The notes under the pieces are model-generated. The model saw only the letters and a list, made by a program, of their open reading frames with translations. It was not told the DNA's origin and ran no database searches. DNA of 64,000 nucleotides, taken from Flavobacterium gilvum. GTDB lineage: Bacteria > Bacteroidota > Bacteroidia > Flavobacteriales > Flavobacteriaceae. Position 1 is the first letter of the stretch. Each line of letters opens with the position of its first letter. The translations under genes and the position numbers were made by a program. The stretch is taken from the NCBI RefSeq assembly GCF_001761465.1, contig NZ_CP017479.1:2046001-2110000 (forward strand), in the 5' to 3' direction. Of this stretch, positions 1 through 64,000 are shown one piece after another.

Positions 1-77
1 AATACGAAGATTTTCGTAGATGAAATTAACTCAAATCGGGTAATAAAACTCCAAATTTAATTTGTGCTAATTTGTGG

Positions 78-974
78 TTATAAAAGGGTCCGAATTCTTT
101 GTTTTATTTCAAGCAAAAAATACCGGAACATCAACTTGAAATCCGCGTTTTTATAAGCCAAAATCATTTCAAAATGAATCCTTTTTAAAATAGCTTTGTG
201 TTCTGTTTTGGATTGATTTAGTGCAATTGCTTTCTTAATTATCAAATAGGTAGAATAATTTATTTTTCTCGCTTTTGGGTCTTTTTTGATATAAAAATGA
301 GTTCCCAAAGAATTTGTGGTTATCCTTTTTTGTATCAAAATTTCATCTATAAAATCAACTTCGTACAGTCGGCATGTCCGAATCCAAAAGTCTAAATCTT
401 CGTAACCAAGATTTTCGTCAAAACCGCCCAAATGGTCAAAAACAGTTTTCTTTATCATCGCCGAGACTGAACAAATGCTATTGCCCCCCGAAAGAACAGA
501 AAGGTAAATGTCGCCGGTTGGTCTGTTTTCGATGGTTTTTTTATTCTCGTCTAATGGAAAAAAACACGAATCAAAGGCTCCTTCTTCCGTAATTAATTCG
601 GCATTTCCATATACAATGCCTAATTTTTTATAACGACTCTCTTTGAATTTTTTTAGTTGCAGTGAAATACAATTGGGTAATAAAATATCATCGGCAGCCA
701 AATCAATAATGAATTCTCCTTTGGCGAATTTTAATGCTTTGTTGAAGGATTTTGTGTTTCCCAAATTGGTTTCATTGGCAATAAACTGGACTTTGGGATT
801 TTTTTTAAGCCAATCTGAAATGATTGTTTTTGAATTGTCGGTACTGCAATCATCAACAATAATCAGTTCTACAAAAGGATAATCCTGATTGATAACCGAA
901 AGCAAACTCTCCGTAACAAACTTTTCATGATTGTAACATAGGCAAATAACGGTGACCAATGAATTATCTTGCAT
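78..974 (-). CDS. Family 2 glycosyltransferase
   Basis: A 298-residue GT-A fold glycosyltransferase, expected to transfer a sugar from a nucleotide-sugar to a polysaccharide or lipid-linked acceptor at the cytosolic face of the inner membrane. The N-terminus has the GT2 signature (VICLCYN, then VDDCSTD at about 40-46), a metal-binding DLAADD at 91-96 and the catalytic-base motif GYEDLDFW at about 190-197. No membrane helices are seen. It is divergent from a GT4 gene 48 bp away and lies in a cluster with a sugar ketoisomerase, so a role in O-antigen, capsule or glycoprotein glycan synthesis is inferred. Donor and acceptor cannot be predicted. Confidence 0.9.
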   Translation of the reverse strand: MQDNSLVTVICLCYNHEKFVTESLLSVINQDYPFVELIIVDDCSTDNSKTIISDWLKKNPKVQFIANETNLGNTKSFNKALKFAKGEFIIDLAADDILLPNCISLQLKKFKESRYKKLGIVYGNAELITEEGAFDSCFFPLDENKKTIENRPTGDIYLSVLSGGNSICSVSAMIKKTVFDHLGGFDENLGYEDLDFWIRTCRLYEVDFIDEILIQKRITTNSLGTHFYIKKDPKARKINYSTYLIIKKAIALNQSKTEHKAILKRIHFEMILAYKNADFKLMFRYFLLEIKQRIRTLL

Positions 975-992
975 ATTGTTTTTAAAGAGTTA

Positions 993-1000
993 TATATTTG
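993..1000 (+). promoter_or_regulatory. Bacteroidota -7 element for the GT4 gene
   Basis: TATATTTG is an exact match to TAnnTTTG, 23 bp before the ATG at 1023, in the 48-bp gap between the two divergent glycosyltransferase genes. A TTG lies at 977-979, somewhat close for a -33 element. Confidence 0.55.
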
Positions 1001-1022
1001 ATACGAAAATAAGAATTCGAAT

Positions 1023-2117
1023 ATGATATTGTCTCACAAAAAGAAGAAAATTGCTTTGATTGGCTATCGCTTAAGCGGAGGCGGAAGCGATAAAGTGATG
1101 GCAAATCTGTCTCTTTTTTTGCAAAGTCAAGGCTATGAAATTGACATAATTATTGTGTTGGACGAAGTGAGTTATCCTTATGCTGGGAAATTGGTAAACT
1201 TAGGTTTGCTGAAAAATAAATTCAATGGTTTTTTTAATAAAATGGTAAGACTCGGCGCGTTATGCAATTATTTGCAAACGAATCGATTTGATTTTATTAT
1301 CGATTTTCGTTTTCGTACCAAAATCATTCAGGAACTTATTTTGGCTCGATTGATTTATAATGTCAAAACCATTTTTACGGTTCATAGTTTTTTGATTGAC
1401 CATTATATGCCCAATAATTCATGGCTGACGCGATTAATGTACAATCATTGCTTGGCAAATGTGGCTCTTGGCGACGAAATGAAATTGTACATTGAAAAAA
1501 GTCATCAGCTGAAGAATGTAGTCGCTATTCCAAATTCGATTAATATCGAAGAAATTCTTCAAAAACAAGATGAAAATATAGATTTTGATTTTGAATTTGT
1601 TCTCGCAGTCGGGCAATATGAAAACGATATTAAACAGTTTGATAAGCTGATTGAGACATATTCAAAATCAGTTTTGTCTCAAAAACAAATTCATTTGGTG
1701 ATTGTGGGAAATGGTGATGAATCTAGGCTGAAAGAAATTATTTCGAAGAATAATGTTTCCAATTTTATTCATCTTTTAGGATACCAAAACAATCCGTTTA
1801 AGTTTATGAAAAGAGCTCGCTTTTTGGTTTTGTGCAGTAAAAATGAAGGATTTCCAAATGTGATTTTGGAATCGTTGGCCTGTAAAACTCCGGTTGTGTC
1901 TTTTGATTGTGATTTTGGACCAAGAGATATGATTACGAATTTTAAAAATGGTATTTTAGTAGAAAATCAAAATTGGGGAAAACTTATCGAAGCGATGAAT
2001 CAGCTTGTTTTAGAGGAAGTTTTATATCAAAAACTAAAAGAAAATACATTCGAAAGTATAGCTCCTTTTCATCTTGAAAAAGTTGGTGCTTTATGGTTGA
2101 ATTTATTGAATGAATAA
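1023..2117 (+). CDS. Family 4 glycosyltransferase
   Basis: A 364-residue GT-B fold glycosyltransferase. The N-terminal glycine-rich loop GGGSDKVMANL is the acceptor-domain signature, and the C-terminal half carries the GT4 donor-site E-x7-E motif (NEGFPNVILESLA, about residues 274-286), followed by TPVVSFDCDFGPRDMI. It probably adds one sugar to a lipid-linked oligosaccharide at the cytosolic membrane face. The ATG is chosen because a good -7 element sits 23 bp upstream. It resembles the second GT4 gene at 2749 (the same DCxxGPR signature), so the two may have arisen by duplication. Specificity is unknown. Confidence 0.9.
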   Translation: MILSHKKKKIALIGYRLSGGGSDKVMANLSLFLQSQGYEIDIIIVLDEVSYPYAGKLVNLGLLKNKFNGFFNKMVRLGALCNYLQTNRFDFIIDFRFRTKIIQELILARLIYNVKTIFTVHSFLIDHYMPNNSWLTRLMYNHCLANVALGDEMKLYIEKSHQLKNVVAIPNSINIEEILQKQDENIDFDFEFVLAVGQYENDIKQFDKLIETYSKSVLSQKQIHLVIVGNGDESRLKEIISKNNVSNFIHLLGYQNNPFKFMKRARFLVLCSKNEGFPNVILESLACKTPVVSFDCDFGPRDMITNFKNGILVENQNWGKLIEAMNQLVLEEVLYQKLKENTFESIAPFHLEKVGALWLNLLNE

Positions 2118-2130
2118 AATTCAGTTTAAA

Positions 2131-2312
2131 AAAATGAAACACATAGGCAAATAGATTTAATTGTAAATTATTAAAGATTGAATAGAAATAGAACTATTTT
2201 TACTTCGTCAGTTCGCCCTTCGGTCTCGGGTCACATAGATTAGCTATGTGAGAGTAAAACGACTATTAAATCTTTTTTAAACACTATAAATTCTATGTTT
2301 CTATGTGTTTAA
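2131..2312 (+). repeat. Structured dispersed repeat, family A copy 1
   Basis: An intergenic element of about 180 bp whose ends are inverted copies of each other (ACACATAGGCAAATAGATT at 2140-2158 against TCTATGTTTCTATGTGT at 2292-2308). Inside are a short hairpin (AATAG/CTATT near 2181-2199) and a second hairpin, CACATAG-attag-CTATGTG, at about 2232-2250. A clear second copy in the opposite orientation lies at 45311-45460. This copy has about 30 extra, GC-richer bases (about 2202-2230) that the second lacks. No ORF lies inside. Confidence 0.75.
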
Positions 2313-2347
2313 AAATAATTTTACCCAATGAGTAAGGAACAGTAAAT

Positions 2348-2752
2348 ATGACAACAATACAAGATATTTCATTGCTCAAAATTCCCGTTGTAGAAGACCT
2401 AAACGGTAATCTTGCTTTTGTAGAAAAAGAAGTTTTACCATTTGAATTTAAGCGTGTTTATTATCTTTTTGATGTGCCAAGTTCTGCGTTTCGAGGCGGA
2501 CATTCCCATATTGAACAGCAAGAAGTTTTGGTTGCACTAAGTGGTAGTTTTGAAGTTGTGATGCATGACGGAAAGGACAAAAAGAGTTTTCTGTTAAACA
2601 AACCCAACTTTGGATTGTATCTTCCAAAAGGGATTTGGAGAGAATTGGAAAATTTTTCTTCGGGTGCTGTTTGTTTGGTTTTTGCTTCCGATGTTTTTGA
2701 TGAATCCGATTATATTCGGGATTATGATGCTTTTTTGAAAACAAAAAAATGA
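2348..2752 (+). CDS. WxcM/FdtA-type sugar 3,4-ketoisomerase
   Basis: A 134-residue single-domain cupin of the FdtA/QdtA/WxcM C-terminal family. These enzymes isomerise dTDP-4-keto-6-deoxyglucose to the 3-keto sugar on the way to 3-amino-3,6-dideoxyhexoses (Fuc3N, Qui3N). The family signature is visible: RVYYLFDVP at about 36-44, then the metal or substrate-site histidines in RGGHSHIEQQE (about 49-59), then GSFEVVMHDG. The stop overlaps the start of the next GT4 gene by 4 bp (ATGA), so the two are translationally coupled. No aminotransferase or acetyltransferase partner is next to it, so the rest of the amino-sugar pathway must be elsewhere. The exact product is inferred. Confidence 0.85.
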   Translation: MTTIQDISLLKIPVVEDLNGNLAFVEKEVLPFEFKRVYYLFDVPSSAFRGGHSHIEQQEVLVALSGSFEVVMHDGKDKKSFLLNKPNFGLYLPKGIWRELENFSSGAVCLVFASDVFDESDYIRDYDAFLKTKK

Positions 2753-3825
2753 AGCTACTTTACATTGTTCCCAAAATAAAATGCGCCGGAGGTGTTGCCC
2801 GCGTTTTGAGTATAAAAGCCAATTATTTTGTCGAAAATTTTGGTTACGAAGTTCATGTTTTGTCTCAAAATGAAGATAATTTAGAACCCTTTTATTCATT
2901 CAATTCCAAAATTATTTTTCATAATATGAATTTGGGAGGGAATATTTTTCGTTTCTTTTTTTTGTTTCAAAAAAGTGTAAATCAAAAAATTAAAGCGATT
3001 AATCCCGATGTGGTTTTGGTTGCCGATAATGGTTTGAAGGCGTTTTCATATCCTTTTATTTTAAAAACAAAAACGCCAATTGTTTTTGAATGTCACGGTT
3101 CCAAATATGTTGAAGAAAAAGCGTCGAAAGCTAGTTTTCTTTTGAAATTAAAATATTGGTTTAAAGATTTTGCTGCCGGGAAATTTACCAAAATGGTAGC
3201 TTTGTCCGAGGAAAGTTTAAAAGAATGGAACGTTAAAAATGCCTTTGTCATTAAGAATCCTTCCTGGATTGAAAACCATAACAAAGCCAATTTACAATAC
3301 AAAAAAGCTATTGCAATAGCGCGGAATTCTTATGAAAAAGGTTTGGATCGATTGTTGGTTATTTGGAAACAAATCAATCAAAAATATCCCGATTGGATTT
3401 TGGATATTTATACGGATGATGTTGTTTCTTTAGAAAAAAAAGCCCTTGATTTTGGAATCAATTCGGGAATTAATTATCTCAATTTTGTAAAAAACATTGA
3501 AGAAAAATATTTGGAAGCGTCTTTTTTATTGATGACTTCAAGAACCGAAGGTTTGCCGATGGTATTTTTGGAAGCAATGACTTTGGGTTTGCCTTGTGTA
3601 GCTTACGATTGTCCGACTGGCCCACGCGCCATTATTAAAGACAATTATAACGGTTTTTTAATTCCTGACGGAAATGCTGAGATCTTTGTCGAAAAAATTA
3701 CTTTTTTGATTGAAAATGAAGAGCAAAGATTGAAATTTGGTTCCAATGCAACAGAAACTTCAAAGCAATTTTCAGCCGAAAAAATAATGAAGGAGTGGAA
3801 GGTGTTTTTGGAAAATTTGCGTTAG
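2749..3825 (+). CDS. Family 4 glycosyltransferase
   Basis: A 358-residue GT-B glycosyltransferase. It starts with the nucleotide-fold segment KLLYIVPKIKCAGGVARVL and has the GT4 donor motif SRTEGLPMVFLEAM (about 263-276), followed by PCVAYDCPTGPRAII. The start overlaps the end of the FdtA-like gene by 4 bp, so they form one operon. A cytosolic or membrane-peripheral role in polysaccharide assembly is inferred. It is close in architecture to the 1023-2117 gene. The sugar donor cannot be read from sequence. Confidence 0.9.
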   Translation: MKLLYIVPKIKCAGGVARVLSIKANYFVENFGYEVHVLSQNEDNLEPFYSFNSKIIFHNMNLGGNIFRFFFLFQKSVNQKIKAINPDVVLVADNGLKAFSYPFILKTKTPIVFECHGSKYVEEKASKASFLLKLKYWFKDFAAGKFTKMVALSEESLKEWNVKNAFVIKNPSWIENHNKANLQYKKAIAIARNSYEKGLDRLLVIWKQINQKYPDWILDIYTDDVVSLEKKALDFGINSGINYLNFVKNIEEKYLEASFLLMTSRTEGLPMVFLEAMTLGLPCVAYDCPTGPRAIIKDNYNGFLIPDGNAEIFVEKITFLIENEEQRLKFGSNATETSKQFSAEKIMKEWKVFLENLR

Positions 3826-3829
3826 ATTT

Positions 3830-3950
3830 CATTTCGCAAAGAAACGCAAAGAATTCGCAGAGTACCGCGAAATTTTCAAAGCCATTTTCAAGGAGATACT
3901 TTTTCTTTGCGAATCTTCGTGTATCCTCTGAGTATCTTCGTGAAATTTAT
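3830..3950. repeat. Palindromic 'CGCAAAG' repeat, family B (degenerate copy)
   Basis: The 127-bp gap between two convergent genes is mostly an imperfect palindrome. The left arm is rich in CGCAAAG/CGCAGAG (TTTCGCAAAGAAACGCAAAG from 3833), and the right arm is its approximate complement (CTTTGCGAATCTTCGTG... to 3950). It may also serve as a two-way terminator. Confidence 0.6.
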
Positions 3951-3952
3951 TC

Positions 3953-4849
3953 TTATTGCTTAATCTGCGTTAAAGTACAAAAGAAACCCAATTTATAGAG
4001 GTCAAATAAAAACAAGGAAGGCTTTTGAGAAAGTAAATTGGCTTCGATTTTGGTTTTGGTTTTTTGAAAAAGAAAAGCAGTCAATCCGGTTAATTTTAAT
4101 TTTTTTAAAATAACAAAACAGGAAATTATCTTGCTAGACTCGGCTGTTATTTTATTAGAATTATATAATAAAACTAGATTTTCCAAAGCAGTTTGGGTTT
4201 TCTTTAAAAAAACAATTGAAGTCTCCAGATTCAAATGAAAAACAGGATTTTCAATATGAGAAACAATTATTTTATTTGCTTCTAATTTTGATAAAAAACA
4301 CAAATCTTCGTAGCCGTATTTTGTGATGGTTTGATCAAATGGATGTTGCAGAAGGAGCTCTTTTTTCAATATTAAATTTGAAGTTAAGGCACTTTTGTTT
4401 GGGTTTTGTTTTCTTTTTTCTATCGAAAGTGATTCCCTGTTTCGGCCATAAATCCATCGCAATAATTGCTCTTTTTGTGGTTGTTTGGATTCATAAAGAA
4501 GTCCGCCAAAAACAGCTTTGTTTTCTTTTTTCTGAATCTCATTTAGATAATTAGAAATGAAATTTGAACTTTCCGGAAATGTGTCGCAGTCCAAAAGAAG
4601 AAGCCAGTCAAACTTAGCTTTAACAACTATTTGATTGATATTTTTGCTTTTGCCAAAATTAGTTTCATTGGTAGAAAAAAAACAATTTTCTAAGTTATTG
4701 ATTTCGTTGTTTTGGTCTAAAAAAAGAACAGAAGCATCATCTTGGCATAAAATTTCGAATTCCAAATTACATTTCACACATTGTCGATGCAATTCGCTCA
4801 CTAACGGAAAAGCATTGTAATCGTAAATCGGAATAAGAATGGAAAGCAT
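3953..4849 (-). CDS. Family 2 glycosyltransferase
   Basis: A 298-residue GT2 enzyme. Visible motifs are SILIPIYDY at the N-terminus, QDDASV around 36-41, the metal-binding LLLLDCDTFPE around 84-94, and GYEDLCF around 190, which supplies the catalytic acid. The family transfers sugars from nucleotide donors with inversion. Its ATG overlaps the stop of the upstream FtsE-type gene by one base (TAATG), so the two are co-transcribed and probably translationally coupled. That pairing is odd, because nothing links FtsE to glycan synthesis. The acceptor is unknown. Confidence 0.85.
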   Translation of the reverse strand: MLSILIPIYDYNAFPLVSELHRQCVKCNLEFEILCQDDASVLFLDQNNEINNLENCFFSTNETNFGKSKNINQIVVKAKFDWLLLLDCDTFPESSNFISNYLNEIQKKENKAVFGGLLYESKQPQKEQLLRWIYGRNRESLSIEKRKQNPNKSALTSNLILKKELLLQHPFDQTITKYGYEDLCFLSKLEANKIIVSHIENPVFHLNLETSIVFLKKTQTALENLVLLYNSNKITAESSKIISCFVILKKLKLTGLTAFLFQKTKTKIEANLLSQKPSLFLFDLYKLGFFCTLTQIKQ

Positions 4850-5532
4850 TACACGGTTCTTTGCACCACTTCAAAAATGGTGGCATCCTCACATTTTAAT
4901 GTTTTGTATGGATATTTCATTAGCAATGCATAATCATGAGTTGCCATGATAACTGTTTTGCCAAGATTGTTGATTTGTCTTAAAACTTCAAGAACTTCAA
5001 CACTGGTTTGTGGGTCAAGGTTCCCGGTTGGTTCATCGGCAAGGATAAATTCAGGGTCGTTCAACAAGGCTCTTGCGATGGCAATTCGCTGTTGTTCACC
5101 ACCCGAAAGTTGGTGAGGCATTTTGTTGGCAAAATCTTTCATGTTGACTTTGTCTAGCACATCATCAATTTTGGCATCCATTTCTGCTTTATCAGTCCAA
5201 CCCGTCGCTTTCAGAACAAAAAGCATATTGTCTTTTACCGTACGGTCCGGCAATAATTTAAAATCCTGAAAAACAATCCCGATTTTTCTTCTCAAAAACG
5301 GAATATCATCTTCTTTTAAAGTAGCCAAGTCAAATTCCACAATTTTTCCTTCACCCTCTAATAAAGGTAAATCGGCGTACAATGTTTTTAATAAACTACT
5401 CTTTCCGGAACCCGTTTTCCCGATGATGTATAAAAATTCGCCATGATTGACTTCAAGATTAACATCGGATAAAATAGTTTTTCCTTCTTGGTATATGTTT
5501 ACGTTTTTTAAAGACAGTACAGATTGTGACAT
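4849..5532 (-). CDS. ftsE: FtsE-type ABC transporter ATPase
   Basis: A 227-residue ABC ATPase with all motifs intact: Walker A GKTGSGKS (38-45), Q-loop Gln89 in [15 protein letters not shown], signature LSGGEQQR (142-149), Walker B ILADEP (163-168) and H-loop His199. The Q-loop region [12 protein letters not shown] is typical of FtsE, which with the membrane protein FtsX controls peptidoglycan hydrolases at the division site. FtsX is not adjacent here, and the downstream partner is a glycosyltransferase instead. In Bacteroidota the two genes are often separate, as I recall. A LolD/MacB-like export ATPase is the alternative. Confidence 0.85.
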
Positions 5533-5579
5533 GATAAAATGTGTTTATTGGGTAAAAGTAAAAAGATAAAATCCAAATA

Positions 5580-5587
5580 CAAAAGTA
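5580..5587 (-). promoter_or_regulatory. Candidate -7 element for ftsE
   Basis: On the minus strand this reads TACTTTTG, which fits TAnnTTTG, about 48 bp upstream of the ftsE start codon. Confidence 0.4.
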
Positions 5588-5702
5588 AAAGGAGAAAAAT
5601 AAAAAGCAAAAGTTAAATTCTAAAAAAAATGATTCTAATTTTATTTTTAATAGCTAACTACGATTGAACTTAAAAATTGTATAAGTTTTGGACTTGATTT
5701 TT

Positions 5703-5768
5703 TCTCGCAAAGGCGCAGAGTCGCAAAGAGAATGGTTCAGAGCTTTGCGACTTTGCGACTTTGCGAGA
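5703..5768. repeat. Palindromic 'CGCAAAG' repeat, family B
   Basis: A palindrome with 26-bp arms (5703-5728 and 5743-5768) built of CGCAAAG/CGCAGAG units around a 14-bp loop. It lies in the 399-bp gap between the divergent ftsE and TPR genes. The rest of that gap is AT-rich and holds only the two candidate promoters. Confidence 0.75.
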
Positions 5769-5901
5769 ACTGAATTTTTTTAAAAATCTCTGAGAGAAAA
5801 TTTTAGCATAAATAATAGTATAAAAAAGAGAGTTCAGGTAACTGTTCAAAAAATAGTTTATAATAAAAACAAAGGAGCTTCCGTTATAAATTCATATATA
5901 A

Positions 5902-5909
5902 TATATTTG
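5902..5909 (+). promoter_or_regulatory. -7 element for the TPR gene
   Basis: TATATTTG, an exact TAnnTTTG match, lies 22 bp before the ATG at 5932. Confidence 0.55.
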
Positions 5910-5931
5910 ACCATAATAAATAATAACAACA

Positions 5932-8900
5932 ATGCGTAAACTTCCCTGGCTCTTTTTATTCTTTTCTACTGTTCAAATAACATCACTTTATTCACAAAAA
6001 TCGACGATTTACACATATTCGTTAAAAGAATTTGACAAAGCACTTTCTTTGTATGAGGATAAGCAATATGCTTCGGCTCAAATTATTTTTAAGAATGTAA
6101 AAGATGCTGCCACAACTGAAGGATTGCAGTCGGATTGCGCATATTATATTGCCAATTGTGCTATTCGAACCGATCAGGAAAATGCCGAGGAGCTGATAAA
6201 TCGTTTTGTGGAGGAGTACCCTTCAAGTCGCAAGCAAAATCAGGCTTACATTGATGTTGCCTATTATTATTTTGACCACAAGGAATACAAAGAGGCTTTG
6301 CAATGGTTTAATAAAGTAGACGAAAGTGTTCTGAAAAACAGTGATCGTGATAAATATAATTTCGAAAAAGGATATTGTTATTTTGATTCCAAAAAAACAA
6401 AGGAGGCCAAAAACTATTTCAGTAAAGTAGCCAACTCCAATCAATACGGAACGCAAAGCAAATATTATATGGGATTCATGGCTTATGAATCTGATGATTA
6501 TGCTGAGGCGAATAAACAGTTTGACCAGGTTGCTACTAATGAAAAATATTCCGAAAAATTGTCTTATTATAAATCGGATATGAGTTTTAAATCCGGCGAT
6601 TTTCAAAAAGCCATCGATTTAGGAATCAAAGCAATGCCAAATTCTACTCCAGAGGAAAAATCGGAATTGAATAAAATCATTGGCGAAAGCTATTTTAATC
6701 TAAAACAATACGATAAAGCAATTCCTTATTTGGTAGGTTATAAAGGCAAAAAAGGAAAATGGAACAATACCGATTTTTATCAATTGGGATATGCTTATTA
6801 TGTGCAAAAAGATTATGAAAACGCCATTTCACAATTCAATAAAATAATTGACGGAAATGATTTTGTGGCCCAAAATGCGTATTATCATTTGGGAGAAAGT
6901 TATTTGAAATCAGGGAAAAAGCAACAAGCTTTGAATGCTTTCAAAAATGCTTCGGAAATGAATTTTAACTTAAAATTGCAGGAGGATGCGAGTTTTAATT
7001 ATGCAAAACTGAGTTATGAAATTGGGAATTCGTACCAAAGTGTTCCAGAAATTTTATTGGGTTTCATTAATAAATACCCTGCAAATCCGAATAATGGAAC
7101 GATAGAAAAACTATTGATTGATTCTTATATTTCTTCCAAAAACTACAAAGAAGCTTTGGTTTTATTAGATAAAAATAAAACTCCGGAAAATAGGGCAGCG
7201 TATCAAAAAGTGGTTTTCTACAGAGGATTGGAATTGTATAATGAAGGAAATTATTCGGAATCATTATTGATGTTCGAAAAAGCAATAAAGGAACCAAAAG
7301 ATGCTGTTGTTACAGCGCGTGCTTCTTTTTGGAAAGCAGAATCGGAGTTTAATTTAGAGGATTATAAAGAAGCTTTGTCGGATTATCAGCAATTTGCAAA
7401 TTTGGCGAAAGCCAAAGAAACGCCCGAATTCAAAAACATCAATTACAATATTGCTTACGCTAATTTTAAGCTGAAGGAATATGATGCCGCGGGGAATTCT
7501 TTCCAAAGCCAAATTGACAATAATAAAACGGATAAAGTTCGATTGAATGATTCTTATTTGCGTCTTGCTGATTGTCGATTCGTAACCGCAAAATACCAAC
7601 CGGCTTTGGATGCTTACATCAAAGTAATTGAATCCAAAAGCGTGGATGGTGATTATGCTTATTTTCAAAAAGCGCTTTGTTATGGATTTCTTTCAAAAAA
7701 CAGTAAAAAAATCGAAGAGATGAATTCGTTTTTGTCATTGTATCCAAAATCAGATTTTCAGGATGATGCTTTGTTTGAATTAGGAAATACGTATGTTGCT
7801 GAAAACAAAACGGATTTAGCGATAAAAACCTATGATAAAATCGTGACAGGTTTCAAAAACAGTTCTTATACTTCGAGAGCAATTTTGCGCCAGGGATTGA
7901 TTTATTATAATTCGGATAAGGATGATTTGGCTATAGCCAAATTCAAAAAAGTAGCTTCAGAATTTCCTAAAACGCCCGAAGCTTACGAAGCCGTTTCGAC
8001 TGCAAGAATTATTTATGTTGATAATGGAAAAGTAGATGAATATGCGAGTTGGGTACGCACTTTGGATTTTGTGGCAGTAACCGATTTGGAGTTGGATAAC
8101 GACACTTTTGAGGCCGCCGAAAAACAGTTGGGGCAAGGAAACAACAAGCAGGCAATCTCGGGTTACAGCGGTTATATTTCGAAATTTCCAAATGGGGTAA
8201 ATGCTTTGAAAGCTAATTTTCAATTGGCACAATTGTATTATTCAGAAGGTTCAGAGAGCAAATCGGTTCCTAATTATGAGTATGTTGTAAGTCAGCCTCG
8301 TTGCGAATATACGGAACAGTCGTTGGTGAGATTGGCTCAGATATTTTTGAAAGAGACTAATTGCGACAAAGCAAATCCGATTTTGGTTCGCATTGAAAAA
8401 GAAGCCGATTTTCCTCAGAATAAAACATTTGCGCAAGCGAATTTGATGAAATGTTATTATGAAACAAAAGATTATGCAAATGCAGTGGTGTACGCTGACA
8501 GAGTTTTGAACAATCCAAAAACGGAGGAGAATGTAAAAAGCGATGCCCAAATCATTGTAGCCCGTTCCGCAATGCAATCTGGTGATGAGGCAAAAGCCAG
8601 AACCGCTTACGCAAAATTACTAAGTGTAAGCAAAGGGGAACTCGCCGCCGAAGCTTTGTATTATGATGCTTACTTTAAAAACAAAGACGGAAAATTTGAA
8701 CTTTCGAATACTGCCATTCAAAAATTAGCCAAAAATTATTCGAGCTACCGTTATTTTGGAGCCAAAGGTTTGGTTTTGATGGCAAAAAATTATTACGGGT
8801 TGAAAGATAGTTATCAGGCGACTTATGTTTTGGATAATGTAATCGAGAATTTCAGCAATTATTCGGATGTTGTTGAAGAAGCCAAAACCGAATTGAATAG

Positions 8901-8946
8901 AATAAAAGCGGAGGAAGCCAAAACAAATTCATCAATCACTAAATAG
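5932..8946 (+). CDS. Large exported TPR-repeat protein
   Basis: A 1004-residue protein with an N-terminal signal peptide (MRKLPWLFLFFSTVQ, likely cut after SLYSQ), then tetratricopeptide repeats over almost the whole length. Helix pairs such as AxxxFxxV and YYxAYxxxxxxxYxxA recur, resembling the periplasmic TPR proteins YbgF/CpoB and BamD. Such proteins act as periplasmic or outer-membrane scaffolds. It sits upstream of a PhzF-family gene and a plug-less outer-membrane barrel on the same strand, and a shared envelope role with the barrel is plausible. The partner is unknown. No enzymatic domain is visible. The C-terminus ends in a Lys/Glu-rich helix (KTELNRIKAEEAK). Confidence 0.85.
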   Translation: MRKLPWLFLFFSTVQITSLYSQKSTIYTYSLKEFDKALSLYEDKQYASAQIIFKNVKDAATTEGLQSDCAYYIANCAIRTDQENAEELINRFVEEYPSSRKQNQAYIDVAYYYFDHKEYKEALQWFNKVDESVLKNSDRDKYNFEKGYCYFDSKKTKEAKNYFSKVANSNQYGTQSKYYMGFMAYESDDYAEANKQFDQVATNEKYSEKLSYYKSDMSFKSGDFQKAIDLGIKAMPNSTPEEKSELNKIIGESYFNLKQYDKAIPYLVGYKGKKGKWNNTDFYQLGYAYYVQKDYENAISQFNKIIDGNDFVAQNAYYHLGESYLKSGKKQQALNAFKNASEMNFNLKLQEDASFNYAKLSYEIGNSYQSVPEILLGFINKYPANPNNGTIEKLLIDSYISSKNYKEALVLLDKNKTPENRAAYQKVVFYRGLELYNEGNYSESLLMFEKAIKEPKDAVVTARASFWKAESEFNLEDYKEALSDYQQFANLAKAKETPEFKNINYNIAYANFKLKEYDAAGNSFQSQIDNNKTDKVRLNDSYLRLADCRFVTAKYQPALDAYIKVIESKSVDGDYAYFQKALCYGFLSKNSKKIEEMNSFLSLYPKSDFQDDALFELGNTYVAENKTDLAIKTYDKIVTGFKNSSYTSRAILRQGLIYYNSDKDDLAIAKFKKVASEFPKTPEAYEAVSTARIIYVDNGKVDEYASWVRTLDFVAVTDLELDNDTFEAAEKQLGQGNNKQAISGYSGYISKFPNGVNALKANFQLAQLYYSEGSESKSVPNYEYVVSQPRCEYTEQSLVRLAQIFLKETNCDKANPILVRIEKEADFPQNKTFAQANLMKCYYETKDYANAVVYADRVLNNPKTEENVKSDAQIIVARSAMQSGDEAKARTAYAKLLSVSKGELAAEALYYDAYFKNKDGKFELSNTAIQKLAKNYSSYRYFGAKGLVLMAKNYYGLKDSYQATYVLDNVIENFSNYSDVVEEAKTELNRIKAEEAKTNSSITK

Positions 8947-9049
8947 AAAAGCAATATGAAATCACCATTAATAGCGGGTTTGTTGCAAACAAACATCAAC
9001 AAAAAAAGGTGATACCATATATGACCTATAATAAATAATTTTTACATAT

Positions 9050-9913
9050 ATGAAATTACCTTTTTATATAGTGGATGTTTTTGCTGAGGAAAAATATGCC
9101 GGAAATCAATTGGCGGTTTTTTTGGATGCCAAAGAATTGGATTCGGAAATGATGCAGAAAATTGCACGAGAAATAAATTTTGCAGAAAGTACTTTTATCA
9201 CAGTTCTTCAGCCCGAAAACAACAGTGCCGAAATCAGAATTTTTACCGCCGAACACGAAATGAAGTTTGCCGGTCATCCTGTGATTGGAACTTCTTGGGT
9301 TTTGATGAATAAAATATTCGAAAGTCAACGACGCACTTTGAAATTGACGGTTCCAATTGGAGAAATCCCAATTAAGCAATCGGGAGATTTAGTTTGGTTG
9401 CAGGCCGCACAGCCTCAATTTTTGGATATTTTCCCAAAGGAAGGTTTACTGCCTTTCAGTAATTTAAGTCTATCTGATTTTGATTCGGATTTTCCGGTTC
9501 AGGAAGTGACCACGGGAAGTGCGTTTGTGATTGTACCGCTTAAAAGCAAAAAAGCATTGGAGAACTTAAATCTCGAATTGCCGAAAATGAAAGAATGGCT
9601 TTTGTTTCATTGCAAAACAAATCATAGAGCACTTTATTTCTATTGTTTTGGCGAGGGAAAACTCTACAGCAGAATGTTGTATATCGAAAGCAACCAAATC
9701 ATGGAAGATGCGGCGACTGGAAGTGCAAGTACCTGTTTGCAAGCTTTTCTTTTGAAATACCATTCGGCGGAAATTAAAACAGTCAATCATCAAGGTGATT
9801 TCATCAATAGACCCTCCCGAATTTATTTTGACGGAAAATTATCAGAAGATTATTTTGATATAAAAATTGGTGGTAAAACACAATTTATTGCCAAAGGCGA
9901 ATGGGAAGTATAA
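9050..9913 (+). CDS. PhzF-family isomerase
   Basis: A 287-residue protein with the two-lobed diaminopimelate-epimerase fold of the PhzF family. Family features are FAEEKYAGNQLAVF (11-24), the catalytic Glu46 in FAESTFI, the GHPVIGT loop at about 75-81, and the second-lobe substrate loop EDAATGSAS near residue 220. PhzF itself isomerises an intermediate of phenazine synthesis, but most family members in organisms without phenazine genes have no known substrate. No other phenazine genes are seen nearby, so no pathway is assigned. It is about 100 bp downstream of the TPR gene and may be co-transcribed with it. Confidence 0.85.
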   Translation: MKLPFYIVDVFAEEKYAGNQLAVFLDAKELDSEMMQKIAREINFAESTFITVLQPENNSAEIRIFTAEHEMKFAGHPVIGTSWVLMNKIFESQRRTLKLTVPIGEIPIKQSGDLVWLQAAQPQFLDIFPKEGLLPFSNLSLSDFDSDFPVQEVTTGSAFVIVPLKSKKALENLNLELPKMKEWLLFHCKTNHRALYFYCFGEGKLYSRMLYIESNQIMEDAATGSASTCLQAFLLKYHSAEIKTVNHQGDFINRPSRIYFDGKLSEDYFDIKIGGKTQFIAKGEWEV

Positions 9914-9974
9914 AAGAGAAGGCAGAAGGCAGAAATCAGATTTTAGAAAATAGAATATAGAAAATAGAAAAAAG
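9914..9974 (+). repeat. AG-rich short tandem units
   Basis: The gap between two same-strand genes consists of short direct repeats (GGCAGAAGGCAGAAATCAG, then AAAATAGAATATAGAAAATAG), with no inverted symmetry. It looks like slippage-expanded leader sequence. Function is unknown. Confidence 0.5.
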
Positions 9975-11792
9975 ATGAAAATCAAAAGCATAAAAACATT
10001 CACAAGAAAGTATTTAACGTTCCTGGCTCCCTCCCTTTTGGGGAGGGTTGGGGTGGGGTTACTTTTATTCCTTACCCAATTTTCTTTTGCCCAAGACAAA
10101 AAAGACAAAAAGGATGATATTGGTACAGAAGTTGTCAATGTCGTAAAACCGTTCACCCCGACAATTTCTGATGCGTTCAAAGAAAAAGAAGTTCCCGTGA
10201 TTACCAATGAAGAAAATGCCAAAAAAGAAAACGTGCAATATTCGATTTTGCCTTTTCCGGTGGCTTCGACTTTTTCACCTTCCAAAGGAAATGCGCAAGG
10301 GGTTGATAAAGCAAAACAGGAAAGAATTTTCAAAAATTATGCGACCCTTGGTTTAGGGAATTATGGTCATTTGAATGCCGAATTGTACGTGAATGAAGAC
10401 CTTAATAACAGTGAATATATTGGAGGAATGTTTCGCCATAATTCTTCTCAAGGCGGTATAAAAGATATTTTGTTAGACGATTATTTTTATGATACCAAAA
10501 TCGATTTGTTTTACGGAGGAAATCAGGAGGGAATGTCTTGGAAAATAAAAGCGGGTTATCAAAATCAAATTTACAATTGGTACGGTTTGCCTTCCGGTTT
10601 TGGAAATACATTGCCCCTTGCTGATAGTATGGCTTTGATAAATGGGATTAATCCGCAACAATCTTATAATACGATTACTGCGGGTGGTTCGTTGGCTTTT
10701 GACGAAAGTGCGGTACAAGATGTTAATTTGGATTTTACTCATTTTACGGATGCTTACAGTTCTGCTGAAAATCGTTTTTTGGTAGCGCCAACTTTTAAGT
10801 TTGATGTGTTGGACGAAGCCGTAAAAACTAAAGTTTTTGTCGATTATCTTGATGGTAGTTTCAAGAAAGATTATTCGGGAACCAATACTGCAGACCTTCA
10901 ATACGGATTTACAAATTTTGGAATCGTTCCTAGTTTTGTAATGAAAAGAGACGATTGGACAATCGATATTGGTGCAGGTTTTGTTTACAGTATGGGCAAA
11001 GAAAATGATACTAATAAGTTTTATATATATCCGGCTGTTAAGGCTTCTTATAATTTAGTTGGCGATTTGATGGTGTTTTATACGGGTGCAAACGGAAACC
11101 TGAAACAAAACAACTATAAAGATTTTGTAGATGGAAATCCTTATCTTTCTCCCACTTTGCAGATTAAACCAACCAATGAATTGTATGATGTAAATGTTGG
11201 ACTAAAAGGGAAATTGGCAAGTACAGTGAGTTATGATGTTAAAGCGTCGTTCATCTCTGATGAAAATAAAGCGTTGTTGAGAAGTAATGACTACAATGAA
11301 AATAGTACGAATGCCAATTACGCTTTCGGGAATTCCTTTCAAGTCGTTTATGATGATTTGAAAACGATGCGTGTGTATGGTGAAATCAAAGCCGATTTAG
11401 CCAAAGGGGTGACTGTGGAAGCCGATGCAACCCTAAGTACTTATACGACTAAATTCCAAGAAGAAGCTTGGAATTTGCCTTCGATTGAACTGAATTCAAA
11501 AGTTGATTTCGCTATAACCGAAAAATGGTTGATGGGAATTAATTTATTTTATGTTGGCGAACGTAAAGACCAACAATTGAATACGAATGTTGTTTATGTT
11601 ACGGCTCCAAGTCCAATTACTTTGGATGGTTATTTTGATTTGAATGCCAATTTGAGATACAAACACAACGATAGATTTACCGCCTTTTTGAAAGCGAATA
11701 ATATTTTGAATAACGGTTACCAAAAATGGCTAAATTACCCGGTTCAAGGTTTTCAGGTAATGTTGGGAGGAAATTATAAATTTGATTTTTAA
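9975..11792 (+). CDS. Outer-membrane beta-barrel protein (TonB-receptor-like, no plug)
   Basis: A 605-residue exported protein. An odd signal peptide (about 1-39, cut near SFAQ/D) is followed by a Lys/Asp-rich stretch and the segment IGTEVVNVVKPFTPTISDAF. From about residue 115 onward there are alternating amphipathic strands ending in GGNYKFDF, whose terminal Phe is typical of outer-membrane barrels. No plug domain is recognisable, so it is not a standard TonB-dependent transporter. The C-terminal part (YFDLNANLRYKHNDRFTAF, then NILNNGYQKW) resembles the last strands of TonB-dependent receptors. It could form an envelope unit with the upstream TPR protein. A GC-rich dispersed repeat forms part of the signal-peptide coding sequence. 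Confidence 0.75.
   Translation: MKIKSIKTFTRKYLTFLAPSLLGRVGVGLLLFLTQFSFAQDKKDKKDDIGTEVVNVVKPFTPTISDAFKEKEVPVITNEENAKKENVQYSILPFPVASTFSPSKGNAQGVDKAKQERIFKNYATLGLGNYGHLNAELYVNEDLNNSEYIGGMFRHNSSQGGIKDILLDDYFYDTKIDLFYGGNQEGMSWKIKAGYQNQIYNWYGLPSGFGNTLPLADSMALINGINPQQSYNTITAGGSLAFDESAVQDVNLDFTHFTDAYSSAENRFLVAPTFKFDVLDEAVKTKVFVDYLDGSFKKDYSGTNTADLQYGFTNFGIVPSFVMKRDDWTIDIGAGFVYSMGKENDTNKFYIYPAVKASYNLVGDLMVFYTGANGNLKQNNYKDFVDGNPYLSPTLQIKPTNELYDVNVGLKGKLASTVSYDVKASFISDENKALLRSNDYNENSTNANYAFGNSFQVVYDDLKTMRVYGEIKADLAKGVTVEADATLSTYTTKFQEEAWNLPSIELNSKVDFAITEKWLMGINLFYVGERKDQQLNTNVVYVTAPSPITLDGYFDLNANLRYKHNDRFTAFLKANNILNNGYQKWLNYPVQGFQVMLGGNYKFDF
10027..10062 (+). repeat. GC-rich dispersed repeat inside a signal-peptide coding region
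   Basis: A 36-bp GC-rich block (it begins CTCCCTCCCTTTTGGGGAGG and has internal dyad symmetry) lies in frame within codons 18-29 of the barrel gene and encodes PSLLGRVGVGL. A near copy occurs at 27797-27832. It differs sharply in base composition from its surroundings. Confidence 0.7.
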
Positions 11793-11909
11793 GTTTCTGA
11801 GTTGCTAAGAATCTAATAATCTAAGTTTTTAGTTATGAAGATATCGGAATATTACTGCTTAACGACTTCATATCTTAGGATCTTAGTAACTTTGCAACTT
11901 AGTAACTTT
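11791..11909. repeat. Imperfect palindromic repeat
   Basis: Arms at about 11791-11842 and 11865-11909 are approximate inverted copies (AAGTTTCTGAGTTGCTAAG against AACTTTGCAACTTAGTAACT; TTATGAAGATAT against ACTTCATATCTTA). It fills the gap between the barrel gene and the GreA-like gene. It could act as a weak terminator, but no clear T-run follows the hairpin. Confidence 0.55.
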
Positions 11910-11916
11910 TTTCATA

Positions 11917-12366
11917 ATGACTTTCAAACAAAAAATACACCACCGATATAATCAATTAGTACAAGACAGAATCGACGCTTTCAGGGATATGATTTCGGCT
12001 TTGACCGAAGATTCCAAAAATGATGCGAAAGGTTCTGCCGGCGATAAACACGAAACTGCTTTGTCGATGATGCATATCGAGCAGGAAAAACTCAACGCCA
12101 AACTCAAAGAGGTGTTGGGGCAGAAAGCGGTTTTGGATAAACTCGACGCTTCGTTTGTGGCAGAAACTATTATTTTGGGAAGTTTGGTAAAAGCCAACGG
12201 AATTTATTTGTACCTGTCTTTGGCTTTGCCAAAAATTAATATTGAAGGTATAAATGTTATTGCTTTGTCTCCGCAATCTCCACTTGGAAATAAGTTAATT
12301 GGAAATACGGTTGGTTTTACTTTTGAAATTAATGGGACAAAGTATTTGATTGAGGAAATCAACTGA
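11917..12366 (+). CDS. Stand-alone GreA/GreB-like protein
   Basis: A 149-residue protein with an N-terminal coiled coil (about 1-70, containing GSAGDKHETALSMMHIEQEK) and a C-terminal GreA/GreB-type FKBP-like domain (from GSLVKANGIYLYLSLA to SPQSPLGNKLIGNTVGFTF and YLIEEI). GreA proteins bind the RNA polymerase secondary channel and rescue backtracked complexes through acidic residues at the coiled-coil tip. This is a short variant. A canonical acidic DxxE tip is not obvious, so it may be a secondary-channel binder with another role. I recall relatives of this protein often carrying a '3-oxoacyl-ACP synthase' label. Nothing here resembles a ketosynthase. Confidence 0.65.
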   Translation: MTFKQKIHHRYNQLVQDRIDAFRDMISALTEDSKNDAKGSAGDKHETALSMMHIEQEKLNAKLKEVLGQKAVLDKLDASFVAETIILGSLVKANGIYLYLSLALPKINIEGINVIALSPQSPLGNKLIGNTVGFTFEINGTKYLIEEIN

Positions 12367-12376
12367 TTCATAAATT

Positions 12377-12415
12377 AATCTGTGTGAAATCCGTTTAATC
12401 CGTGTCATCTGTGGC
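12377..12415. repeat. Single arm of the 'CTGTGGC' repeat, family C
   Basis: AATCTGTGTGAAATCCGTTT, then CCGTGTCATCTGTGGCT, matches one arm of the large palindrome at 38360-38438 (ATCTGTG...CTGTGGC). Only one arm is present here. Confidence 0.5.
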
Positions 12416-12596
12416 TAAAAATTAATTGTTAGATTTATAAATCTGCAATACATCCAACTTTTGTTAAAGTTTTATCATTTCTCAAAACACTGTTAAATAA
12501 TGTAGTCAAATTAAACATAATGTTAAATCGGTGTTTGCATTCGTTGTAAACTATCTAAATCATTAAAAAAAGATGATTCCCTAATAAAACTTTTTG

Positions 12597-12604
12597 TAAT
12601 TTCG
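12597..12604 (+). promoter_or_regulatory. Candidate promoter of the gat operon
   Basis: TAATTTCG matches TAnnTTTG with one mismatch, 38 bp before the ATG at 12642. The context TTTTTGTAATTTCGCC resembles the prfA promoter in this window (TTTTGTAATTTTGCAG). Confidence 0.4.
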
Positions 12605-12641
12605 CCAGCTTAAAAGTCTGACTTTAAAACTAGGTAAAATT

Positions 12642-12911
12642 ATGAGCAAAATAATGACAGTCGACATCTTGTCGAGTATTAAAGGAGCGCAGCCTTCGGA
12701 GAGCGTGAACCAATTGTTTGATGTAATTAAAAATGCACATCCTTCAAATAATAATCCTGCAAATACTGTCAATTATAATTGCGTGTCTGTAAGTGATTTA
12801 AGAGATGATGTTGTGGTAGAGAGTTCGGCTATCGAAAAACAGCTTATTTTGGAAAACTTCCCGAACAAAAAAAATGGTTTTTTAGTAGTTGCTAAAGTTA
12901 TAGAAGGATAA
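12642..12911 (+). CDS. gatC: Divergent GatC-like amidotransferase subunit
   Basis: An 89-residue protein one base upstream of gatA, the usual place for gatC. The C-terminal half matches the GatC signature: LRDDVVVESSAIEKQLILEN corresponds to the family pattern LRxDxVxxSxxREEALxNAP, followed by FPNKKNGFLVVAKVIEG (family pattern EGGFFxVPxVxE). GatC winds between GatA and GatB and stabilises the GatCAB transamidase. The N-terminal half, which normally holds two helices (IARLARLxL..., ILxYVexLxxLD), is shortened and hardly recognisable. An accessory protein unrelated to GatC is the alternative but less likely. Confidence 0.7.
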   Translation: MSKIMTVDILSSIKGAQPSESVNQLFDVIKNAHPSNNNPANTVNYNCVSVSDLRDDVVVESSAIEKQLILENFPNKKNGFLVVAKVIEG

Positions 12912-12912
12912 A

Positions 12913-14310
12913 ATGGATTCTCAAATAAAACAAATACACCAACAATTGGTGTCAAAACAAATAACTTGTACGGCTTTGGTACAAGAAAAATTAGACTTAC
13001 TTAAACAAAATACATATAACTCTGTAAATTCCCTGTTGGATACTTTGGCGTTGGAATTGGCAGCTAAAGTTGATGCTAAAATCGCAAAAGGAGAGGAAAT
13101 CGGTCTTTTGGAAGGAATTCCTTTTGGAATCAAAGATGTTTATATGTTACAGGGAACTTACACAACTGCAAGTTCTGATTTGTTGAAAAATTATAAATCG
13201 CCGTACACTGCTACTGCCATTCAAAAATTACTCGATGCGGGTGCTATTCCATTGGTAAAAGAAAACTGCGACAGTTTTGGTCACGGTTCATCGAGTGAAA
13301 ACACGATTTTTGGAGCTGTAAAAAATGCTGTCAATCCGGAATTGGTTGCCGGTGGTTCAAGCGGTGGTTCTGCGGTAAATGTTGCCAAAGATTATACCGT
13401 ATTTTCCGTTGGTGGAGATACAGGAGGTTCGATTCGTCAGCCGGCTGGGTACAACCATATTTACGGTTTGAAACCAACTTACGGAAGAGTTTCAAGATTT
13501 GGACTTATGGCTTACGCTTCCTCTACAGATTGTGTGGGGCCATTGGCAAAATCAATTGAAGATATCCGAATTGTGCTGAATGTAATGAGCGGAAAAGATC
13601 CAAAAGATCAAACCTCAATCACTTCAACAGAAATTACTGAAGGCGCCATTGCAACTTCATCTGTGAAAAAAGTGGGTTATTTTAAAAATTTCGTTGAAAG
13701 CGATGCTATTGATGCTAAAATAAAAGCCGACTTTTTAGCAAGTATCGAAAAAATTAAAGCCAAAGGAATTGAAGTGAAAGAACTGGATTTTTTCAAATCG
13801 GATATTTTGGTTTCTACTTATTATACTTTGGCAATGGCCGAAACAGCTTCGAATTTATCCCGTTTGGATGGAACCAATTATGGAAACCGCATTGAAGGTG
13901 AGAATTTGATTGATACGTATGCCGTAACACGTTCTGAAAACTTTTCAGAAGAAACAAAACGCAGAATTGTTGGTGGAAACCAAGTATTGTCACAAGGTTT
14001 TTCAGATGAAATTTATTTAAAAGGATTGGCTTTAAGAGATCAGATTTCAGAAAACTTCAGTAAAGATTTCAAAGAAGTAGATATTATTTTATCTCCAGTT
14101 ACACCAAGTACTCCGCCTAAAATCGGAGACAGTTTAAAAGATCCTTTGGCGATGTATTTATCGGATGCTTATACGGTTGGTTTTAGTTTGGGGCAATTGC
14201 CAACTTTGACCGTGCCACAAGGAACTGCCACAGGACTGCAAATTACTGCAGCAAAAAATAATGATGAATTAGTGTTGCAATTTGCAAACTTCTTAAAAGA
14301 TACAATATAA
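12913..14310 (+). CDS. gatA: Asp-tRNA(Asn)/Glu-tRNA(Gln) amidotransferase subunit A
   Basis: A 465-residue amidase-signature enzyme. It hydrolyses glutamine and delivers the ammonia to GatB. The Ser-cisSer-Lys triad is intact: Lys74 in FGIKDVYM, cis-Ser149 in AGGSSGGSAV and nucleophile Ser173 in GGDTGGSIRQP, with spacings of 75 and 24 residues as in known GatA. Length is close to the family's usual 480. It follows the gatC-like gene by one base and overlaps the next gene by one base (TAATG), giving a coupled three-gene operon. Confidence 0.95.
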   Translation: MDSQIKQIHQQLVSKQITCTALVQEKLDLLKQNTYNSVNSLLDTLALELAAKVDAKIAKGEEIGLLEGIPFGIKDVYMLQGTYTTASSDLLKNYKSPYTATAIQKLLDAGAIPLVKENCDSFGHGSSSENTIFGAVKNAVNPELVAGGSSGGSAVNVAKDYTVFSVGGDTGGSIRQPAGYNHIYGLKPTYGRVSRFGLMAYASSTDCVGPLAKSIEDIRIVLNVMSGKDPKDQTSITSTEITEGAIATSSVKKVGYFKNFVESDAIDAKIKADFLASIEKIKAKGIEVKELDFFKSDILVSTYYTLAMAETASNLSRLDGTNYGNRIEGENLIDTYAVTRSENFSEETKRRIVGGNQVLSQGFSDEIYLKGLALRDQISENFSKDFKEVDIILSPVTPSTPPKIGDSLKDPLAMYLSDAYTVGFSLGQLPTLTVPQGTATGLQITAAKNNDELVLQFANFLKDTI

Positions 14311-17300
14311 TGGAATTGGAGCAATTAACAGCGGCGATAAAAGCCCACGATTTAGAATTGGTAATTGGACTGGAAACACACGTTCGATTGAATACCAAAA
14401 CCAAGTTGTTTTGTTCTTGTCCAAATCAAGAAATTGAAACACCTAACCAAAATATATGTTCGGTTTGTACTGGACAAATGGGCGTTTTGCCTGCCGTAAA
14501 CAAAGAAGCGGTTACAAAGGCGATTTACTTTGGTAAAGCAGTTGATTCGTCATTTAGTAATGAAGTGATTTCTTGGGATAGAAAACACTACGAATATCCG
14601 GATAACCCGAAAAATATTCAGATTACACAATTTCATAATCCTATAATTCCTGACGGTCACGTATCTTGTTACCGAAATGACGGTACACAATTTACTGTGA
14701 ATTTGACTCAGGTTCATATTGAGGAAGATGCTGCGAAATTGATGCACGAAAAGAAAATTTCGTTAGTTGATTTTAATAAAGCAGGTGTTCCGTTGATTGA
14801 AATTGTAACAGAACCATGTATCCGTAATATTGAAGACGCTTCAACTTATGCGCAGTACATTCAACGTATTGTTCAAAACTTGGGAATCTCTGAAGCGAAC
14901 CTTGAAAAAGGAGAATTTAAATCAGATGTTTCTGTGTCTTTGCGCAAGAAACATTCTTATGATTTGAATCCAAGAACTGAAATCAAGAACTTGAACTCGT
15001 TTAAGTTTATGGTGGAGGCTTTAAAAGAAGAAGTGGAGAAGCAATTCAATTATTTTATAGAAAATAAAGAGTTTCGACCTGACCAAACGACTGTGTTGTG
15101 GGATGCCGATTTGAAGCAAACCAAAACCATGCGTAAAAAGGAATTTGAAGCCGATTACCGTTTTATTTCTGAACCAGATTTACCTTTTGTAAATATCAAA
15201 AAAGAAATTGAAGCAATTAAAGTTGATACAAGTGCATTGCCTTATGCAGTTGAATCCATTTTAATCAGCGGTGGTGTTTTGCCACAGGATGCGAAGTTTT
15301 TTACAGCAGATAAATTGCGTTCACAAACATTTGTGGAAATTAATAACGAAATTAAAGATCCTTCGTTTGTGGCTAAAACTTTGGCCAATAATTTAAAGAT
15401 CGAAGATTATGCCGAAATTCATAGTATCGCGCATTTAATCGAAATTTTCCAATTATTTAAGGCTGAAAAAATCACGGCAGTTTTGGTTCAAAATGCTATT
15501 GTTGGTTATTTGAAAGACCGAACTTTTGATTATAATAAATATTTTGAAGAAAACACGGTTTCAGAAGATAAGATTCAAGAAGTTATTGCTAAAGTAATTT
15601 CAGAAAATGAGGCTGTTGCCAATGATATAAAAGCGGGTGATCAAGGAAAAGCCGGTATTTTGGTTGGTAAAATTTTAGGCATTATCGGAAAAGGAGCCAA
15701 TGGAAAATTGATCCGCCAAATTATTTTGGACAAATTAGGCGCCGCCGCTGTTTTGGAAAAGCAAGAAGCTTCTGAAAAAGTTTCTAAAGAAGCCGTTGCA
15801 GAGCAAAAGGAAAGTCAGGAAGAAACACTTCCGGAAATTCCTATTATCATAAAGGATACGTATAGAACACATAAAATTTCGCAATTAACAGAAGCAAACA
15901 TCGGTGAAGAAGTGATGTTGGCAGGTTGGGTTTCGAGTGTTCGTGATCACGGAGAATTGATGTTTATCGATTTGCGTGATTCGAGTTATGAGATTTTCCA
16001 AGTGCGTATCAGTAGAGAATCATTTCCTAATATTGATGAGTTAGTGAAATTGAAACCGGAATCGGTAATTTCTGTTACAGGAAAAGTAGTAGGTCGTAAT
16101 GAAGATGATTATAACGCCGGTTTACGTACGGGTAAAATAGAATTGGAAACTTCGGTGTTGGAAATTTTAAATTTATCCAAAACATTGCCTTTCGAAATTA
16201 AAAGAGCAGCAAAATCAAACGAAACAGTTCGTTTCCAATACAAGTTTTTGGATCACCGAAATGAAGAGGTAAGAAGAGCTATTGTAAACCGTCATAAAGT
16301 AATCAAATTATTGCGTGACATTCTGGATGAAGAAGAGTTCTTGGAAATCGAAACTCCAATCTTGAGCGCTGGAACTGATGAAGGAGCACGTGAATTTATT
16401 GTTCCTTCAAGAAAACAAGCCGGTGCGTTTTATACATTACCACAAGCACCGCAACAGTTCAAACAGATGTTGATGGTAAGTGGTTATGAAAAGTATTTCC
16501 AGATTGCCCGCTGTTTTAGGGACGAAGATTCCCGCGGGGATCGTCAGCCTGAATTTACGCAGTTGGATTTGGAAATGGCTTATGGGAATATGCAGCAAAT
16601 TATCGATTTAAACACCAAAATGTTTAATGAAGTAGTGAAGAAAATATATGGCAACAAGTGGATTTTGAAACCGTTTGAAGTGATTACCTATAAAGAAGCC
16701 ATGGATTATTACGGTTGTGACCGACCTGATTTGCGCTATGGCTTGAAAATGCAAGATATCACCGAAATTGTAAAAGATACGACTTTTCAAGTATTCAGTA
16801 AACCAATTGAAGATGGGGGAATTGTAAAATGTATCAAGGTTTCGGCCAAAGAGCAAGGCAATAAGCGAATGTCTAAAGGTCAGATCGAAAACCTTACCGC
16901 GATTGCACAACAGCACGGTTTAGGCGGATTGGCTTATATTATTGTAAATGAAGATGAGTTACAATCGCCAATTATTAAATTCTTGGGAGAAGATATTGCG
17001 GTAGGAATTATAAAAACTACAGATGCGCAAGTGGGTGATATTGTATTCTTCTCAGCGGCAGATTATGCAACGGCAAACAAAGCGTTGGATGCTGTTCGTC
17101 AGGAAATGGGTAGAATGTTGCATTTGATTAATCCTAAGGAATTGCGTCCGGCTTGGGTGGTTGATTTTCCAATGTTTGAAAGAACTGATGAGGGAAGATG
17201 GACATTTACCCACAATCCGTTCTCTATGCCGGCGGTTTATGACTTGGAGAAACATATGAAGGGTGATGATAACGAAATAGGAACTATTATTGCGCAGCAA

Positions 17301-17639
17301 TACGATTTAATCCTGAATGGTTACGAAATTGGAGGAGGATCAGTTCGAGCGCATAAATCGGAGATTCTTGAGGCGACTTATAGAAATATGGGTTACAATA
17401 AAGAGGAAATGATTAAGAGTGTAGGAACGATGTATAAAGCGTTTCAGTACGGTGCGCCGCCACACGGAGGAATTGCATGGGGAATTGATCGTTTGATGAT
17501 GATTTTGGAGAAAAAATCATCCATCAGGGAAGTTATGGCTTTTCCGAAAACGGGAACAAGCGATGATTTGTTGTTTGGAGCGCCAACGCTGCTGTCTGAT
17601 AAAAAGGTGGAAGAAATGAATGTGAGGATTATTAGATAA
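14310..17639 (+). CDS. gatB-aspS: Fusion of GatB amidotransferase subunit with aspartyl-tRNA synthetase
   Basis: A 1109-residue two-enzyme fusion. Residues 1 to about 480 are a full GatB: a catalytic core with LVIGLETHVRLNTKTKLFC, HIEEDAAKL and NKAGVPLIEIVTEP, then a helical domain and a YqeY-type tRNA-binding tail (about 425-475). A charged linker of about 30 residues (KEAVAEQKESQEE) follows. Residues 515-1109 are a complete bacterial-type AspRS: OB-fold anticodon domain (RDHGELMFIDLRD, 545-557), class II motif 1, motif 2 FRDED near 733, GAD insertion domain and motif 3 AWGIDRLMM near 1060. The 595-residue length is normal for AspRS. AspRS would charge tRNA(Asn) with Asp, and GatB would amidate it to Asn-tRNA(Asn). 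His547 is at the position associated with non-discriminating AspRS. No frameshift or stop lies between the halves. Confidence 0.95.
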   Translation: MELEQLTAAIKAHDLELVIGLETHVRLNTKTKLFCSCPNQEIETPNQNICSVCTGQMGVLPAVNKEAVTKAIYFGKAVDSSFSNEVISWDRKHYEYPDNPKNIQITQFHNPIIPDGHVSCYRNDGTQFTVNLTQVHIEEDAAKLMHEKKISLVDFNKAGVPLIEIVTEPCIRNIEDASTYAQYIQRIVQNLGISEANLEKGEFKSDVSVSLRKKHSYDLNPRTEIKNLNSFKFMVEALKEEVEKQFNYFIENKEFRPDQTTVLWDADLKQTKTMRKKEFEADYRFISEPDLPFVNIKKEIEAIKVDTSALPYAVESILISGGVLPQDAKFFTADKLRSQTFVEINNEIKDPSFVAKTLANNLKIEDYAEIHSIAHLIEIFQLFKAEKITAVLVQNAIVGYLKDRTFDYNKYFEENTVSEDKIQEVIAKVISENEAVANDIKAGDQGKAGILVGKILGIIGKGANGKLIRQIILDKLGAAAVLEKQEASEKVSKEAVAEQKESQEETLPEIPIIIKDTYRTHKISQLTEANIGEEVMLAGWVSSVRDHGELMFIDLRDSSYEIFQVRISRESFPNIDELVKLKPESVISVTGKVVGRNEDDYNAGLRTGKIELETSVLEILNLSKTLPFEIKRAAKSNETVRFQYKFLDHRNEEVRRAIVNRHKVIKLLRDILDEEEFLEIETPILSAGTDEGAREFIVPSRKQAGAFYTLPQAPQQFKQMLMVSGYEKYFQIARCFRDEDSRGDRQPEFTQLDLEMAYGNMQQIIDLNTKMFNEVVKKIYGNKWILKPFEVITYKEAMDYYGCDRPDLRYGLKMQDITEIVKDTTFQVFSKPIEDGGIVKCIKVSAKEQGNKRMSKGQIENLTAIAQQHGLGGLAYIIVNEDELQSPIIKFLGEDIAVGIIKTTDAQVGDIVFFSAADYATANKALDAVRQEMGRMLHLINPKELRPAWVVDFPMFERTDEGRWTFTHNPFSMPAVYDLEKHMKGDDNEIGTIIAQQYDLILNGYEIGGGSVRAHKSEILEATYRNMGYNKEEMIKSVGTMYKAFQYGAPPHGGIAWGIDRLMMILEKKSSIREVMAFPKTGTSDDLLFGAPTLLSDKKVEEMNVRIIR

Positions 17640-17661
17640 GTAATTTTTAAAACATAACAAT

Positions 17662-17701
17662 AAAAAACGGATTTACATCGAAAGATGTAAATCCGTTTTT
17701 T
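17662..17701 (+). terminator. Strong intrinsic terminator of the gat operon
   Basis: An 18-bp stem (17662-17679 with 17684-17701; core ACGGATTTACATC) closed by a GAAA tetraloop and ending in a T-run, 22 bp after the stop codon. It is symmetric enough to work on both strands. Confidence 0.9.
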
Positions 17702-17883
17702 TAATGGAGAGAATTGAGTTTTTTATTTTATTCGATTGTTGAAATTTTATGTTTTAAATAGAATTTATTTTAGTAATTTGTTGATGAATATTTATACTTT
17801 AGATTAATAAATAATTTAGATATTATTTATCATTTGAAGTGTGTAATGTTTACAAAATTTTAAACAAATAATAATTTAAATTA

Positions 17884-18465
17884 ATGAAGTTAGTTTTTTT
17901 TGAATATACAAAAAACTGTAAAGAATTTAATATTCTTCTAAAAGCTACAAGTGAAGATGCTTCAAGAAGAGATTTGAAACAAGGGCAATTATTATTTGAA
18001 TCTATATATCAAAATATTATACTTATAGATGCTCAAATTTGTGGAATTGAAAGTGCTATTGCTTGTAAGAATATTAAAATTTTCGGATCAGATGAAAAAA
18101 AAATGTTTGATCAAGAAGTGATTTTGGTAGAATATAGACCAGATTTTGAGCAAGGGATTAGAAAATGGGAAAATCTTCAAAATATTGATTACAACGATTA
18201 TATTCATAATATATATCCCTCAATTAGTAAAGTTTTAGAGTTTTTAGGCTCTGATTTCGATCATGAGAAATACAGATTATTAACTCTAGATATGGAAAAA
18301 GAGAATAAAGAGAATAAAAAAGGAAATATATTATATCTGGAACCTGGAAGCATCTCGAAATTTAGTAACTCTATTAAACAACACATTGAAATTGTTCTTG
18401 AATATTATTCTAAGCAATCATTTAAGCTAACAGAATATATCGATTTGTTTTTAAGATTAAATTGA
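17884..18465 (+). CDS. Hypothetical protein, unrecognised
   Basis: A 193-residue soluble, mixed alpha/beta-looking protein with no signal peptide, membrane segment or motif I recognise. It starts MKLVFFEYTKNCKEF and contains SEDASRRDLKQGQLLFESIY and a charged stretch MEKENKENKKGN near 140. Codon use is more AT-rich than that of its neighbours, with AT-rich flanks of more than 200 bp on the left and repeats on the right, which suggests a gene acquired separately from the gat and gyrB neighbours. It stands alone on its strand between two terminator- or repeat-bounded regions. Confidence 0.6.
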   Translation: MKLVFFEYTKNCKEFNILLKATSEDASRRDLKQGQLLFESIYQNIILIDAQICGIESAIACKNIKIFGSDEKKMFDQEVILVEYRPDFEQGIRKWENLQNIDYNDYIHNIYPSISKVLEFLGSDFDHEKYRLLTLDMEKENKENKKGNILYLEPGSISKFSNSIKQHIEIVLEYYSKQSFKLTEYIDLFLRLN

Positions 18466-18485
18466 TATTATTTTTCCATTTAAAA

Positions 18486-18493
18486 GGGGGGGG
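18486..18493 (+). repeat. G8 homopolymer
   Basis: Eight consecutive G bases 20 bp after the stop of the 193-residue gene, in an otherwise AT-rich spacer. Such tracts slip during replication. No start codon or promoter is positioned to be switched by it. Confidence 0.8.
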
Positions 18494-18527
18494 TAATTAC
18501 TTCTAAAAAAGCAGAATGTTGATTCCT

Positions 18528-18600
18528 AGCCCCGATTGAAGCGACATCCTTTTCCTTTTTTCTTTAAAAAGGAAAAGATATAGCGCAAAGAGGGAGGATG
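18528..18600 (+). repeat. Dispersed 'TAGCCCCGATT' repeat, family E copy 1
   Basis: The sequence contains TAGCCCCGATTGAAGCGACA, then a hairpin CCTTTTCC...GGAAAAGA (TTTTTCTTTAAAAAGG), then AGCGCAAAGAGGGA. It is homologous to an inverted copy at about 41080-41235, sharing TAGCCCCGATT and the same TCCTTTT..AAAAGA hairpin. Confidence 0.65.
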
Positions 18601-18660
18601 CTTCTTGAAAAGCCAAATGTTTCTGCTCCTAAGAAAAATAATCACCATTCTGGCAATGCC

Positions 18661-18758
18661 ATTGAAATTGACTTTTGTAATTGAAATTGACTTTTGCTAT
18701 TGCCATTGATATTGAATTTTGCTATTGAAATTGATTTTTGTCATAGATATTGAATTTT
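18661..18758 (+). repeat. Tandem array of ~20-bp 'ATTGAAATTGACTTTTG' units
   Basis: Five imperfect units (starts near 18661, 18680, 18705, 18724 and 18743) of the form ATTGAAATTGACTTTTG or ATTGATATTGAATTTTG. They lie in the 449-bp gap before gyrB, about 110 bp upstream of its promoter. They are direct repeats without spacers, so not a CRISPR array. Confidence 0.7.
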
Positions 18759-18845
18759 AAAAGTATTATTTTTATCGATACCGAAATTCAAACAGATATT
18801 TCCGTCTTTTTGTTAATAACTTAACAACTTAAAATGGGATTTTAA

Positions 18846-20855
<2,010 letters not shown>

Positions 20856-20915
20856 TTTTTGAGTGTAACTGTATTTTCTTTTTTTGTTTTGATATTAATA
20901 AAAAAATAAATAAAA

Positions 20916-21851
20916 ATGAAAGTTACCATTGTAGGAGCCGGGAATGTGGGAGCATCCTGTGCAGATTCAATTTCTTATAGAGGAATTGCAAGTGAAGTAG
21001 TATTATTGGATATCAGAGAAGGTTTTGCTGAGGGGAAAGCCATGGATATCATGCAATGTGCCACAAATACTGGTTTTAATACTAATGTTTCGGGGGTTAC
21101 TAATGATTACACCAAAACTGCAAATAGTGATGTAGTTGTAATCACATCGGGGATTCCAAGAAAGCCTGGGATGACTAGAGAAGAATTGATTGGGATTAAT
21201 GCAGGAATTGTAAAAACTGTTGCTGATAACGTTTTGGCGCATTCTCCAAACGCAATTATTGTTGTGGTTTCAAACCCAATGGATACAATGACCTATTTGA
21301 CATTGAAGGCTACAGGTTTGCCAAAAAACAGAATTATCGGAATGGGTGGAGCTTTGGATAGTTCTCGTTTTAGATATTATTTGTCCAAAGCATTAGATAA
21401 ACCTTCGAATGATGTTTCTGCTATGGTTATTGGCGGGCACGGAGATACGACTATGATTCCTTTAACAAGATTGGCTGCTTATAATGGTATTCCGGTTTCG
21501 GAATTTTTATCTCAAGAAGAGTTAGAAAAAGTTGCTGCTGCTACAATGGTGGGAGGGGCTACGTTGACTGGTTTACTGGGAACTTCAGCTTGGTATGCTC
21601 CTGGAGCGTCTGTTGCCTATTTGGTGGACAGTATTTTGAATGACCAAAAGAAAATGATTGCCTGTTCCGTGTTTTTGGAAGGTGAGTATGGTCAAAATGA
21701 CATTTGTATCGGGGTGCCTTGTATTATAGGTAAAAACGGTATTGAGCAAATTGTAGACATTAAATTAAATGATGCTGAAAAAGCTGCTTTTGCAAAAAGT
21801 GCAGACGCTGTAAGAAATATGAATGCTGATTTGAAAAGTGTTCTAGCATAA
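20916..21851 (+). CDS. mdh: Malate dehydrogenase
   Basis: A 311-residue NAD-dependent malate dehydrogenase of the LDH-like type, interconverting malate and oxaloacetate in the TCA cycle. The Rossmann loop is VGAGNVG (6-12). The substrate arginines are in RKPGMTREEL, and the catalytic His is in GGHGDTTMIPL. The Arg in RKPGMTR, where lactate dehydrogenases have Gln, supports malate over lactate. It follows gyrB by 60 bp with no terminator between them, and is closed by its own terminator. Confidence 0.95.
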   Translation: MKVTIVGAGNVGASCADSISYRGIASEVVLLDIREGFAEGKAMDIMQCATNTGFNTNVSGVTNDYTKTANSDVVVITSGIPRKPGMTREELIGINAGIVKTVADNVLAHSPNAIIVVVSNPMDTMTYLTLKATGLPKNRIIGMGGALDSSRFRYYLSKALDKPSNDVSAMVIGGHGDTTMIPLTRLAAYNGIPVSEFLSQEELEKVAAATMVGGATLTGLLGTSAWYAPGASVAYLVDSILNDQKKMIACSVFLEGEYGQNDICIGVPCIIGKNGIEQIVDIKLNDAEKAAFAKSADAVRNMNADLKSVLA

Positions 21852-21872
21852 TAATTTACGTATAAAAAACAG

Positions 21873-21900
21873 AAGACTGCAATTTTTGCAGTCTTTTTTT
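21873..21900 (+). terminator. Intrinsic terminator of mdh
   Basis: A 10-bp stem AAGACTGCAA/TTGCAGTCTT (21873-21882 with 21886-21895), a 3-base loop and a T-run to 21900. Confidence 0.9.
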
Positions 21901-21944
21901 TGATTTTAATCAATAAATAAATTGGTTAATCATTTCGTTAATTA

Positions 21945-21952
21945 TATATTTG
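21945..21952 (+). promoter_or_regulatory. Promoter of secDF
   Basis: TATATTTG fits the -7 element exactly, and TTGG at 21922-21925 lies about 19 bp upstream as a -33 element. The resulting leader to the ATG at 22074 is about 115 nt, long for this window. Confidence 0.6.
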
Positions 21953-22073
21953 CTCGGTTTAAAAAAATGATATAAATCGTGCGGTTCGTTTTTGTTTTTC
22001 AAATTCGACGTAATTGCTTGTTTTATAGGGTTTAGAACAAAAACAATAAAAAAATAATTAATTTTTAGTAGTA

Positions 22074-25049
22074 ATGCAGAATAAAGGACTAATTAAATTT
22101 TTCGCAATTCTATTTGCATTGGTAAGTATTTACCAACTTTCTTTCACTTTTGTCTCGAGCAAAGTTAAAAGTGATGCAAAAACTTTCGCTGGCGGAAACC
22201 CAGAAAAAGAATTAAAGTATTTGGATTCTATTGGTAAGGAAAAAGTGTTTAGCTTAGGATTTACTGATTTTACTTTCAACGAAGTAAAAGACAAGCAAAT
22301 CAACAAAGGACTAGACTTGGAGGGAGGAATCAACGTAACTCTTCAAATCTCTGTTAAAGACATTTTGAAAGGGTTATCAAATAATTCGAAAAATCCTGTT
22401 TTTAATAAATCTTTAGCTGATGCTACTGCAAACCAAAAAGGGAATCAAAGTTATCTTGATGCTTTCTTTGAAGCTTTTGAAGCCAATTCAAAAGGAACTG
22501 TAAAATTAGCTTCTCCAGAAATTTTTGCTAACAGAAGTTTGCAAGGTGACGGAGGTGTTACTTTTCAAATGACAGATGGGCAAGTTCAAAAAGTAATCAA
22601 AAGAAAAGTTGATGAATCTGTAGAAAGTGCTTATAAAGTATTGAGAGAGCGTATCGATAAATTTGGTGTTACACAGCCAAATATCCAAAAATTAGGTGAA
22701 TCTGGAAGAATTCTTGTGGAACTTCCGGGTGCTAAAGATATTGACAGGATCAAAAAATTGTTACAAAGTACTGCTCAGTTAGAGTTTTGGGAAACTTATA
22801 AAGTTGAAGAAATTGGTAATTTCATCATGGCAGCCAACGAGGCTTTGAAAAAAACTGAAGTTGCTAAAGTTGAATCTAAAGCTGTTGCAAAAGATTCATT
22901 GAGCGCTTTGTTGACTGATGGAAAAGATTCTACAGCTACTAAAAAAGGAAATAATCCTATAATTGATAAAATTGTTGCTCAAGGTGGAGGACCAGTTCTT
23001 GGTCTTTTCTTACCAAAAGATACAGCTACAATTAATTCTTATTTCAAAAGACCGGATATCAGAATTTTATTGGCAGGTGACCAACGCTATGCAAAATTTG
23101 TATGGGGTAAACCAACTACCATCAAAGATGCTAAAGAAAAAACGGTTGAAGTAGTTGAATTGTATGCTTTAAAAGGAAACAGAGACAATGTTGCCTCAAT
23201 GAGTGGTGGTGTTGTAACTGATGCCAGCGACACTTTTGACCAAATGGGAAAACCAGCTGTTTCAATGCAAATGAATAACACTGGTGCAAAACAATGGGAA
23301 GAATTAACTGGAAAAGCATATACTCAAAAAGGATTTATTGCTATTGTTCTTGACGATATCGTATATTCTGCACCTGGAGTTTCAAGTGGACCGATTGCAG
23401 GAGGAAGATCTGAGATTTCTGGAAATTTTGATGTTACAGAAACTAAAGATTTAGCAAACGTATTAAGAGCTGGTAAATTGCCTGCGGCAGCTGAAATTAT
23501 CCAGTCTGAAGTGGTAGGGCCATCTTTGGGTCAGGAAGCTATTGATAATGGAACTAATTCTGCTGTGATTGGATTACTTTTGGTATCTCTTTGGATGATT
23601 GTTTACTACGGAAAATCAGGTTGGTATGCAAATATTGCTTTGGCTGTCAACTTATTATTCATGTTCGGTATTTTGTCAAGTTTAGGTGCTGTACTTACAT
23701 TGCCAGGTATTGCGGGTATCGTATTAACAATGGGTACTGCGGTAGATGCGAATATCATTATATATGAAAGGGCTAAAGAAGAATTAAGGGCTGGTAAATC
23801 TCTGGACGAAGCAGTAAAAGCTTCTTATAGCTGGACTGGTGCAATGCGTTCTATTGTTGATGCAAACGTAACTCACATCCTTACAGGAGCTGTGTTGTTT
23901 ATCTTCGGTTCTGGACCAATCAAAGGATTTGCTACTACTTTATTAATAGGTATTATTACCTCTTTATTTACTTCTATTTTTATTGCGAGAATCTTTATTG
24001 ATAGAAATATTGCGGGTAAAAACAATTTGTCTTTCGTGACAAATTTCTCTAAAAATTTCTTTACTAATTTCCATTTTGATTTCTTGGGAATTAAAAAATG
24101 GACTTACCTTTTCTCTATTATCGTTACTATTGTGAGTATCGCATCTATTGCAACTCATGGTTTTGATCAGGGTGTTGACTTTGTTGGAGGAAGAACTTTC
24201 CAGGTTCGTTTCGATAAATCAATGAAACCAGAGGAAGTAAAAGATGAATTGGCAGCTGTATTTGGTAGTGCCGAGGTTAAAATTTTTGGTGAAGACAATC
24301 AGTTAAAAATTACGACAAAGTATAAAATTCAGGAAACAGGTAGTGCTGCTGATGAAGATGTAAATAAGAAATTATTTGAAACTCTGAAAAAGCATTATAC
24401 AGGAATGACTTATGATAAATTTATCAATGCGTATGATGGTAAAAAATTAGGTGTTGTTCAAGCTTCAAAAGTTGGACCAACAGTGGCTGAAGATATTAAA
24501 ACTAATGCTTATTGGGCAGTTTTGGGAGCAATGCTTATTGTAGGTTTGTATCTAGTTGTAAGTTTTAGAAAATGGCAATATAGTTTGGGTGCAATCGCAG
24601 CGGTAGCGCATGACGTTATCTTTGTATTGGGAGCTTACTCGTTGCTTTGGAAATATATGCCTTTCGGTATGGAAATCGATCAGCACTTTATTGCAGCTAT
24701 CTTGACAGTAATTGGTTATTCAATGAACGATACAGTAATTGTATATGACAGAGTTCGTGAGTTCTTGGATGGAAAAACAAAAGGTTCTTTCTCTGAAATT
24801 GTGAACAAATCTATTAACTCTACAATGTCAAGAACTATCAATACTTCGTTGACAATGATTTTTGTATTGTTGATCATGTTCATTTTCGGTGGAGAATCTA
24901 TCAGAGGATTTATCTTTGCAATGCTTATCGGTATTATTATTGGTACTTATTCTTCATTGTTTATTGCTACTCCAGTTTTGGTTGATACCATTTCTAAAGA
25001 CGAGAAACATGATGTTGAAGTTAAACACCAACAAGAAGCTACTGTATAA
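22074..25049 (+). CDS. secDF: SecDF fusion protein-export membrane subunit
   Basis: A 991-residue fusion of SecD and SecF. These RND-family membrane proteins use the proton motive force to help the Sec translocon pull secreted proteins across the inner membrane. The SecD half has one N-terminal helix, the periplasmic P1 domain (LDLEGGINVTLQI near 85, LRERIDKFGVTQPNIQ near 190) and a six-helix block with TAVDANIIIYERAKEELRAG. The SecF half starts near residue 665, with GVDFVGGRTFQVRF and the matching motif NDTVIVYDRVREFL. The fusion is common in Bacteroidota. A P1-domain insertion rich in Lys/Ala/Ser (about 260-300) looks like low-complexity filler. Confidence 0.95.
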   Translation: MQNKGLIKFFAILFALVSIYQLSFTFVSSKVKSDAKTFAGGNPEKELKYLDSIGKEKVFSLGFTDFTFNEVKDKQINKGLDLEGGINVTLQISVKDILKGLSNNSKNPVFNKSLADATANQKGNQSYLDAFFEAFEANSKGTVKLASPEIFANRSLQGDGGVTFQMTDGQVQKVIKRKVDESVESAYKVLRERIDKFGVTQPNIQKLGESGRILVELPGAKDIDRIKKLLQSTAQLEFWETYKVEEIGNFIMAANEALKKTEVAKVESKAVAKDSLSALLTDGKDSTATKKGNNPIIDKIVAQGGGPVLGLFLPKDTATINSYFKRPDIRILLAGDQRYAKFVWGKPTTIKDAKEKTVEVVELYALKGNRDNVASMSGGVVTDASDTFDQMGKPAVSMQMNNTGAKQWEELTGKAYTQKGFIAIVLDDIVYSAPGVSSGPIAGGRSEISGNFDVTETKDLANVLRAGKLPAAAEIIQSEVVGPSLGQEAIDNGTNSAVIGLLLVSLWMIVYYGKSGWYANIALAVNLLFMFGILSSLGAVLTLPGIAGIVLTMGTAVDANIIIYERAKEELRAGKSLDEAVKASYSWTGAMRSIVDANVTHILTGAVLFIFGSGPIKGFATTLLIGIITSLFTSIFIARIFIDRNIAGKNNLSFVTNFSKNFFTNFHFDFLGIKKWTYLFSIIVTIVSIASIATHGFDQGVDFVGGRTFQVRFDKSMKPEEVKDELAAVFGSAEVKIFGEDNQLKITTKYKIQETGSAADEDVNKKLFETLKKHYTGMTYDKFINAYDGKKLGVVQASKVGPTVAEDIKTNAYWAVLGAMLIVGLYLVVSFRKWQYSLGAIAAVAHDVIFVLGAYSLLWKYMPFGMEIDQHFIAAILTVIGYSMNDTVIVYDRVREFLDGKTKGSFSEIVNKSINSTMSRTINTSLTMIFVLLIMFIFGGESIRGFIFAMLIGIIIGTYSSLFIATPVLVDTISKDEKHDVEVKHQQEATV

Positions 25050-25073
25050 AGTATCTCACATTTTAAAATAAAG

Positions 25074-25107
25074 AAAAGGATTCAGCTTTAAGTTGAATCC
25101 TTTTTTT
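25074..25107 (+). terminator. Intrinsic terminator of secDF
   Basis: Stem AAAAGGATTCA/TGAATCCTTTT with a small loop and a T-run, 25 bp after the secDF stop. It faces the convergent LysR gene. Confidence 0.85.
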
Positions 25108-25142
25108 ATGCTCTTTTGTTAGCTAGTTATTTGCTGAATTGA

Positions 25143-26036
25143 CTACATTATTTTTATAAAAGTGTCTTTTACTAATTGTATTTCATCTGAGTAATCTGTT
25201 TTCTTTTTGTTTGCAAAGTACAACGTGTTTTTTAGTGGTGTTTTTCCTTGCCACAAAAGCTTAATTTTGCCAGTTTCGAGTTCTGTTTTGCATAAGAAAT
25301 CTGGAATTACTGCCAATCCGTTACTATTGCTTAAACAGCGCACTATGGAGTTTAAATTTGGAACAATATAGTTTGGTCTAAAATCGGCATGTTTGTTGAA
25401 ATTAAGTTGCCAAAAACGTCTCAAATGCTCCATGTCTCCTGTCGTTCCGTACCATCTTTGTTGTTTCAGCCAATTTTCTATTCCATCAAAGTTTTTTTCT
25501 TTTTTTAAAATATCAAAAGTATCCGAATCAGTTTCGTTGCCAGCTATAAGAATTATGGTTTCTGAAGAAAAGGCTTGATAGTCGATAGTATTTTTGGTAA
25601 TCATTTGTGGAGTGATGATTAAGTCCAAAATGCCTTTGTCTAGGTTTTCAATCATTTCCGGATATTCACCAAATTGGATAATTACGTTAAATGGAAAGGT
25701 TGCGAGGTAAGGCTCCAAAGTAATTTGAAAGGTCTCAAAACACATTCCGATGCTGATAGTTGGCGTGTTTTTCTCGGTGCTTCGCTGAAAGTTTTTTTCG
25801 GCTTCTTCCAATTTGCATAATGCATCGGTAATGAAATTATAGAGGACTTTTCCTTTTTCGGTAGGAACCATTTTTCGGCCGGTTCTGTCAAATAATTTAT
25901 AACCAACGTAACTTTCTAGTGAACTTAAATGCAAACTGACTCCAGGTTGTGAAATATACAACGCCTCAGCAGCTCCGGTTAGTGTTCCTGTTTTGTAAAC
26001 ATACTTGAAAGTTCGATACCATTCTAGATTTACCAT
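25143..26036 (-). CDS. LysR-family transcriptional regulator
   Basis: A 297-residue LysR-type regulator. The N-terminal winged helix-turn-helix spans about 1-60 (YKTGTLTGAAEALYISQPGV, then LSSLESYVGYKLFDRTGRK), followed by a periplasmic-binding-like effector domain (about 90-290). LysR proteins usually control a divergent neighbour and themselves. Here that neighbour is the MdaB-like oxidoreductase at 26141, with back-to-back promoters in the 104-bp gap. Control of quinone or thiol stress is a plausible inference. The inducer is unknown. Confidence 0.9.
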   Translation of the reverse strand: MVNLEWYRTFKYVYKTGTLTGAAEALYISQPGVSLHLSSLESYVGYKLFDRTGRKMVPTEKGKVLYNFITDALCKLEEAEKNFQRSTEKNTPTISIGMCFETFQITLEPYLATFPFNVIIQFGEYPEMIENLDKGILDLIITPQMITKNTIDYQAFSSETIILIAGNETDSDTFDILKKEKNFDGIENWLKQQRWYGTTGDMEHLRRFWQLNFNKHADFRPNYIVPNLNSIVRCLSNSNGLAVIPDFLCKTELETGKIKLLWQGKTPLKNTLYFANKKKTDYSDEIQLVKDTFIKIM

Positions 26037-26062
26037 TTTGCCTTAGTATTATAATTATGATA

Positions 26063-26070
26063 CAAAGGTA
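26063..26070 (-). promoter_or_regulatory. -7 element for the LysR gene
   Basis: It reads TACCTTTG on the minus strand, an exact fit to TAnnTTTG, 27 bp upstream of the LysR start. Confidence 0.55.
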
Positions 26071-26073
26071 TGA

Positions 26074-26092
26074 ATTATGTTATTTTAATAAT
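26074..26092. promoter_or_regulatory. Candidate LysR operator
   Basis: ATTAT-N9-ATAAT is an inverted repeat of the T-N11-A class, centred between the two divergent promoters, where a LysR regulator would bind. It is AT-rich, so chance is possible. Confidence 0.35.
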
Positions 26093-26106
26093 AGATATAT
26101 CATGTG

Positions 26107-26114
26107 TAAATTTG
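26107..26114 (+). promoter_or_regulatory. -7 element for the MdaB-like gene
   Basis: TAAATTTG, an exact TAnnTTTG match, 27 bp before the ATG at 26141. Confidence 0.55.
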
Positions 26115-26140
26115 TACCATCAAATTAAATAAGACAAAAA

Positions 26141-26734
26141 ATGAAAAAGATATTTATTATAAATGGAGGGCAAAAGTTCGGGCATTCTGGTGGAAGATTC
26201 AATCAGACAATAGCAAATGCGACTGCTGAATTTTTCTTAAAACATAAAGATTTTGAGGTAAAAAGTACTGATGTAAACGACAATTATGATCCTGCACAAG
26301 AAGTCGAAAAATTTGTTTGGGCAGATGTAGTTATTTATCATACACCGATTTGGTGGTTTCAATTGCCTCACGGATTCAAAAAATACATAGACGTTGTTTT
26401 TACCGAAGGTCATGACAAAGGGATATACAAAAGCGATGGGCGTTCATCAAAAAATCCTGCGATAAACTATGGAACGGGAGGAATGCTTCATGGGAAGAAA
26501 TACATGATAACAACTTCTTGGAATGCGCCGAAAGAAGCTTTCACGCTGCCTGGTGAATTCTTTGGTGAAACTAGCGTTGATGATGGACCGCTATTTGGTT
26601 TTCATAGAATGAATGCTTTCACTGGGATGAAGCCATTAGATAGTCTGCACTTTCATGATATCGAAAAAAATGCAGATGTTGTTAAAGATTTAAAATTATA
26701 CGAAAATCATTTGACGCAATTGTTTTTGAACTAA
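26141..26734 (+). CDS. MdaB-like NAD(P)H:quinone oxidoreductase
   Basis: A 197-residue flavodoxin-fold oxidoreductase of the MdaB/NQO1-like family. These FAD enzymes reduce quinones by two electrons and protect against oxidative stress. Characteristic segments are NGGQKFGHSGGRFNQT (8-23), YHTPIWWFQLPHGFKKYIDV (about 65-85) and MITTSWNAPKEAF (about 122-134). It is soluble, with no signal peptide. It is divergently transcribed from a LysR regulator that probably controls it. Confidence 0.9.
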   Translation: MKKIFIINGGQKFGHSGGRFNQTIANATAEFFLKHKDFEVKSTDVNDNYDPAQEVEKFVWADVVIYHTPIWWFQLPHGFKKYIDVVFTEGHDKGIYKSDGRSSKNPAINYGTGGMLHGKKYMITTSWNAPKEAFTLPGEFFGETSVDDGPLFGFHRMNAFTGMKPLDSLHFHDIEKNADVVKDLKLYENHLTQLFLN

Positions 26735-26772
26735 ACAAAAATGCCACTGAATTTACAGTGGCATTTTTGTTT
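26733..26772. terminator. Bidirectional terminator between mdaB-like gene and lgt
   Basis: A 17-bp stem (26733-26749 with 26756-26772; core AATGCCACTG) with A- and T-runs on both sides serves the two convergent genes. Confidence 0.9.
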
Positions 26773-27700
26773 AAATCTCGTTAGTCTTTTTGGCTGTGAT
26801 GACAAAATACAATCCCACGATTATGAATGGAATACTGAGCCATTGCCCGGTTGATAATATGTTTCCTAAGTCACTTTCAAATCCCCCTTGGCTTTCTTTT
26901 ACCGATTCTACTATGATACGAACCGTGAATAATAATACTAAGAATAAGCCAAATAAATAACCTGATTTTTTTCGGGCTTCTGTTTTCCAATAGAGGAAAA
27001 ACAATACGGCAAACACAAAGATATAGCAAAAAGCTTCGTACAATTGCGCTGGATGTTTGGCAGGAACTTGATTCAGTAAATTGGCATATTGGGGATTGGT
27101 AGCGATAGCGTTGTATGCTTCTTTTGGTGTAGGAAGTTGGGTCGCATTGACAGCTTCTCTCGGGGAGAATTGATCTCTCACGAAACGGATTCCGAATGAT
27201 GAAGTAGTTTCTTTACCTACAATTTCAGAATTGAAAAAATTTCCAAGTCTCACAAAAATAGCACCACTTGCAACTGGAATTACTACTCTGTCCAATATCC
27301 ACAAAAGTGGTTTTTGAAGTACTTTTTTGCTGAAAAAATACATTGCAACGATAATAGAAATAGCAGCTCCGTGACTTGCCAATCCTTGATATCCTGTGAA
27401 TTGAAACTTTGGAGTAAAACGGAAAGGTAAAATGATTTCGGCCAAATTGTTACGGTAATATTCCCAATCGTAAAAGAAAACATGTCCCAATCTCGCACCG
27501 ATTAATGTAGCCAAAACAGTCCAAACAAATAAGGAGTCCAGTTTGTCTATGGCAACGTTTTCTCGTTCAAAAATATGCTTCATGATGTACCAGCCCAATC
27601 CAAAAGCGATTACAAACATTAAACTGTAAAAACGAATAATGAAAAAACCTAAATCAATACCTTCAGAGGGATTCCAAACAATGTTTAAAGCGTGTGTCAT
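26771..27700 (-). CDS. lgt: Prolipoprotein diacylglyceryl transferase
   Basis: A 309-residue inner-membrane enzyme with about seven helices. It transfers diacylglycerol from phosphatidylglycerol to the lipobox cysteine of prelipoproteins. The family motif region is seen as GARLGHVFFYDWEYY, then GLASHGAAISI (essential His), then RLGNFFNSEIVGKET and HPAQLYEAFCY. It is the first step of maturation for lipoproteins such as those at 51190 and 54481. Confidence 0.95.
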   Translation of the reverse strand: MTHALNIVWNPSEGIDLGFFIIRFYSLMFVIAFGLGWYIMKHIFERENVAIDKLDSLFVWTVLATLIGARLGHVFFYDWEYYRNNLAEIILPFRFTPKFQFTGYQGLASHGAAISIIVAMYFFSKKVLQKPLLWILDRVVIPVASGAIFVRLGNFFNSEIVGKETTSSFGIRFVRDQFSPREAVNATQLPTPKEAYNAIATNPQYANLLNQVPAKHPAQLYEAFCYIFVFAVLFFLYWKTEARKKSGYLFGLFLVLLFTVRIIVESVKESQGGFESDLGNILSTGQWLSIPFIIVGLYFVITAKKTNEI

Positions 27701-27778
27701 TTATTTTTTATTTTTTTTGTGAAAATATTACTTTCATTTTATAGGTTGTGTTAACAAAAACGTAAGATTCAATGAGTG

Positions 27779-28045
27779 TCATTTTTTATTTTCTTTCTCC
27801 CTCTTTTTTGGAGAGGGTTGGGGTGAAGTTGGAACTGGGTCATAACCTTTTCCTCCCCAAGGGTGACATCTCAAAATTCTTTTTATTCCTAAATATCCAC
27901 CATAAAATAATCCGTGAGTCTGTAATGCCTGTATCATATAACTTGAACAGGTGGGTTCAAACCGACAGGCCGCAGGGGTAAAAGGGGATATAGCTCCCTG
28001 ATAAAAGCGCACGAGCAATATGAAAGGTGCCGTTAGGAATTTCAT
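27779..28045 (-). CDS. yidD: Membrane protein insertion efficiency factor YidD
   Basis: An 88-residue YidD/DUF37 protein, a small membrane-associated helper of YidC-dependent insertion. The conserved core [20 protein letters not shown] (14-33), [12 protein letters not shown] and [14 protein letters not shown] are intact. Beyond residue 71 the C-terminus is a foreign-looking tail, [16 protein letters not shown], encoded by a GC-rich dispersed repeat, so the natural end of the domain is DPVP. It lies downstream of cysS and may be read through from it. Confidence 0.92.
27797..27832 (-). repeat. GC-rich dispersed repeat in the yidD 3' end
   Basis: A 36-bp block matching about 30 positions of the repeat at 10027-10062 (shared CTCCCTC, TTTTGG and GAGGGTTGGGGTG). 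It is read antisense relative to that copy and encodes the TSPQPSPKK tail of YidD. Confidence 0.7.
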
Positions 28046-28074
28046 GTTTTTTTTGATTTAAGATTAACGATTTA

Positions 28075-28131
28075 AGATTAACGATTTTTGATTTCGGTTG
28101 CTGTGAAATCTGAAATCAAAAATCGTTAATC
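28075..28131. repeat. Long inverted repeat between cysS and yidD
   Basis: Arms of about 20 bp (AGATTAACGATTTTTGATTT from 28075, and its complement ending at 28131) around a 16-bp loop, with extra TTAACGATT units on the left. It could act as a weak terminator or RNA-stability hairpin for cysS. Confidence 0.7.
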
Positions 28132-28143
28132 TAATATCAAAAA

Positions 28144-29622
28144 TCAATTTATGCTAAAAGTAGTTCCCTCTTTTCCATCTTTCAATTGAATTCCCAATTC
28201 GATTAACTGATCGCGAATTTGATCAGACAGAGCAAAATCTTTATTATCTCGGGCTTGTTTACGCATGCCGATTAGCATATTAACCACGCCTTCTAATTTG
28301 TCTGTGTTTCCGTTGGTTTTTTCTTCTTCCAATCCCAAAACGTCAAATACAAATGCCTGTATAGTTATTGTAAATAATTTTAAATCGGCTGCGTTCAAAG
28401 TTTCTTTTCCATCTTTTAATAAATTAATGAAACGAACACCTTCAAATAATTGCGCAATTAGAATTGGCGTATTGAAATCGTCATTCATGGCATCATAGCA
28501 CAATTGTTTCCAACCAGCAATGTCTAGAGAACTATTTGTACTTGCCGAAATTCCTTTTAAGGATTCCATTGCTTCCATCAGTCTTTTATATCCTTTTTCG
28601 GCAGCAATAATGGCTTCGTCTGAGAAGTCAAGAATGCTTCTGTAATGTGCCTGCATCATAAAAAATCGTGTAACCGAAGCAGAAAATGCTTTGCTTAAAA
28701 AAGCGTTGTCTCCTGTTAAAATTTCTCCAGGCAAGATGTTGTTTCCGGTAGATTTTGCCATTTTTTTACCGTTCAGGGTAAGCATATTGGCGTGCATCCA
28801 ATAATTTACAGGTGTGTGTCCGGTACAAGCTTCGTTTTGGGCAATTTCACATTCGTGATGTGGGAATTTCAAATCCATTCCACCTCCATGAATATCAAAA
28901 TGATTCCCAAGATATTTAGTGCTCATCGCTGTACATTCCAAATGCCATCCTGGAAAACCGTCGCTCCAGGGCGAAGGCCATCGCATAATATGTTGTGGTT
29001 CGGCTTTTTTCCAAAGCGCAAAATCCTGAGGATTTTTTTTGTCGGATTGTCCGTCTAGGTCACGGGTATTGGCTAGCATATCTTCAATATTTCGGCCACT
29101 TAAAATTCCGTAATGATTGGTCTCGTTGAATTTAACCACATCAAAATAAACAGAACCATTCGCTACATAACCAATTCCTTTATCGATAATTGTTTTTATG
29201 ATTTCGATTTGCTCAATAATATGCCCTGTTGCAGTGGGTTCGATGCTTGGCGGCAAAAAGTTGAAAGCATTCAAAATATCATGAAAATCTACAGTATAAC
29301 GTTGTACGACTTCCATGGGTTCTAGTTGTTCCAAACGTGCTTTTTTGGCAATTTTATCTTCACCTTCATCGACATCGTCCACAATGTGTCCAACATCAGT
29401 AATATTTCGAACATAACGCACCTTGTAATCCAAGTGTAATAAATATCTGAAAATTACGTCAAAAGACATGAAAGTTCTCACATTTCCAAGATGCACATTG
29501 CTGTAAACCGTTGGTCCGCATACATACATCCCCACATTTCCTTCATTAATTGGTGTAAAAGTTTCTTTTTCTCCCGAAAGGGAATTGTATATTTTTAAGG
29601 TTTGTGTCTTGTGTAATGACAT
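28144..29622 (-). CDS. cysS: Cysteinyl-tRNA synthetase
   Basis: A 492-residue class I synthetase that attaches cysteine to tRNA(Cys). [17 protein letters not shown] (about 34-50) contains the HIGH-type motif (HLGN) and the first zinc cysteine. [14 protein letters not shown] and [11 protein letters not shown] supply the remaining zinc ligands, and KKMAKSTGN is the KMSKS loop. The C-terminal anticodon domain is complete. Length is normal. Confidence 0.96.
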
Positions 29623-29759
29623 TTTAGTGTAATTAGAAAATGTGACAATTAGAAAATTGTGTGTTTTGTAAAAAAGAATAACTAAGGAATTTAAGTCTTA
29701 ATTTTACTTAATTTCTTAATGGTTGAAAATTTTAAAATTAACGATTAAACAATAAACTA

Positions 29760-30431
29760 TTAAAAATTAGTGTCTAATTTGATATAATCCAAAAACTCTC
29801 TTTTTATTTGGGGATCTTTGAATTTTCCACCAAATTCAGAAGTTACCGTACTGCTTTCGATATCTTTGATTCCTCTAGAATTCACGCAAAGGTGTTTGGC
29901 ATCAATTACACAAGCTACGTCTTCTGTTTCAAGGGCTTGTTGCAATTCTTGAACAATTTGCATTGTCAGACGCTCTTGAACTTGAGGTCTTTTTGCGTAA
30001 TGTTCTACAATACGGTTCATTTTGGAAAGACCAATAACCCTTCCACTAGATATATAGGCCACGTGCGCTCTCCCGATGATAGGCAATAAGTGGTGTTCGC
30101 AGGTTGAATAAACTGTAATGTTTTTTTCAACTAACATTTCTCCATATTTGTAGTTGTTTTCAAAAGTGGAGGCTTTTGGTTTTTTCTCAGGATTCAATCC
30201 ACCAAAAATTTCTTTAACAAACATTTTTGCCACACGGTTTGGGGTTCCTTTCAAACTATCATCTGTCAAATCCATTCCTAATGTCAATAGAATGTTTTCG
30301 ACATCTTTTTTTATTTTATCAATCTTCTCTTCATCTGTTATTGCAAAAGCATCGTTTCTTAATGGATTTTTTGCATTGGTACTAATATGATTGTTTCCTA
30401 TTTCGTCTTGAAATTCTTCGTTGTTTATCAT
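29760..30431 (-). CDS. folE: GTP cyclohydrolase I
   Basis: A 223-residue GTP cyclohydrolase I of type IA, converting GTP to dihydroneopterin triphosphate at the start of folate synthesis. The zinc site Cys-His-His is in STCEHHLLPIIGRAHVAY and AKHLCVNSRGIKD. The GTP-binding RPQVQERLTMQI is intact. The first 40 residues are a poorly conserved extension. Confidence 0.95.
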   Translation of the reverse strand: MINNEEFQDEIGNNHISTNAKNPLRNDAFAITDEEKIDKIKKDVENILLTLGMDLTDDSLKGTPNRVAKMFVKEIFGGLNPEKKPKASTFENNYKYGEMLVEKNITVYSTCEHHLLPIIGRAHVAYISSGRVIGLSKMNRIVEHYAKRPQVQERLTMQIVQELQQALETEDVACVIDAKHLCVNSRGIKDIESSTVTSEFGGKFKDPQIKREFLDYIKLDTNF

Positions 30432-30573
30432 TAAAATGTACTGTTTTTATGATTGTCTAATTTTTAAGGGGTAAAGATAATTAATAAAAAGGAAACATTT
30501 TCTATCGTTTTTGCTTTTAATTGTACGTAAAATGGTTTCTAATTATGAATTACAATGTTTCAAAATAAAACCA

Positions 30574-30607
30574 AAAAGACAACAACAAGTTAATGTTATT
30601 GTCTTTT
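30574..30607 (-). terminator. Terminator downstream of the aminotransferase
   Basis: A 14-bp stem with one mismatch (30574-30587 with 30594-30607; AAAAGACAA...TTGTCTTTT), followed on the minus strand by a T-rich run, 34 bp after the aminotransferase stop. Confidence 0.75.
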
Positions 30608-30640
30608 GTTATTTAATATATAATCATTGTCTTTTTTGGT

Positions 30641-31858
30641 TTATGACAAAGACGATGATAGTTTTTTTGAATTATAAACTGAAATAGCGTCTTTTAAAAT
30701 TCGTACCGCACTGATCAAGTCTTCTTTTTTCAAAACATAAGCGATACGTACTTGGTTCAGTCCGACTCCAGGAGTAGAGTAGAAACCAGCTGCAGGAGCA
30801 ACCATTACAGTTTCTCCATTCGAATCATAACTCTCCAAAAGCCATTGAGCGAAGTCATCGGCATTATCAATAGGAAGTTGTGCGATACAATAAAAAGCAG
30901 CTTTTGGAGTCTTTACAATAACTCCGTCAATTTTGTTCAATTCACTGATTAAAGTGTCTCTTCGTTCTTTGTATTCGACTATTACTTCATCAAAATAACT
31001 TTGCGGTGTGTCAATAGCCGCTTCACAAGCAATTTGTTCGATTGTTGGCGGACATAAACGAGCTTGAGCAAATTTCATTGCAGCAGCAATTACGTCTCTG
31101 TTTTTGGTTACCATACAACCAATTCGGGCACCACACATACTGTATCTTTTAGAAACCGAATCAATCATGATGACATTTTGTTCAATTCCTTTAAGATTCA
31201 TTACCGAGAAATGTTTGTCTTTTTCGTCATATATGAATTCGCGATACACTTCGTCGGCGATTAGGAATAAATCGTATTTTTTTACCAATTCGCCTAACTG
31301 TTTAATTTCGGATTCCGAATACAAATATCCTGTTGGATTGTTCGGATTGCAAATTAAAATAGCTTTGGATTTTGGTGTAATTGCTTTTTCAAATTCCTCA
31401 ATTGTAGGAAGGGTAAAACCACTTTCAATGTTAGAAATTACAGGAACAACCTTTGCACTCGATTCTTCAGAAAAGGCACTGTAATTGGCATAAAAAGGCT
31501 CAGGGATAATGACTTCATCTCCCGGATCCATGATGCTTCCAAGGGCGAACAAAAGCGCCTCAGACCCACCTGTGGTAATCATTATATCGGTATAGTCAAC
31601 TTCGACACCTTGCTTGGTGTAAAATTGGGCTAATTTTTTTCGGTAACTTTCGTATCCCGCCGAAGGACCATATTCAATGATTGATAAATCAATGTTTTTT
31701 ATTGCTTGGATAGCAATTTCAGGGCTTTTTATATCGGGTTGACCAATGTTTAAGTGATAAACTTTATGTCCCTTTTTCTTAGCTATTTCTGCATAAGGTG
31801 CCAATTTTCGAATTGGCGATTCCGGCATTCTTCGACCTCTAATTGATATTTTTGGCAT
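30641..31858 (-). CDS. PLP-dependent class I/II aminotransferase
   Basis: A 405-residue fold-type I aminotransferase related to aspartate aminotransferases. Family features are the N-terminal substrate region SPIRKLAPYAE, LNIGQPDIKSPE, the PLP contacts NPNNPTGYLY and ADEVYREF, the Schiff-base lysine in DSVSKRYSMCGARIG, and a C-terminal RIAYV. It transfers an amino group between an amino acid and a 2-oxoacid; aspartate or aromatic specificity is not decidable. An in-frame TTG lies 7 codons upstream, but the ATG at 31858 gives the family N-terminus MPKISIRG and is preferred. Confidence 0.9.
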   Translation of the reverse strand: MPKISIRGRRMPESPIRKLAPYAEIAKKKGHKVYHLNIGQPDIKSPEIAIQAIKNIDLSIIEYGPSAGYESYRKKLAQFYTKQGVEVDYTDIMITTGGSEALLFALGSIMDPGDEVIIPEPFYANYSAFSEESSAKVVPVISNIESGFTLPTIEEFEKAITPKSKAILICNPNNPTGYLYSESEIKQLGELVKKYDLFLIADEVYREFIYDEKDKHFSVMNLKGIEQNVIMIDSVSKRYSMCGARIGCMVTKNRDVIAAAMKFAQARLCPPTIEQIACEAAIDTPQSYFDEVIVEYKERRDTLISELNKIDGVIVKTPKAAFYCIAQLPIDNADDFAQWLLESYDSNGETVMVAPAAGFYSTPGVGLNQVRIAYVLKKEDLISAVRILKDAISVYNSKKLSSSLS

Positions 31859-31983
31859 TTTTATTTTGTTGAGGTGCAAATTTGCAATTTATTTTCCAAA
31901 ATAAGAGCAAACTATATAGCATTTTTGTTGTTTTTCGTTCATTATTATCGTATAATTGGGTAATAATATGGAAAAATAACTAA

Positions 31984-33315
31984 ATGAAAAAAAATTGTGC
32001 TTTTTTTCTTTTATTAATTACGATAATGCCAATTTTTGGCCAGGACGGTTTTGTGTTTGACAAAGGAGTAGAAAAGGTAACCGTGCCGTTGGTATTGATT
32101 AATAATTTAGTTTTTATTCCAATAAAAGTAAATGGTGCGCAATTGAATTTCCTTTTGGATACTGGTGTTGAGGAAACTATTCTTTTTAGTTTGGAAGACA
32201 ATCCGGGAGTGACTTTTTTTAATACCGAAAAAGTAACTTTTAGAGGATTGGGGAGTGAAGAACCTATTGAGGGTTTGAAAACTACCAATAATATTTTGGA
32301 ACTTGATGGGATGAAATCTGATCATCAGCTTATTTATGTTATTTTGGATCAGAGTTTTAATCTGTCTTCGCAAATTGGAATTCCTGTAAATGGTATTATT
32401 GGTTATCAGTTTTTTAAAGATAATTTGGTTCGGATTGATTATATTTCAAAAAAAGTAATTATTTATAAAAACAATGAAGTCAATAGAAATAGACTTGAGA
32501 AAAAATTCAACGTGACACCAATCACAGTCGAAAGATTTAAACCGTATCTGAAAGGAAATGTTGTAATGAATACATCAGGTGTAGATGTTAAATTATTGAT
32601 TGATATAGGGAACAGTGATTCGGTTTGGCTTTTTCAAAATATATCAGAACAAATAAAAGTACCAACCAAAAATTTTGAAGATTTTTTAGGGAAAGGTTTC
32701 AGTGGTGATGTAGAAGGGCGAAGAGCAAGAGTTCCTGAGTTTTCATTTGATGATTATGACTTTAAGCTTCCGATTGTTGCATTTCCTGATTCCAGCTCCA
32801 TAAAAAGTGTGCGCATGGTCAAAGATCGGGTGGGTTCTGTTGGAGGCGAAATTTTAAAGCGTTTTTCGGTTGTTTTTGATTATCAAAATGCAAAACTTTA
32901 TTTAAGAAAAAATGCCCATTATGATGAGCCTTTCAGTTATAATAAGAGTGGTATCGAAATAAGACACAATGGTTTGCAGTGGGTACAGGAAACTGTAAAA
33001 ATGGAGACGGTTCCTGTGGCGGGAGCTATCTCATTTGACAGCAATGGAAAAAATACTACTAACGATTTTAAATATAAATTCCAACTCAAACCAATATATG
33101 AAATTGCCAACATCCGGAAAAAATCACCGGCGGCAGAATCTGGTTTACAGGTTGGGGATATTATAATTACGGTTAATAAAGCATCAGTATATAAATATTC
33201 GCTTCAAAAACTGAACGAAATGTTTAAATCGGAAGATGATAAATGGATTTATCTCGAAGTGGAACGTAATAATCAAATATTAAAATTTACCTTCCAACTA
33301 CATGATATTTTATAA
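31984..33315 (+). CDS. Exported retropepsin-like aspartic protease with PDZ domain
   Basis: A 443-residue protein with a signal peptide (MKKNCAFFLLLITIMPIFG). It has two consecutive retropepsin-like domains: the first with the catalytic motif FLLDTGVEE (about 53-61), the second with LLIDIGNSDSV (about 204-214). A C-terminal PDZ domain (about 372-443; KKSPAAESGLQVGDIIITVN) would bind peptide termini. In the second domain the motif is D-I-G instead of D-T/S-G, so that half may be impaired or altered. A periplasmic or surface protease is inferred. The substrate is unknown. Confidence 0.85.
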   Translation: MKKNCAFFLLLITIMPIFGQDGFVFDKGVEKVTVPLVLINNLVFIPIKVNGAQLNFLLDTGVEETILFSLEDNPGVTFFNTEKVTFRGLGSEEPIEGLKTTNNILELDGMKSDHQLIYVILDQSFNLSSQIGIPVNGIIGYQFFKDNLVRIDYISKKVIIYKNNEVNRNRLEKKFNVTPITVERFKPYLKGNVVMNTSGVDVKLLIDIGNSDSVWLFQNISEQIKVPTKNFEDFLGKGFSGDVEGRRARVPEFSFDDYDFKLPIVAFPDSSSIKSVRMVKDRVGSVGGEILKRFSVVFDYQNAKLYLRKNAHYDEPFSYNKSGIEIRHNGLQWVQETVKMETVPVAGAISFDSNGKNTTNDFKYKFQLKPIYEIANIRKKSPAAESGLQVGDIIITVNKASVYKYSLQKLNEMFKSEDDKWIYLEVERNNQILKFTFQLHDIL

Positions 33316-33346
33316 AAAAAAACGCTTTTCAATATAAAAAGTGTTT
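33314..33346. terminator. Terminator between convergent genes
   Basis: Stem AAACGCTTTT/AAAAAGTGTTT (33320-33329 with 33336-33346). The A-run on its left becomes a T-run for the minus-strand DUF1573 gene. Confidence 0.65.
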
Positions 33347-33358
33347 GAAGAAATTGTT

Positions 33359-33748
33359 TTAGTTGGAGAGTATTTCTCCTTTTATTTTTAAGGGTACTCG
33401 TCCTTCATCGTAATTTACTGCGTTTGTTTCCAATGTAATGGTTTTGCGGATCGGACCGGGAACCATGTTGTATTTAATATCAATTCGATCTGATTTTCCA
33501 GGAGAAATAGATTGACTTGGTTTGTACAATATAGTGCAGCTTGCAGTAGATTGAATTCCGTTTATGCTTAATGGAGCATCACCTGTGTTGGTAAATGTAA
33601 AACTTCGGACGCCATTGTCGCTTGTTTTGTACACTTTTCCATAATCAACAGTGTTTTCAGCCTGAAGGATTTTGATTTTTGGACCACTTTGTGCTAAGCC
33701 AATGTTGCTCAAAAATAGCAATACGATAAAAGCAATGTTGTTTTTCAT
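33359..33748 (-). CDS. DUF1573 domain protein, exported
   Basis: A 129-residue secreted protein with a signal peptide (MKNNIAFIVLLFLSNIGLAQ). The rest is one DUF1573 immunoglobulin-like domain: YGKVYKTSDNGVRSFTFTN, TGDAPLSINGIQSTASC, then SPGKSDRIDIKYN. Such proteins are abundant in Bacteroidota, with no biochemical function known. Convergent with the protease gene. Confidence 0.85.
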   Translation of the reverse strand: MKNNIAFIVLLFLSNIGLAQSGPKIKILQAENTVDYGKVYKTSDNGVRSFTFTNTGDAPLSINGIQSTASCTILYKPSQSISPGKSDRIDIKYNMVPGPIRKTITLETNAVNYDEGRVPLKIKGEILSN

Positions 33749-33899
33749 TTCCTTGATTTTTTAGTAGGTAAAGTAAATATAGCATCTTTTAATTAATGCA
33801 CAATTTTTTATTTCGCTTTTTATACTGTTCTTAATTATTTACTTTTGTCCTTTATTTCAATATCAAAAATCAAACCAAAAGAGAAGTTTATTCGTGTAT

Positions 33900-33995
33900 T
33901 TGTTAAATCGTTTATTCGAATTAAGATAGCTAATTAACGATTAAACAATTCAACGATTTGATAAATAAACAAATTAACGATTAAACGAATCCACA
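33900..33995. repeat. 'AACGATTAAAC' dispersed micro-repeats
   Basis: TTAACGATTAAACAATTCAA and AATTAACGATTAAACGAATC occur 35 bp apart, facing an approximate inverted partner (GTTAAATCGTTTATTCGAAT at 33902-33921). Related TTAACGATT units lie at 28075-28131 and near 29740. They sit immediately upstream of valS. Confidence 0.55.
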
Positions 33996-34000
33996 ATAAG

Positions 34001-36634
34001 ATGACTATTCCCGCTCAATTTGACGCTAAAACAAGTGAAAATAAATGGTATGCGTATTGGATGAAAAATAATTATTTTCATTCAAAACCAGATCACAGAA
34101 CACCTTACACGATTGTAATTCCTCCACCGAATGTTACCGGAGTTTTACACATGGGACACATGCTCAACAACACGCTTCAGGATGTGTTGATTCGTCGTGC
34201 CCGATTGAAAGGGTTTAATGCTTGTTGGGTTCCCGGTACCGATCACGCCTCTATTGCAACCGAAGCCAAAGTGGTAGCCAAATTGAAATCGGAAGGAATT
34301 AATAAATTCGATTTGACTCGAGATGAGTTTTTAAAACATGCTTACGATTGGACAGATAAATACGGAGGAACCATCTTGGAACAATTGAAACAATTGGGTT
34401 GTTCTTGTGATTGGGAAAGAACCAAATTTACAATGGATCCGGATATGTCTGCTTCTGTAATTAAATCTTTCGTGGATTTATATAACAAAGGCATGATTTA
34501 TCGCGGCTACCGAATGGTAAACTGGGATCCAGAGGCTAAGACGACTCTTTCTGACGAAGAAGTTATTTATGAAGAACAAAACGGAAAGTTATTTTTCCTT
34601 AAATATAAAATAGAAGGTTCAGAAGATTTTCTTACTATAGCAACTACTCGTCCTGAAACTATTTTCGGGGATACGGCTATTTGTATCAATCCAAATGATG
34701 AACGTTTTACTCATTTGAGAGGAAAAAAAGCAATCGTTCCTATTTGTGGCCGAGTAATTCCTATTATCGAAGATGAATATGTAGATGTAGAATTTGGAAC
34801 CGGTTGTTTGAAAGTGACTCCTGCTCACGATGTAAATGATAAAACGTTGGGAGATAAACATAATTTGGAAATAGTTGATATTTTCAATGAAGATGCTACG
34901 CTGAACAGTTTTGGTTTGCATTACCAAGGGAAAGACCGTTTTGTGGTTCGCAAGGAAATTGAAAAAGAATTGGAAGAAATTGGAGCTTTGGCCAAAACCG
35001 AAATCCATTTGAATAAAGTAGGAACTTCTGAAAGAACCAAGGCTGTAATCGAACCTCGTTTGTCTGACCAATGGTTCCTGAAAATGGAAGAATTGGTAAA
35101 ACCTGCCATAAAATCGGTTTTGGAAGATGGAGACATTAAATTGCACCCAAAACGTTTTGATAATACTTATGCGCATTGGCTGAACAATATCCGTGACTGG
35201 AATATTTCCCGTCAATTGTGGTGGGGACAACAAATTCCGGCTTATTATTATGGTGATGGAAAAGAAGATTTCGTTGTTGCCGAAAACGTTGAAGACGCTT
35301 TAAAATTAGCACAGGAAGCTACAAACAATAAACAATTAACCACAAACGATTTAAAACAAGATGCCGATGCTCTGGATACTTGGTTTTCTTCTTGGTTGTG
35401 GCCAATGTCTGTTTTTGGGGGAATTATGAATCCTGAAAACGAAGATTTTAAATATTATTATCCAACAAATGATTTGGTTACTGGACCGGATATTTTGTTT
35501 TTCTGGGTGGCGAGAATGATTATTGCCGGATATGAATACACAGATAAAAAACCATTTTCGAATGTGTATTTGACGGGATTGGTTCGTGACAAACAAAGAC
35601 GTAAAATGTCTAAATCTCTAGGGAATTCACCAGAGCCTTTGGAATTGATCGAAAAGTTTGGTGCTGATGGTGTTCGTGTGGGATTGCTTTTGAGCGCTTC
35701 TGCCGGTAACGATATTATGTTTGATGAAGAATTATGTAACCAAGGAAAAGCATTTACAAATAAAATTTGGAACGCTTTTAAATTAATAAAAGGTTGGGAA
35801 GTATCTGATACGATTCCGCAGCCGGAATCTTCGAAAGTGGCGATTGAATGGTACGAAGCGAAGTTCCAACAAACTTTGGCTGAAATTGAAGATGGTTTCG
35901 AAAAATACCGAATTTCAGATGCTTTAATGGCGATTTACAAATTGGTTTGGGACGATTTCTGTTCTTGGTTCTTAGAAATGATTAAACCAGCTTACCAAAA
36001 ACCAATCGACAGCGTAACTTTTGCGAAAGCGATAGAAATGTTAGAAAATAATTTGAAATTGTTACATCCGTTTATGCCGTTTTTGACAGAGGAAATTTGG
36101 CAGCACATCGCAGAAAGAACACCAGAAGAAGCTTTGATTGTTTCGACTTGGCCAGAAATAAAACCGTTCAACGCACAATTGGTTTCAGATTTTGAAAATA
36201 CCATTGAAGTGATTTCGGGAATCAGAACGATTCGTAAAGATAAAAATATTCCGTTTAAAGATGGAATTGAATTGAAAGCGATTAATAACGATAAGCTTTC
36301 GACTTATTTTGATTCTATCGTGACTAAATTGGGGAATATCATTTCACTGGAATACGTTTCGGATAAAGTGGATGGTGCTTTGTCTTTCCGTGTAAAATCG
36401 AATGAATATTTTATCCCAATTTCAGGTAATATTGATGTGGAAGCCGAAATTGCTAAATTGACTGAAGAGCTAAATTACATTAAAGGTTTCTTGAAATCAG
36501 TGCAGGTTAAATTGTCAAATGAAAAATTTGTTGCCAATGCCAAACCTGAAATCATAGAAAACGAACGCAAAAAAGAAGCTGACGCTCTTTCTAAAATAGA
36601 AACGATTGAGCAAAGTTTGGCTGGATTGCAATAG
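34001..36634 (+). CDS. valS: Valyl-tRNA synthetase
   Basis: An 877-residue class I synthetase that charges tRNA(Val) and edits threonine. PPPNVTGVLHMGHMLNNTLQ (about 41-60) contains the HIGH motif, the editing domain has TTRPETIFGDTA, and RRKMSKSLGNSPEPLELI holds the KMSKS loop. The C-terminal coiled coil (LTEELNYIKGFLKSVQVKL) that binds the tRNA elbow is present. Confidence 0.97.
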   Translation: MTIPAQFDAKTSENKWYAYWMKNNYFHSKPDHRTPYTIVIPPPNVTGVLHMGHMLNNTLQDVLIRRARLKGFNACWVPGTDHASIATEAKVVAKLKSEGINKFDLTRDEFLKHAYDWTDKYGGTILEQLKQLGCSCDWERTKFTMDPDMSASVIKSFVDLYNKGMIYRGYRMVNWDPEAKTTLSDEEVIYEEQNGKLFFLKYKIEGSEDFLTIATTRPETIFGDTAICINPNDERFTHLRGKKAIVPICGRVIPIIEDEYVDVEFGTGCLKVTPAHDVNDKTLGDKHNLEIVDIFNEDATLNSFGLHYQGKDRFVVRKEIEKELEEIGALAKTEIHLNKVGTSERTKAVIEPRLSDQWFLKMEELVKPAIKSVLEDGDIKLHPKRFDNTYAHWLNNIRDWNISRQLWWGQQIPAYYYGDGKEDFVVAENVEDALKLAQEATNNKQLTTNDLKQDADALDTWFSSWLWPMSVFGGIMNPENEDFKYYYPTNDLVTGPDILFFWVARMIIAGYEYTDKKPFSNVYLTGLVRDKQRRKMSKSLGNSPEPLELIEKFGADGVRVGLLLSASAGNDIMFDEELCNQGKAFTNKIWNAFKLIKGWEVSDTIPQPESSKVAIEWYEAKFQQTLAEIEDGFEKYRISDALMAIYKLVWDDFCSWFLEMIKPAYQKPIDSVTFAKAIEMLENNLKLLHPFMPFLTEEIWQHIAERTPEEALIVSTWPEIKPFNAQLVSDFENTIEVISGIRTIRKDKNIPFKDGIELKAINNDKLSTYFDSIVTKLGNIISLEYVSDKVDGALSFRVKSNEYFIPISGNIDVEAEIAKLTEELNYIKGFLKSVQVKLSNEKFVANAKPEIIENERKKEADALSKIETIEQSLAGLQ

Positions 36635-36658
36635 TAATCTAGACTTTTATAAAAAATT

Positions 36659-36697
36659 AAAATCCCAATTCTGAAAAAATTTCAGGATTGGGATTTT
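36659..36697 (+). terminator. Intrinsic terminator of valS
   Basis: A 17-bp stem with one wobble (36659-36675 with 36681-36697; AAATCCCAATTCTGAA core), then a T-run, 25 bp after the stop. Confidence 0.88.
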
Positions 36698-36772
36698 TTA
36701 ATGTATTGTAGCGAATGGGAAAGCATCTATAGTGATGGCTAATCACTACTTACCAATTACTAATCACTTTTG

Positions 36773-37198
36773 TTACAAATTCGATTTTATTTTTTCGATT
36801 ACCGCTGCATATTCGGCATCGGATAAATACGTTTTTTGTGGATTCATTTCAAAAACACTTCCAAAACCATATCCGTCTTTGTATTTTGGAGCGATGTGCA
36901 TATGTAAATGAGAAAGAGTGTCGCTGTAGGCTCCGTAGTTAATTTTGGTTGGGTTAAAAGCGGCAGCGATTGCTTTACCAACTTTGGCCACATCACGGAA
37001 GAAGGCGTTTCGTTGTTCTTCGCTCAATTCATAAAGCTCAACGGCGTGATCTTTGTAGACAACATTGCAACGGCCTGAGTAGGATTGCTCTTTGAAAAGG
37101 AATAATTGTGATACTTCCAAATCACAAATTTTGATCATTAAATTGTGTAAAGTGTCATTATTTTGACAATATAGACATTCTGAAACGGGACTAGCCAT
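36773..37198 (-). CDS. HIT-family protein
   Basis: A 141-residue histidine-triad protein, a nucleotide hydrolase or transferase acting on adenylylated or dinucleotide substrates. The triad is SHLHMHIAPK (about 95-104), and a possible zinc pair CLYC lies at 9-12. It resembles the HIT proteins of unknown substrate found across bacteria. The intergenic region beside it carries a short AATCACT repeat. It is monocistronic. Confidence 0.9.
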   Translation of the reverse strand: MASPVSECLYCQNNDTLHNLMIKICDLEVSQLFLFKEQSYSGRCNVVYKDHAVELYELSEEQRNAFFRDVAKVGKAIAAAFNPTKINYGAYSDTLSHLHMHIAPKYKDGYGFGSVFEMNPQKTYLSDAEYAAVIEKIKSNL

Positions 37199-37371
37199 AT
37201 TATTTTTTTTTAATTTTTTGATGAATCCAAAGCTAATAAAAATAAGCTTTGGCTTAAGTTAAAAGATGTAATATTTACACTAATTAGGTTTTTCGTATAG
37301 AAAGGGAACTCGAGAAAAGTGACAAAACCTTCTGAAAATATTGATTCTGGTTCAAAAAGTTTTTTCTTCAA

Positions 37372-38223
37372 TTAAAGACTTTTGATGATTGCCATTACAT
37401 CTTCCTCCCCCAAGCCATTGTCTTTTGCCTGTTTAAAGCTTTCAAATAGCGGGTGAAATAATGGCGTGTTTAAGCCTTCTTCTTTGGCAAGATTTAGGTC
37501 TTTATGTAAAAGTTTCAACGGAAATGCAGCTGGATATTGGTTGGATAAAAGGGACGGTGTTTTTATATTGGTTATCCCATTTCCACAAGCTCCCTCGTTG
37601 ACAATGGTAAGCATATTTTCGCGGCTCACTCCATTTTTTTCGGCAAATAAAACGGTCTCGGCCAATCCCTGTATGTTTAATGCCAGAAAGTAGTTGATAG
37701 CTAATTTTGCTGAACTTCCAACGCCTATTTCTCCCAAGAGAAGTGACAATTTTCCCAATATATCAAGCAAAGGTCTGGCTCTTTCGTAATTTTTTGTGCT
37801 ACCGCCTACAAGAATAATAAGTGCGCCATCCTGAGCGGGTTTTACACTTCCTGATACGGGAGCATCTAGAAATTCAATTTGATGTTTGTTGGATATTTCA
37901 GCCAAGAACTTTGACGTTTCAGGTGAAATCGTACTCATATTTATGATGAGTTTTCCGGTTTCGGGTTTGGATAACAGACCTGTTTCGCTTAGGAAAACCT
38001 CTTTTACTGCATCATCATTGGTTAACATTGTAAATACGACGTCACAATTCTGAATTAATTCCTGCGGATTTGCGCCCGATTTTGCACCAAGATTGATTAA
38101 TTCCTGTTCTTTTTCTTTTGTTCTGTTGAAAACGGTTACTTCATAATTGGCTTTGAGAAGGTTTTTCACCATCGGGATGCCCATATTTCCAAGGCCAATC
38201 CATCCTATTTTCTCTGTACTCAT
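37372..38223 (-). CDS. Beta-hydroxyacid dehydrogenase (3-hydroxyisobutyrate dehydrogenase family)
   Basis: A 283-residue NAD(P)-dependent oxidoreductase. The Rossmann loop is GWIGLGNMGIPM (7-18), followed by VTVFNRTKEK, whose Asn-Arg suggests NADP preference. The substrate loop is LDAPVSGSVKPAQDG, and the catalytic lysine is in GSSAKLAINYF. The family includes 3-hydroxyisobutyrate, tartronate-semialdehyde and glyoxylate/succinic-semialdehyde reductases. The substrate is not decidable from sequence. Confidence 0.88.
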   Translation of the reverse strand: MSTEKIGWIGLGNMGIPMVKNLLKANYEVTVFNRTKEKEQELINLGAKSGANPQELIQNCDVVFTMLTNDDAVKEVFLSETGLLSKPETGKLIINMSTISPETSKFLAEISNKHQIEFLDAPVSGSVKPAQDGALIILVGGSTKNYERARPLLDILGKLSLLLGEIGVGSSAKLAINYFLALNIQGLAETVLFAEKNGVSRENMLTIVNEGACGNGITNIKTPSLLSNQYPAAFPLKLLHKDLNLAKEEGLNTPLFHPLFESFKQAKDNGLGEEDVMAIIKSL

Positions 38224-38359
38224 TGTTTTTTTGTTTTAATGATTACGATTCCGGTTTACGATGGAATCTGAAATGTAAATTTACGAAAATTATGAGGCAC
38301 GCAGGTTTTGCAAATTAAGAAATTTGGCGCTTTATCAATATTGACAAAGGAGAAAATTA

Positions 38360-38438
38360 GCCACAGATTAAAAAGATTATCACAGATTTTACAAACAAAT
38401 TATTAAAGAAATCTGTGTAAATCTTTTTAATCTGTGGC
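38360..38438. repeat. Large palindrome 'GCCACAGATT', family C
   Basis: Two 30-bp arms (38360-38389 and 38409-38438) match at about 28 of 30 positions around a 19-bp loop. It lies in the 315-bp gap between the dehydrogenase and the receptor terminator. Otherwise the gap holds only AT-rich sequence. Confidence 0.8.
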
Positions 38439-38458
38439 AAAATCCAATCTATTTTATA

Positions 38459-38490
38459 AAAAAAAACCTCGTCTATTTCTAAACGAGGTT
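38459..38490 (-). terminator. Terminator of the siderophore receptor gene
   Basis: AACCTCGT/ACGAGGTT stem with a 10-base loop, followed on the minus strand by a run of T (the A-run at 38459-38466), about 50 bp after the receptor stop. Confidence 0.85.
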
Positions 38491-38538
38491 TGTAGATTTG
38501 GGGGTAATTAAATCAAAAACTAAAACTAAAAAAATCTT

Positions 38539-40821
38539 TTAGAATTGGTATTTTATACTGGTCATTACTTGACGAGGAGCAATTGGGTTTACGCTGTAAT
38601 TTTCGTGTACCGTATAATTCAATTCATTTGTTATGTTTGAAAGTTTACATAAGATTGATATTTTTTTCCAAGTATAACCAGCCGAAACATCAATAGTTGT
38701 ATATCCGTCGATAGGGATTTCTCTGTGCCAGATTCCGTCAGGTTTGGTGTTGTCATATTGATCATTCCAACCCCCAAGACGATCACCAATATAGTTTCCT
38801 ATTGCTCCAAAAGATGCTCCTTTCAAAAGTCCTGATGATACATTGTAGAAAAAGCTCAAATTGGCTGTATGTTGTGGTGTTCTTACCAAACGATCGCCTT
38901 CTATATTACTTCCGTTTAATCCAGATGTATGGGTATAACGCATATCGTTGTAGCTGTATCCGGCAATAATGCTTAAACCTTCGATTGGACGTGATGTAAC
39001 GTCAACCTCAATACCTTTACTTTTGGTTCCACCATTCAGAGTTTTTATGTTTGTATCCGAGTTAAGAGAACCATCAGCTTTGAATTCTGCCATTTGAGCC
39101 AAGTTACTATTGGTAATTTGATAAACGGTTACGTTTGTTGTCAAAAGTCCTTTCCAGAAATCTTTCTTGATACCGGCTTCATATTGGTCGATTATCGATG
39201 GGGCAATTGGTTTTAAATCCGGTGTAGTTCCGGTGTTTGGTGTAAATGAGCTAGAGTAACTTCCAAAAATTGACATGTCTTTTGTTGGTTGGTAAACCAA
39301 TCCGATTTTTGGAGAAAAAGCATTGTCCAGTTTTTTGGCACCAACTGTAGGAACGGCATTTTCTGGAGCTGTAGTTTGAATTGCTTTTTTTGCATCATAA
39401 ACTTCTTTGTAAGTAGTAACTTCGGCTTCTTGCCAAGACCAACGAATACCCGCCAAAACTTTAATTTGTTCAGTAACCGAAATCAAATCCTGGAAATAAA
39501 CCCCAAAACGGTTGGTTTCTGTTTTTGCTATTTGAGTATTTCTTGAATTTGGCTCATCATTTCTTTGTTTTGAAGGATCAAAAGTGTAAAGATTAATTGT
39601 GTCATAATTTGCAGGAGTAAACACATAAGTATATGCTGTCGCAAATGAATTTTCCCAATCTGCTCCTGTAAATATTTGGTGTTTTACACTTCCAGTGTTA
39701 AAAGTTCCCTGTAGGCTTAATTGGTCGCCCAAAATTTGTTCCAGGTTTTTATTTTCTACTAATGGTCTTGTCCAGTCACCATTAGGAAGTACCGTTGCTA
39801 ATTGAGCGGTTGATTTTGAAGCCCTGTCATAAGTCTGAAAAGAGCTGTTGAAATTCAGTTTCCAGTTTTTGTTAAAATCATGGTTTACCAAAGCTGAAGC
39901 ACTTGCTGATTTTGTGTTTCCATTTGACCAAAGCGCACCATAGAAATTGTTGCGAGGTACATCTACAATTGTGGATGAAGTTGTTGTTGTAATAGCTCCT
40001 GTTCCAAAATCCGGAGTCCAATCGGCATCCAGGTAATCTCCTTGTACCGTAATTTGGGTTTTATCGCTTATGTTAAAAAGAACCGAAGGGTTAAAGTAGA
40101 TACGCTCATTTTTTACAACATCTCTGAAACTTTCAGAGTTTTCATAAGAACCATTGATTCTGTAAGCAATAGATTTATTTAACGGGCCATAAAAATCAAA
40201 TGAAGGTTTATAGAAAGCATAGCTTCCCATTTGCATCGAAATTTCTCCTCCACTTTTGAAAGAAGGAGTTTTGGTAACCAAATTCAAAATTCCGCCCGGG
40301 GCCACGTTTCCGTATAGTAATGCCGCTCCACCTTTTAAGAATTCTACTTTCTCTAAACCGGCAACATCTGGAATGGAACCTGCATTATAGCGGAAACCAT
40401 TTTTGAACATGTTGTTGGCAGACATATCATATCCTCTTGAGTAAAAAGATTCCTGAGCTCCACCACGAGCTGAACTTACGTAAACACCATTTGCATTTTT
40501 TACGACTTCGCTTAAGCGAATGGCTTGTTGTTGTTCTATAACTTCACCATCAATTATCTGAACACTTTGCGGAGTATCCATCGGTTTTAGTCCAGAACGT
40601 AAAGCCGATACAGGTTTTTGATGTTTATTCCCGTTTACGATTACTTCTTTTAGTTCTTGTCCTTTTCTTTTTTTGACAGTATCGTTTGTTGATTTTATAG
40701 TGTCTGATGAAAAATAATATAGATTATCGGCTTTTGAGTCGTTTGAGTTACTTGCAATATCTTGTGCTTGGGTATTAAGGCAGAATGCAACAAAAATTAG
40801 GGGGAATAAAATATATTTCAT
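38539..40821 (-). CDS. TonB-dependent siderophore receptor
   Basis: A 760-residue outer-membrane transporter. A signal peptide (LIFVAFCLNTQAQ) is followed by a spacer, the plug domain (about 75-185, with DTPQSVQIIDGEVIEQQQ, NGVYVSSARGG and LYGNVAPGGILNLVTK) and a 22-strand-type barrel ending in SIKYQF. The plug sequence is that of the ferrisiderophore class (FhuA/FpvA-like), so import of ferric siderophore is inferred. It is downstream of, and on the same strand as, the ApbE/PepSY cluster. Confidence 0.9.
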   Translation of the reverse strand: MKYILFPLIFVAFCLNTQAQDIASNSNDSKADNLYYFSSDTIKSTNDTVKKRKGQELKEVIVNGNKHQKPVSALRSGLKPMDTPQSVQIIDGEVIEQQQAIRLSEVVKNANGVYVSSARGGAQESFYSRGYDMSANNMFKNGFRYNAGSIPDVAGLEKVEFLKGGAALLYGNVAPGGILNLVTKTPSFKSGGEISMQMGSYAFYKPSFDFYGPLNKSIAYRINGSYENSESFRDVVKNERIYFNPSVLFNISDKTQITVQGDYLDADWTPDFGTGAITTTTSSTIVDVPRNNFYGALWSNGNTKSASASALVNHDFNKNWKLNFNSSFQTYDRASKSTAQLATVLPNGDWTRPLVENKNLEQILGDQLSLQGTFNTGSVKHQIFTGADWENSFATAYTYVFTPANYDTINLYTFDPSKQRNDEPNSRNTQIAKTETNRFGVYFQDLISVTEQIKVLAGIRWSWQEAEVTTYKEVYDAKKAIQTTAPENAVPTVGAKKLDNAFSPKIGLVYQPTKDMSIFGSYSSSFTPNTGTTPDLKPIAPSIIDQYEAGIKKDFWKGLLTTNVTVYQITNSNLAQMAEFKADGSLNSDTNIKTLNGGTKSKGIEVDVTSRPIEGLSIIAGYSYNDMRYTHTSGLNGSNIEGDRLVRTPQHTANLSFFYNVSSGLLKGASFGAIGNYIGDRLGGWNDQYDNTKPDGIWHREIPIDGYTTIDVSAGYTWKKISILCKLSNITNELNYTVHENYSVNPIAPRQVMTSIKYQF

Positions 40822-40854
40822 ATCGTTTATTTGGAATAATTAAAAATAACGATG

Positions 40855-40862
40855 CAAATATA
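40855..40862 (-). promoter_or_regulatory. -7 element for the siderophore receptor
   Basis: It reads TATATTTG on the minus strand, an exact match, 33 bp upstream of the start codon. Confidence 0.55.
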
Positions 40863-40886
40863 AGTTCAAACTATGGAATGACAAAG

Positions 40887-40902
40887 TTTATTTAGAATAA
40901 AT
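40887..40902 (-). promoter_or_regulatory. Candidate iron-response operator
   Basis: TTTATTTAGAATAAAT, a partial palindrome just upstream of the receptor promoter. A similar TTATTTAGA(A/T)T half-site occurs upstream of the ankyrin gene. A Fur-family site is a guess. Confidence 0.3.
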
Positions 40903-41079
40903 ATTAATAATATTTTTGTAAATATTTAACTAATTGTATTTCAGTATTTTGATTTTGTGTAAAAGCTGTTTATTGAAGCTGACAACTCTTTTTAGAGATG
41001 TTTTGGTTTGTATTAATGACTTTTAACCTAAGTTCAATTATTAATTTTTGGAGCAGAAAGATTAGGCTTTTTCAGTAAT

Positions 41080-41235
41080 CATTGGTCCCGCTCGTTTCGT
41101 TGCAATCTTTTCTTTTTTAAAGAAAAAAGAAAAGGATTTCCACTGCAAACGAAAGTTCACTGAACTCCTATGAAAATAAAAAAATAGTGAAGTAATCGGG
41201 GCTAAAGAGAGGGATTGTGCGTTCTAAATAATCAT
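41080..41235 (-). repeat. Dispersed 'TAGCCCCGATT' repeat, family E copy 2
   Basis: An inverted copy of the element at 18528-18600: it shares TAGCCCCGATT and the TCCTTTTC/AAAGAAAAAAGAAAAGGA hairpin (41114-41137), with extra sequence between. It occupies a third of the 443-bp gap between ApbE and the receptor. The rest is AT-rich. Confidence 0.6.
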
Positions 41236-41264
41236 TCCAAAGAGGGAAACAGAAAGAATCGAAC

Positions 41265-42269
41265 TTAATCTCTAACACTTTTTTTCTTCAATTTGTAGTT
41301 TTTGGATTTTACTATTTTTCCGCTATCAGTAATCATTAGACAACTATAATCAGGAAATTGGTTGAGTAATTCAAGTCCTGCTTTTTGTCCTAAAACCATT
41401 AAAGAAGTACTGAGTCCGTTGGCAGTTTCGGCATTTGGACCAAAAACAGTAACGCTGCACAATCCCGTTGCAGGATAACCTGTTGCCGGATTGATGATGT
41501 GCGAATAGCGTTTGCCATCAAAAACAACAAATTTTTCGTAGCTCCCAGAAGTTGTGACCGCACCTTTTTCTAATGGAACCGTGGTTAAAAGTTTTTGGGG
41601 ATGAAAAGGATTTGTAATGCCAATTTTCCAAGGCTTTCCGTTGGGTTGTTTTCCCCAGGTACTCATATCGCCTGAGCCGTTTACAATTCCGGCATTGATT
41701 CCCTTGGCGAGCATCATTTCTCTGCATTTGTCCGTTGCGTAACCTTCACCCAAAGCGCCAAAACCAATTTTCATTCCTTTTAGTTTTAAGAAAATGGTCG
41801 AGTTTAAGCTGTCCAAAACGATGTTTTTGTAACCCACTTTTTCAACCGATTTTTTTATGGCTTCCGCCGAAGGCATTTCGGTCATGGATCCGTCAAACTT
41901 CCAGATTCTGTCCATAGCTGCAAAACTGATATCAAAGCCTCCCTTGGTAATTTCCGAAAAATGAAGAGCTCTTTTGGTGAGTTCAAAAACTTCCTTGTCT
42001 ACTTTTACCGGCTGTATTCCGGCGTTTCTATTTACTTCGTATATTTGTGTGTTGGGTTTCCAATCAGAGATAAGGTATTCAATTCTTGTGATTTCGGCGA
42101 TTACTTCGTTTATGTTTTTTTCTGCTGTAAGAGAATCTTGTGCTACAATTGTTATATCAAAACGCCCGCCCATAAGCAGGGTGGTTCTTTTTCTTAAGAC
42201 TTGACTGTTGCCTGAAAAACCACAAATTATTAATATCAAAAGTGGAAAAAATCTATATTTTGGCTTCAT
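41265..42269 (-). CDS. apbE: FAD:protein FMN transferase (ApbE)
   Basis: A 334-residue exported ApbE that covalently attaches FMN from FAD to a Thr/Ser in target proteins. After a signal peptide (FFPLLILIICGFSGNSQ) come the family motifs: FDISFAAMDRIWKFDG, FGALGEGYATDKC, NGSGDMSTWG, AVTTSGSYE and the Mg/substrate motif SHIINPATGYP. It lies about 220 bp downstream of the PepSY-flavoreductase gene and 2.5 kb from a DUF2271 protein with a TGAS motif, a likely target. Confidence 0.93.
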   Translation of the reverse strand: MKPKYRFFPLLILIICGFSGNSQVLRKRTTLLMGGRFDITIVAQDSLTAEKNINEVIAEITRIEYLISDWKPNTQIYEVNRNAGIQPVKVDKEVFELTKRALHFSEITKGGFDISFAAMDRIWKFDGSMTEMPSAEAIKKSVEKVGYKNIVLDSLNSTIFLKLKGMKIGFGALGEGYATDKCREMMLAKGINAGIVNGSGDMSTWGKQPNGKPWKIGITNPFHPQKLLTTVPLEKGAVTTSGSYEKFVVFDGKRYSHIINPATGYPATGLCSVTVFGPNAETANGLSTSLMVLGQKAGLELLNQFPDYSCLMITDSGKIVKSKNYKLKKKSVRD

Positions 42270-42309
42270 CGTGTAATTTATGTTTTGAATACTATTTTTC
42301 TGCTAAGTA

Positions 42310-42319
42310 GATTCTAAAT
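42310..42319 (-). promoter_or_regulatory. Half-site of the candidate iron-response motif
   Basis: On the minus strand this reads ATTTAGAATC, about 40 bp upstream of apbE. It matches the half-sites near the receptor and the ankyrin gene. It is short, so chance is likely enough to need a test. Confidence 0.2.
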
Positions 42320-42359
42320 TGATTGTTGCAATTTTACTTTTTTTGGCATCACAAATTTA

Positions 42360-42458
42360 ACCGCAAGGAGCGCAAAGATATAATCGCAAAGAACACAAAG
42401 CTTTGCGACCCTTGGGAAATATTTATAAAGCAATGAAAATCTTTGCGTTCGTGGCGGT
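42360..42458. repeat. Palindromic 'CGCAAAG' repeat, family B
   Basis: Outer arms ACCGCAAGGAGCGCAAAGAT (42360-42379) and ATCTTTGCGTTCGTGGCGGT (42439-42458), with a smaller internal CGCAAAG/CTTTGCG pair (42385-42409). It lies between apbE and the PepSY-flavoreductase gene. Confidence 0.7.
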
Positions 42459-42488
42459 AAATATATGTAACAAGAAATTGTATTTAGG

Positions 42489-44672
42489 TTAATAACAATC
42501 CGTCAGCACCTGTCCTTTGGTTTTATAATCCAAAATATTCAAAGAAGTTTGGCTAAGAATTTCATCAAATACATGTTCTACGTCCCGTTGCATCGAGAGC
42601 GAGCCGCAAATCATAACAATGCCTCCGTGAGTCAGTAAATCCGTGAAGAAATCGGCATCTTTTCGTATTAAATCCATCACGTAATCATGGTTTTTTTCGC
42701 GGGACAAAGCCAAATAAAAACTTTGGAGTTGTTGTTTTTCGATCATTTCATTGGCAAATTTTTTGTGTTCCAAAACAGTTTCGGTTTCCTGTCTAAAACC
42801 GGAATATAAATGGATCGCTGTCTTTTTCCTGTTTTGTTCAATCATTCCAAGAAAAGGTGCAATTCCGGTTCCGTTTGAAATTAAGGCCACATTTGAAGTG
42901 TTTTTTGGAAGATGAAATGTTACGTTTTTAATGATTCGTGCTTTTATGATCTCGCCCGGTTCAAGATTGTGTAAAAATCCAGAGCCAAGACCGGAAGGAT
43001 GCAGTTTTACAACCAATTGTATGTTGCCATTGTGATTTCCGATGGAGTAGAGGCGTTCCCGCGTGTCGTTTGCCGGATAAATCGCCAATAAGTCGCCGGA
43101 TTCGAATTTAGTTCTCGAATTGGCATGAAGCGTGAGTATAAAAGTATGTTCGTTTTCGGAGGTTTCAGTTTTGTTTAACACCATCAGTTTTTGCAAACCT
43201 TTGGGTGTGTGATTGTATAAAGATGGAGTTGCAGAGAGAGAAATTCCTGTTTTGGCACTCCATAATTTTATCCAATTGACAAATTCTTCGGCCGATTTGT
43301 CGTTTATGGTTTGTAATTCCAAAAGGCGTTCTGACCAATTTTGATTGGCCAATAAAGTATCGACTTCTTGGGCAAAGCCACAGAAATCAGGATAGGCTTT
43401 TGAACCAAATCCAACTACCGAAATGTTGATTTTTTGATTTTGTTCGGTTTTGTTAATGAGCGAAATGAATTTACTTGCATTCGAAGGAGGGTCTCCCAAT
43501 CCGTGGGTTGAGGTGAAAACGATGAGGTGTTCCGCTTTTGCGTAAGCGGAATAATTATTCATTTCGGTAAGGAAAACTTTTTCACCGTGAGCGAGTAATT
43601 GCTTATAAATGGCATTGGCAAATCGAAGTGTACTTCCGTTTTCGGAACCGACAAGCAAAATGAATTTACTTTCGCCAGCTTTGAATTTGTTTTTGATTCG
43701 GCTCGATCTCCTTTTCAAAGTCATCGCAAAACCCGAATAGATAAAAAACAAAATATTCAAACTTGCTAATCCTAAAATAAAAGCCCAAATGTAGTTGCTT
43801 CTTCCGGTGTGTAAATCAAGGCTCAAACTGGACAAAAGGGTGGTTGTAGGGAAACGTTTTTCGCTTACCACAGCTCCTGTGATTTGATTGACTTCGATTT
43901 CGCGGTCTTTTAGCGTTATGATGTAATAGTCTTCTGGATCGTCTGAAAACGGGAATTCAATTTTTTCAGCATCGGAAAGAAAAGTGTTTTTGAATACGGA
44001 AGAATTTGACTCTTTTTTGGAAATTGGAGTTTCTATTTTTTGTTCCGAATCTTTTTTTGGTATAAAAAAATTGAATTTTTCGAGTGTCAAATAAGTTCCT
44101 GTTACGGCAATAATCAATATCGGAATTAGAGCGAATCGACCCAAAATCACATGATAATATTGTGCAAAATAGTCTTTGACGATTTTTGAGAAAAAGTTGC
44201 TAAGCCCTTTTTGTCGTTTGAGAAGAAGCACAAATCCCGAAATGGAAATTAGTCCTAAAATAAAAGAGATTAATCCAACGAAAAAACGTCCAGCTTCGTG
44301 AAGAAATAAAGAACGGTGAAGTCCTGTAATCCATTGAATAAATTCGCTTTTTTTGATGGGTTCACCTAGTATTTTTCCGGTTCTTGGGTCGATATAGGAA
44401 TTGATATCATTGTCTTCTTTATCAATGGCTTTTAGCGTTACAAATTGGTTGTGGTCAACGCCCAACTCGGTTATTTCGGGGTATGTTTTTTTGAGTATTG
44501 GCAAAGTTTCTTCCAGCGTTATTTTGTCGAAATTTTCCACTTTGTAAGGAGGTAATTTCTCCTGGATAGCATCTACCGCAAGAATGGTTCCCGTTACGGA
44601 TGCCAATAGTAAAAACAAAGAAGAAACCACCGCCAAGGCCAAATGTGAATAACGCCAAAAAGAAAGAGTCAT
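42489..44672 (-). CDS. PepSY membrane protein fused to flavodoxin and NAD(P)H-flavin reductase domains
   Basis: A 727-residue fusion with three parts. Part one (1 to about 325) is a PepSY-type membrane region with four helices (about 10-32, 130-150, 178-200, 300-325) and a periplasmic PepSY loop; His residues on the helices could bind heme. Part two (about 335-480) is a flavodoxin domain (GSENGSTLRFANAIY, FTSTHGLGDPPSNA). Part three (about 500-727) is an FNR-like reductase: RLYSIGN binds FAD, NGTGIAPFLG binds NAD(P)H and the chain ends GQVLTDCY. This layout moves electrons from cytosolic NAD(P)H through FAD and FMN to the membrane. The cluster suggests a ferric-siderophore or periplasmic-flavin reductase. 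No transport role is implied. Confidence 0.88.
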   Translation of the reverse strand: MTLSFWRYSHLALAVVSSLFLLLASVTGTILAVDAIQEKLPPYKVENFDKITLEETLPILKKTYPEITELGVDHNQFVTLKAIDKEDNDINSYIDPRTGKILGEPIKKSEFIQWITGLHRSLFLHEAGRFFVGLISFILGLISISGFVLLLKRQKGLSNFFSKIVKDYFAQYYHVILGRFALIPILIIAVTGTYLTLEKFNFFIPKKDSEQKIETPISKKESNSSVFKNTFLSDAEKIEFPFSDDPEDYYIITLKDREIEVNQITGAVVSEKRFPTTTLLSSLSLDLHTGRSNYIWAFILGLASLNILFFIYSGFAMTLKRRSSRIKNKFKAGESKFILLVGSENGSTLRFANAIYKQLLAHGEKVFLTEMNNYSAYAKAEHLIVFTSTHGLGDPPSNASKFISLINKTEQNQKINISVVGFGSKAYPDFCGFAQEVDTLLANQNWSERLLELQTINDKSAEEFVNWIKLWSAKTGISLSATPSLYNHTPKGLQKLMVLNKTETSENEHTFILTLHANSRTKFESGDLLAIYPANDTRERLYSIGNHNGNIQLVVKLHPSGLGSGFLHNLEPGEIIKARIIKNVTFHLPKNTSNVALISNGTGIAPFLGMIEQNRKKTAIHLYSGFRQETETVLEHKKFANEMIEKQQLQSFYLALSREKNHDYVMDLIRKDADFFTDLLTHGGIVMICGSLSMQRDVEHVFDEILSQTSLNILDYKTKGQVLTDCY

Positions 44673-44707
44673 TGATATAATGTGTTTTGGTAATTATTAA
44701 AAATAAA

Positions 44708-44775
44708 ATCTGCGTAAGTCAGCGAAAGTCAGTGTGATTATTTTTTCTCGCAGATTTTTGCAGACTAACGCAGAT
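44708..44775. repeat. Inverted 'ATCTGCGT' repeat
   Basis: ATCTGCGTAAGTC (44708-44720) pairs with GACTAACGCAGAT (44763-44775), one mismatch, with further matching CGCAGATTTTTGCAG inside. It lies between the DUF2271 and PepSY-flavoreductase genes. Confidence 0.6.
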
Positions 44776-44782
44776 GAAAAAA

Positions 44783-45265
44783 TTAGATTCTACTCAATCT
44801 CACATAGCGAATGTATCCTTTGCCTTCTGTTTTATCTGCGATTCCTTCTGTTGTAAGCGGAATTTCAATATCGTTTGTATAATATTTGTTGTCTTCAACA
44901 GCAGTTTCAAAACGTAATTTATATCCTTTGTTGATTTTAGCATCTTCAATTTCCAAAGTTGTCACACTACGATCGCCGCCAGTTACCGAAGCTCCGGTTG
45001 TGGCACTGATGTCGGTTGGTCTTTTGGAATAAAATTTATGCCATTGTTTAAGTGTTTTGTACCATTTTTTATCATCGCCCATTACATAGAGGGTTTTGTC
45101 GTAATCCCCTTTTGGGTTGATAAGCGACACAACAATGTAAGCACCTTCGCCAGCATAGTTGGACATTTGCAACATGCATTTGTATTTGCTAGTTTGAGCT
45201 GAGGCTTGGAATGATAATAATAAGATTAATGTTCCGGTTAAGGCTATTTTTAGTGTTGATTTCAT
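44783..45265 (-). CDS. Exported DUF2271 protein, probable flavinylated carrier
   Basis: A 160-residue periplasmic protein: signal peptide 1-24 (LILLLSFQASAQ) and one DUF2271 domain of beta-strands (YKCMLQMSNYAGEGAYIVV, WYKTLKQWHKFY). Residues 85-96 read DISATTGASVTG. TTGAS resembles the ApbE target pattern D-x-x-(S/T)-G-A-(S/T), except that the usual Asp position is Ser87. FMN would attach to Ser93. Neighbours are the PepSY-flavoreductase downstream and ApbE two genes on, so a membrane-to-periplasm electron carrier is inferred. It could also be a plain structural protein. Confidence 0.72.
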   Translation of the reverse strand: MKSTLKIALTGTLILLLSFQASAQTSKYKCMLQMSNYAGEGAYIVVSLINPKGDYDKTLYVMGDDKKWYKTLKQWHKFYSKRPTDISATTGASVTGGDRSVTTLEIEDAKINKGYKLRFETAVEDNKYYTNDIEIPLTTEGIADKTEGKGYIRYVRLSRI

Positions 45266-45310
45266 TTTTGAATTATGAATTATGGGTGTTATCGAGTTGA
45301 TAGTTTTTTT

Positions 45311-45460
45311 TAATACATAGAAACATAGAATTTATAGTTTTGAAAAGAACTAGATAATCGTTTCACTTTTCACATAGTTGTCTATGCGGAAAATAGTACT
45401 ATTTCTATTCAGTCTTTTTCATCAGTTTTTAATCTATGTTTCTATGTGTCTCATTTTTTT
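45311..45460 (-). repeat. Structured dispersed repeat, family A copy 2
   Basis: Read on the minus strand this matches the element at 2131-2312: the ends ACACATAGAAACATAG and CTATAAATTCTATGTTTCTA, the AATAG/CTATT hairpin and the CATAG..CTATG hairpin are all kept in order. The hairpin loops differ while the stems are retained. It is about 30 bp shorter than copy 1. Confidence 0.75.
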
Positions 45461-45493
45461 ATTACAGGATTAGAATTTTTAGCTAACGATTAA

Positions 45494-47020
45494 TTACTTC
45501 AAAAACTCCAATGATATTTTGTTTTTGCTTAATGTTTCGTTTTCTTTTGCCAAGGCGTATGGACTTTCGTCAAAATCGGTTTTGATTTCTTTTTTTGCGC
45601 CAAGCGAAAGAAGGTATTTTAAGATTGTGTCGTCTTTTGAAATCATCGCGGCTTTGTGCAAAGCGGTCAAACCATTCTTATTTTTGGCATTAATATCGAT
45701 GTTTAAATTGGCAATTTTCTTTAGCAAAGCTAAATCATTTTTGGCAACAGCAAAATGGTAAAGTGTGCTTCCGTCTTTTTGCGGAGCAGCCAAGTCCAAT
45801 CCTTTGTCTTGCAATAGTTTTATTTTGGTAGCAAAAGCATCTTGTCTTGGTGAATTGCCGCCTTCGGTAGGACGTCCTCCTCCCATTCCTTGCATTTGCG
45901 GGCGGTAAGAATCGATTAAGTAAAAACCTAAATTATTCCCGTCTTTGTCAAGCACTTTTACATCGGCTCCTTTTTCTGTCAAAAGAGTTGCTGCTTCAAC
46001 AGTCCCGGATTGAATTGCTTTTGTCAGCGCCGATTCTCCTTTTTTGTTTTGAGCATTTATGTTTTTGGTGAGAGGCAACAATTGACTCAAAGCTTCAATG
46101 TTTTCTCTGTTTGAAGCGGCAATCATTAATGGTGTGTTACCGTCAATATCTGCTTTGTTGCTATCTGCTCCTTTGGAAATAAAGTAGTTGATAATCTCGG
46201 TTTGCTTGGCTTTGGTTACCAATGAATGAAATACGTTTTGTCCTTCTTTGTTAGTGGCCGTTGGTTTTATTTTTAAATCTTCAACCAGGTATTTGTAGGT
46301 TTCAAGTGTGTTGGCATCTCTACGGGAACCTTGTGCAGCAAAAAGAAGTGCGTTATCATTGTATTTTACTCCTTTTTCCAAAAGGTTTTTTAACAAAGAA
46401 ATATTTCCAGTTCTTGCCGCATAATTGAAAGCAGTATTTCCATCGGAATCAACATCTTTAAGGGACATTCCTTTTGAAATAAAATAATTGGTAAGCGTAA
46501 GGTCTTTGTCGTAGGCTATGGCCAAAAGCAATAGGTTTGCACCATCTTGGTATTTTTTCTTTGGGTCAATTCCTGCTTTGAAAAAAGCATCATAGATTGC
46601 TGTGTTTTTTTGACCGCTGCTGGCTGCAGAAGTGATTGGGAAACTGCTGTGGCTGTCTTCAAGATTAATGTTTGAGCCTTTAGCAATTAAATATTCTATG
46701 ATTTCTACATTACCTTTAGTAGCAGCCCAATGAAGGTAAATTCGGTTATCGTGTGTTGGTTTGTTAACGCTGTTTCCAGGTTGTTCCAGTAAGTATTTTA
46801 TAGTAGCATTTGGAGCGTCATTATTTATGGCGAGAACAACTGGGTCAAAAGCCTTGTCATTGGATTCTGATGGGTTGTTGCCTTTTGCGATTTCTGCTTG
46901 AACCGATGCTACATCAGGATTAGTTTTCCAGAAAGACTGTTCCAAAAGCGTGTTTTTTTGCTGTGCACTGACAAACAAAGTAGCAATGAAAGCGAGGGGG
47001 AAAAAAAGATTTTTTTTCAT
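45494..47020 (-). CDS. Secreted ankyrin-repeat protein
   Basis: A 508-residue exported protein with a signal peptide (FFPLAFIATLFVSAQ) and about ten ankyrin repeats across the chain (YLHWAATKGNVEIIEYLIAK, TAFNYAARTGNISLLKNLLE, TPLMIAASNRENIEALSQLL, TALHKAAMISKDDTILKYLL). Ankyrin arrays are protein-binding scaffolds. A Gly/Pro-rich loop (GMGGGRPTEGGNSPRQ, about 394-409) interrupts the array. It is upstream of the DUF2271 gene on the same strand, within the PepSY/ApbE cluster. It may hold periplasmic redox or iron partners together, but no binding partner is known. Confidence 0.85.
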   Translation of the reverse strand: MKKNLFFPLAFIATLFVSAQQKNTLLEQSFWKTNPDVASVQAEIAKGNNPSESNDKAFDPVVLAINNDAPNATIKYLLEQPGNSVNKPTHDNRIYLHWAATKGNVEIIEYLIAKGSNINLEDSHSSFPITSAASSGQKNTAIYDAFFKAGIDPKKKYQDGANLLLLAIAYDKDLTLTNYFISKGMSLKDVDSDGNTAFNYAARTGNISLLKNLLEKGVKYNDNALLFAAQGSRRDANTLETYKYLVEDLKIKPTATNKEGQNVFHSLVTKAKQTEIINYFISKGADSNKADIDGNTPLMIAASNRENIEALSQLLPLTKNINAQNKKGESALTKAIQSGTVEAATLLTEKGADVKVLDKDGNNLGFYLIDSYRPQMQGMGGGRPTEGGNSPRQDAFATKIKLLQDKGLDLAAPQKDGSTLYHFAVAKNDLALLKKIANLNIDINAKNKNGLTALHKAAMISKDDTILKYLLSLGAKKEIKTDFDESPYALAKENETLSKNKISLEFLK

Positions 47021-47062
47021 AAAAGTTTTATTAATAGGAGGGATATTTATTTTTGCAATGCA

Positions 47063-47079
47063 TTATTTAGATTAAATAA
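47063..47079 (-). promoter_or_regulatory. Candidate iron-response operator
   Basis: TTATTTAGATTAAATAA is a perfect-arm palindrome (TTATTTA/TAAATAA) at about +2 to +18 from the predicted start site of the ankyrin gene, a good place for a repressor. A related site lies upstream of the receptor at 38539-40821. Confidence 0.35.
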
Positions 47080-47087
47080 AAATAGTG

Positions 47088-47095
47088 CAAATATA
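47088..47095 (-). promoter_or_regulatory. -7 element for the ankyrin gene
   Basis: It reads TATATTTG on the minus strand, an exact match, about 68 bp upstream of the start codon. Confidence 0.5.
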
Positions 47096-47256
47096 AAAAT
47101 TAATATTACCTTTTAAAGTGTTTCATTTTATAAAATTCCAGTTTTTTGTGATATTGGACTGTTAAAAAATGAAAAGGTTTAAAGTGAGGATTTTATGCCT
47201 TTATGTAAGTTTTTTTTATAAAAGTCTACCGATGAAGTTTTTTCAACATTCCAATA

Positions 47257-47366
47257 ATCCACAATATTGTCATTCCGTAGGAATCTCAAATGCTATTCCA
47301 TAAAGTTAAAGATTCTTATTGTGGAGCCACTTGCGGAGATTCCTACGGAATGACAATATTGTGGAT
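47257..47366. repeat. Perfect 30-bp inverted repeat, family D
   Basis: The arms at 47257-47286 and 47337-47366 are exact reverse complements over 30 bp (core GTCATTCCGTAGGAATC), with a 50-bp loop. It lies in the 456-bp gap between the PepSY and ankyrin genes. The rest of that gap holds AT-rich sequence and the ankyrin promoter. Confidence 0.95.
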
Positions 47367-47476
47367 AAGTATTACGTGATATTTCAGAATCAGCCCACTG
47401 CTTGAATTTCTTTCATATTATTTTTTTTGAAAAAAATGAGACATCTACAAGATCAGTTTTGATTTTTTTAAAAAAA

Positions 47477-48610
47477 TTAAGCGGCTGTTTTTTCTTTTTT
47501 CTTTTTGTTCCTTCCCCACCAAATATAAAAACCAGAAATAGGAAGCGTAGCAATAAGTAAACTGATTAAAAAGGCAAATATTTTTCCTGCCAGACCAAAA
47601 ACCGCTCCGGTGTGAATGTCATAATTCATTCGTATTAATTTATCGGCAACGTTGGCATCTGCATATTTGTCGAAAATGTGATTCACTTGTATTTCTTTCA
47701 ATGTGTACTGGTCAAAATAGCGATAATCTATTTTATAAAACGTTCCAACTTCGGGATTGATATTGGCAGCTATGGCCGTGCTGTCGTTTTCCGGAGGATG
47801 CACTTCGATGGATTTTGCAGTTGGGTATTCTTTTTGCATCATTTGCCAAACTTTATCTAATGGTTTGGCTATAGTAGTACTTTTTTTTGTTGAAACTGCA
47901 TCTTGGTAGATTAACGATTTTTTACCTCCAAGAGACTTGTAATAAGAATTGGCAAACCATTGAAACCCCCAAACCAAACCGGTAATGGCAAAAACAAGTG
48001 CAATCAATAAAACGTAAAATCCGGTGATGTTGTGCAAATCATAGTTTTTGCGTTTCCATTTTGTTGTGTCTTTCCATCGGAACCAAAAGCGTTGTTTTAC
48101 AGCATTTTTATTTCTTGGAAACCAAAGAAATAATCCTGAAATAATGAGAATTAGGAAAATTAATGTGGCTGTTGCGCAAACAGTTTGTCCAATTTTTTCT
48201 GGTAACCAAAGATAGAAGTGCCCGTCGAGAATGAAACTGAAAAAACCTTCATCCATATTGATGGTTTTCAATTTTTTGCCCGTATAAGGATTCAGATAAA
48301 TGATATAATAATAAGTAGGTTCGTAATGAAAAAAAATGGCTTCTGCCGATTTTTCTCTTCCATTGTATTTGATAGAATGAAGCACTTTTCCGGGAAGTTC
48401 TTTTCTTGCAATTTGTTCCAATTGCGAGGGCAGGAGAAAAGCTTTATTTTGCTTTTCTACAAATCGATATTCTTCGGTATAGTTTTGTATTTCTTCCTGA
48501 AAAGCATATAAACAACCGGTGATGGCAATTATAAATACAATGATGCCCGAGGATAACCCGAGCCATAAATGTATTTTACCGATTGCTTTTTTGAAATTAT
48601 TGTTTTTCAT
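47477..48610 (-). CDS. PepSY-associated membrane protein
   Basis: A 377-residue inner-membrane protein of the PepSY_TM family: helix 1 (LWLGLSSGIIVFIIAITGCL), a periplasmic PepSY loop (YYIIYLNPYTGKKLKTINMD), helices near 145-165 and 195-220, a second periplasmic domain and a final helix (KIFAFLISLLIATLPISGFY). In iron clusters such proteins are thought to act as transmembrane electron carriers for siderophore reduction. The start at 48610 is chosen over an ATG five codons upstream because MKNNNFKK is the typical N-terminus. It is 53 bp after the receptor gene, likely the same operon. Confidence 0.88.
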   Translation of the reverse strand: MKNNNFKKAIGKIHLWLGLSSGIIVFIIAITGCLYAFQEEIQNYTEEYRFVEKQNKAFLLPSQLEQIARKELPGKVLHSIKYNGREKSAEAIFFHYEPTYYYIIYLNPYTGKKLKTINMDEGFFSFILDGHFYLWLPEKIGQTVCATATLIFLILIISGLFLWFPRNKNAVKQRFWFRWKDTTKWKRKNYDLHNITGFYVLLIALVFAITGLVWGFQWFANSYYKSLGGKKSLIYQDAVSTKKSTTIAKPLDKVWQMMQKEYPTAKSIEVHPPENDSTAIAANINPEVGTFYKIDYRYFDQYTLKEIQVNHIFDKYADANVADKLIRMNYDIHTGAVFGLAGKIFAFLISLLIATLPISGFYIWWGRNKKKKEKTAA

Positions 48611-48663
48611 TATAAATGAATTCAACTTCGTGCTTAATGGGAAGTCTTGTTGGGTATAAAGTA

Positions 48664-51030
48664 TTAAAATTTGTAGGTAATATTTATTCTTGCGTTTGTA
48701 CCGGCTTCGGCCTGCAGATAATACATGTCACCATAGCTGTCATATCCGCCAGAGTATAAGTATTGGTTCAAAATATTGTTCACAATAAGGTTGATAGACA
48801 CTTTTTTGAATTGATATGAAAGCCCTCCATCGAGACGGAAATAATCTGGAAGAGAACCGGTATTATTTGGAGAAATAAACCAAGGAGCTCTTTTTACTTG
48901 GTATTGATAGCCTAACGAAGCACCAAATCCGTTGAAGAAACCATTATCAAAAGTGTAATTCAACCATGTGCTTTGAATGTGTTTGGTTGAGCCCGGAATT
49001 TGGTTTCCAACCATTGTTGGGTCTGTATCTTCAGTTACTCTTCCTTCAGTAAAAGCATAGTTGGCAATAACGTCAAAGTTTTTAAGAATTTCTCCTCTTA
49101 CATCAACTTCGATTCCTTTAATTTTATGCTGACCGCCTTCTTTGTTGTATTGCATTGATCCATTCGAATGGTCGGGGTCAATGGTAAGAACATTGTTCAT
49201 CGTAATTTGGTAGGCAGCCAATACCGAATTCCATTTTCCGTTGAACCAATCTTTTTTATATCCCAACTCCAGATTGGTTCCCGTTTGCGGATTGAAGCTT
49301 TTTCCCTGCCAATCGGTTCCATAATTTTCGGTAAAAGATTCATCGCGTACAAAATAGAAAGAGTTGTCGCTGTTTAATGAATAACTTAAGCCAATGCGAG
49401 GCGTGAATTTATCATTGGATGTTCCGCCCGAATAAGCATCTGTTGCTTTCAGCAAGGTATATCTTCCTGCTAAAGTTAAGCGAAGTCTATCGTCCAAAAA
49501 TCCTATTTCGTCCTGAATATAACTCGCCGTATAATTGTTTTTGTATTTTACGCCGCGCTCTTTTATATCCTTACTTCTGTCAAAAGTAGGAGAGGAGGGC
49601 AATGTTCCATGCACCGGATTGTAAACGTCCAAATCAGGCATGGTAAAATATTGATTCCAGTCGTGATAATAGGTTTTTTCGCTTATATCTATACCTCCCA
49701 AAAGTTTGTGGGAGACAGCACCAGTTTTGAAATTACCATTTACAAATGATTGGGCGATATAGGTTTTTCCTAAAATATCCCAATTGCTTCCCGCTCTTTT
49801 GAGGATAGCATCGTTGTTTGGGTCAAAACCATTAGGCCATAATTTGATTCCTTCTTGTTGGTAATTCATATAATCACCCTGAAAAGTAACGCGCCAATTA
49901 TCATCGAATTTATGTTCGATAATTCCCAAAAGACTTCTTTCGAGCATATCGGTTGGGTCTAAGTTGGGTTCTGATGTGGTGTTGCTTCTTGGTAATTCTT
50001 CATAGCCATTTTTCATAAAAAGATAGTTGGCTCCAATGGCATTTACCTTTGAGAATTGTTGGGTATATTCGAGTGTGATTGAAGTATTGTCTGTGGGCAA
50101 ATATTTTAATACTGGGGCAAATGAATAACGGTCATTGAAATCAAAATCTCTATAACTGTCTCTTTTTTGTCCCATAACATTCAGGCGGTACAAGAGTTTT
50201 CCATCTTTGGTTAGTTTACCGTCGAGGTCAAAAGTGCCTCTGAATAAATTATCGCTTCCGTAGGTAAAACTCGCTTCGGCTTTGTTCCTTCCGCTTGGTT
50301 TTTTGGTCACCACATTATAAAAACCACTTGGATTTCCGGTTGCAAGCATAAAACCTGCTGGGCCCTTTACAAATTCAATACGTTCTACCATGCTCATATC
50401 TTCCGTCAATGGCCCCCAAGTTGTACTCATGTTCATTCCATTTCTGAAAGCCGAAACCTGACTTCCTCTCATGGTAATTCGGGCATAATTATCCCAGTGT
50501 TCTACTCTTGTTGCGCCACTTACATTGCGGGAAACTCCTTCGAGCATATCAAAAATTTGCTGATTCTGCATCAACTTTCCGGTAATCACTTGTATGTTTT
50601 GTGGAATTTCGATTATAGGACCTTGCAATCGCAGCGAAGAGGAAATTCTATTGGTTTTAAAAGTACTTTTGTTACTCAAAATTACAACTTGATTCAGCTC
50701 TTGATTCACCAAGTCGAGTTTTAAATCTTGGATGGTAATTCCTTTTGATGTAATTATTATTTCTTTATTAATGTCTTTATAGCCTACTAAGGTAACAATC
50801 AATATGTGTGTTCCGGCTGGGATATTTTTAATTTCATAAATACCATTGTTCCCGGATATTGTGTTTTTATTTGTTCCTTTTATCGAAAGAGACACTCCTT
50901 CTGCAGGTTTATTGTCGCTGGTTTGGATGATTCCTTTTATAGTTCCTCCTTTTATGCTTGCATTTCCCTGTCCGAATACAGATATTACCGAAAACAGAAA
51001 AGCAATAAAGAAAGGGAATATATTTTTCAT
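48664..51030 (-). CDS. TonB-dependent siderophore receptor with carboxypeptidase-like N-domain
   Basis: A 788-residue outer-membrane transporter. A signal peptide (FIAFLFSVISVFGQG) leads into a CarboxypepD_reg-like domain (about 27-105; GTIKGIIQTSDNKPAEGV, YEIKNIPAGTHILIV), then the plug (about 120-240; FVKGPAGFMLATGNPSG) and a barrel ending in INITYKF. The plug is of the ferrisiderophore class. It is the first large gene of a run with PepSY, ankyrin, DUF2271, flavoreductase and ApbE genes. Confidence 0.9.
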   Translation of the reverse strand: MKNIFPFFIAFLFSVISVFGQGNASIKGGTIKGIIQTSDNKPAEGVSLSIKGTNKNTISGNNGIYEIKNIPAGTHILIVTLVGYKDINKEIIITSKGITIQDLKLDLVNQELNQVVILSNKSTFKTNRISSSLRLQGPIIEIPQNIQVITGKLMQNQQIFDMLEGVSRNVSGATRVEHWDNYARITMRGSQVSAFRNGMNMSTTWGPLTEDMSMVERIEFVKGPAGFMLATGNPSGFYNVVTKKPSGRNKAEASFTYGSDNLFRGTFDLDGKLTKDGKLLYRLNVMGQKRDSYRDFDFNDRYSFAPVLKYLPTDNTSITLEYTQQFSKVNAIGANYLFMKNGYEELPRSNTTSEPNLDPTDMLERSLLGIIEHKFDDNWRVTFQGDYMNYQQEGIKLWPNGFDPNNDAILKRAGSNWDILGKTYIAQSFVNGNFKTGAVSHKLLGGIDISEKTYYHDWNQYFTMPDLDVYNPVHGTLPSSPTFDRSKDIKERGVKYKNNYTASYIQDEIGFLDDRLRLTLAGRYTLLKATDAYSGGTSNDKFTPRIGLSYSLNSDNSFYFVRDESFTENYGTDWQGKSFNPQTGTNLELGYKKDWFNGKWNSVLAAYQITMNNVLTIDPDHSNGSMQYNKEGGQHKIKGIEVDVRGEILKNFDVIANYAFTEGRVTEDTDPTMVGNQIPGSTKHIQSTWLNYTFDNGFFNGFGASLGYQYQVKRAPWFISPNNTGSLPDYFRLDGGLSYQFKKVSINLIVNNILNQYLYSGGYDSYGDMYYLQAEAGTNARINITYKF

Positions 51031-51058
51031 TTATTTTAGAATCAATTAATTTAGGTTG

Positions 51059-51066
51059 CAAATTTA
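51059..51066 (-). promoter_or_regulatory. -7 element for the siderophore receptor
   Basis: It reads TAAATTTG on the minus strand, an exact match, 29 bp upstream of the start. A TTAGAATC half-site lies at 51036-51043, between this element and the start codon. Confidence 0.5.
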
Positions 51067-51143
51067 TTGACTAATTTTTTATCAATGAAATTAATTAAGA
51101 TTAATTATAAATAATAATTTTGATTGATGTTGGTTTTGAGGCA

Positions 51144-51177
51144 AAAAAAAACATTACCAGTTTATTGATAATGTTTT
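51144..51177 (-). terminator. Terminator of the small lipoprotein gene
   Basis: AAAACATTA/TAATGTTTT stem (51148-51156 with 51169-51177) followed on the minus strand by a T-run. It separates the lipoprotein gene from the receptor. Confidence 0.75.
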
Positions 51178-51189
51178 ATGAATTTGTAA

Positions 51190-51681
51190 TTATTTTGTTT
51201 GCTCCTCCTTTTTCATTCCGAAGCTTTCGGAACTTGGTTTCCCCAATTGTATTCCCGAAATGGAAGCCACAAGACTGTCTTTTTTAATTAGTGAGTAAGT
51301 TATTTTTTGTGGATAATCATGTTTTGGGTTTTCAAAAATCAATTGTTTTTCTGTAATAATAGTCATTTTAAAAGGAACTGTTTTATCATCGTTTTGTCCT
51401 TTTACGGTTGCATTGTAGAATAGTTCTTCTCCTTTTTGTTGCAACGTCATGGTTTCAAAATGCAGCGTGTCTTTTTCTTTAATAAAAAAAGATTCTCCTT
51501 GAAAAGTACTGTCGTTAAGTTGTTTCCAACTCTCAGAAAGAACACCATCATCAGTTTTAGTTTCCCATTTACCCAATAACCAATTGGCTTTTTTTATTTG
51601 GTCTTTTTCGGTTGCTTCAGGATTCTTTTTACAGGAAATAATGACTAACAAAAGCAGTATAAGGGTTGTTTTTTGAAACAT
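51190..51681 (-). CDS. Small lipoprotein (DUF6265-like)
   Basis: A 163-residue lipoprotein: a short hydrophobic signal with lipobox LLVIISC/K (Cys17), then a single beta-rich domain (LLGKWETKTDDGVLSESWKQ, STFQGESFFIKEKDTLHFE, FENPKHDYPQKITYSL). The domain resembles the DUF6265 family, whose function is unknown. Anchored to the periplasmic face of a membrane by lgt-dependent lipidation. It has its own terminator, so it is probably not part of the iron operon. Confidence 0.75.
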   Translation of the reverse strand: MFQKTTLILLLLVIISCKKNPEATEKDQIKKANWLLGKWETKTDDGVLSESWKQLNDSTFQGESFFIKEKDTLHFETMTLQQKGEELFYNATVKGQNDDKTVPFKMTIITEKQLIFENPKHDYPQKITYSLIKKDSLVASISGIQLGKPSSESFGMKKEEQTK

Positions 51682-51770
51682 ATTTTGAGTGTTTGGTTTT
51701 GTATTGAGACGCTAAATTATGAAAAAAAATGTTAGCCATGAGTTACAGAGACGAAGTATAACGGATAGTT

Positions 51771-51849
51771 AACCGCAAAGGTCACGAAGAATTACGCAAA
51801 GTTCGCAAAGCTTTGCGTTCCTTGCGCTTTCTTTGTGAACTTTGCGGTT
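51771..51849. repeat. Palindromic 'CGCAAAG' repeat, family B
   Basis: Two arms of about 40 bp (51771-51810 and 51811-51849) of AACCGCAAAG/CGCAAAGTTCGCAAAG units abut with almost no loop. The element lies between topB and the lipoprotein gene, ending just before the topB stop. Confidence 0.8.
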
Positions 51850-51853
51850 AAAT

Positions 51854-54157
51854 TTATAAAAAGCTTTTTTGTAAAATCGAGTAAACCAATTCTTTTGTTG
51901 GTTTTTGGTCTTTCAGTTTTGCCCGAACTTCATCAAAAGTTACTTTAAAATCGCAACCCAATTTGTAATCGCCGCAACCATACGCCGTTTTTCCTTTCAG
52001 CACGGTTCCTTTTTTGCATTTTGGACAAGTTAATGTTTCCGATGTTGTTGATGAGGTTTTTGGTTCTGTTTTCTTTGGTTCCAATTTCAACTTGTAATTT
52101 TCCTCAAAACGAATTAAACCTTCAATGGTTCCAGAATCATTTTTAAAGCCTTTTATGTTTACAGTTGAGCCTTTTTGAAGCAATCGTAAATATTGATTTT
52201 CCGATATTTTTTTCTCTGCAAAAACATAAGGCAATACAAAATCGCAGCCTGATTTATATTCGCTGCATCCGTAAGCAGATTTTCCTTTTATGAAATTTCC
52301 TTTTTGGCATTTCGGACAGATTTCTGCCAAAATTCCATCAGCCTTTTTTTTCTCAACCGCGATTTCCTGTTTTTGGATGCTTTGCGCATGCGATATATTG
52401 GCACGTCTGGTTTCGCTTCGAACTTCATAGACCAAAGCTTCGACCATGCGTTTCATGTTATTGATAAATGATCCAGCGGTAAATTCCCCTTTTTCAATGT
52501 CTTTCAATTGCTTTTCCCAAGTTCCAGTAAGTTCAGCTGACTTAATCAATTCATTCTGAATGGTATCAATCAACTGAATTCCCGTTGGTGTAGGCAATAC
52601 CTGTTTTTTGTTCCGAATAATATATTGGCGTTTAAAAAGCGTTTCGATAATATTTGCCCGCGTTGACGGACGCCCGATGCCGTTCTCTTTCATCAATTCA
52701 CGTAAATCTTCATCGTCAACCTGTTTTCCGGCGGTTTCCATGGCACGTAACAATGTTGCCTCTGTAAATTGATTGGGCGGTTTTGTTTCTTTTTGAAGGA
52801 AAGAAGGTTCATGCGGTCCTTTTTCACCCACAATAAAACTTGGCAATATATCCGCTTCTTTTTCTTTGGCGTTTGGGTCTTCAAAAACAACTCGAAATCC
52901 TTTTTTTAGGATTTCTTTTCCCGTGGCTTTAAAAGTGACATCAGCCGCTTTTCCTATTACAGTCGTGTTGGCAACCAAACAATCATCATAAAACACGGCA
53001 ATAAATCTTTTTACAATAATATCATACACCTGTTGCTGATTGTATTGTAAATTAATTTCCACGCCGGTTGGAATAATCGCGTGGTGATCGGTTACTTTTT
53101 TGTCGTTGAAAACCTTGGGTGATTTTTTTATTTTTTTCTCCAAAAGAGGTTGTGTCAACTCGGCATAATTGGTTAATTTTTGCAGAATTCCAGGCACTTT
53201 CGGATAAATGTCATTTGGTAAAAAAGTCGTGTCAACTCTAGGGTAAGTGATTGCTTTTTGTTCGTATAATGTTTGCGCAATTTTCAGCGTTTCATCTGCC
53301 GAAAAGCCAAATTTTTGATTGCAATAGACTTGCAGTCCTGTTAAATCAAAAAGTTTTGGAGCGTATTCGTTTCCGTTCTTTTTTTCGACAGAAACAATTT
53401 CGAACTCGCTTTCTTTGACTTTATTGGCCAAAATTTCTCCATCTTCTTTTTTCAAAAAACGACCTTCTTCATAACTAAAAAGCGTTTCTCTGTATAAAGT
53501 CTGCAACTCCCAATACGGTTGCGGTTTGAAATTCTCGATTTCCTTAAAACGGTCCACAACCATTGCCAATGTTGGCGTTTGCACTCGTCCGATGGATAAT
53601 ACTTGCTTGTAACCGCCATGCTTTACGGTGTACAAACGGGTGGCATTCATCCCGAGTAACCAGTCGCCAATAGCTCTTGAAAAACCAGCGTAATATAAAT
53701 TATCGTAATTGGTTGATGGTTTTAGATTTTCAAAACCCTCTTTGATGGCTTCGGTGGTTAGGGACGAAATCCACAAGCGTTTTACTTCGCCTTTGTACTG
53801 CGCTTCATTCATCACCCAGCGCTGAATGAGTTCTCCTTCCTGCCCAGCATCCCCGCAGTTTATTACTAATTCGGCTTTGTCAAATAAACTTTTTACGATT
53901 TTAAACTGTTTTTGGATACCCGAATTATCAACTACTTTGGTTTCAAATTTTTCGGGGAGCATCGGGAGGTTGTTCAAATCCCAGCCTTTCCAGTGAGGCT
54001 TGTAATCGTTGGGCTCCTTTAAGGTGCATAAATGCCCAAAAGTGTAGGTGACTTGATAGCCATTGCCTTCAAAATAACCGTCGTGCTTGGTATTGGCACC
54101 CAAAACGGATGCGATTTCTCGTGCTACACTTGGTTTCTCGGCAATACAGACCTTCAT
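51854..54157 (-). CDS. topB: DNA topoisomerase III
   Basis: A 767-residue type IA topoisomerase that relaxes and decatenates DNA. The TOPRIM domain opens with KVCIAEKPSVAREIASVLGA, acidic GDAGQEGELIQRW follows, and the catalytic Tyr is in ITYPRVDTTFLP (about 305). The C-terminus has two zinc-binding-type repeats (CPKCQKGNFIKGKSAYGC, CPKCKKGTVLKGKTAYGCGD). The C-terminal repeats are typical of Bacteroidota TopB. Length is normal. Confidence 0.95.
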   Translation of the reverse strand: MKVCIAEKPSVAREIASVLGANTKHDGYFEGNGYQVTYTFGHLCTLKEPNDYKPHWKGWDLNNLPMLPEKFETKVVDNSGIQKQFKIVKSLFDKAELVINCGDAGQEGELIQRWVMNEAQYKGEVKRLWISSLTTEAIKEGFENLKPSTNYDNLYYAGFSRAIGDWLLGMNATRLYTVKHGGYKQVLSIGRVQTPTLAMVVDRFKEIENFKPQPYWELQTLYRETLFSYEEGRFLKKEDGEILANKVKESEFEIVSVEKKNGNEYAPKLFDLTGLQVYCNQKFGFSADETLKIAQTLYEQKAITYPRVDTTFLPNDIYPKVPGILQKLTNYAELTQPLLEKKIKKSPKVFNDKKVTDHHAIIPTGVEINLQYNQQQVYDIIVKRFIAVFYDDCLVANTTVIGKAADVTFKATGKEILKKGFRVVFEDPNAKEKEADILPSFIVGEKGPHEPSFLQKETKPPNQFTEATLLRAMETAGKQVDDEDLRELMKENGIGRPSTRANIIETLFKRQYIIRNKKQVLPTPTGIQLIDTIQNELIKSAELTGTWEKQLKDIEKGEFTAGSFINNMKRMVEALVYEVRSETRRANISHAQSIQKQEIAVEKKKADGILAEICPKCQKGNFIKGKSAYGCSEYKSGCDFVLPYVFAEKKISENQYLRLLQKGSTVNIKGFKNDSGTIEGLIRFEENYKLKLEPKKTEPKTSSTTSETLTCPKCKKGTVLKGKTAYGCGDYKLGCDFKVTFDEVRAKLKDQKPTKELVYSILQKSFL

Positions 54158-54234
54158 TTTTTGACTTCTAATTTGAAGGCGAAATTAGGGATTTTCAAAT
54201 TGGTATTGAAATTTTGTTTTGCGCTAAGGAGAGA

Positions 54235-54379
54235 GCAATGTCATTAAGTTAAGCCTTGTTTTTTTTCGCAGAGTCGCAAAGTCGCAAAGTTTTAGACTAT
54301 TTTCTTTGCGCCTCAGCGTCTTTGCGAGAGTTATATTCAGAAATAAATTAGCAAGAAATCCTTAACTTAATGACATTGC
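54235..54379. repeat. Nested palindrome (outer arms plus family B core)
   Basis: Outer arms GCAATGTCATTAAGTTAAG (54235-54253) and its exact complement (54361-54379) enclose a family B palindrome (CGCAGAGTCGCAAAGTCGC from 54267, and its counterpart to 54328). It fills most of the 323-bp gap upstream of topB. Confidence 0.85.
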
Positions 54380-54418
54380 GCACTAGTTAGGGGGATAAAA
54401 ACCTGTTTTTATATTAAA

Positions 54419-54457
54419 GACAAAAAGCTGCAAGAAATTCACTTGCAGCTTTTGTCT
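54419..54457 (-). terminator. Terminator of the S9 peptidase gene
   Basis: A stem of about 16 bp (AAAGCTGCAAG/CTTGCAGCTTTTGTC, one bulge), 24 bp after the peptidase stop. Confidence 0.82.
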
Positions 54458-54480
54458 TATATCAAATTCAGTTTTGAAAT

Positions 54481-56391
54481 CTATTTGATTTTCTGTTTCA
54501 AATGTTTTTCTAAGAATTTCTCCATCGCTGAGTAAAAATCAAAACGGTTATTTTGATTTCTAAAACCATGTCCTTCGTCATTTTTTACCATATATTCTAC
54601 AGCAACACCACGTTTTTTCAAGGCTTCTACCATTTGGTCGCTTTCGGCTTTATTTACCCTCGGGTCGTTTGCGCCCTGAGCTATAAACAAAGGTGTTTTA
54701 ATTTTATCAGCATGCAGAGCCGGTGAAGACGATGCAAGTAGTAAACTATCTTTTTTAGGGTCTCCCACCATTTCATGAAACTGATCTAAGTACGGTTTCC
54801 AGTAAGGCGGAATCGTATTCATAAACGTAAATAAATTACTTACGCCAACATAATCAACCGCAGCTGCATATAAATCAGGAGTAAAAGTGATTCCGGCAAG
54901 AGTGGCATAACCGCCATAACTGCCTCCGTAAATCGCAATTCTTTTTTCTTCGGCAATGCCTTCTTTTTTCAGCCATTCAGCGCCGTCAGTAACATCGTCC
55001 TGCATGGTTTTTCCCCATTGTTTGAAACTTAATTCCCAAAATTTCTTTCCATAACCTGTACTTCCTCTGTAATTCATTTGCAAAACTGCATAACCACGAT
55101 TAGCTAAAAACTGAACTTCTGGATTATAATACCAGCCGTCTCTTGCCCAAGGGCCACCATGAGGATTAATAATTACAGGCAGATTTTTGGGTTCAATACC
55201 AATCGGAAGCGTTAAATAACCGTGAATTTCCAAACCGTCTCTTGATTTATAAGTGATTGGTTTGATGTGACTCATTTGATTTTCCTTAATCCAAGGATAT
55301 GGATCTGCAACTTCTTTAATTTCTGCAGTTTTGAAATCATACAAATAAAATTTTCCCGGAGTTCTGTCATTTCCTGCCCAGACAATAGCTTTGGTTCTAG
55401 CGTCGTCATAGCTTACGATGTCGGTTTCGTAGCCTTCAATTTGTTTTTTCAGATTGTTGTTGATTTCTTCCCATTCTTTGTCAAAGAAATGTTTTTCTTT
55501 TTTTTCAGCTTCCCAATCAACAGAAACCAAAGTTTGTTTTTTTCTGTCGTAAGTGATTCCGTTTAAATCATAATTATTGTCAGCATACAATTCTTTTACG
55601 TTTTTTTTGCCGATTGGGTCGTATTCAACTAAAACCACTTTATCTTTTCCTATATTGCTTAATGCATAAATATTTTTATTGTCTTTATCAAAAGATGAAG
55701 GTATAAAATAATCTTTGAAAGTCGTAGTAATCAAAGGAGTAAAAGGTTCTTTGTCTGAATTTCGGTAATTCCAAGTAATGTTTACGCCGTCAGTTTTTGA
55801 AGCAAGGCGAATAACACCATTATTGTCTGTAACCCAGCTGTCAAAGTTTTCTTTGTTGTTATAAAGTAGTGTCAAAGCTCCAGTTTCGACATTTAAAAGA
55901 TACGGGTCAAAATATTCTTTTACCCTTTTGTTGATCTGTACAATTAACTCTTTTTCTTTTCCTTTGATGTCAATCAAAGCATCTGTAATATCGCTTCTTA
56001 CACCAGGAAAAGGTGTTAATTTTTTTAAATCTGTTCCGTCTGCTTTTACCGAAAAAAGCTGAAAATTTTCATCTCCGCCAATGTCTTGTGCATACACAAT
56101 TCTGTCACCTTTCCACATATAATTAAAAATGCTTCTTAGTGTATCATTGGTAACACGAACCGATTTTTCTTCGCCTACTTTTTGAACAAAAATATTGGTT
56201 TTTCCTTTGTAGTCGGCTCGATAACTAAAATAATTTCCATCGGGTGAGATTCTAAAAGAGCTTTTTTCTCCATTCTTGAAGAAAGTTTTCACGTCAATTA
56301 ATGGGGCAGGAGTTTCTTTGGGTTCCTGTTTGCAGGAAATAAAAAATGTTGCCAAAACAACTAAAACGGATAAAACGGATTTTCTAATCAT
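54481..56391 (-). CDS. S9 family prolyl-oligopeptidase-like lipoprotein
   Basis: A 636-residue peptidase with lipobox LATFFISC/K (Cys20), so a membrane-anchored exported enzyme. An N-terminal beta-propeller (about 40-370) covers an alpha/beta-hydrolase domain with the nucleophile in GGSYGGY (about 491), Asp in GANDPRVNKAE (about 577) and His in DEGHGF (about 610). It probably cleaves short peptides after specific residues (dipeptidyl- or acylaminoacyl-peptidase-like). The substrate is unknown. The gene is monocistronic. Confidence 0.9.
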   Translation of the reverse strand: MIRKSVLSVLVVLATFFISCKQEPKETPAPLIDVKTFFKNGEKSSFRISPDGNYFSYRADYKGKTNIFVQKVGEEKSVRVTNDTLRSIFNYMWKGDRIVYAQDIGGDENFQLFSVKADGTDLKKLTPFPGVRSDITDALIDIKGKEKELIVQINKRVKEYFDPYLLNVETGALTLLYNNKENFDSWVTDNNGVIRLASKTDGVNITWNYRNSDKEPFTPLITTTFKDYFIPSSFDKDNKNIYALSNIGKDKVVLVEYDPIGKKNVKELYADNNYDLNGITYDRKKQTLVSVDWEAEKKEKHFFDKEWEEINNNLKKQIEGYETDIVSYDDARTKAIVWAGNDRTPGKFYLYDFKTAEIKEVADPYPWIKENQMSHIKPITYKSRDGLEIHGYLTLPIGIEPKNLPVIINPHGGPWARDGWYYNPEVQFLANRGYAVLQMNYRGSTGYGKKFWELSFKQWGKTMQDDVTDGAEWLKKEGIAEEKRIAIYGGSYGGYATLAGITFTPDLYAAAVDYVGVSNLFTFMNTIPPYWKPYLDQFHEMVGDPKKDSLLLASSSPALHADKIKTPLFIAQGANDPRVNKAESDQMVEALKKRGVAVEYMVKNDEGHGFRNQNNRFDFYSAMEKFLEKHLKQKIK

Positions 56392-56600
56392 ATTTTGCTT
56401 TTTTTGATGTTTCTGGAATTAAAAACTGCTCTTGAAAATGGGGCTACAATACTGTATGATATTGAAAATGTGATGTGTATGATTTCAAAAGTAAGAAAAA
56501 GTTTTTAATATTTAGAACGAAAGCCGAATTATTTTACAAATTGTTTTGATTGTAACGAAATGTGGGATTTAGAAGGTGGTGTTGAATTTTTTGTTTTTTG

Positions 56601-56690
56601 TGTCATTGCGAGGAACGAAGGAAATACATTAAGAATATTCTTTTTAGGTTTTACTTTTGATAGTAAGGTTGCTTCGTGCTTCGCAAAGAC
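56601..56690. repeat. 'GTCATTGCGAGGAACGAAG' degenerate palindrome
   Basis: TGTCATTGCGAGGAACGAAG (from 56601) pairs imperfectly with GCTTCGTGCTTCGCAAAGAC (to 56690). It is the GTCATTGCGAGG type found in many bacteria and lies in the 314-bp gap between the peptidase and nitrilase genes. A fragment (TCATTGCGAGATACG) recurs near 57846. The rest of the gap is AT-rich. Confidence 0.6.
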
Positions 56691-56705
56691 TATGATTGTG
56701 GAATT

Positions 56706-57665
56706 TTATTGTTTCTCGTCAGAGTTAAGCCAAATTACACTTTGCTCTGATTTATGATTTTGTCCAATAATGTCTCTGTATAGTTCTGGTCGTCTTGCTT
56801 TTATGTATCGATGTCCTCCCGCCTGAATAAGTTTTTCTGGATTAATTGTAGTGGTTACAAAACTGTCATCAAATGAACGACATTCGGCAAGAACGTCTCC
56901 AAAAGGATCAATAATCATAGAACAACCATTTTTTAGCTGATCATCGTCCATTCCTATTGGGTTTGAAAAAACAACATAAACAGCATTATCATAAGCTCTG
57001 GATGGTAACCATTTCATTAGCCAATCCCGTCCTTTCATACCATCAAATTCCAATCGTAGCGAAGTAGGATCGACTTCACGATTTGCCCAAAGTTTTGGAT
57101 CTACAAAACCTGCTCCTGGTCGTGTTGAAGGTGTACACATCGTTACGTGGGGCATAAAAATTATATCTGCTCCCAATAAAGTTGTTGCCCTTACATTTTC
57201 AATAATGTTGTTGTCGTAACAAATTAAAATTCCGCATTTCCACCCATTAAGTTCAAAAACACAATAATTATTTCCGGGTGTCAAGTTCGGATTTATAAAA
57301 GGATGTAATTTTCTATATTTTGCAACTACTCCATTTTTGTCTACGCAAACGTAGGCTTTGAATAAATTGTCATTTTCGTCTTTTTCAAAAAGGCCTGCTA
57401 ATATTGCAATGTCATATTTTTTTGCTATTTCTGTTAATTTCAAAACACTTTCTCCAGTAGGAATAAATTCTGCTAAATCAAGCATTTGCTCTTTCGAAAG
57501 ATTTCTGGCAAATGTATAACCAGTAATAGAACATTCATGAAAAGCAATTATGTTCGATCCTTCACTTGATGCTTTTTGGGAAAGTTTTTCAATAATAGAG
57601 AGATTATAAGCTTTGTCACCACTTTTGTTTTCAAACTGTGCTGTCGATATTTTTATTTTGTTCAT
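56706..57665 (-). CDS. Carbon-nitrogen hydrolase (nitrilase superfamily)
   Basis: A 319-residue nitrilase-superfamily hydrolase. The Glu-Lys-Cys triad is seen as Glu44 in IAFHECSITGY, Lys119 in KYRKLHPF and Cys149 in ILICYDNN. The family cleaves non-peptide C-N bonds in amides or nitriles. GTRPGAGFVDPKLWANREVD and WLMKWLPSRAYDN resemble the aliphatic-amidase-like or omega-amidase-like branch, but the substrate is unknown. It is cytosolic and lacks a signal peptide. Confidence 0.88.
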   Translation of the reverse strand: MNKIKISTAQFENKSGDKAYNLSIIEKLSQKASSEGSNIIAFHECSITGYTFARNLSKEQMLDLAEFIPTGESVLKLTEIAKKYDIAILAGLFEKDENDNLFKAYVCVDKNGVVAKYRKLHPFINPNLTPGNNYCVFELNGWKCGILICYDNNIIENVRATTLLGADIIFMPHVTMCTPSTRPGAGFVDPKLWANREVDPTSLRLEFDGMKGRDWLMKWLPSRAYDNAVYVVFSNPIGMDDDQLKNGCSMIIDPFGDVLAECRSFDDSFVTTTINPEKLIQAGGHRYIKARRPELYRDIIGQNHKSEQSVIWLNSDEKQ

Positions 57666-57887
57666 AGTAATAGTTACAATGTTTAGTCGATTGTTTTATT
57701 TTTAATCTTCAATGTTAGTTTTGTATTCATAACAATTGATTTATGTGTAAAATTGAAAGATATATACGTAATAAAAAAATATTTTAAGAAATGTTTTTCG
57801 TGGTGTCTGGTCTGCTTGTGTTTAACTATTGTATTAATTTTTACATTTCATTGCGAGATACGGAGTAAACTCACTTTGTTTTTTTCG

Positions 57888-58538
57888 TTATTGTTTTTTT
57901 AACTCTTTTAAATGTGTCCAAAGCATATCTTTTGAAAATTCTCCAAAAAAAGAAATATAATTTCCGTTTGGTGAAACTATTACATAGCTGTAACATGGAT
58001 AATGAAACCTAAAAAATGTTTTCTCTATTATATTCTCAGGGTCCTTGTACCACTTTATAATCCCATCAAATTTCTCCAGACCTTCGTTACGTCTATACAA
58101 ATAAATAGGTTTGGTTTTCGAAATCTTAAAAATTTTCTTTTCCAATGTCGTAAACCATTCCTTGTAAGATTGTCGAGTTGCTGTGCCCGATGAATTATAT
58201 GGGTCTTTTCCAGGATAAAATATTGCAACAAGTGGTTTAGTTCGATCAATTTGTGAATTAGTTCGTTCTTCAATTTTTAAAATAATTTCTTCCAGATTAT
58301 TGATTTTACCTCGTTCGGTTCTGTCTTTTGGTAATAATCGATATTTTTCCAATGAATCATTTTTGGCAATCATTAAATTGTTTTTTTGAGCGATAATAAG
58401 AAATTCTTTTTTTGAAATTTTATTTTCATTTTGGTCAAAGTAAATCCCGTTTTCTGGTAAATCTTGTGCATCACAAAATGTATTGAACAGTATAAATATA
58501 AATAGTATGATTGTTTTTGTAGAATTGACGATTTTCAT
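57888..58538 (-). CDS. Hypothetical exported protein
   Basis: A 216-residue protein with a signal peptide (TIILFIFILFNTFCDAQ), otherwise unrecognised. The mature chain is Lys-rich with basic central segments and a C-terminal YVIVSPNGNYISFFGEFS that suggests a beta-structured domain. It is AT-rich with weak codon bias. A secreted or periplasmic location is the only inference made. Confidence 0.6.
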   Translation of the reverse strand: MKIVNSTKTIILFIFILFNTFCDAQDLPENGIYFDQNENKISKKEFLIIAQKNNLMIAKNDSLEKYRLLPKDRTERGKINNLEEIILKIEERTNSQIDRTKPLVAIFYPGKDPYNSSGTATRQSYKEWFTTLEKKIFKISKTKPIYLYRRNEGLEKFDGIIKWYKDPENIIEKTFFRFHYPCYSYVIVSPNGNYISFFGEFSKDMLWTHLKELKKQ

Positions 58539-58695
58539 GATATTTCTAGCTTATATTCTTGTTAATGATAGTCTTACAAGAAGGTTTTATATGAACAAAT
58601 ATAATATAATCGTGTTGTAAGAAAGAAGAATTTTCGGATTATTTTGAATAAAAAACTTGAAAATTTTATAGCGGGAACTTTCAATAAAAATTTTG

Positions 58696-58703
58696 TAATT
58701 TTG
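58696..58703 (+). promoter_or_regulatory. -7 element for prfA
   Basis: TAATTTTG fits TAnnTTTG exactly, 27 bp before the ATG at 58730, in the context TTTTGTAATTTTGCAG. Confidence 0.6.
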
Positions 58704-58729
58704 CAGTCCAAAATAAAAGGACTTATAAA

Positions 58730-59806
58730 ATGTTAGATAGACTTCAATATGTAAAGCAGCGTTTCGATGAGATTTCGGATTTGATTATCCAGCCGGATGT
58801 CATTGCTGATCAAAAACGTTATGTGCAGCTTAACCAAGAATACAAAAGCATTAAAGCCTTGGTTGAAAAGAGAGAAGAATACATTATAGTTTTGGCAAAT
58901 ATTGATGAGGCAAACGAAATTATTGCCGATGGAAGTGATGCCGAAATGGTGGAAATGGCCAAAATGCAGTTGGATGAAGCCAAAGATCGCCTGCCACAAT
59001 TGGAAGATGAAATTAAATTTATGCTGATCCCAAAAGATCCTGAAGATGCGAAAAACGTTATGGTGGAGATTCGTGCCGGAACGGGTGGGGATGAAGCAAG
59101 TATTTTTGCAGGAGATTTGTTCAGAATGTACACCAAATATTGTGAAAGCATGGGGTGGAGAAGTTCTGTTGTGGATATGAATGAAGGGACTTCGGGTGGT
59201 TTCAAAGAGGTTATTTTTGAAGTTACAGGAGAAGATGTTTACGGAACATTGAAGTTTGAAGCGGGTGTTCACCGTGTGCAACGTGTACCTCAAACGGAAA
59301 CTCAGGGACGTGTACATACATCGGCTGCGACGGTTATGGTACTTCCAGAAGCTGAGGAGTTTGATGTTCAGGTAGATATGAATGATGTTCGTGTGGATTT
59401 CTTTTGTTCGTCAGGACCTGGAGGACAATCGGTGAATACGACGAAATCGGCTGTACGTTTAACTCACATTCCTACCGGATTGGTGGCACAATGTCAGGAT
59501 GAAAAATCACAACATAAAAATAAAGATAAAGCTTTGATGGTATTGCGTTCTCGTTTGTACGAAATGGAATTGGCCAAAAAACAAGAGGAAGATGCCAAAA
59601 AGCGTAGTTCTCAGGTAAGTTCGGGTGACCGTTCGGCTAAGATTCGTACGTATAACTACGCGCAAGGTCGTGTAACCGATCACCGAATTGGTTTGACTCT
59701 TTACGATTTGGGTAACATTATGAATGGTGATATTCAGAAAATTGTTTCCGAATTAGCATTGGTTAACAATATGGAGAAATTAAAAGAAGCTAGCGAAGTT
59801 TTTTAA
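58730..59806 (+). CDS. prfA: Peptide chain release factor 1
   Basis: A 358-residue class I release factor that terminates translation at UAA and UAG. The catalytic GGQ is in [18 protein letters not shown] (about 225-242), and the codon-recognition region is in [22 protein letters not shown]1 reads UAG/UAA through a PxT-type motif; [14 protein letters not shown] near 187-200 contains PQTE. Length is normal. It is followed by a weak terminator and then pyrF. Confidence 0.96.
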
Positions 59807-59848
59807 GAAAATAGATGCTGGAGTATACAAAATAGAATAAAGGAAAAG

Positions 59849-59880
59849 ATGCCATACTGAATTAAGTTTTGGCATTTTTT
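59849..59880 (+). terminator. Weak terminator after prfA
   Basis: ATGCCA/TGGCAT stem (59849-59854 with 59870-59875), a 15-base loop and a T-run, about 40 bp after the prfA stop. Confidence 0.55.
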
Positions 59881-59968
59881 TTAATTTTAAAATAACTGAT
59901 ATGTATAATTAGGTTCAAAGTTGGGCAACCTGAAACTTTAAACTTTAAATTTTAAACTTTTCTTTCAA

Positions 59969-60790
59969 ATGACAACACAAGAACTTATAGACCAGATTAA
60001 AATTAAAAAATCATTTCTATGCGTAGGATTGGATGTGGATTTAAATAAAGTACCAAAACATTTATTAACTACCGAAGATCCTATTTTTGAATTCAACAAA
60101 GCTATTATTGATGCGACTCACGATTTGGCTGTGGCTTATAAACCCAATATTGCTTTTTTTGAAGCTTATGGTTTAAAAGGATGGCAGTCATTGCAAAAGA
60201 CGATTGACTATATCAATGAAAAACATCCTGAAATTTTCACCATTGCCGATGCCAAAAGAGGTGATATTGGAAATACTTCGTCGATGTATGCCAAAGCTTT
60301 TTTTGAAGATTTGAATTTTGACAGCGTAACTGTGGCTCCTTATATGGGAAAAGATTCGGTAGAGCCTTTTCTCGCTTTTGAAAATAAACACACTATTATG
60401 TTGGCGTTAACTTCTAATGAAGGTGCTTTTGATTTTCAGACACTTCAGGTTAACGGAAAAGAATTGTACAAGCAGGTTTTGGAAACATCTAAAACATGGA
60501 AAAATTCTGAAAATTTAATGTATGTTGTTGGTGCTACCAAAGCCGAGTATTTTACAGAAATAAGAAAGATTGTTCCAGATAGTTTCTTGCTAGTACCGGG
60601 TGTTGGTGCACAAGGGGGAAGCCTTCAAGAAGTGTGTAAATACGGAATGAATGACAATATTGGACTATTGATTAATTCTTCACGAGCGATTATTTATGCT
60701 TCGAATGGAACTGATTTTGCTGATGTTGCAAGAGCAGAAGCTTTGAAAATGCAACAAGAAATGGAAGAAATAGTTAGTTTGAAATTTTAA
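59969..60790 (+). CDS. pyrF: Orotidine 5'-phosphate decarboxylase
   Basis: A 273-residue orotidine-5'-phosphate decarboxylase of the longer (type 2) class, making UMP in the last step of pyrimidine synthesis. The catalytic Asp-Lys-Asp motif is in [12 protein letters not shown] (about 91-102), and the phosphate loop is [13 protein letters not shown] with [10 protein letters not shown]. Length matches the type 2 class better than the ~230-residue type 1. The leader before the ATG contains CTTTAAAC repeats. Confidence 0.95.
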
Positions 60791-60792
60791 AA

Positions 60793-60860
60793 GTTTAAAT
60801 TGTTTAAAGTTTAAAGTTATTTAAAGGTTTAAATTGTTTAAAGTTTAAAGTTGTTTAAAC
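60793..60860 (+). repeat. 34-bp tandem duplication of GTTTAAA-rich unit
   Basis: Two units of 34 bp (60793-60826 and 60827-60860) beginning GTTTAAATTGTTTAAAGTTT, with a shifted final base. A related CTTTAAACTTTAAATTTT run lies at 59936-59958, upstream of pyrF. Confidence 0.7.
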
Positions 60861-60889
60861 GTTTATAGCAATTCTCTTTGAGTATAATT

Positions 60890-60955
60890 AACCGCAAAGT
60901 TCGCAAAGTTTTTCGCAAGGTTCGCAAAGGTAATAACTTTGCGAACTTTGCGGTT
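60890..60955. repeat. Perfect palindrome, 'CGCAAAG' repeat, family B
   Basis: A 21-bp left arm (60890-60910, AACCGCAAAGTTCGC core) and its exact complement (60935-60955), with CGCAAGG/CGCAAAGG units in the loop. It lies upstream of the BtuF-like gene. Confidence 0.9.
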
Positions 60956-61004
60956 TTTTACACAATCCAAAACTTTAAACAAATTAAAAACATTAAACAA
61001 AAAG

Positions 61005-61802
61005 ATGAAGCAATTCAAAGACCAAATAGGAAATATTCACACTTTTAATTCGACTCCAAAGCGAATTGTTTCTCTCGTTCCTTCTCAAACCGAATTATTG
61101 TACGATTTGGGTTTGGAAGAAAACATTGTTGGAATCACCAAGTTTTGTGTGCATCCTTTTCATTTGAAATCTACAAAAAAGATTGTCGGCGGGACTAAGA
61201 ATGTCCATTATGATAGAATCAAGTTATTGGAACCGGATATTATCATTTGCAACAAAGAAGAGAATACGCAGGGAATGGTCGAGGAATTGCAGGAGATTTG
61301 CCCTGTTTGGGTAACGAATGTTGCTTCGTTTGAGTCTAATTTTCAAATGATTACCGACTTTGGTCAGGTTTTTGATAAAAGAACAGAAGCCCGAAAGTGG
61401 AATGATAAATTGGCTTTTGCCTTGAGCGATTTTAAAAAATTTATCAATAATATTCCGGTTAGGAAAGTGGCGTATTTTATTTGGAAAAATCCATATATGG
61501 TTGCCGGTTCAGGAACTTTTATAGATGAATTATTAAAGCTGAACCATTTTCAGAATTATTTTGTTTCCTTAGAAAGGTATCCCGAAATTGATCTTGAAAA
61601 AATTGATGAAGAAAATGAATTGGATTTGATTTTGCTCTCGTCAGAACCGTTTCCGTTTAAAACTGAAGATGGTTATGAAATAGTCAAATCGTTTGGGGAT
61701 AATGCGCAAGCGATTCTAGTAGACGGGGAAATGTTTTCTTGGCACGGAAGCAGATTGATTAAGGCTTTGGAGTATTTTAAATTTCTTCATAAAAGTATTT
61801 AG
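61005..61802 (+). CDS. BtuF-like periplasmic-binding protein
   Basis: A 265-residue helical-backbone periplasmic-binding protein, most like BtuF (cobalamin) or a metal/hemin binder. RIVSLVPSQTELLYDLGLEE (about 19-38) and KFCVHPFH fit the family, as do LLEPDIIICNKEE and WKNPYMVAGSGTFIDELLK. No signal peptide or lipobox is seen, so an unusual cytosolic or peripherally anchored form, or a missed export signal, must be considered. The ATG at 61005 is chosen because an in-frame ATG 22 codons upstream lies in the right arm of the palindromic repeat and its peptide looks random. No transporter partner is adjacent. Confidence 0.72.
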   Translation: MKQFKDQIGNIHTFNSTPKRIVSLVPSQTELLYDLGLEENIVGITKFCVHPFHLKSTKKIVGGTKNVHYDRIKLLEPDIIICNKEENTQGMVEELQEICPVWVTNVASFESNFQMITDFGQVFDKRTEARKWNDKLAFALSDFKKFINNIPVRKVAYFIWKNPYMVAGSGTFIDELLKLNHFQNYFVSLERYPEIDLEKIDEENELDLILLSSEPFPFKTEDGYEIVKSFGDNAQAILVDGEMFSWHGSRLIKALEYFKFLHKSI

Positions 61803-61892
61803 AAAGATAGAATCGATTTGTCAAAAGTCAAAACGACAATTGTCAAAAGCCAAAGTTCAGTAATCTAACAATCTAGAAGTCGTAAAAAGTAC

Positions 61893-61900
61893 TATATTTG
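61893..61900 (+). promoter_or_regulatory. -7 element for the alpha/beta hydrolase
   Basis: TATATTTG, an exact match, about 18 bp before the GTG start codon at 61918. Confidence 0.55.
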
Positions 61901-61917
61901 CTAACAAAAAAAGCCTA

Positions 61918-62730
61918 GTGATTAATTTTACAATTTATAAGAACGAGAACAGCGATCATCCGAGCGGTAGCGAACAGGCGAAGCAATGGGTCACATTTGT
62001 GCATGGAGCTGGAGGAAGTTCATCTATTTGGTTCAAGCAAATAAGGGATTTTAGAAAAGATTACAATGTTTTGTTGTTGGATTTGAGAGGGCACGGTGAG
62101 TCAAAACCAACCTTGAAAACCGCTTTTAAACAAAAATATACTTTTTCGGCTTTGGCCCATGATATACTGGAGGTTTTGGATCATCTTAAAATTGAAAAAT
62201 CACATTTTGTTGGAATTTCATTGGGAACTATCCTCATCAGGCAATTGGCAGAAATGTATCCTGACAGAGTGCAAAGCATGATTCTTGGCGGAGCTATCCT
62301 AAAAATGAATTTTCGTTCTCAAATATTAATGCGTTTGGGAAACACTTTTAAGTATGTTTTACCTTATTTGGTTTTGTATAAGTTTTTTGCTTTTGTGATT
62401 ATGCCCAAAAAAAGTCATAAGCAATCAAGGTCTCTTTTTATAAACGAAGCCAAAAAATTGTATCAAAAGGAATTTATCAAATGGTTTAAATTAACTGCCG
62501 AGATAAATCCAGTGCTGAAATGGTTCAGACAAGTAGAATTGAATATCCCTACGCTTTATGTAATGGGTGAAGAAGACTATATGTTTTTGCCTTCGGTACG
62601 TAAAGTGGCAGAAAATCATTACAAAACTTCTCAGTTATTTGTAATCGAAAATTGCGGACATGTGGTCAATGTTGAGCAACCTAATGCCTTCAATACTGCG
62701 GTTTTGTCTTTTATACAAACAACAAAATAA
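61918..62730 (+). CDS. Alpha/beta-hydrolase
   Basis: A 270-residue alpha/beta-hydrolase. The nucleophile is in GISLGTILIRQLA (about 99-111; GxSxG), the acid is in EEDYMFLPSV and the His is in CGHVVNVEQP. The oxyanion-hole motif is VHGAGGSSSIWF. The start codon is GTG and the leader is very short, which fits the promoter 18 bp upstream. Typical substrates are esters or acyl groups. None is assigned. Confidence 0.85.
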   Translation: MINFTIYKNENSDHPSGSEQAKQWVTFVHGAGGSSSIWFKQIRDFRKDYNVLLLDLRGHGESKPTLKTAFKQKYTFSALAHDILEVLDHLKIEKSHFVGISLGTILIRQLAEMYPDRVQSMILGGAILKMNFRSQILMRLGNTFKYVLPYLVLYKFFAFVIMPKKSHKQSRSLFINEAKKLYQKEFIKWFKLTAEINPVLKWFRQVELNIPTLYVMGEEDYMFLPSVRKVAENHYKTSQLFVIENCGHVVNVEQPNAFNTAVLSFIQTTK

Positions 62731-62753
62731 ATCGAACTTATTGTAACTAAAAA

Positions 62754-62779
62754 TGCCCGCATCATTTAAGATGCGGGCA
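62754..62779. terminator. Hairpin after the alpha/beta hydrolase
   Basis: TGCCCGCATC/GATGCGGGCA stem with a 6-base loop. Only a short T tract follows on the plus strand, and a better one follows on the minus strand (ATTTTTA). The 320-bp gap to the next gene is otherwise AT-rich, with a degenerate ATTGATATTGACATTGCC run near 63027 that resembles the array before gyrB. Confidence 0.6.
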
Positions 62780-63050
62780 ACTTTATAACTAACCAAAACC
62801 AAAGTAATAAATAACCAGTTTATTACATTGCAAAGATGCGAATAATGTTTAAGCATCGTTGTTAAGGAATTGTTATTACTTTTTCTTAAAAAGTTAAGTT
62901 TTTCAAGTTAATTTTAACAGACTATTATTCTTGTTTTTTTGAGCGTAAAATAGCGATTATCAAAGTCGCTTTTGTTTTGCTTTAAATTTTATAAAATGAT
63001 AAAAAAAGCAATATCATTTTATTTAAATTGATATTGACATTGCCATTGAC

Positions 63051-63773
63051 TTATTTTTTGTCCTGTAATGCAAATACCTTTTTTAATAAGTCCGAAGTTC
63101 TCGCATTCAAATCGGTACGAATGTTTTTTTCTTCAACGGTAATCATTTTGAAAACACCATCCAATGCTTTTTTGGTGATGTAATCCGTAAGGTCGGGATT
63201 TACTTTGGTGACTAACGGAATCATGTTGTATTGTTTTATCATTTTGGTCCAGATTACATCGGCACCAACCTTTCCTATGGATTGTTGAACCACTGGATTA
63301 AATTTAGCATAAAGGGGTTGTTGGGTTGATGATTGTAGATAGACCGTTGCAGCGTTTTCCTGTCCCAGCAAAATGCTTTTCGCATCTGTTATTGTTATGT
63401 TTTTGATAGCCGAAACAAATATTGGTGTTGCTTCTTTTACGGCATCTTCGGCGGCGCGGTTCATGGCTAATATTCCTTCATCAGCCAATTTTGAAAGTCC
63501 CATTTTTCGAAGCGTTTTGTCGACTTTTGCCAATTCTTCAGGCATAAGAATTTTTACGGCTTCGTTTTTATAAAATCCATCGGTTGCGGTGAGTTTTGAT
63601 ACTTGAACTGTTACTCCTTTATTAAGCGCTTCTTTTAGCCCGGCGGCAATATCCAGACTGCTGTTTGATTTTGTGATAGTGCCAATTTTATCGGCAGCTT
63701 TTGTAAGTATATCTTTTAGTTGGGCATTACTGATTGCAGGTAGGAGGAGAAGTAGGAATAAGGTTTTTTTCAT
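63051..63773 (-). CDS. DUF4197 exported protein
   Basis: A 240-residue secreted protein with a signal peptide (KKTLFLLLLLPAISNAQL) and one DUF4197 domain of helices (LTKAADKIG, ALNKGVTVQVSKLTATDGFY, MNRAAEDAVKEATPIFVSAI). The domain is widespread and functionally unknown. The ATG at 63773 is chosen over an upstream in-frame start because a -7 element TATTTTTG sits at 63789-63796, inside the longer reading. Confidence 0.82.
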   Translation of the reverse strand: MKKTLFLLLLLPAISNAQLKDILTKAADKIGTITKSNSSLDIAAGLKEALNKGVTVQVSKLTATDGFYKNEAVKILMPEELAKVDKTLRKMGLSKLADEGILAMNRAAEDAVKEATPIFVSAIKNITITDAKSILLGQENAATVYLQSSTQQPLYAKFNPVVQQSIGKVGADVIWTKMIKQYNMIPLVTKVNPDLTDYITKKALDGVFKMITVEEKNIRTDLNARTSDLLKKVFALQDKK

Positions 63774-63788
63774 TTTGTTTATTTTTTT

Positions 63789-63796
63789 CAAAAATA
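63789..63796 (-). promoter_or_regulatory. -7 element for the DUF4197 gene
   Basis: It reads TATTTTTG on the minus strand, an exact TAnnTTTG match, 16 bp upstream of the start codon. Confidence 0.45.
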
Positions 63797-63886
63797 AGTA
63801 AAGAATGTGAACCGATTGGTAGTACTTTATCGATGAAATGTAAAAAAGCATCGATTTAATAAAGAAGCAGCATCGAATTTATTCTG

Positions 63887-63894
63887 TATATTTG
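63887..63894 (+). promoter_or_regulatory. -7 element for the partial gene at the right edge
   Basis: TATATTTG, an exact match, 67 bp before the ATG at 63961. Confidence 0.4.
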
Positions 63895-63960
63895 TAATAT
63901 ATTGAAATATAGATATTTGTGTTTTGTTTTTGATGTGAAAATAATTGCAATTTCAAAGAG

Positions 63961-64000
63961 ATGAAAATACTCGAATTGGAATTATTATCGGATGATATTC
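63961..64000 (+). CDS. Partial gene, possible VOC-family protein
   Basis: The window ends 40 bp into a reading frame that begins MKILELELLSDDI. This N-terminus is typical of small VOC (glyoxalase-fold) proteins, but 13 residues cannot prove it. Confidence 0.4.
   Translation, partial: MKILELELLSDDI

Follow-up and report, generated by a model that had tools for sequence, protein, structure and literature searches.

Deinococcus radiodurans and Thermus thermophilus synthesize asparagine in a tRNA-dependent manner with AspRS2 and the amidotransferase GatCAB, according to the excerpted text of PMC4206432, and this 2014 survey lists five Deinococcus-Thermus genera that carry AspRS1, AsnRS, GlnRS, a second AspRS and GatCAB and lack asparagine synthetase. 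Bdellovibrio bacteriovorus, in the same excerpt, possesses AsnRS, GlnRS and GatCAB, is given as lacking asparagine synthetase, and has an AspRS that was assayed and is non-discriminating. Here we analyzed a 64,000-nucleotide stretch of the Flavobacterium gilvum genome (NZ_CP017479.1, positions 2,046,001 to 2,110,000; hereafter the window), in which GatB and an AspRS are encoded as one protein. The likeness to Deinococcus-Thermus lies in a second AspRS and GatCAB alongside AspRS1, AsnRS and GlnRS, whereas their second AspRS is a stand-alone enzyme of archaeal type (PMC4206432, excerpt) and that of Flavobacterium gilvum is bacterial-type and fused to GatB. With Bdellovibrio the fusion host shares AsnRS, GlnRS and GatCAB in the absence of a detected asparagine synthetase, but Bdellovibrio relies on a single unfused AspRS that does both jobs. 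The asparagine transamidosomes of P. aeruginosa (PDB 4wj3) and Mycobacterium tuberculosis pair a bacterial-type, non-discriminating AspRS with GatCAB, and the fused AspRS shares the RDHG motif; these complexes are non-covalent, and assembly of the mycobacterial one depends on tRNA(Asn) (PMC8406222, excerpt), whereas the tether of the fusion makes the AspRS-GatB link permanent. An AspRS is also covalently joined to a GatCAB subunit in the bifunctional AspRS/GatC family (NF009460, PRK12820), but the subunit there is GatC rather than GatB, and the fusion protein, at 468 bits, falls short of the 1379-bit cut-off, which places it outside that family. The gatC-gatA fusion polypeptide of M. smegmatis (PMC7541841, excerpt) is a different arrangement. 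NCBI gives proteins of this architecture in public Flavobacterium records the name "bifunctional amidotransferase subunit GatB/aspartate--tRNA ligase AspS", a product label of the kind that an earlier reading of the window made from the DNA letters (the sequence-only reading) had mentioned; among the 25 models from NCBIfam listed for the fusion protein, not one spans both halves, and a search of open-licence PMC papers returned no study of a GatB-AspRS fusion.

The gatB/aspS fusion gene (14310..17639, + strand; defined by its reading frame and NCBIfam and Pfam matches) is a single uninterrupted ORF with an ATG start that encodes 1109 amino acids followed by a stop codon. NCBIfam models matched GatB at residues 14-477, above the cut-off, and AspRS at residues 517-1108. 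The GatB catalytic domain (residues 17-300; 14358..15209, +; PF02934, GatB_N, E = 3e-93) is followed by a YqeY-type tail (residues 353-476; 15366..15737, +; PF02637, GatB_Yqey, E = 2.2e-10), a linker (residues 478-514; 15741..15851, +) and the AspRS half (residues 515-1109; 15852..17636, +; NF001750, 712.6 bits; PF01336, PF00152 and PF02938), within which Pfam placed the OB fold at residues 535-609, the class II core at 637-1081 and the GAD domain at 829-926. These spans agree with the sequence-only reading, which had described GatB with its YqeY tail, a linker and a full AspRS with GAD domain in a single frame. The linker is variable and predicted to be disordered: across 90 fusion loci its mean consensus fraction was 0.44 vs 0.81-0.94 in the remaining blocks, its length from fixed column to fixed column ranged from 38 to 51 residues, and the predicted monomer structure (pTM 0.54), used solely for domain order and linker disorder, had pLDDT values below 50 across residues 477-503. 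At all 90 loci both Zn-type Cys pairs of the GatB half and the class II motifs of the AspRS half are retained. Runs of at least seven A were denser in the linkers (9 per 11,028 bases) than elsewhere (66 per 289,188 bases). Slippage at such a run might yield free GatB, but 81 of the 90 linkers, including that of the window, contained no run of this length.

A frame matching the fusion was present in 23 of 149 genomes of the family (1115-1123 amino acids, no internal stops), and both halves lay in one frame at 90 of 90 fetched loci (L008-L017, L021-L100), a count that serves as a consistency check rather than a frequency because the loci were chosen as the best matches to the fusion. These intact frames in relatives exclude an assembly accident. 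Some marine and freshwater bacteria are among the carriers. In some database records the halves appear as separate frames (pairs P0259/P0165, P0278/P0197, P0288/P0180 and P0268/P0183, the longest contig being equal in length within each pair), and P0180, P0259, P0165, P0246, P0247 and P0253 look like frameshifts or cut frames, judging from their protein sequences. GatB-only proteins with at least 91% coverage among the matches listed were in some cases 34-39% identical to the GatB half of the fusion; the rest were at least 50% identical and indistinguishable from broken or cut fusions (for example P0246, P0247, P0278, P0279 and P0295).

The fusion gene is the last in the order gatC-gatA-gatB/aspS. 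The gatA gene (12913..14310, +; 465 amino acids, glutaminase subunit; TIGR00132 E = 5.7e-131, PF01425 E = 7e-114) scored 437.5 bits with TIGR00132, below the cut-off of 481.1, and both of its Ser motifs were found in 89 of 90 aligned rows and its Lys motif in at least 86. Its final base is at once the first base of the fusion gene, and the same one-base overlap was seen at 87 of 90 loci. Upstream lies gatC (12642..12911, +; 89 amino acids, amidotransferase subunit C), whose matches (TIGR00135 and PF02686, each E = 2.3e-4) are weak and below the curated cut-offs; its position is right for gatC, and a gatC homologue preceded gatA at 77 of the 90 parsed fusion loci. GatCAB is thus complete, with gatC, gatA and gatB all in the operon and the motifs of GatA and GatB conserved. 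The reading frame makes the association of AspRS with GatB covalent, and the shared operon suggests that GatC and GatA would join the fusion protein.

The host genome also encodes a full AsnRS, a second, free AspRS that does not carry the residue typical of non-discriminating enzymes, a GlnRS above the curated cut-off and a GluRS-type gene. Profile searches of this genome found no AsnA and no AsnB match over the cut-off; a weak AsnB match at G000:C1:2165748 turned out to be MnmA. A tRNA(Asn), sought for U1-A72, was not found in the approximately 1.2 Mb of genome scanned, in the window or in 58 loci. The sequence-only reading had proposed a transamidosome in a bacterium devoid of AsnRS. Of this proposal, the covalent union of the two enzymes of the pathway that leads through Asp-tRNA(Asn) to Asn-tRNA(Asn) and the sign of a non-discriminating AspRS stand, and the absence of AsnRS does not. 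It had also held that a full AsnRS together with a separate non-discriminating AspRS would speak against it; AsnRS and a separate AspRS are both present, but the latter does not have the signature residue of the non-discriminating type.

In the fused AspRS, which is bacterial-type with a GAD domain and has Peregrinibacteria and similar lineages among its relatives, residue 547 (15948..15950, +; located by alignment) is the His of an RDHG motif within the anticodon-binding domain, a motif that aligns with the RDHG of 4wj3 and 4rmf, the T. thermophilus counterpart being RDLG. This His corresponds to H31 of P. aeruginosa AspRS, and the second switch position to G82 of that enzyme; the switch residues of P. 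aeruginosa AspRS were reportedly described by Bernard et al. in 2006. The motif was found at 90 of 90 fusion loci, and the His position was occupied by K, L or F in all 30 free AspRSs from Bacteroidia; a His here is seen in non-discriminating AspRSs and may be a sign that the fused enzyme is one. All 13 unfused relatives of the fused AspRS share this His, which may therefore reflect ancestry rather than selection. The second switch position, Gly in P. aeruginosa, is Asp in the fusion, and the active-site motifs of the fusion read QAPQ and HNPFS, compared with QSPQ and HHPFT in the enzymes of T. thermophilus and P. aeruginosa. Mean identity was 88.9% for the fused AspRS half vs 89.9% for the free AspRS (45 pairs, 10 genomes), from which the fused enzyme appears about as constrained as its free counterpart, and constraint near the level of a housekeeping AspRS points to a needed function.

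Across the survey of 149 family genomes (23 with the fusion and 126 without), GatB was confined to the 23 fusion genomes and occurred each time in the fusion frame. Canonical AsnB showed the reciprocal distribution, being found in 0 of 23 fusion genomes vs 109 of 126 non-fusion genomes, and AsnA in 0 of 23 vs 10 of 126 (Fisher P = 1.4e-16 for AsnB and 4.6e-19 for AsnB or AsnA, with relatedness ignored). By score and length, free AspRS, AsnRS-type and LysRS-type genes were present in 23 of 23 fusion genomes, as were GlnRS-type and GluRS-type matches, those in G140 being fragmentary; with an AsnRS-type gene and a free AspRS in every fusion genome, the correlation with absence of asnS expected from the sequence-only reading fails. 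Since the gene absent with the fusion is asnB and not asnS, its role is likely to be the making of asparagine, and because free AspRS, AsnRS and GlnRS cover the other needs, Asp-tRNA(Asn) is the likely substrate of its GatCAB. We therefore consider it probable that the fusion is an asparagine transamidosome with a covalent AspRS-GatB link, devoted to asparagine production and standing in for canonical AsnB (and AsnA) in the lineages that carry it. The fused AspRS half would charge tRNA(Asn) with aspartate, and the fused GatB half, together with GatC and GatA of the same operon, would amidate the tRNA-bound aspartate to asparagine, possibly with Asp-tRNA(Asn) handed over along the tether without release. 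Asp-tRNA(Asp) would come from the free housekeeping AspRS, AsnRS would charge recycled or imported asparagine, and GlnRS would handle glutamine. A bolder version, which we find possible but doubtful, makes the fused AspRS a mischarger dedicated to tRNA(Asn) within a one-chain "asparagine synthetase on tRNA" whose intermediate is never released and which came to stand in for AsnB through repeated exchanges across the family; given that a free, discriminating AspRS is also present, only Asp-tRNA(Asn) formation would be maintained by selection in the fusion.

Fusion genomes cluster on the tree, and the association with asnB could in principle be an accident of ancestry, asnB having been lost by chance in a small number of lineages that acquired the fusion. 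Relatedness was examined on a free-AspRS tree covering 129 of the 149 genomes. When branches of any support were used, 10 independent pairs were discordant for the fusion, and canonical AsnB occurred only in the non-fusion partner in 8 of them, with the reverse in 0 and 2 ties (9, 0 and 1, respectively, when AsnA was included). Strongly supported branches left 4 independent pairs, with 4 supported pairs again on a codon-position tree, a number with which the sign test is unable to reach 0.05. The one-sided direction of the 10 pairs nevertheless speaks against coincidence, as do close relatives that change both traits together, such as the genome of the window and a congener with a 92% identical free AspRS, and we regard an accident of ancestry as very unlikely.

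Another reading treats the fusion as a backup or stress route that supplements asparagine obtained mostly from uptake, protein recycling or unusual AsnB-like enzymes, so that its loss would cause no auxotrophy. Other AsnB-like proteins exceeded the TIGR01536 cut-off in 9 of 23 fusion genomes (the status of G034 and G061 being judged from best E-value and tally), and the fusion need not be the sole source of asparagine there; in one fusion genome, two AsnB-like genes flank polysaccharide genes. In addition, 8 of 126 non-fusion genomes contained neither the fusion nor AsnA nor any AsnB over the cut-off. Elsewhere in the class, in other families, an unfused GatB occurs; of 38 listed genomes 14 were examined, and all 14 had just one AspRS, not fused, together with an AsnRS-type gene, while 12 of 14 also had a GlnRS-type gene, with the signature His missing from the 10 of these AspRSs that were aligned; unfused GatB beside AsnRS, GlnRS and a His-less AspRS implies either that GatCAB is kept there for another reason or that the residue is a poor guide. 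These observations fit a supplementary role, but the uniform lack of canonical asnB with the fusion and the near-housekeeping constraint on its AspRS make such a role unlikely. A bacterium that has no AsnRS and depends on the fusion alone for Asn-tRNA(Asn), as in the sequence-only reading, would account for the joining of both enzymes of the indirect pathway; this model is highly improbable given AsnRS in the host, AsnRS-type genes throughout the fusion genomes and the free second AspRS. Equally improbable is a GatCAB serving glutamine through Glu-tRNA(Gln) with the AspRS half as carrier or regulator: bacterial GatCAB can use both substrates (PMC4206432, excerpt) and bacterial AspRSs can form Glu-tRNA(Glu) (PMC6523644, excerpt), a product distinct from Glu-tRNA(Gln), but the AspRS motifs are intact at 90 of 90 loci, the distribution follows asnB, and we rejected this role on finding GlnRS in the host and, along with GluRS-type genes, in all 23 fusion genomes.

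If the reading as an asparagine-making transamidosome in place of AsnB is correct, nature would have produced a transamidosome with a permanent tether, and its hosts could decode without it. It would also extend the occurrence of a second AspRS beyond the Deinococcus-Thermus genera, which the 2014 survey listed for genomes that have AsnRS, GlnRS and GatCAB but no asparagine synthetase (PMC4206432, excerpt). Compared with the complexes that depend on tRNA, the fusion offers a simpler object in which to ask whether a mischarged tRNA passes on without being released, and the same reading makes a clean genetic prediction, namely asparagine auxotrophy on loss of the fusion. For the Flavobacteriaceae, it would predict a route to asparagine in members that lack AsnB.

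The fusion gene (14310-17639, + strand) is the 3'-most member of an operon in which gatC (12642-12911, +) comes first and gatA (12913-14310, +) lies in the middle, sharing one base with the fusion gene. As the sequence-only reading had held, it is a single uninterrupted frame, of 1109 aa, and domain models recovered both halves: GatB with its YqeY-type tail at residues 14-477, and AspRS at residues 517-1108, comprising an OB fold, a class II core and a GAD domain. The bifunctional product name mentioned in that reading does appear in public annotation. Across 90 parsed fusion loci, gatA lay directly 5' of the fusion in 89 (the sole exception has just 37 bases upstream), the one-base overlap recurred in 87, and a gatC homologue was present in 77, with the 12 loci that have gatA but no gatC offering less than 3 kb of sequence upstream of the fusion. 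The linker was the least conserved block of these 90 loci (mean consensus fraction 0.44 vs 0.81-0.94 elsewhere) and spanned 38-51 residues between fixed columns. Of five AlphaFold models, the best had a mean pLDDT of 82.8 (74.7-80.5 for the other four), with values below 50 at linker residues 477-503 as well as in AspRS loops 684-709 and 738-745, short GatB stretches and the C-terminus; because pTM was 0.54, the monomer has no fixed predicted arrangement. Just 3' of the fusion, a 193-aa frame (17884-18465, +) had no match in Pfam.

The fusion had been read as belonging to a genome without AsnRS, to be checked by searching for asnS and a second aspS. Both were found in the F. gilvum genome (one contig, 4.40 Mb), with AsnRS at 662.6 bits and a free AspRS of 598 aa from the longest start at 819.8 bits, and the premise therefore fails. 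GlnRS (822.3 bits against a cut-off of 681) and LysRS-type and GluRS-type genes were also present. This genome yielded no match to AsnA and no AsnB over the cut-off; its only asparagine-synthase match, at 20.4 bits and below the cut-off, was rejected as AsnB, the gene being MnmA. The gap in this genome is asparagine synthetase, not AsnRS.

To place this gap in the family, 149 Flavobacteriaceae genomes from 148 genera were surveyed. The fusion was detected in 23 (identity 79-100%); GatB_N matched exactly 23, all in frames of 1115-1123 aa, and had no match in the other 126. A canonical AsnB query (L018, 554 aa, above the NF006949 cut-off) matched 112 genomes at a threshold of 1e-30, and G007, G033 and G044 were left out of the count, having partial matches of 111-113 bits only. 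None of the 109 genomes thus counted, which take in five at 51-52% identity (G016, G031, G079, G094 and G111, with a partial match in G079) and G048, where the match is a fragment, has the fusion. AsnA occurred in 10 genomes, none of them fusion-bearing and six without canonical AsnB. No fusion, AsnA or AsnB was detected in eight non-fusion genomes of 64-96% completeness (G022, G041, G058, G089, G092, G112, G116 and G136). The broader TIGR01536 model placed 125 genomes above its cut-off, including nine of the 23 with the fusion (G002, G006, G034, G044, G061, G113, G132, G134 and G140; G034 and G061 assigned from E-value and tally). In the seven fusion genomes with listed matches, these AsnB-like frames were longer, at 603-642 aa, and the two proteins checked against NCBIfam (G044 and G132) exceeded the TIGR01536 cut-off, their top model being TIGR03108, below its own cut-off. 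Two long AsnB-like amidotransferases in G132 (L275:695-2509 and 15494-17392) flank a polysaccharide cluster of sugar-nucleotide, flippase, ligase and glycosyltransferase genes. Each of the 23 fusion genomes carried, beside the fused AspRS, a free one and genes of LysRS and AsnRS type (types separated by score and length, with F. gilvum as guide), together with GlnRS-type and GluRS-type genes (GlnRS fragmentary in G140), and the expectation that the fusion would track the absence of asnS across relatives was thus not borne out.

Fisher's test on fusion against asnB takes no account of relatedness, and a FastTree phylogeny of free AspRS was built for 129 of the 149 genomes (all 23 with the fusion and 106 of the 126 others, those with listed coordinates), on which the fusion label requires 10 changes. 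Strongly supported branches gave four independent pairs, canonical asnB being opposite to the fusion in about 3.7 and the same way in none, which are too few to reach significance; a codon-position tree again gave four. Our own pairing over all branches, whatever their support, gave 10 pairs, of which eight were opposite, none the same and two tied (sign test, 0.008), or nine, none and one when AsnA was also counted (0.004), and 7-8 of 10 pairs were opposite on the codon-position tree. The nearest pair comprises F. gilvum (fusion, no AsnB) and G127 of the same genus (AsnB, no fusion), with free AspRSs 92% identical. In G127, a further asnB-like gene with 48% identity to the query comes after the canonical asnB (C7:1613-4997).

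The AspRS half carries a candidate specificity signature. Its RDHG motif was found in all 90 fusion loci (91 alignment rows, the F. gilvum protein being present twice) and in structures 4wj3 and 4rmf, labelled tRNA(Asp/Asn) ligases, while T. thermophilus AspRS, with the label tRNA(Asp), has RDLG. Among 30 free AspRSs of Bacteroidia (20 of fusion genomes and 10 of other families), all had K, L or F at the histidine position and K at the second position, where 25 fusion-type rows had D in 23, G in one and V in one. Bernard et al. (2006) reportedly found that these two positions switch the specificity of P. aeruginosa AspRS. The fused half may therefore be non-discriminating, as judged from these residues. 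The histidine was kept in 13/13 more distant relatives (mostly N-terminally incomplete, nine with a GatB Pfam match) and also in 13/13 unfused relatives, and could thus be an ancestral feature of AspRSs of this type. Class II motifs were invariant or nearly so in fusion loci, and QAPQ for QSPQ and HNPFS for HHPFT (fusion residues 711-719 and 967-972) occupied the active site in 90/90, variants common to the related proteins P0198, P0222 and P0228 and not found in P0240.

A 100/100 branch split the fused AspRS and its unfused relatives from 16 sampled free Bacteroidia AspRSs (with a long-branch warning from the program), and the fused half is therefore not a duplicate of the host's own AspRS. 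Among complete relatives devoid of GatB sequence, the closest was P0198 from Candidatus Peregrinibacteria (597 aa, 62% identity), grouped with the fusions at 98/87 and placed inside them at only 95/71, next to a long branch. Two proteins among the nearest unfused relatives (P0198, P0221-P0240) bear the name Candidatus Peregrinibacteria, and at least six of the 13 unfused relatives have W at a conserved G, as would be expected of genomes reading UGA as glycine. The grouping of P0198 with the fusions suggests gene transfer between the two groups, for which either direction is possible. No clear unfused close relative of the GatB half was found among the listed database proteins: GatB-only proteins of at least 50% identity may be broken fusions, and other well-covered ones were 34-39% identical. 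Over 45 pairs of 10 fusion genomes, mean identity reached 88.9% in the AspRS half of the fusion and 87.7% in its GatB half, vs 89.9% in free AspRS, and both halves are therefore under nearly housekeeping-level selection.

The five Pfam domains were present in all 120 listed of the 5281 database proteins whose length fell in the range of the fusion, that of F. gilvum included. The best 80 of 571 confirmed fusion loci came from Flavobacterium, Lutibacter, Polaribacter, Flaviramulus, Mariniflexile, Flavivirga, Tamlana, Gaetbulibacter, Aestuariibaculum, Confluentibacter, Algibacter, plus unnamed Flavobacteriaceae and a single MAG under the name Lentimicrobium. A contig with that label (L027) carries a fusion 93% identical to that of F. 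gilvum, and the label is likely a binning error. Halves in separate frames (P0259/P0165, P0278/P0197, P0288/P0180 and P0268/P0183, paired by the same length of their longest contig; also P0246 and P0247) probably reflect frameshifts, truncated frames or errors of assembly, and possibly real splits. GatB occurred in 320 of 394 genomes of the phylum sample; within Flavobacterium it matched F. gilvum and two others and was not found in at least 20, with 54 further negative genomes beyond those listed. Among 38 listed GatB-bearing genomes from further families of Bacteroidia, 14 were examined, G226, G155 and G210 among them: all had a single unfused AspRS and an AsnRS-type gene, 12 had both GlnRS- and GluRS-type genes, and none of 10 aligned AspRSs had the histidine. 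In these families GatCAB may thus persist for some other reason, or the histidine may be an unreliable marker; either way, the finding sits awkwardly with the proposed role of the fusion in place of AsnB.

The pathway itself is already known, as are its use for asparagine alongside AsnRS and GlnRS and transamidosomes of the non-covalent kind. In the available part of a 2014 survey of 547 genera, the group with AsnRS, GlnRS and GatCAB and no asparagine synthetase numbers 18, some Bacteroidetes among them, with a second AspRS only in Deinococcus-Thermus (PMC4206432). Our search of open-licence PMC papers found none on the fusion or on its exclusivity with asnB.

On the most likely reading, the AspRS half would use ATP to put aspartate onto tRNA(Asn), whose acceptor end would then swing to GatB of its own or a partner chain (AspRS being dimeric in bacteria); ammonia would come from glutamine via GatA, and Asn-tRNA(Asn) would depart. 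The tether would hold the AspRS and GatB active sites together even without tRNA, whereas the mycobacterial complex, in the available part of its description, needs tRNA(Asn) for assembly (PMC8406222). AsnRS is argued to recycle free asparagine in Bdellovibrio, in the part of the 2014 survey available (PMC4206432). In the fusion-bearing Flavobacteriaceae, the covalent AspRS-GatCAB would thus make asparagine on tRNA(Asn) in place of AsnB, and AsnRS would reuse free asparagine.
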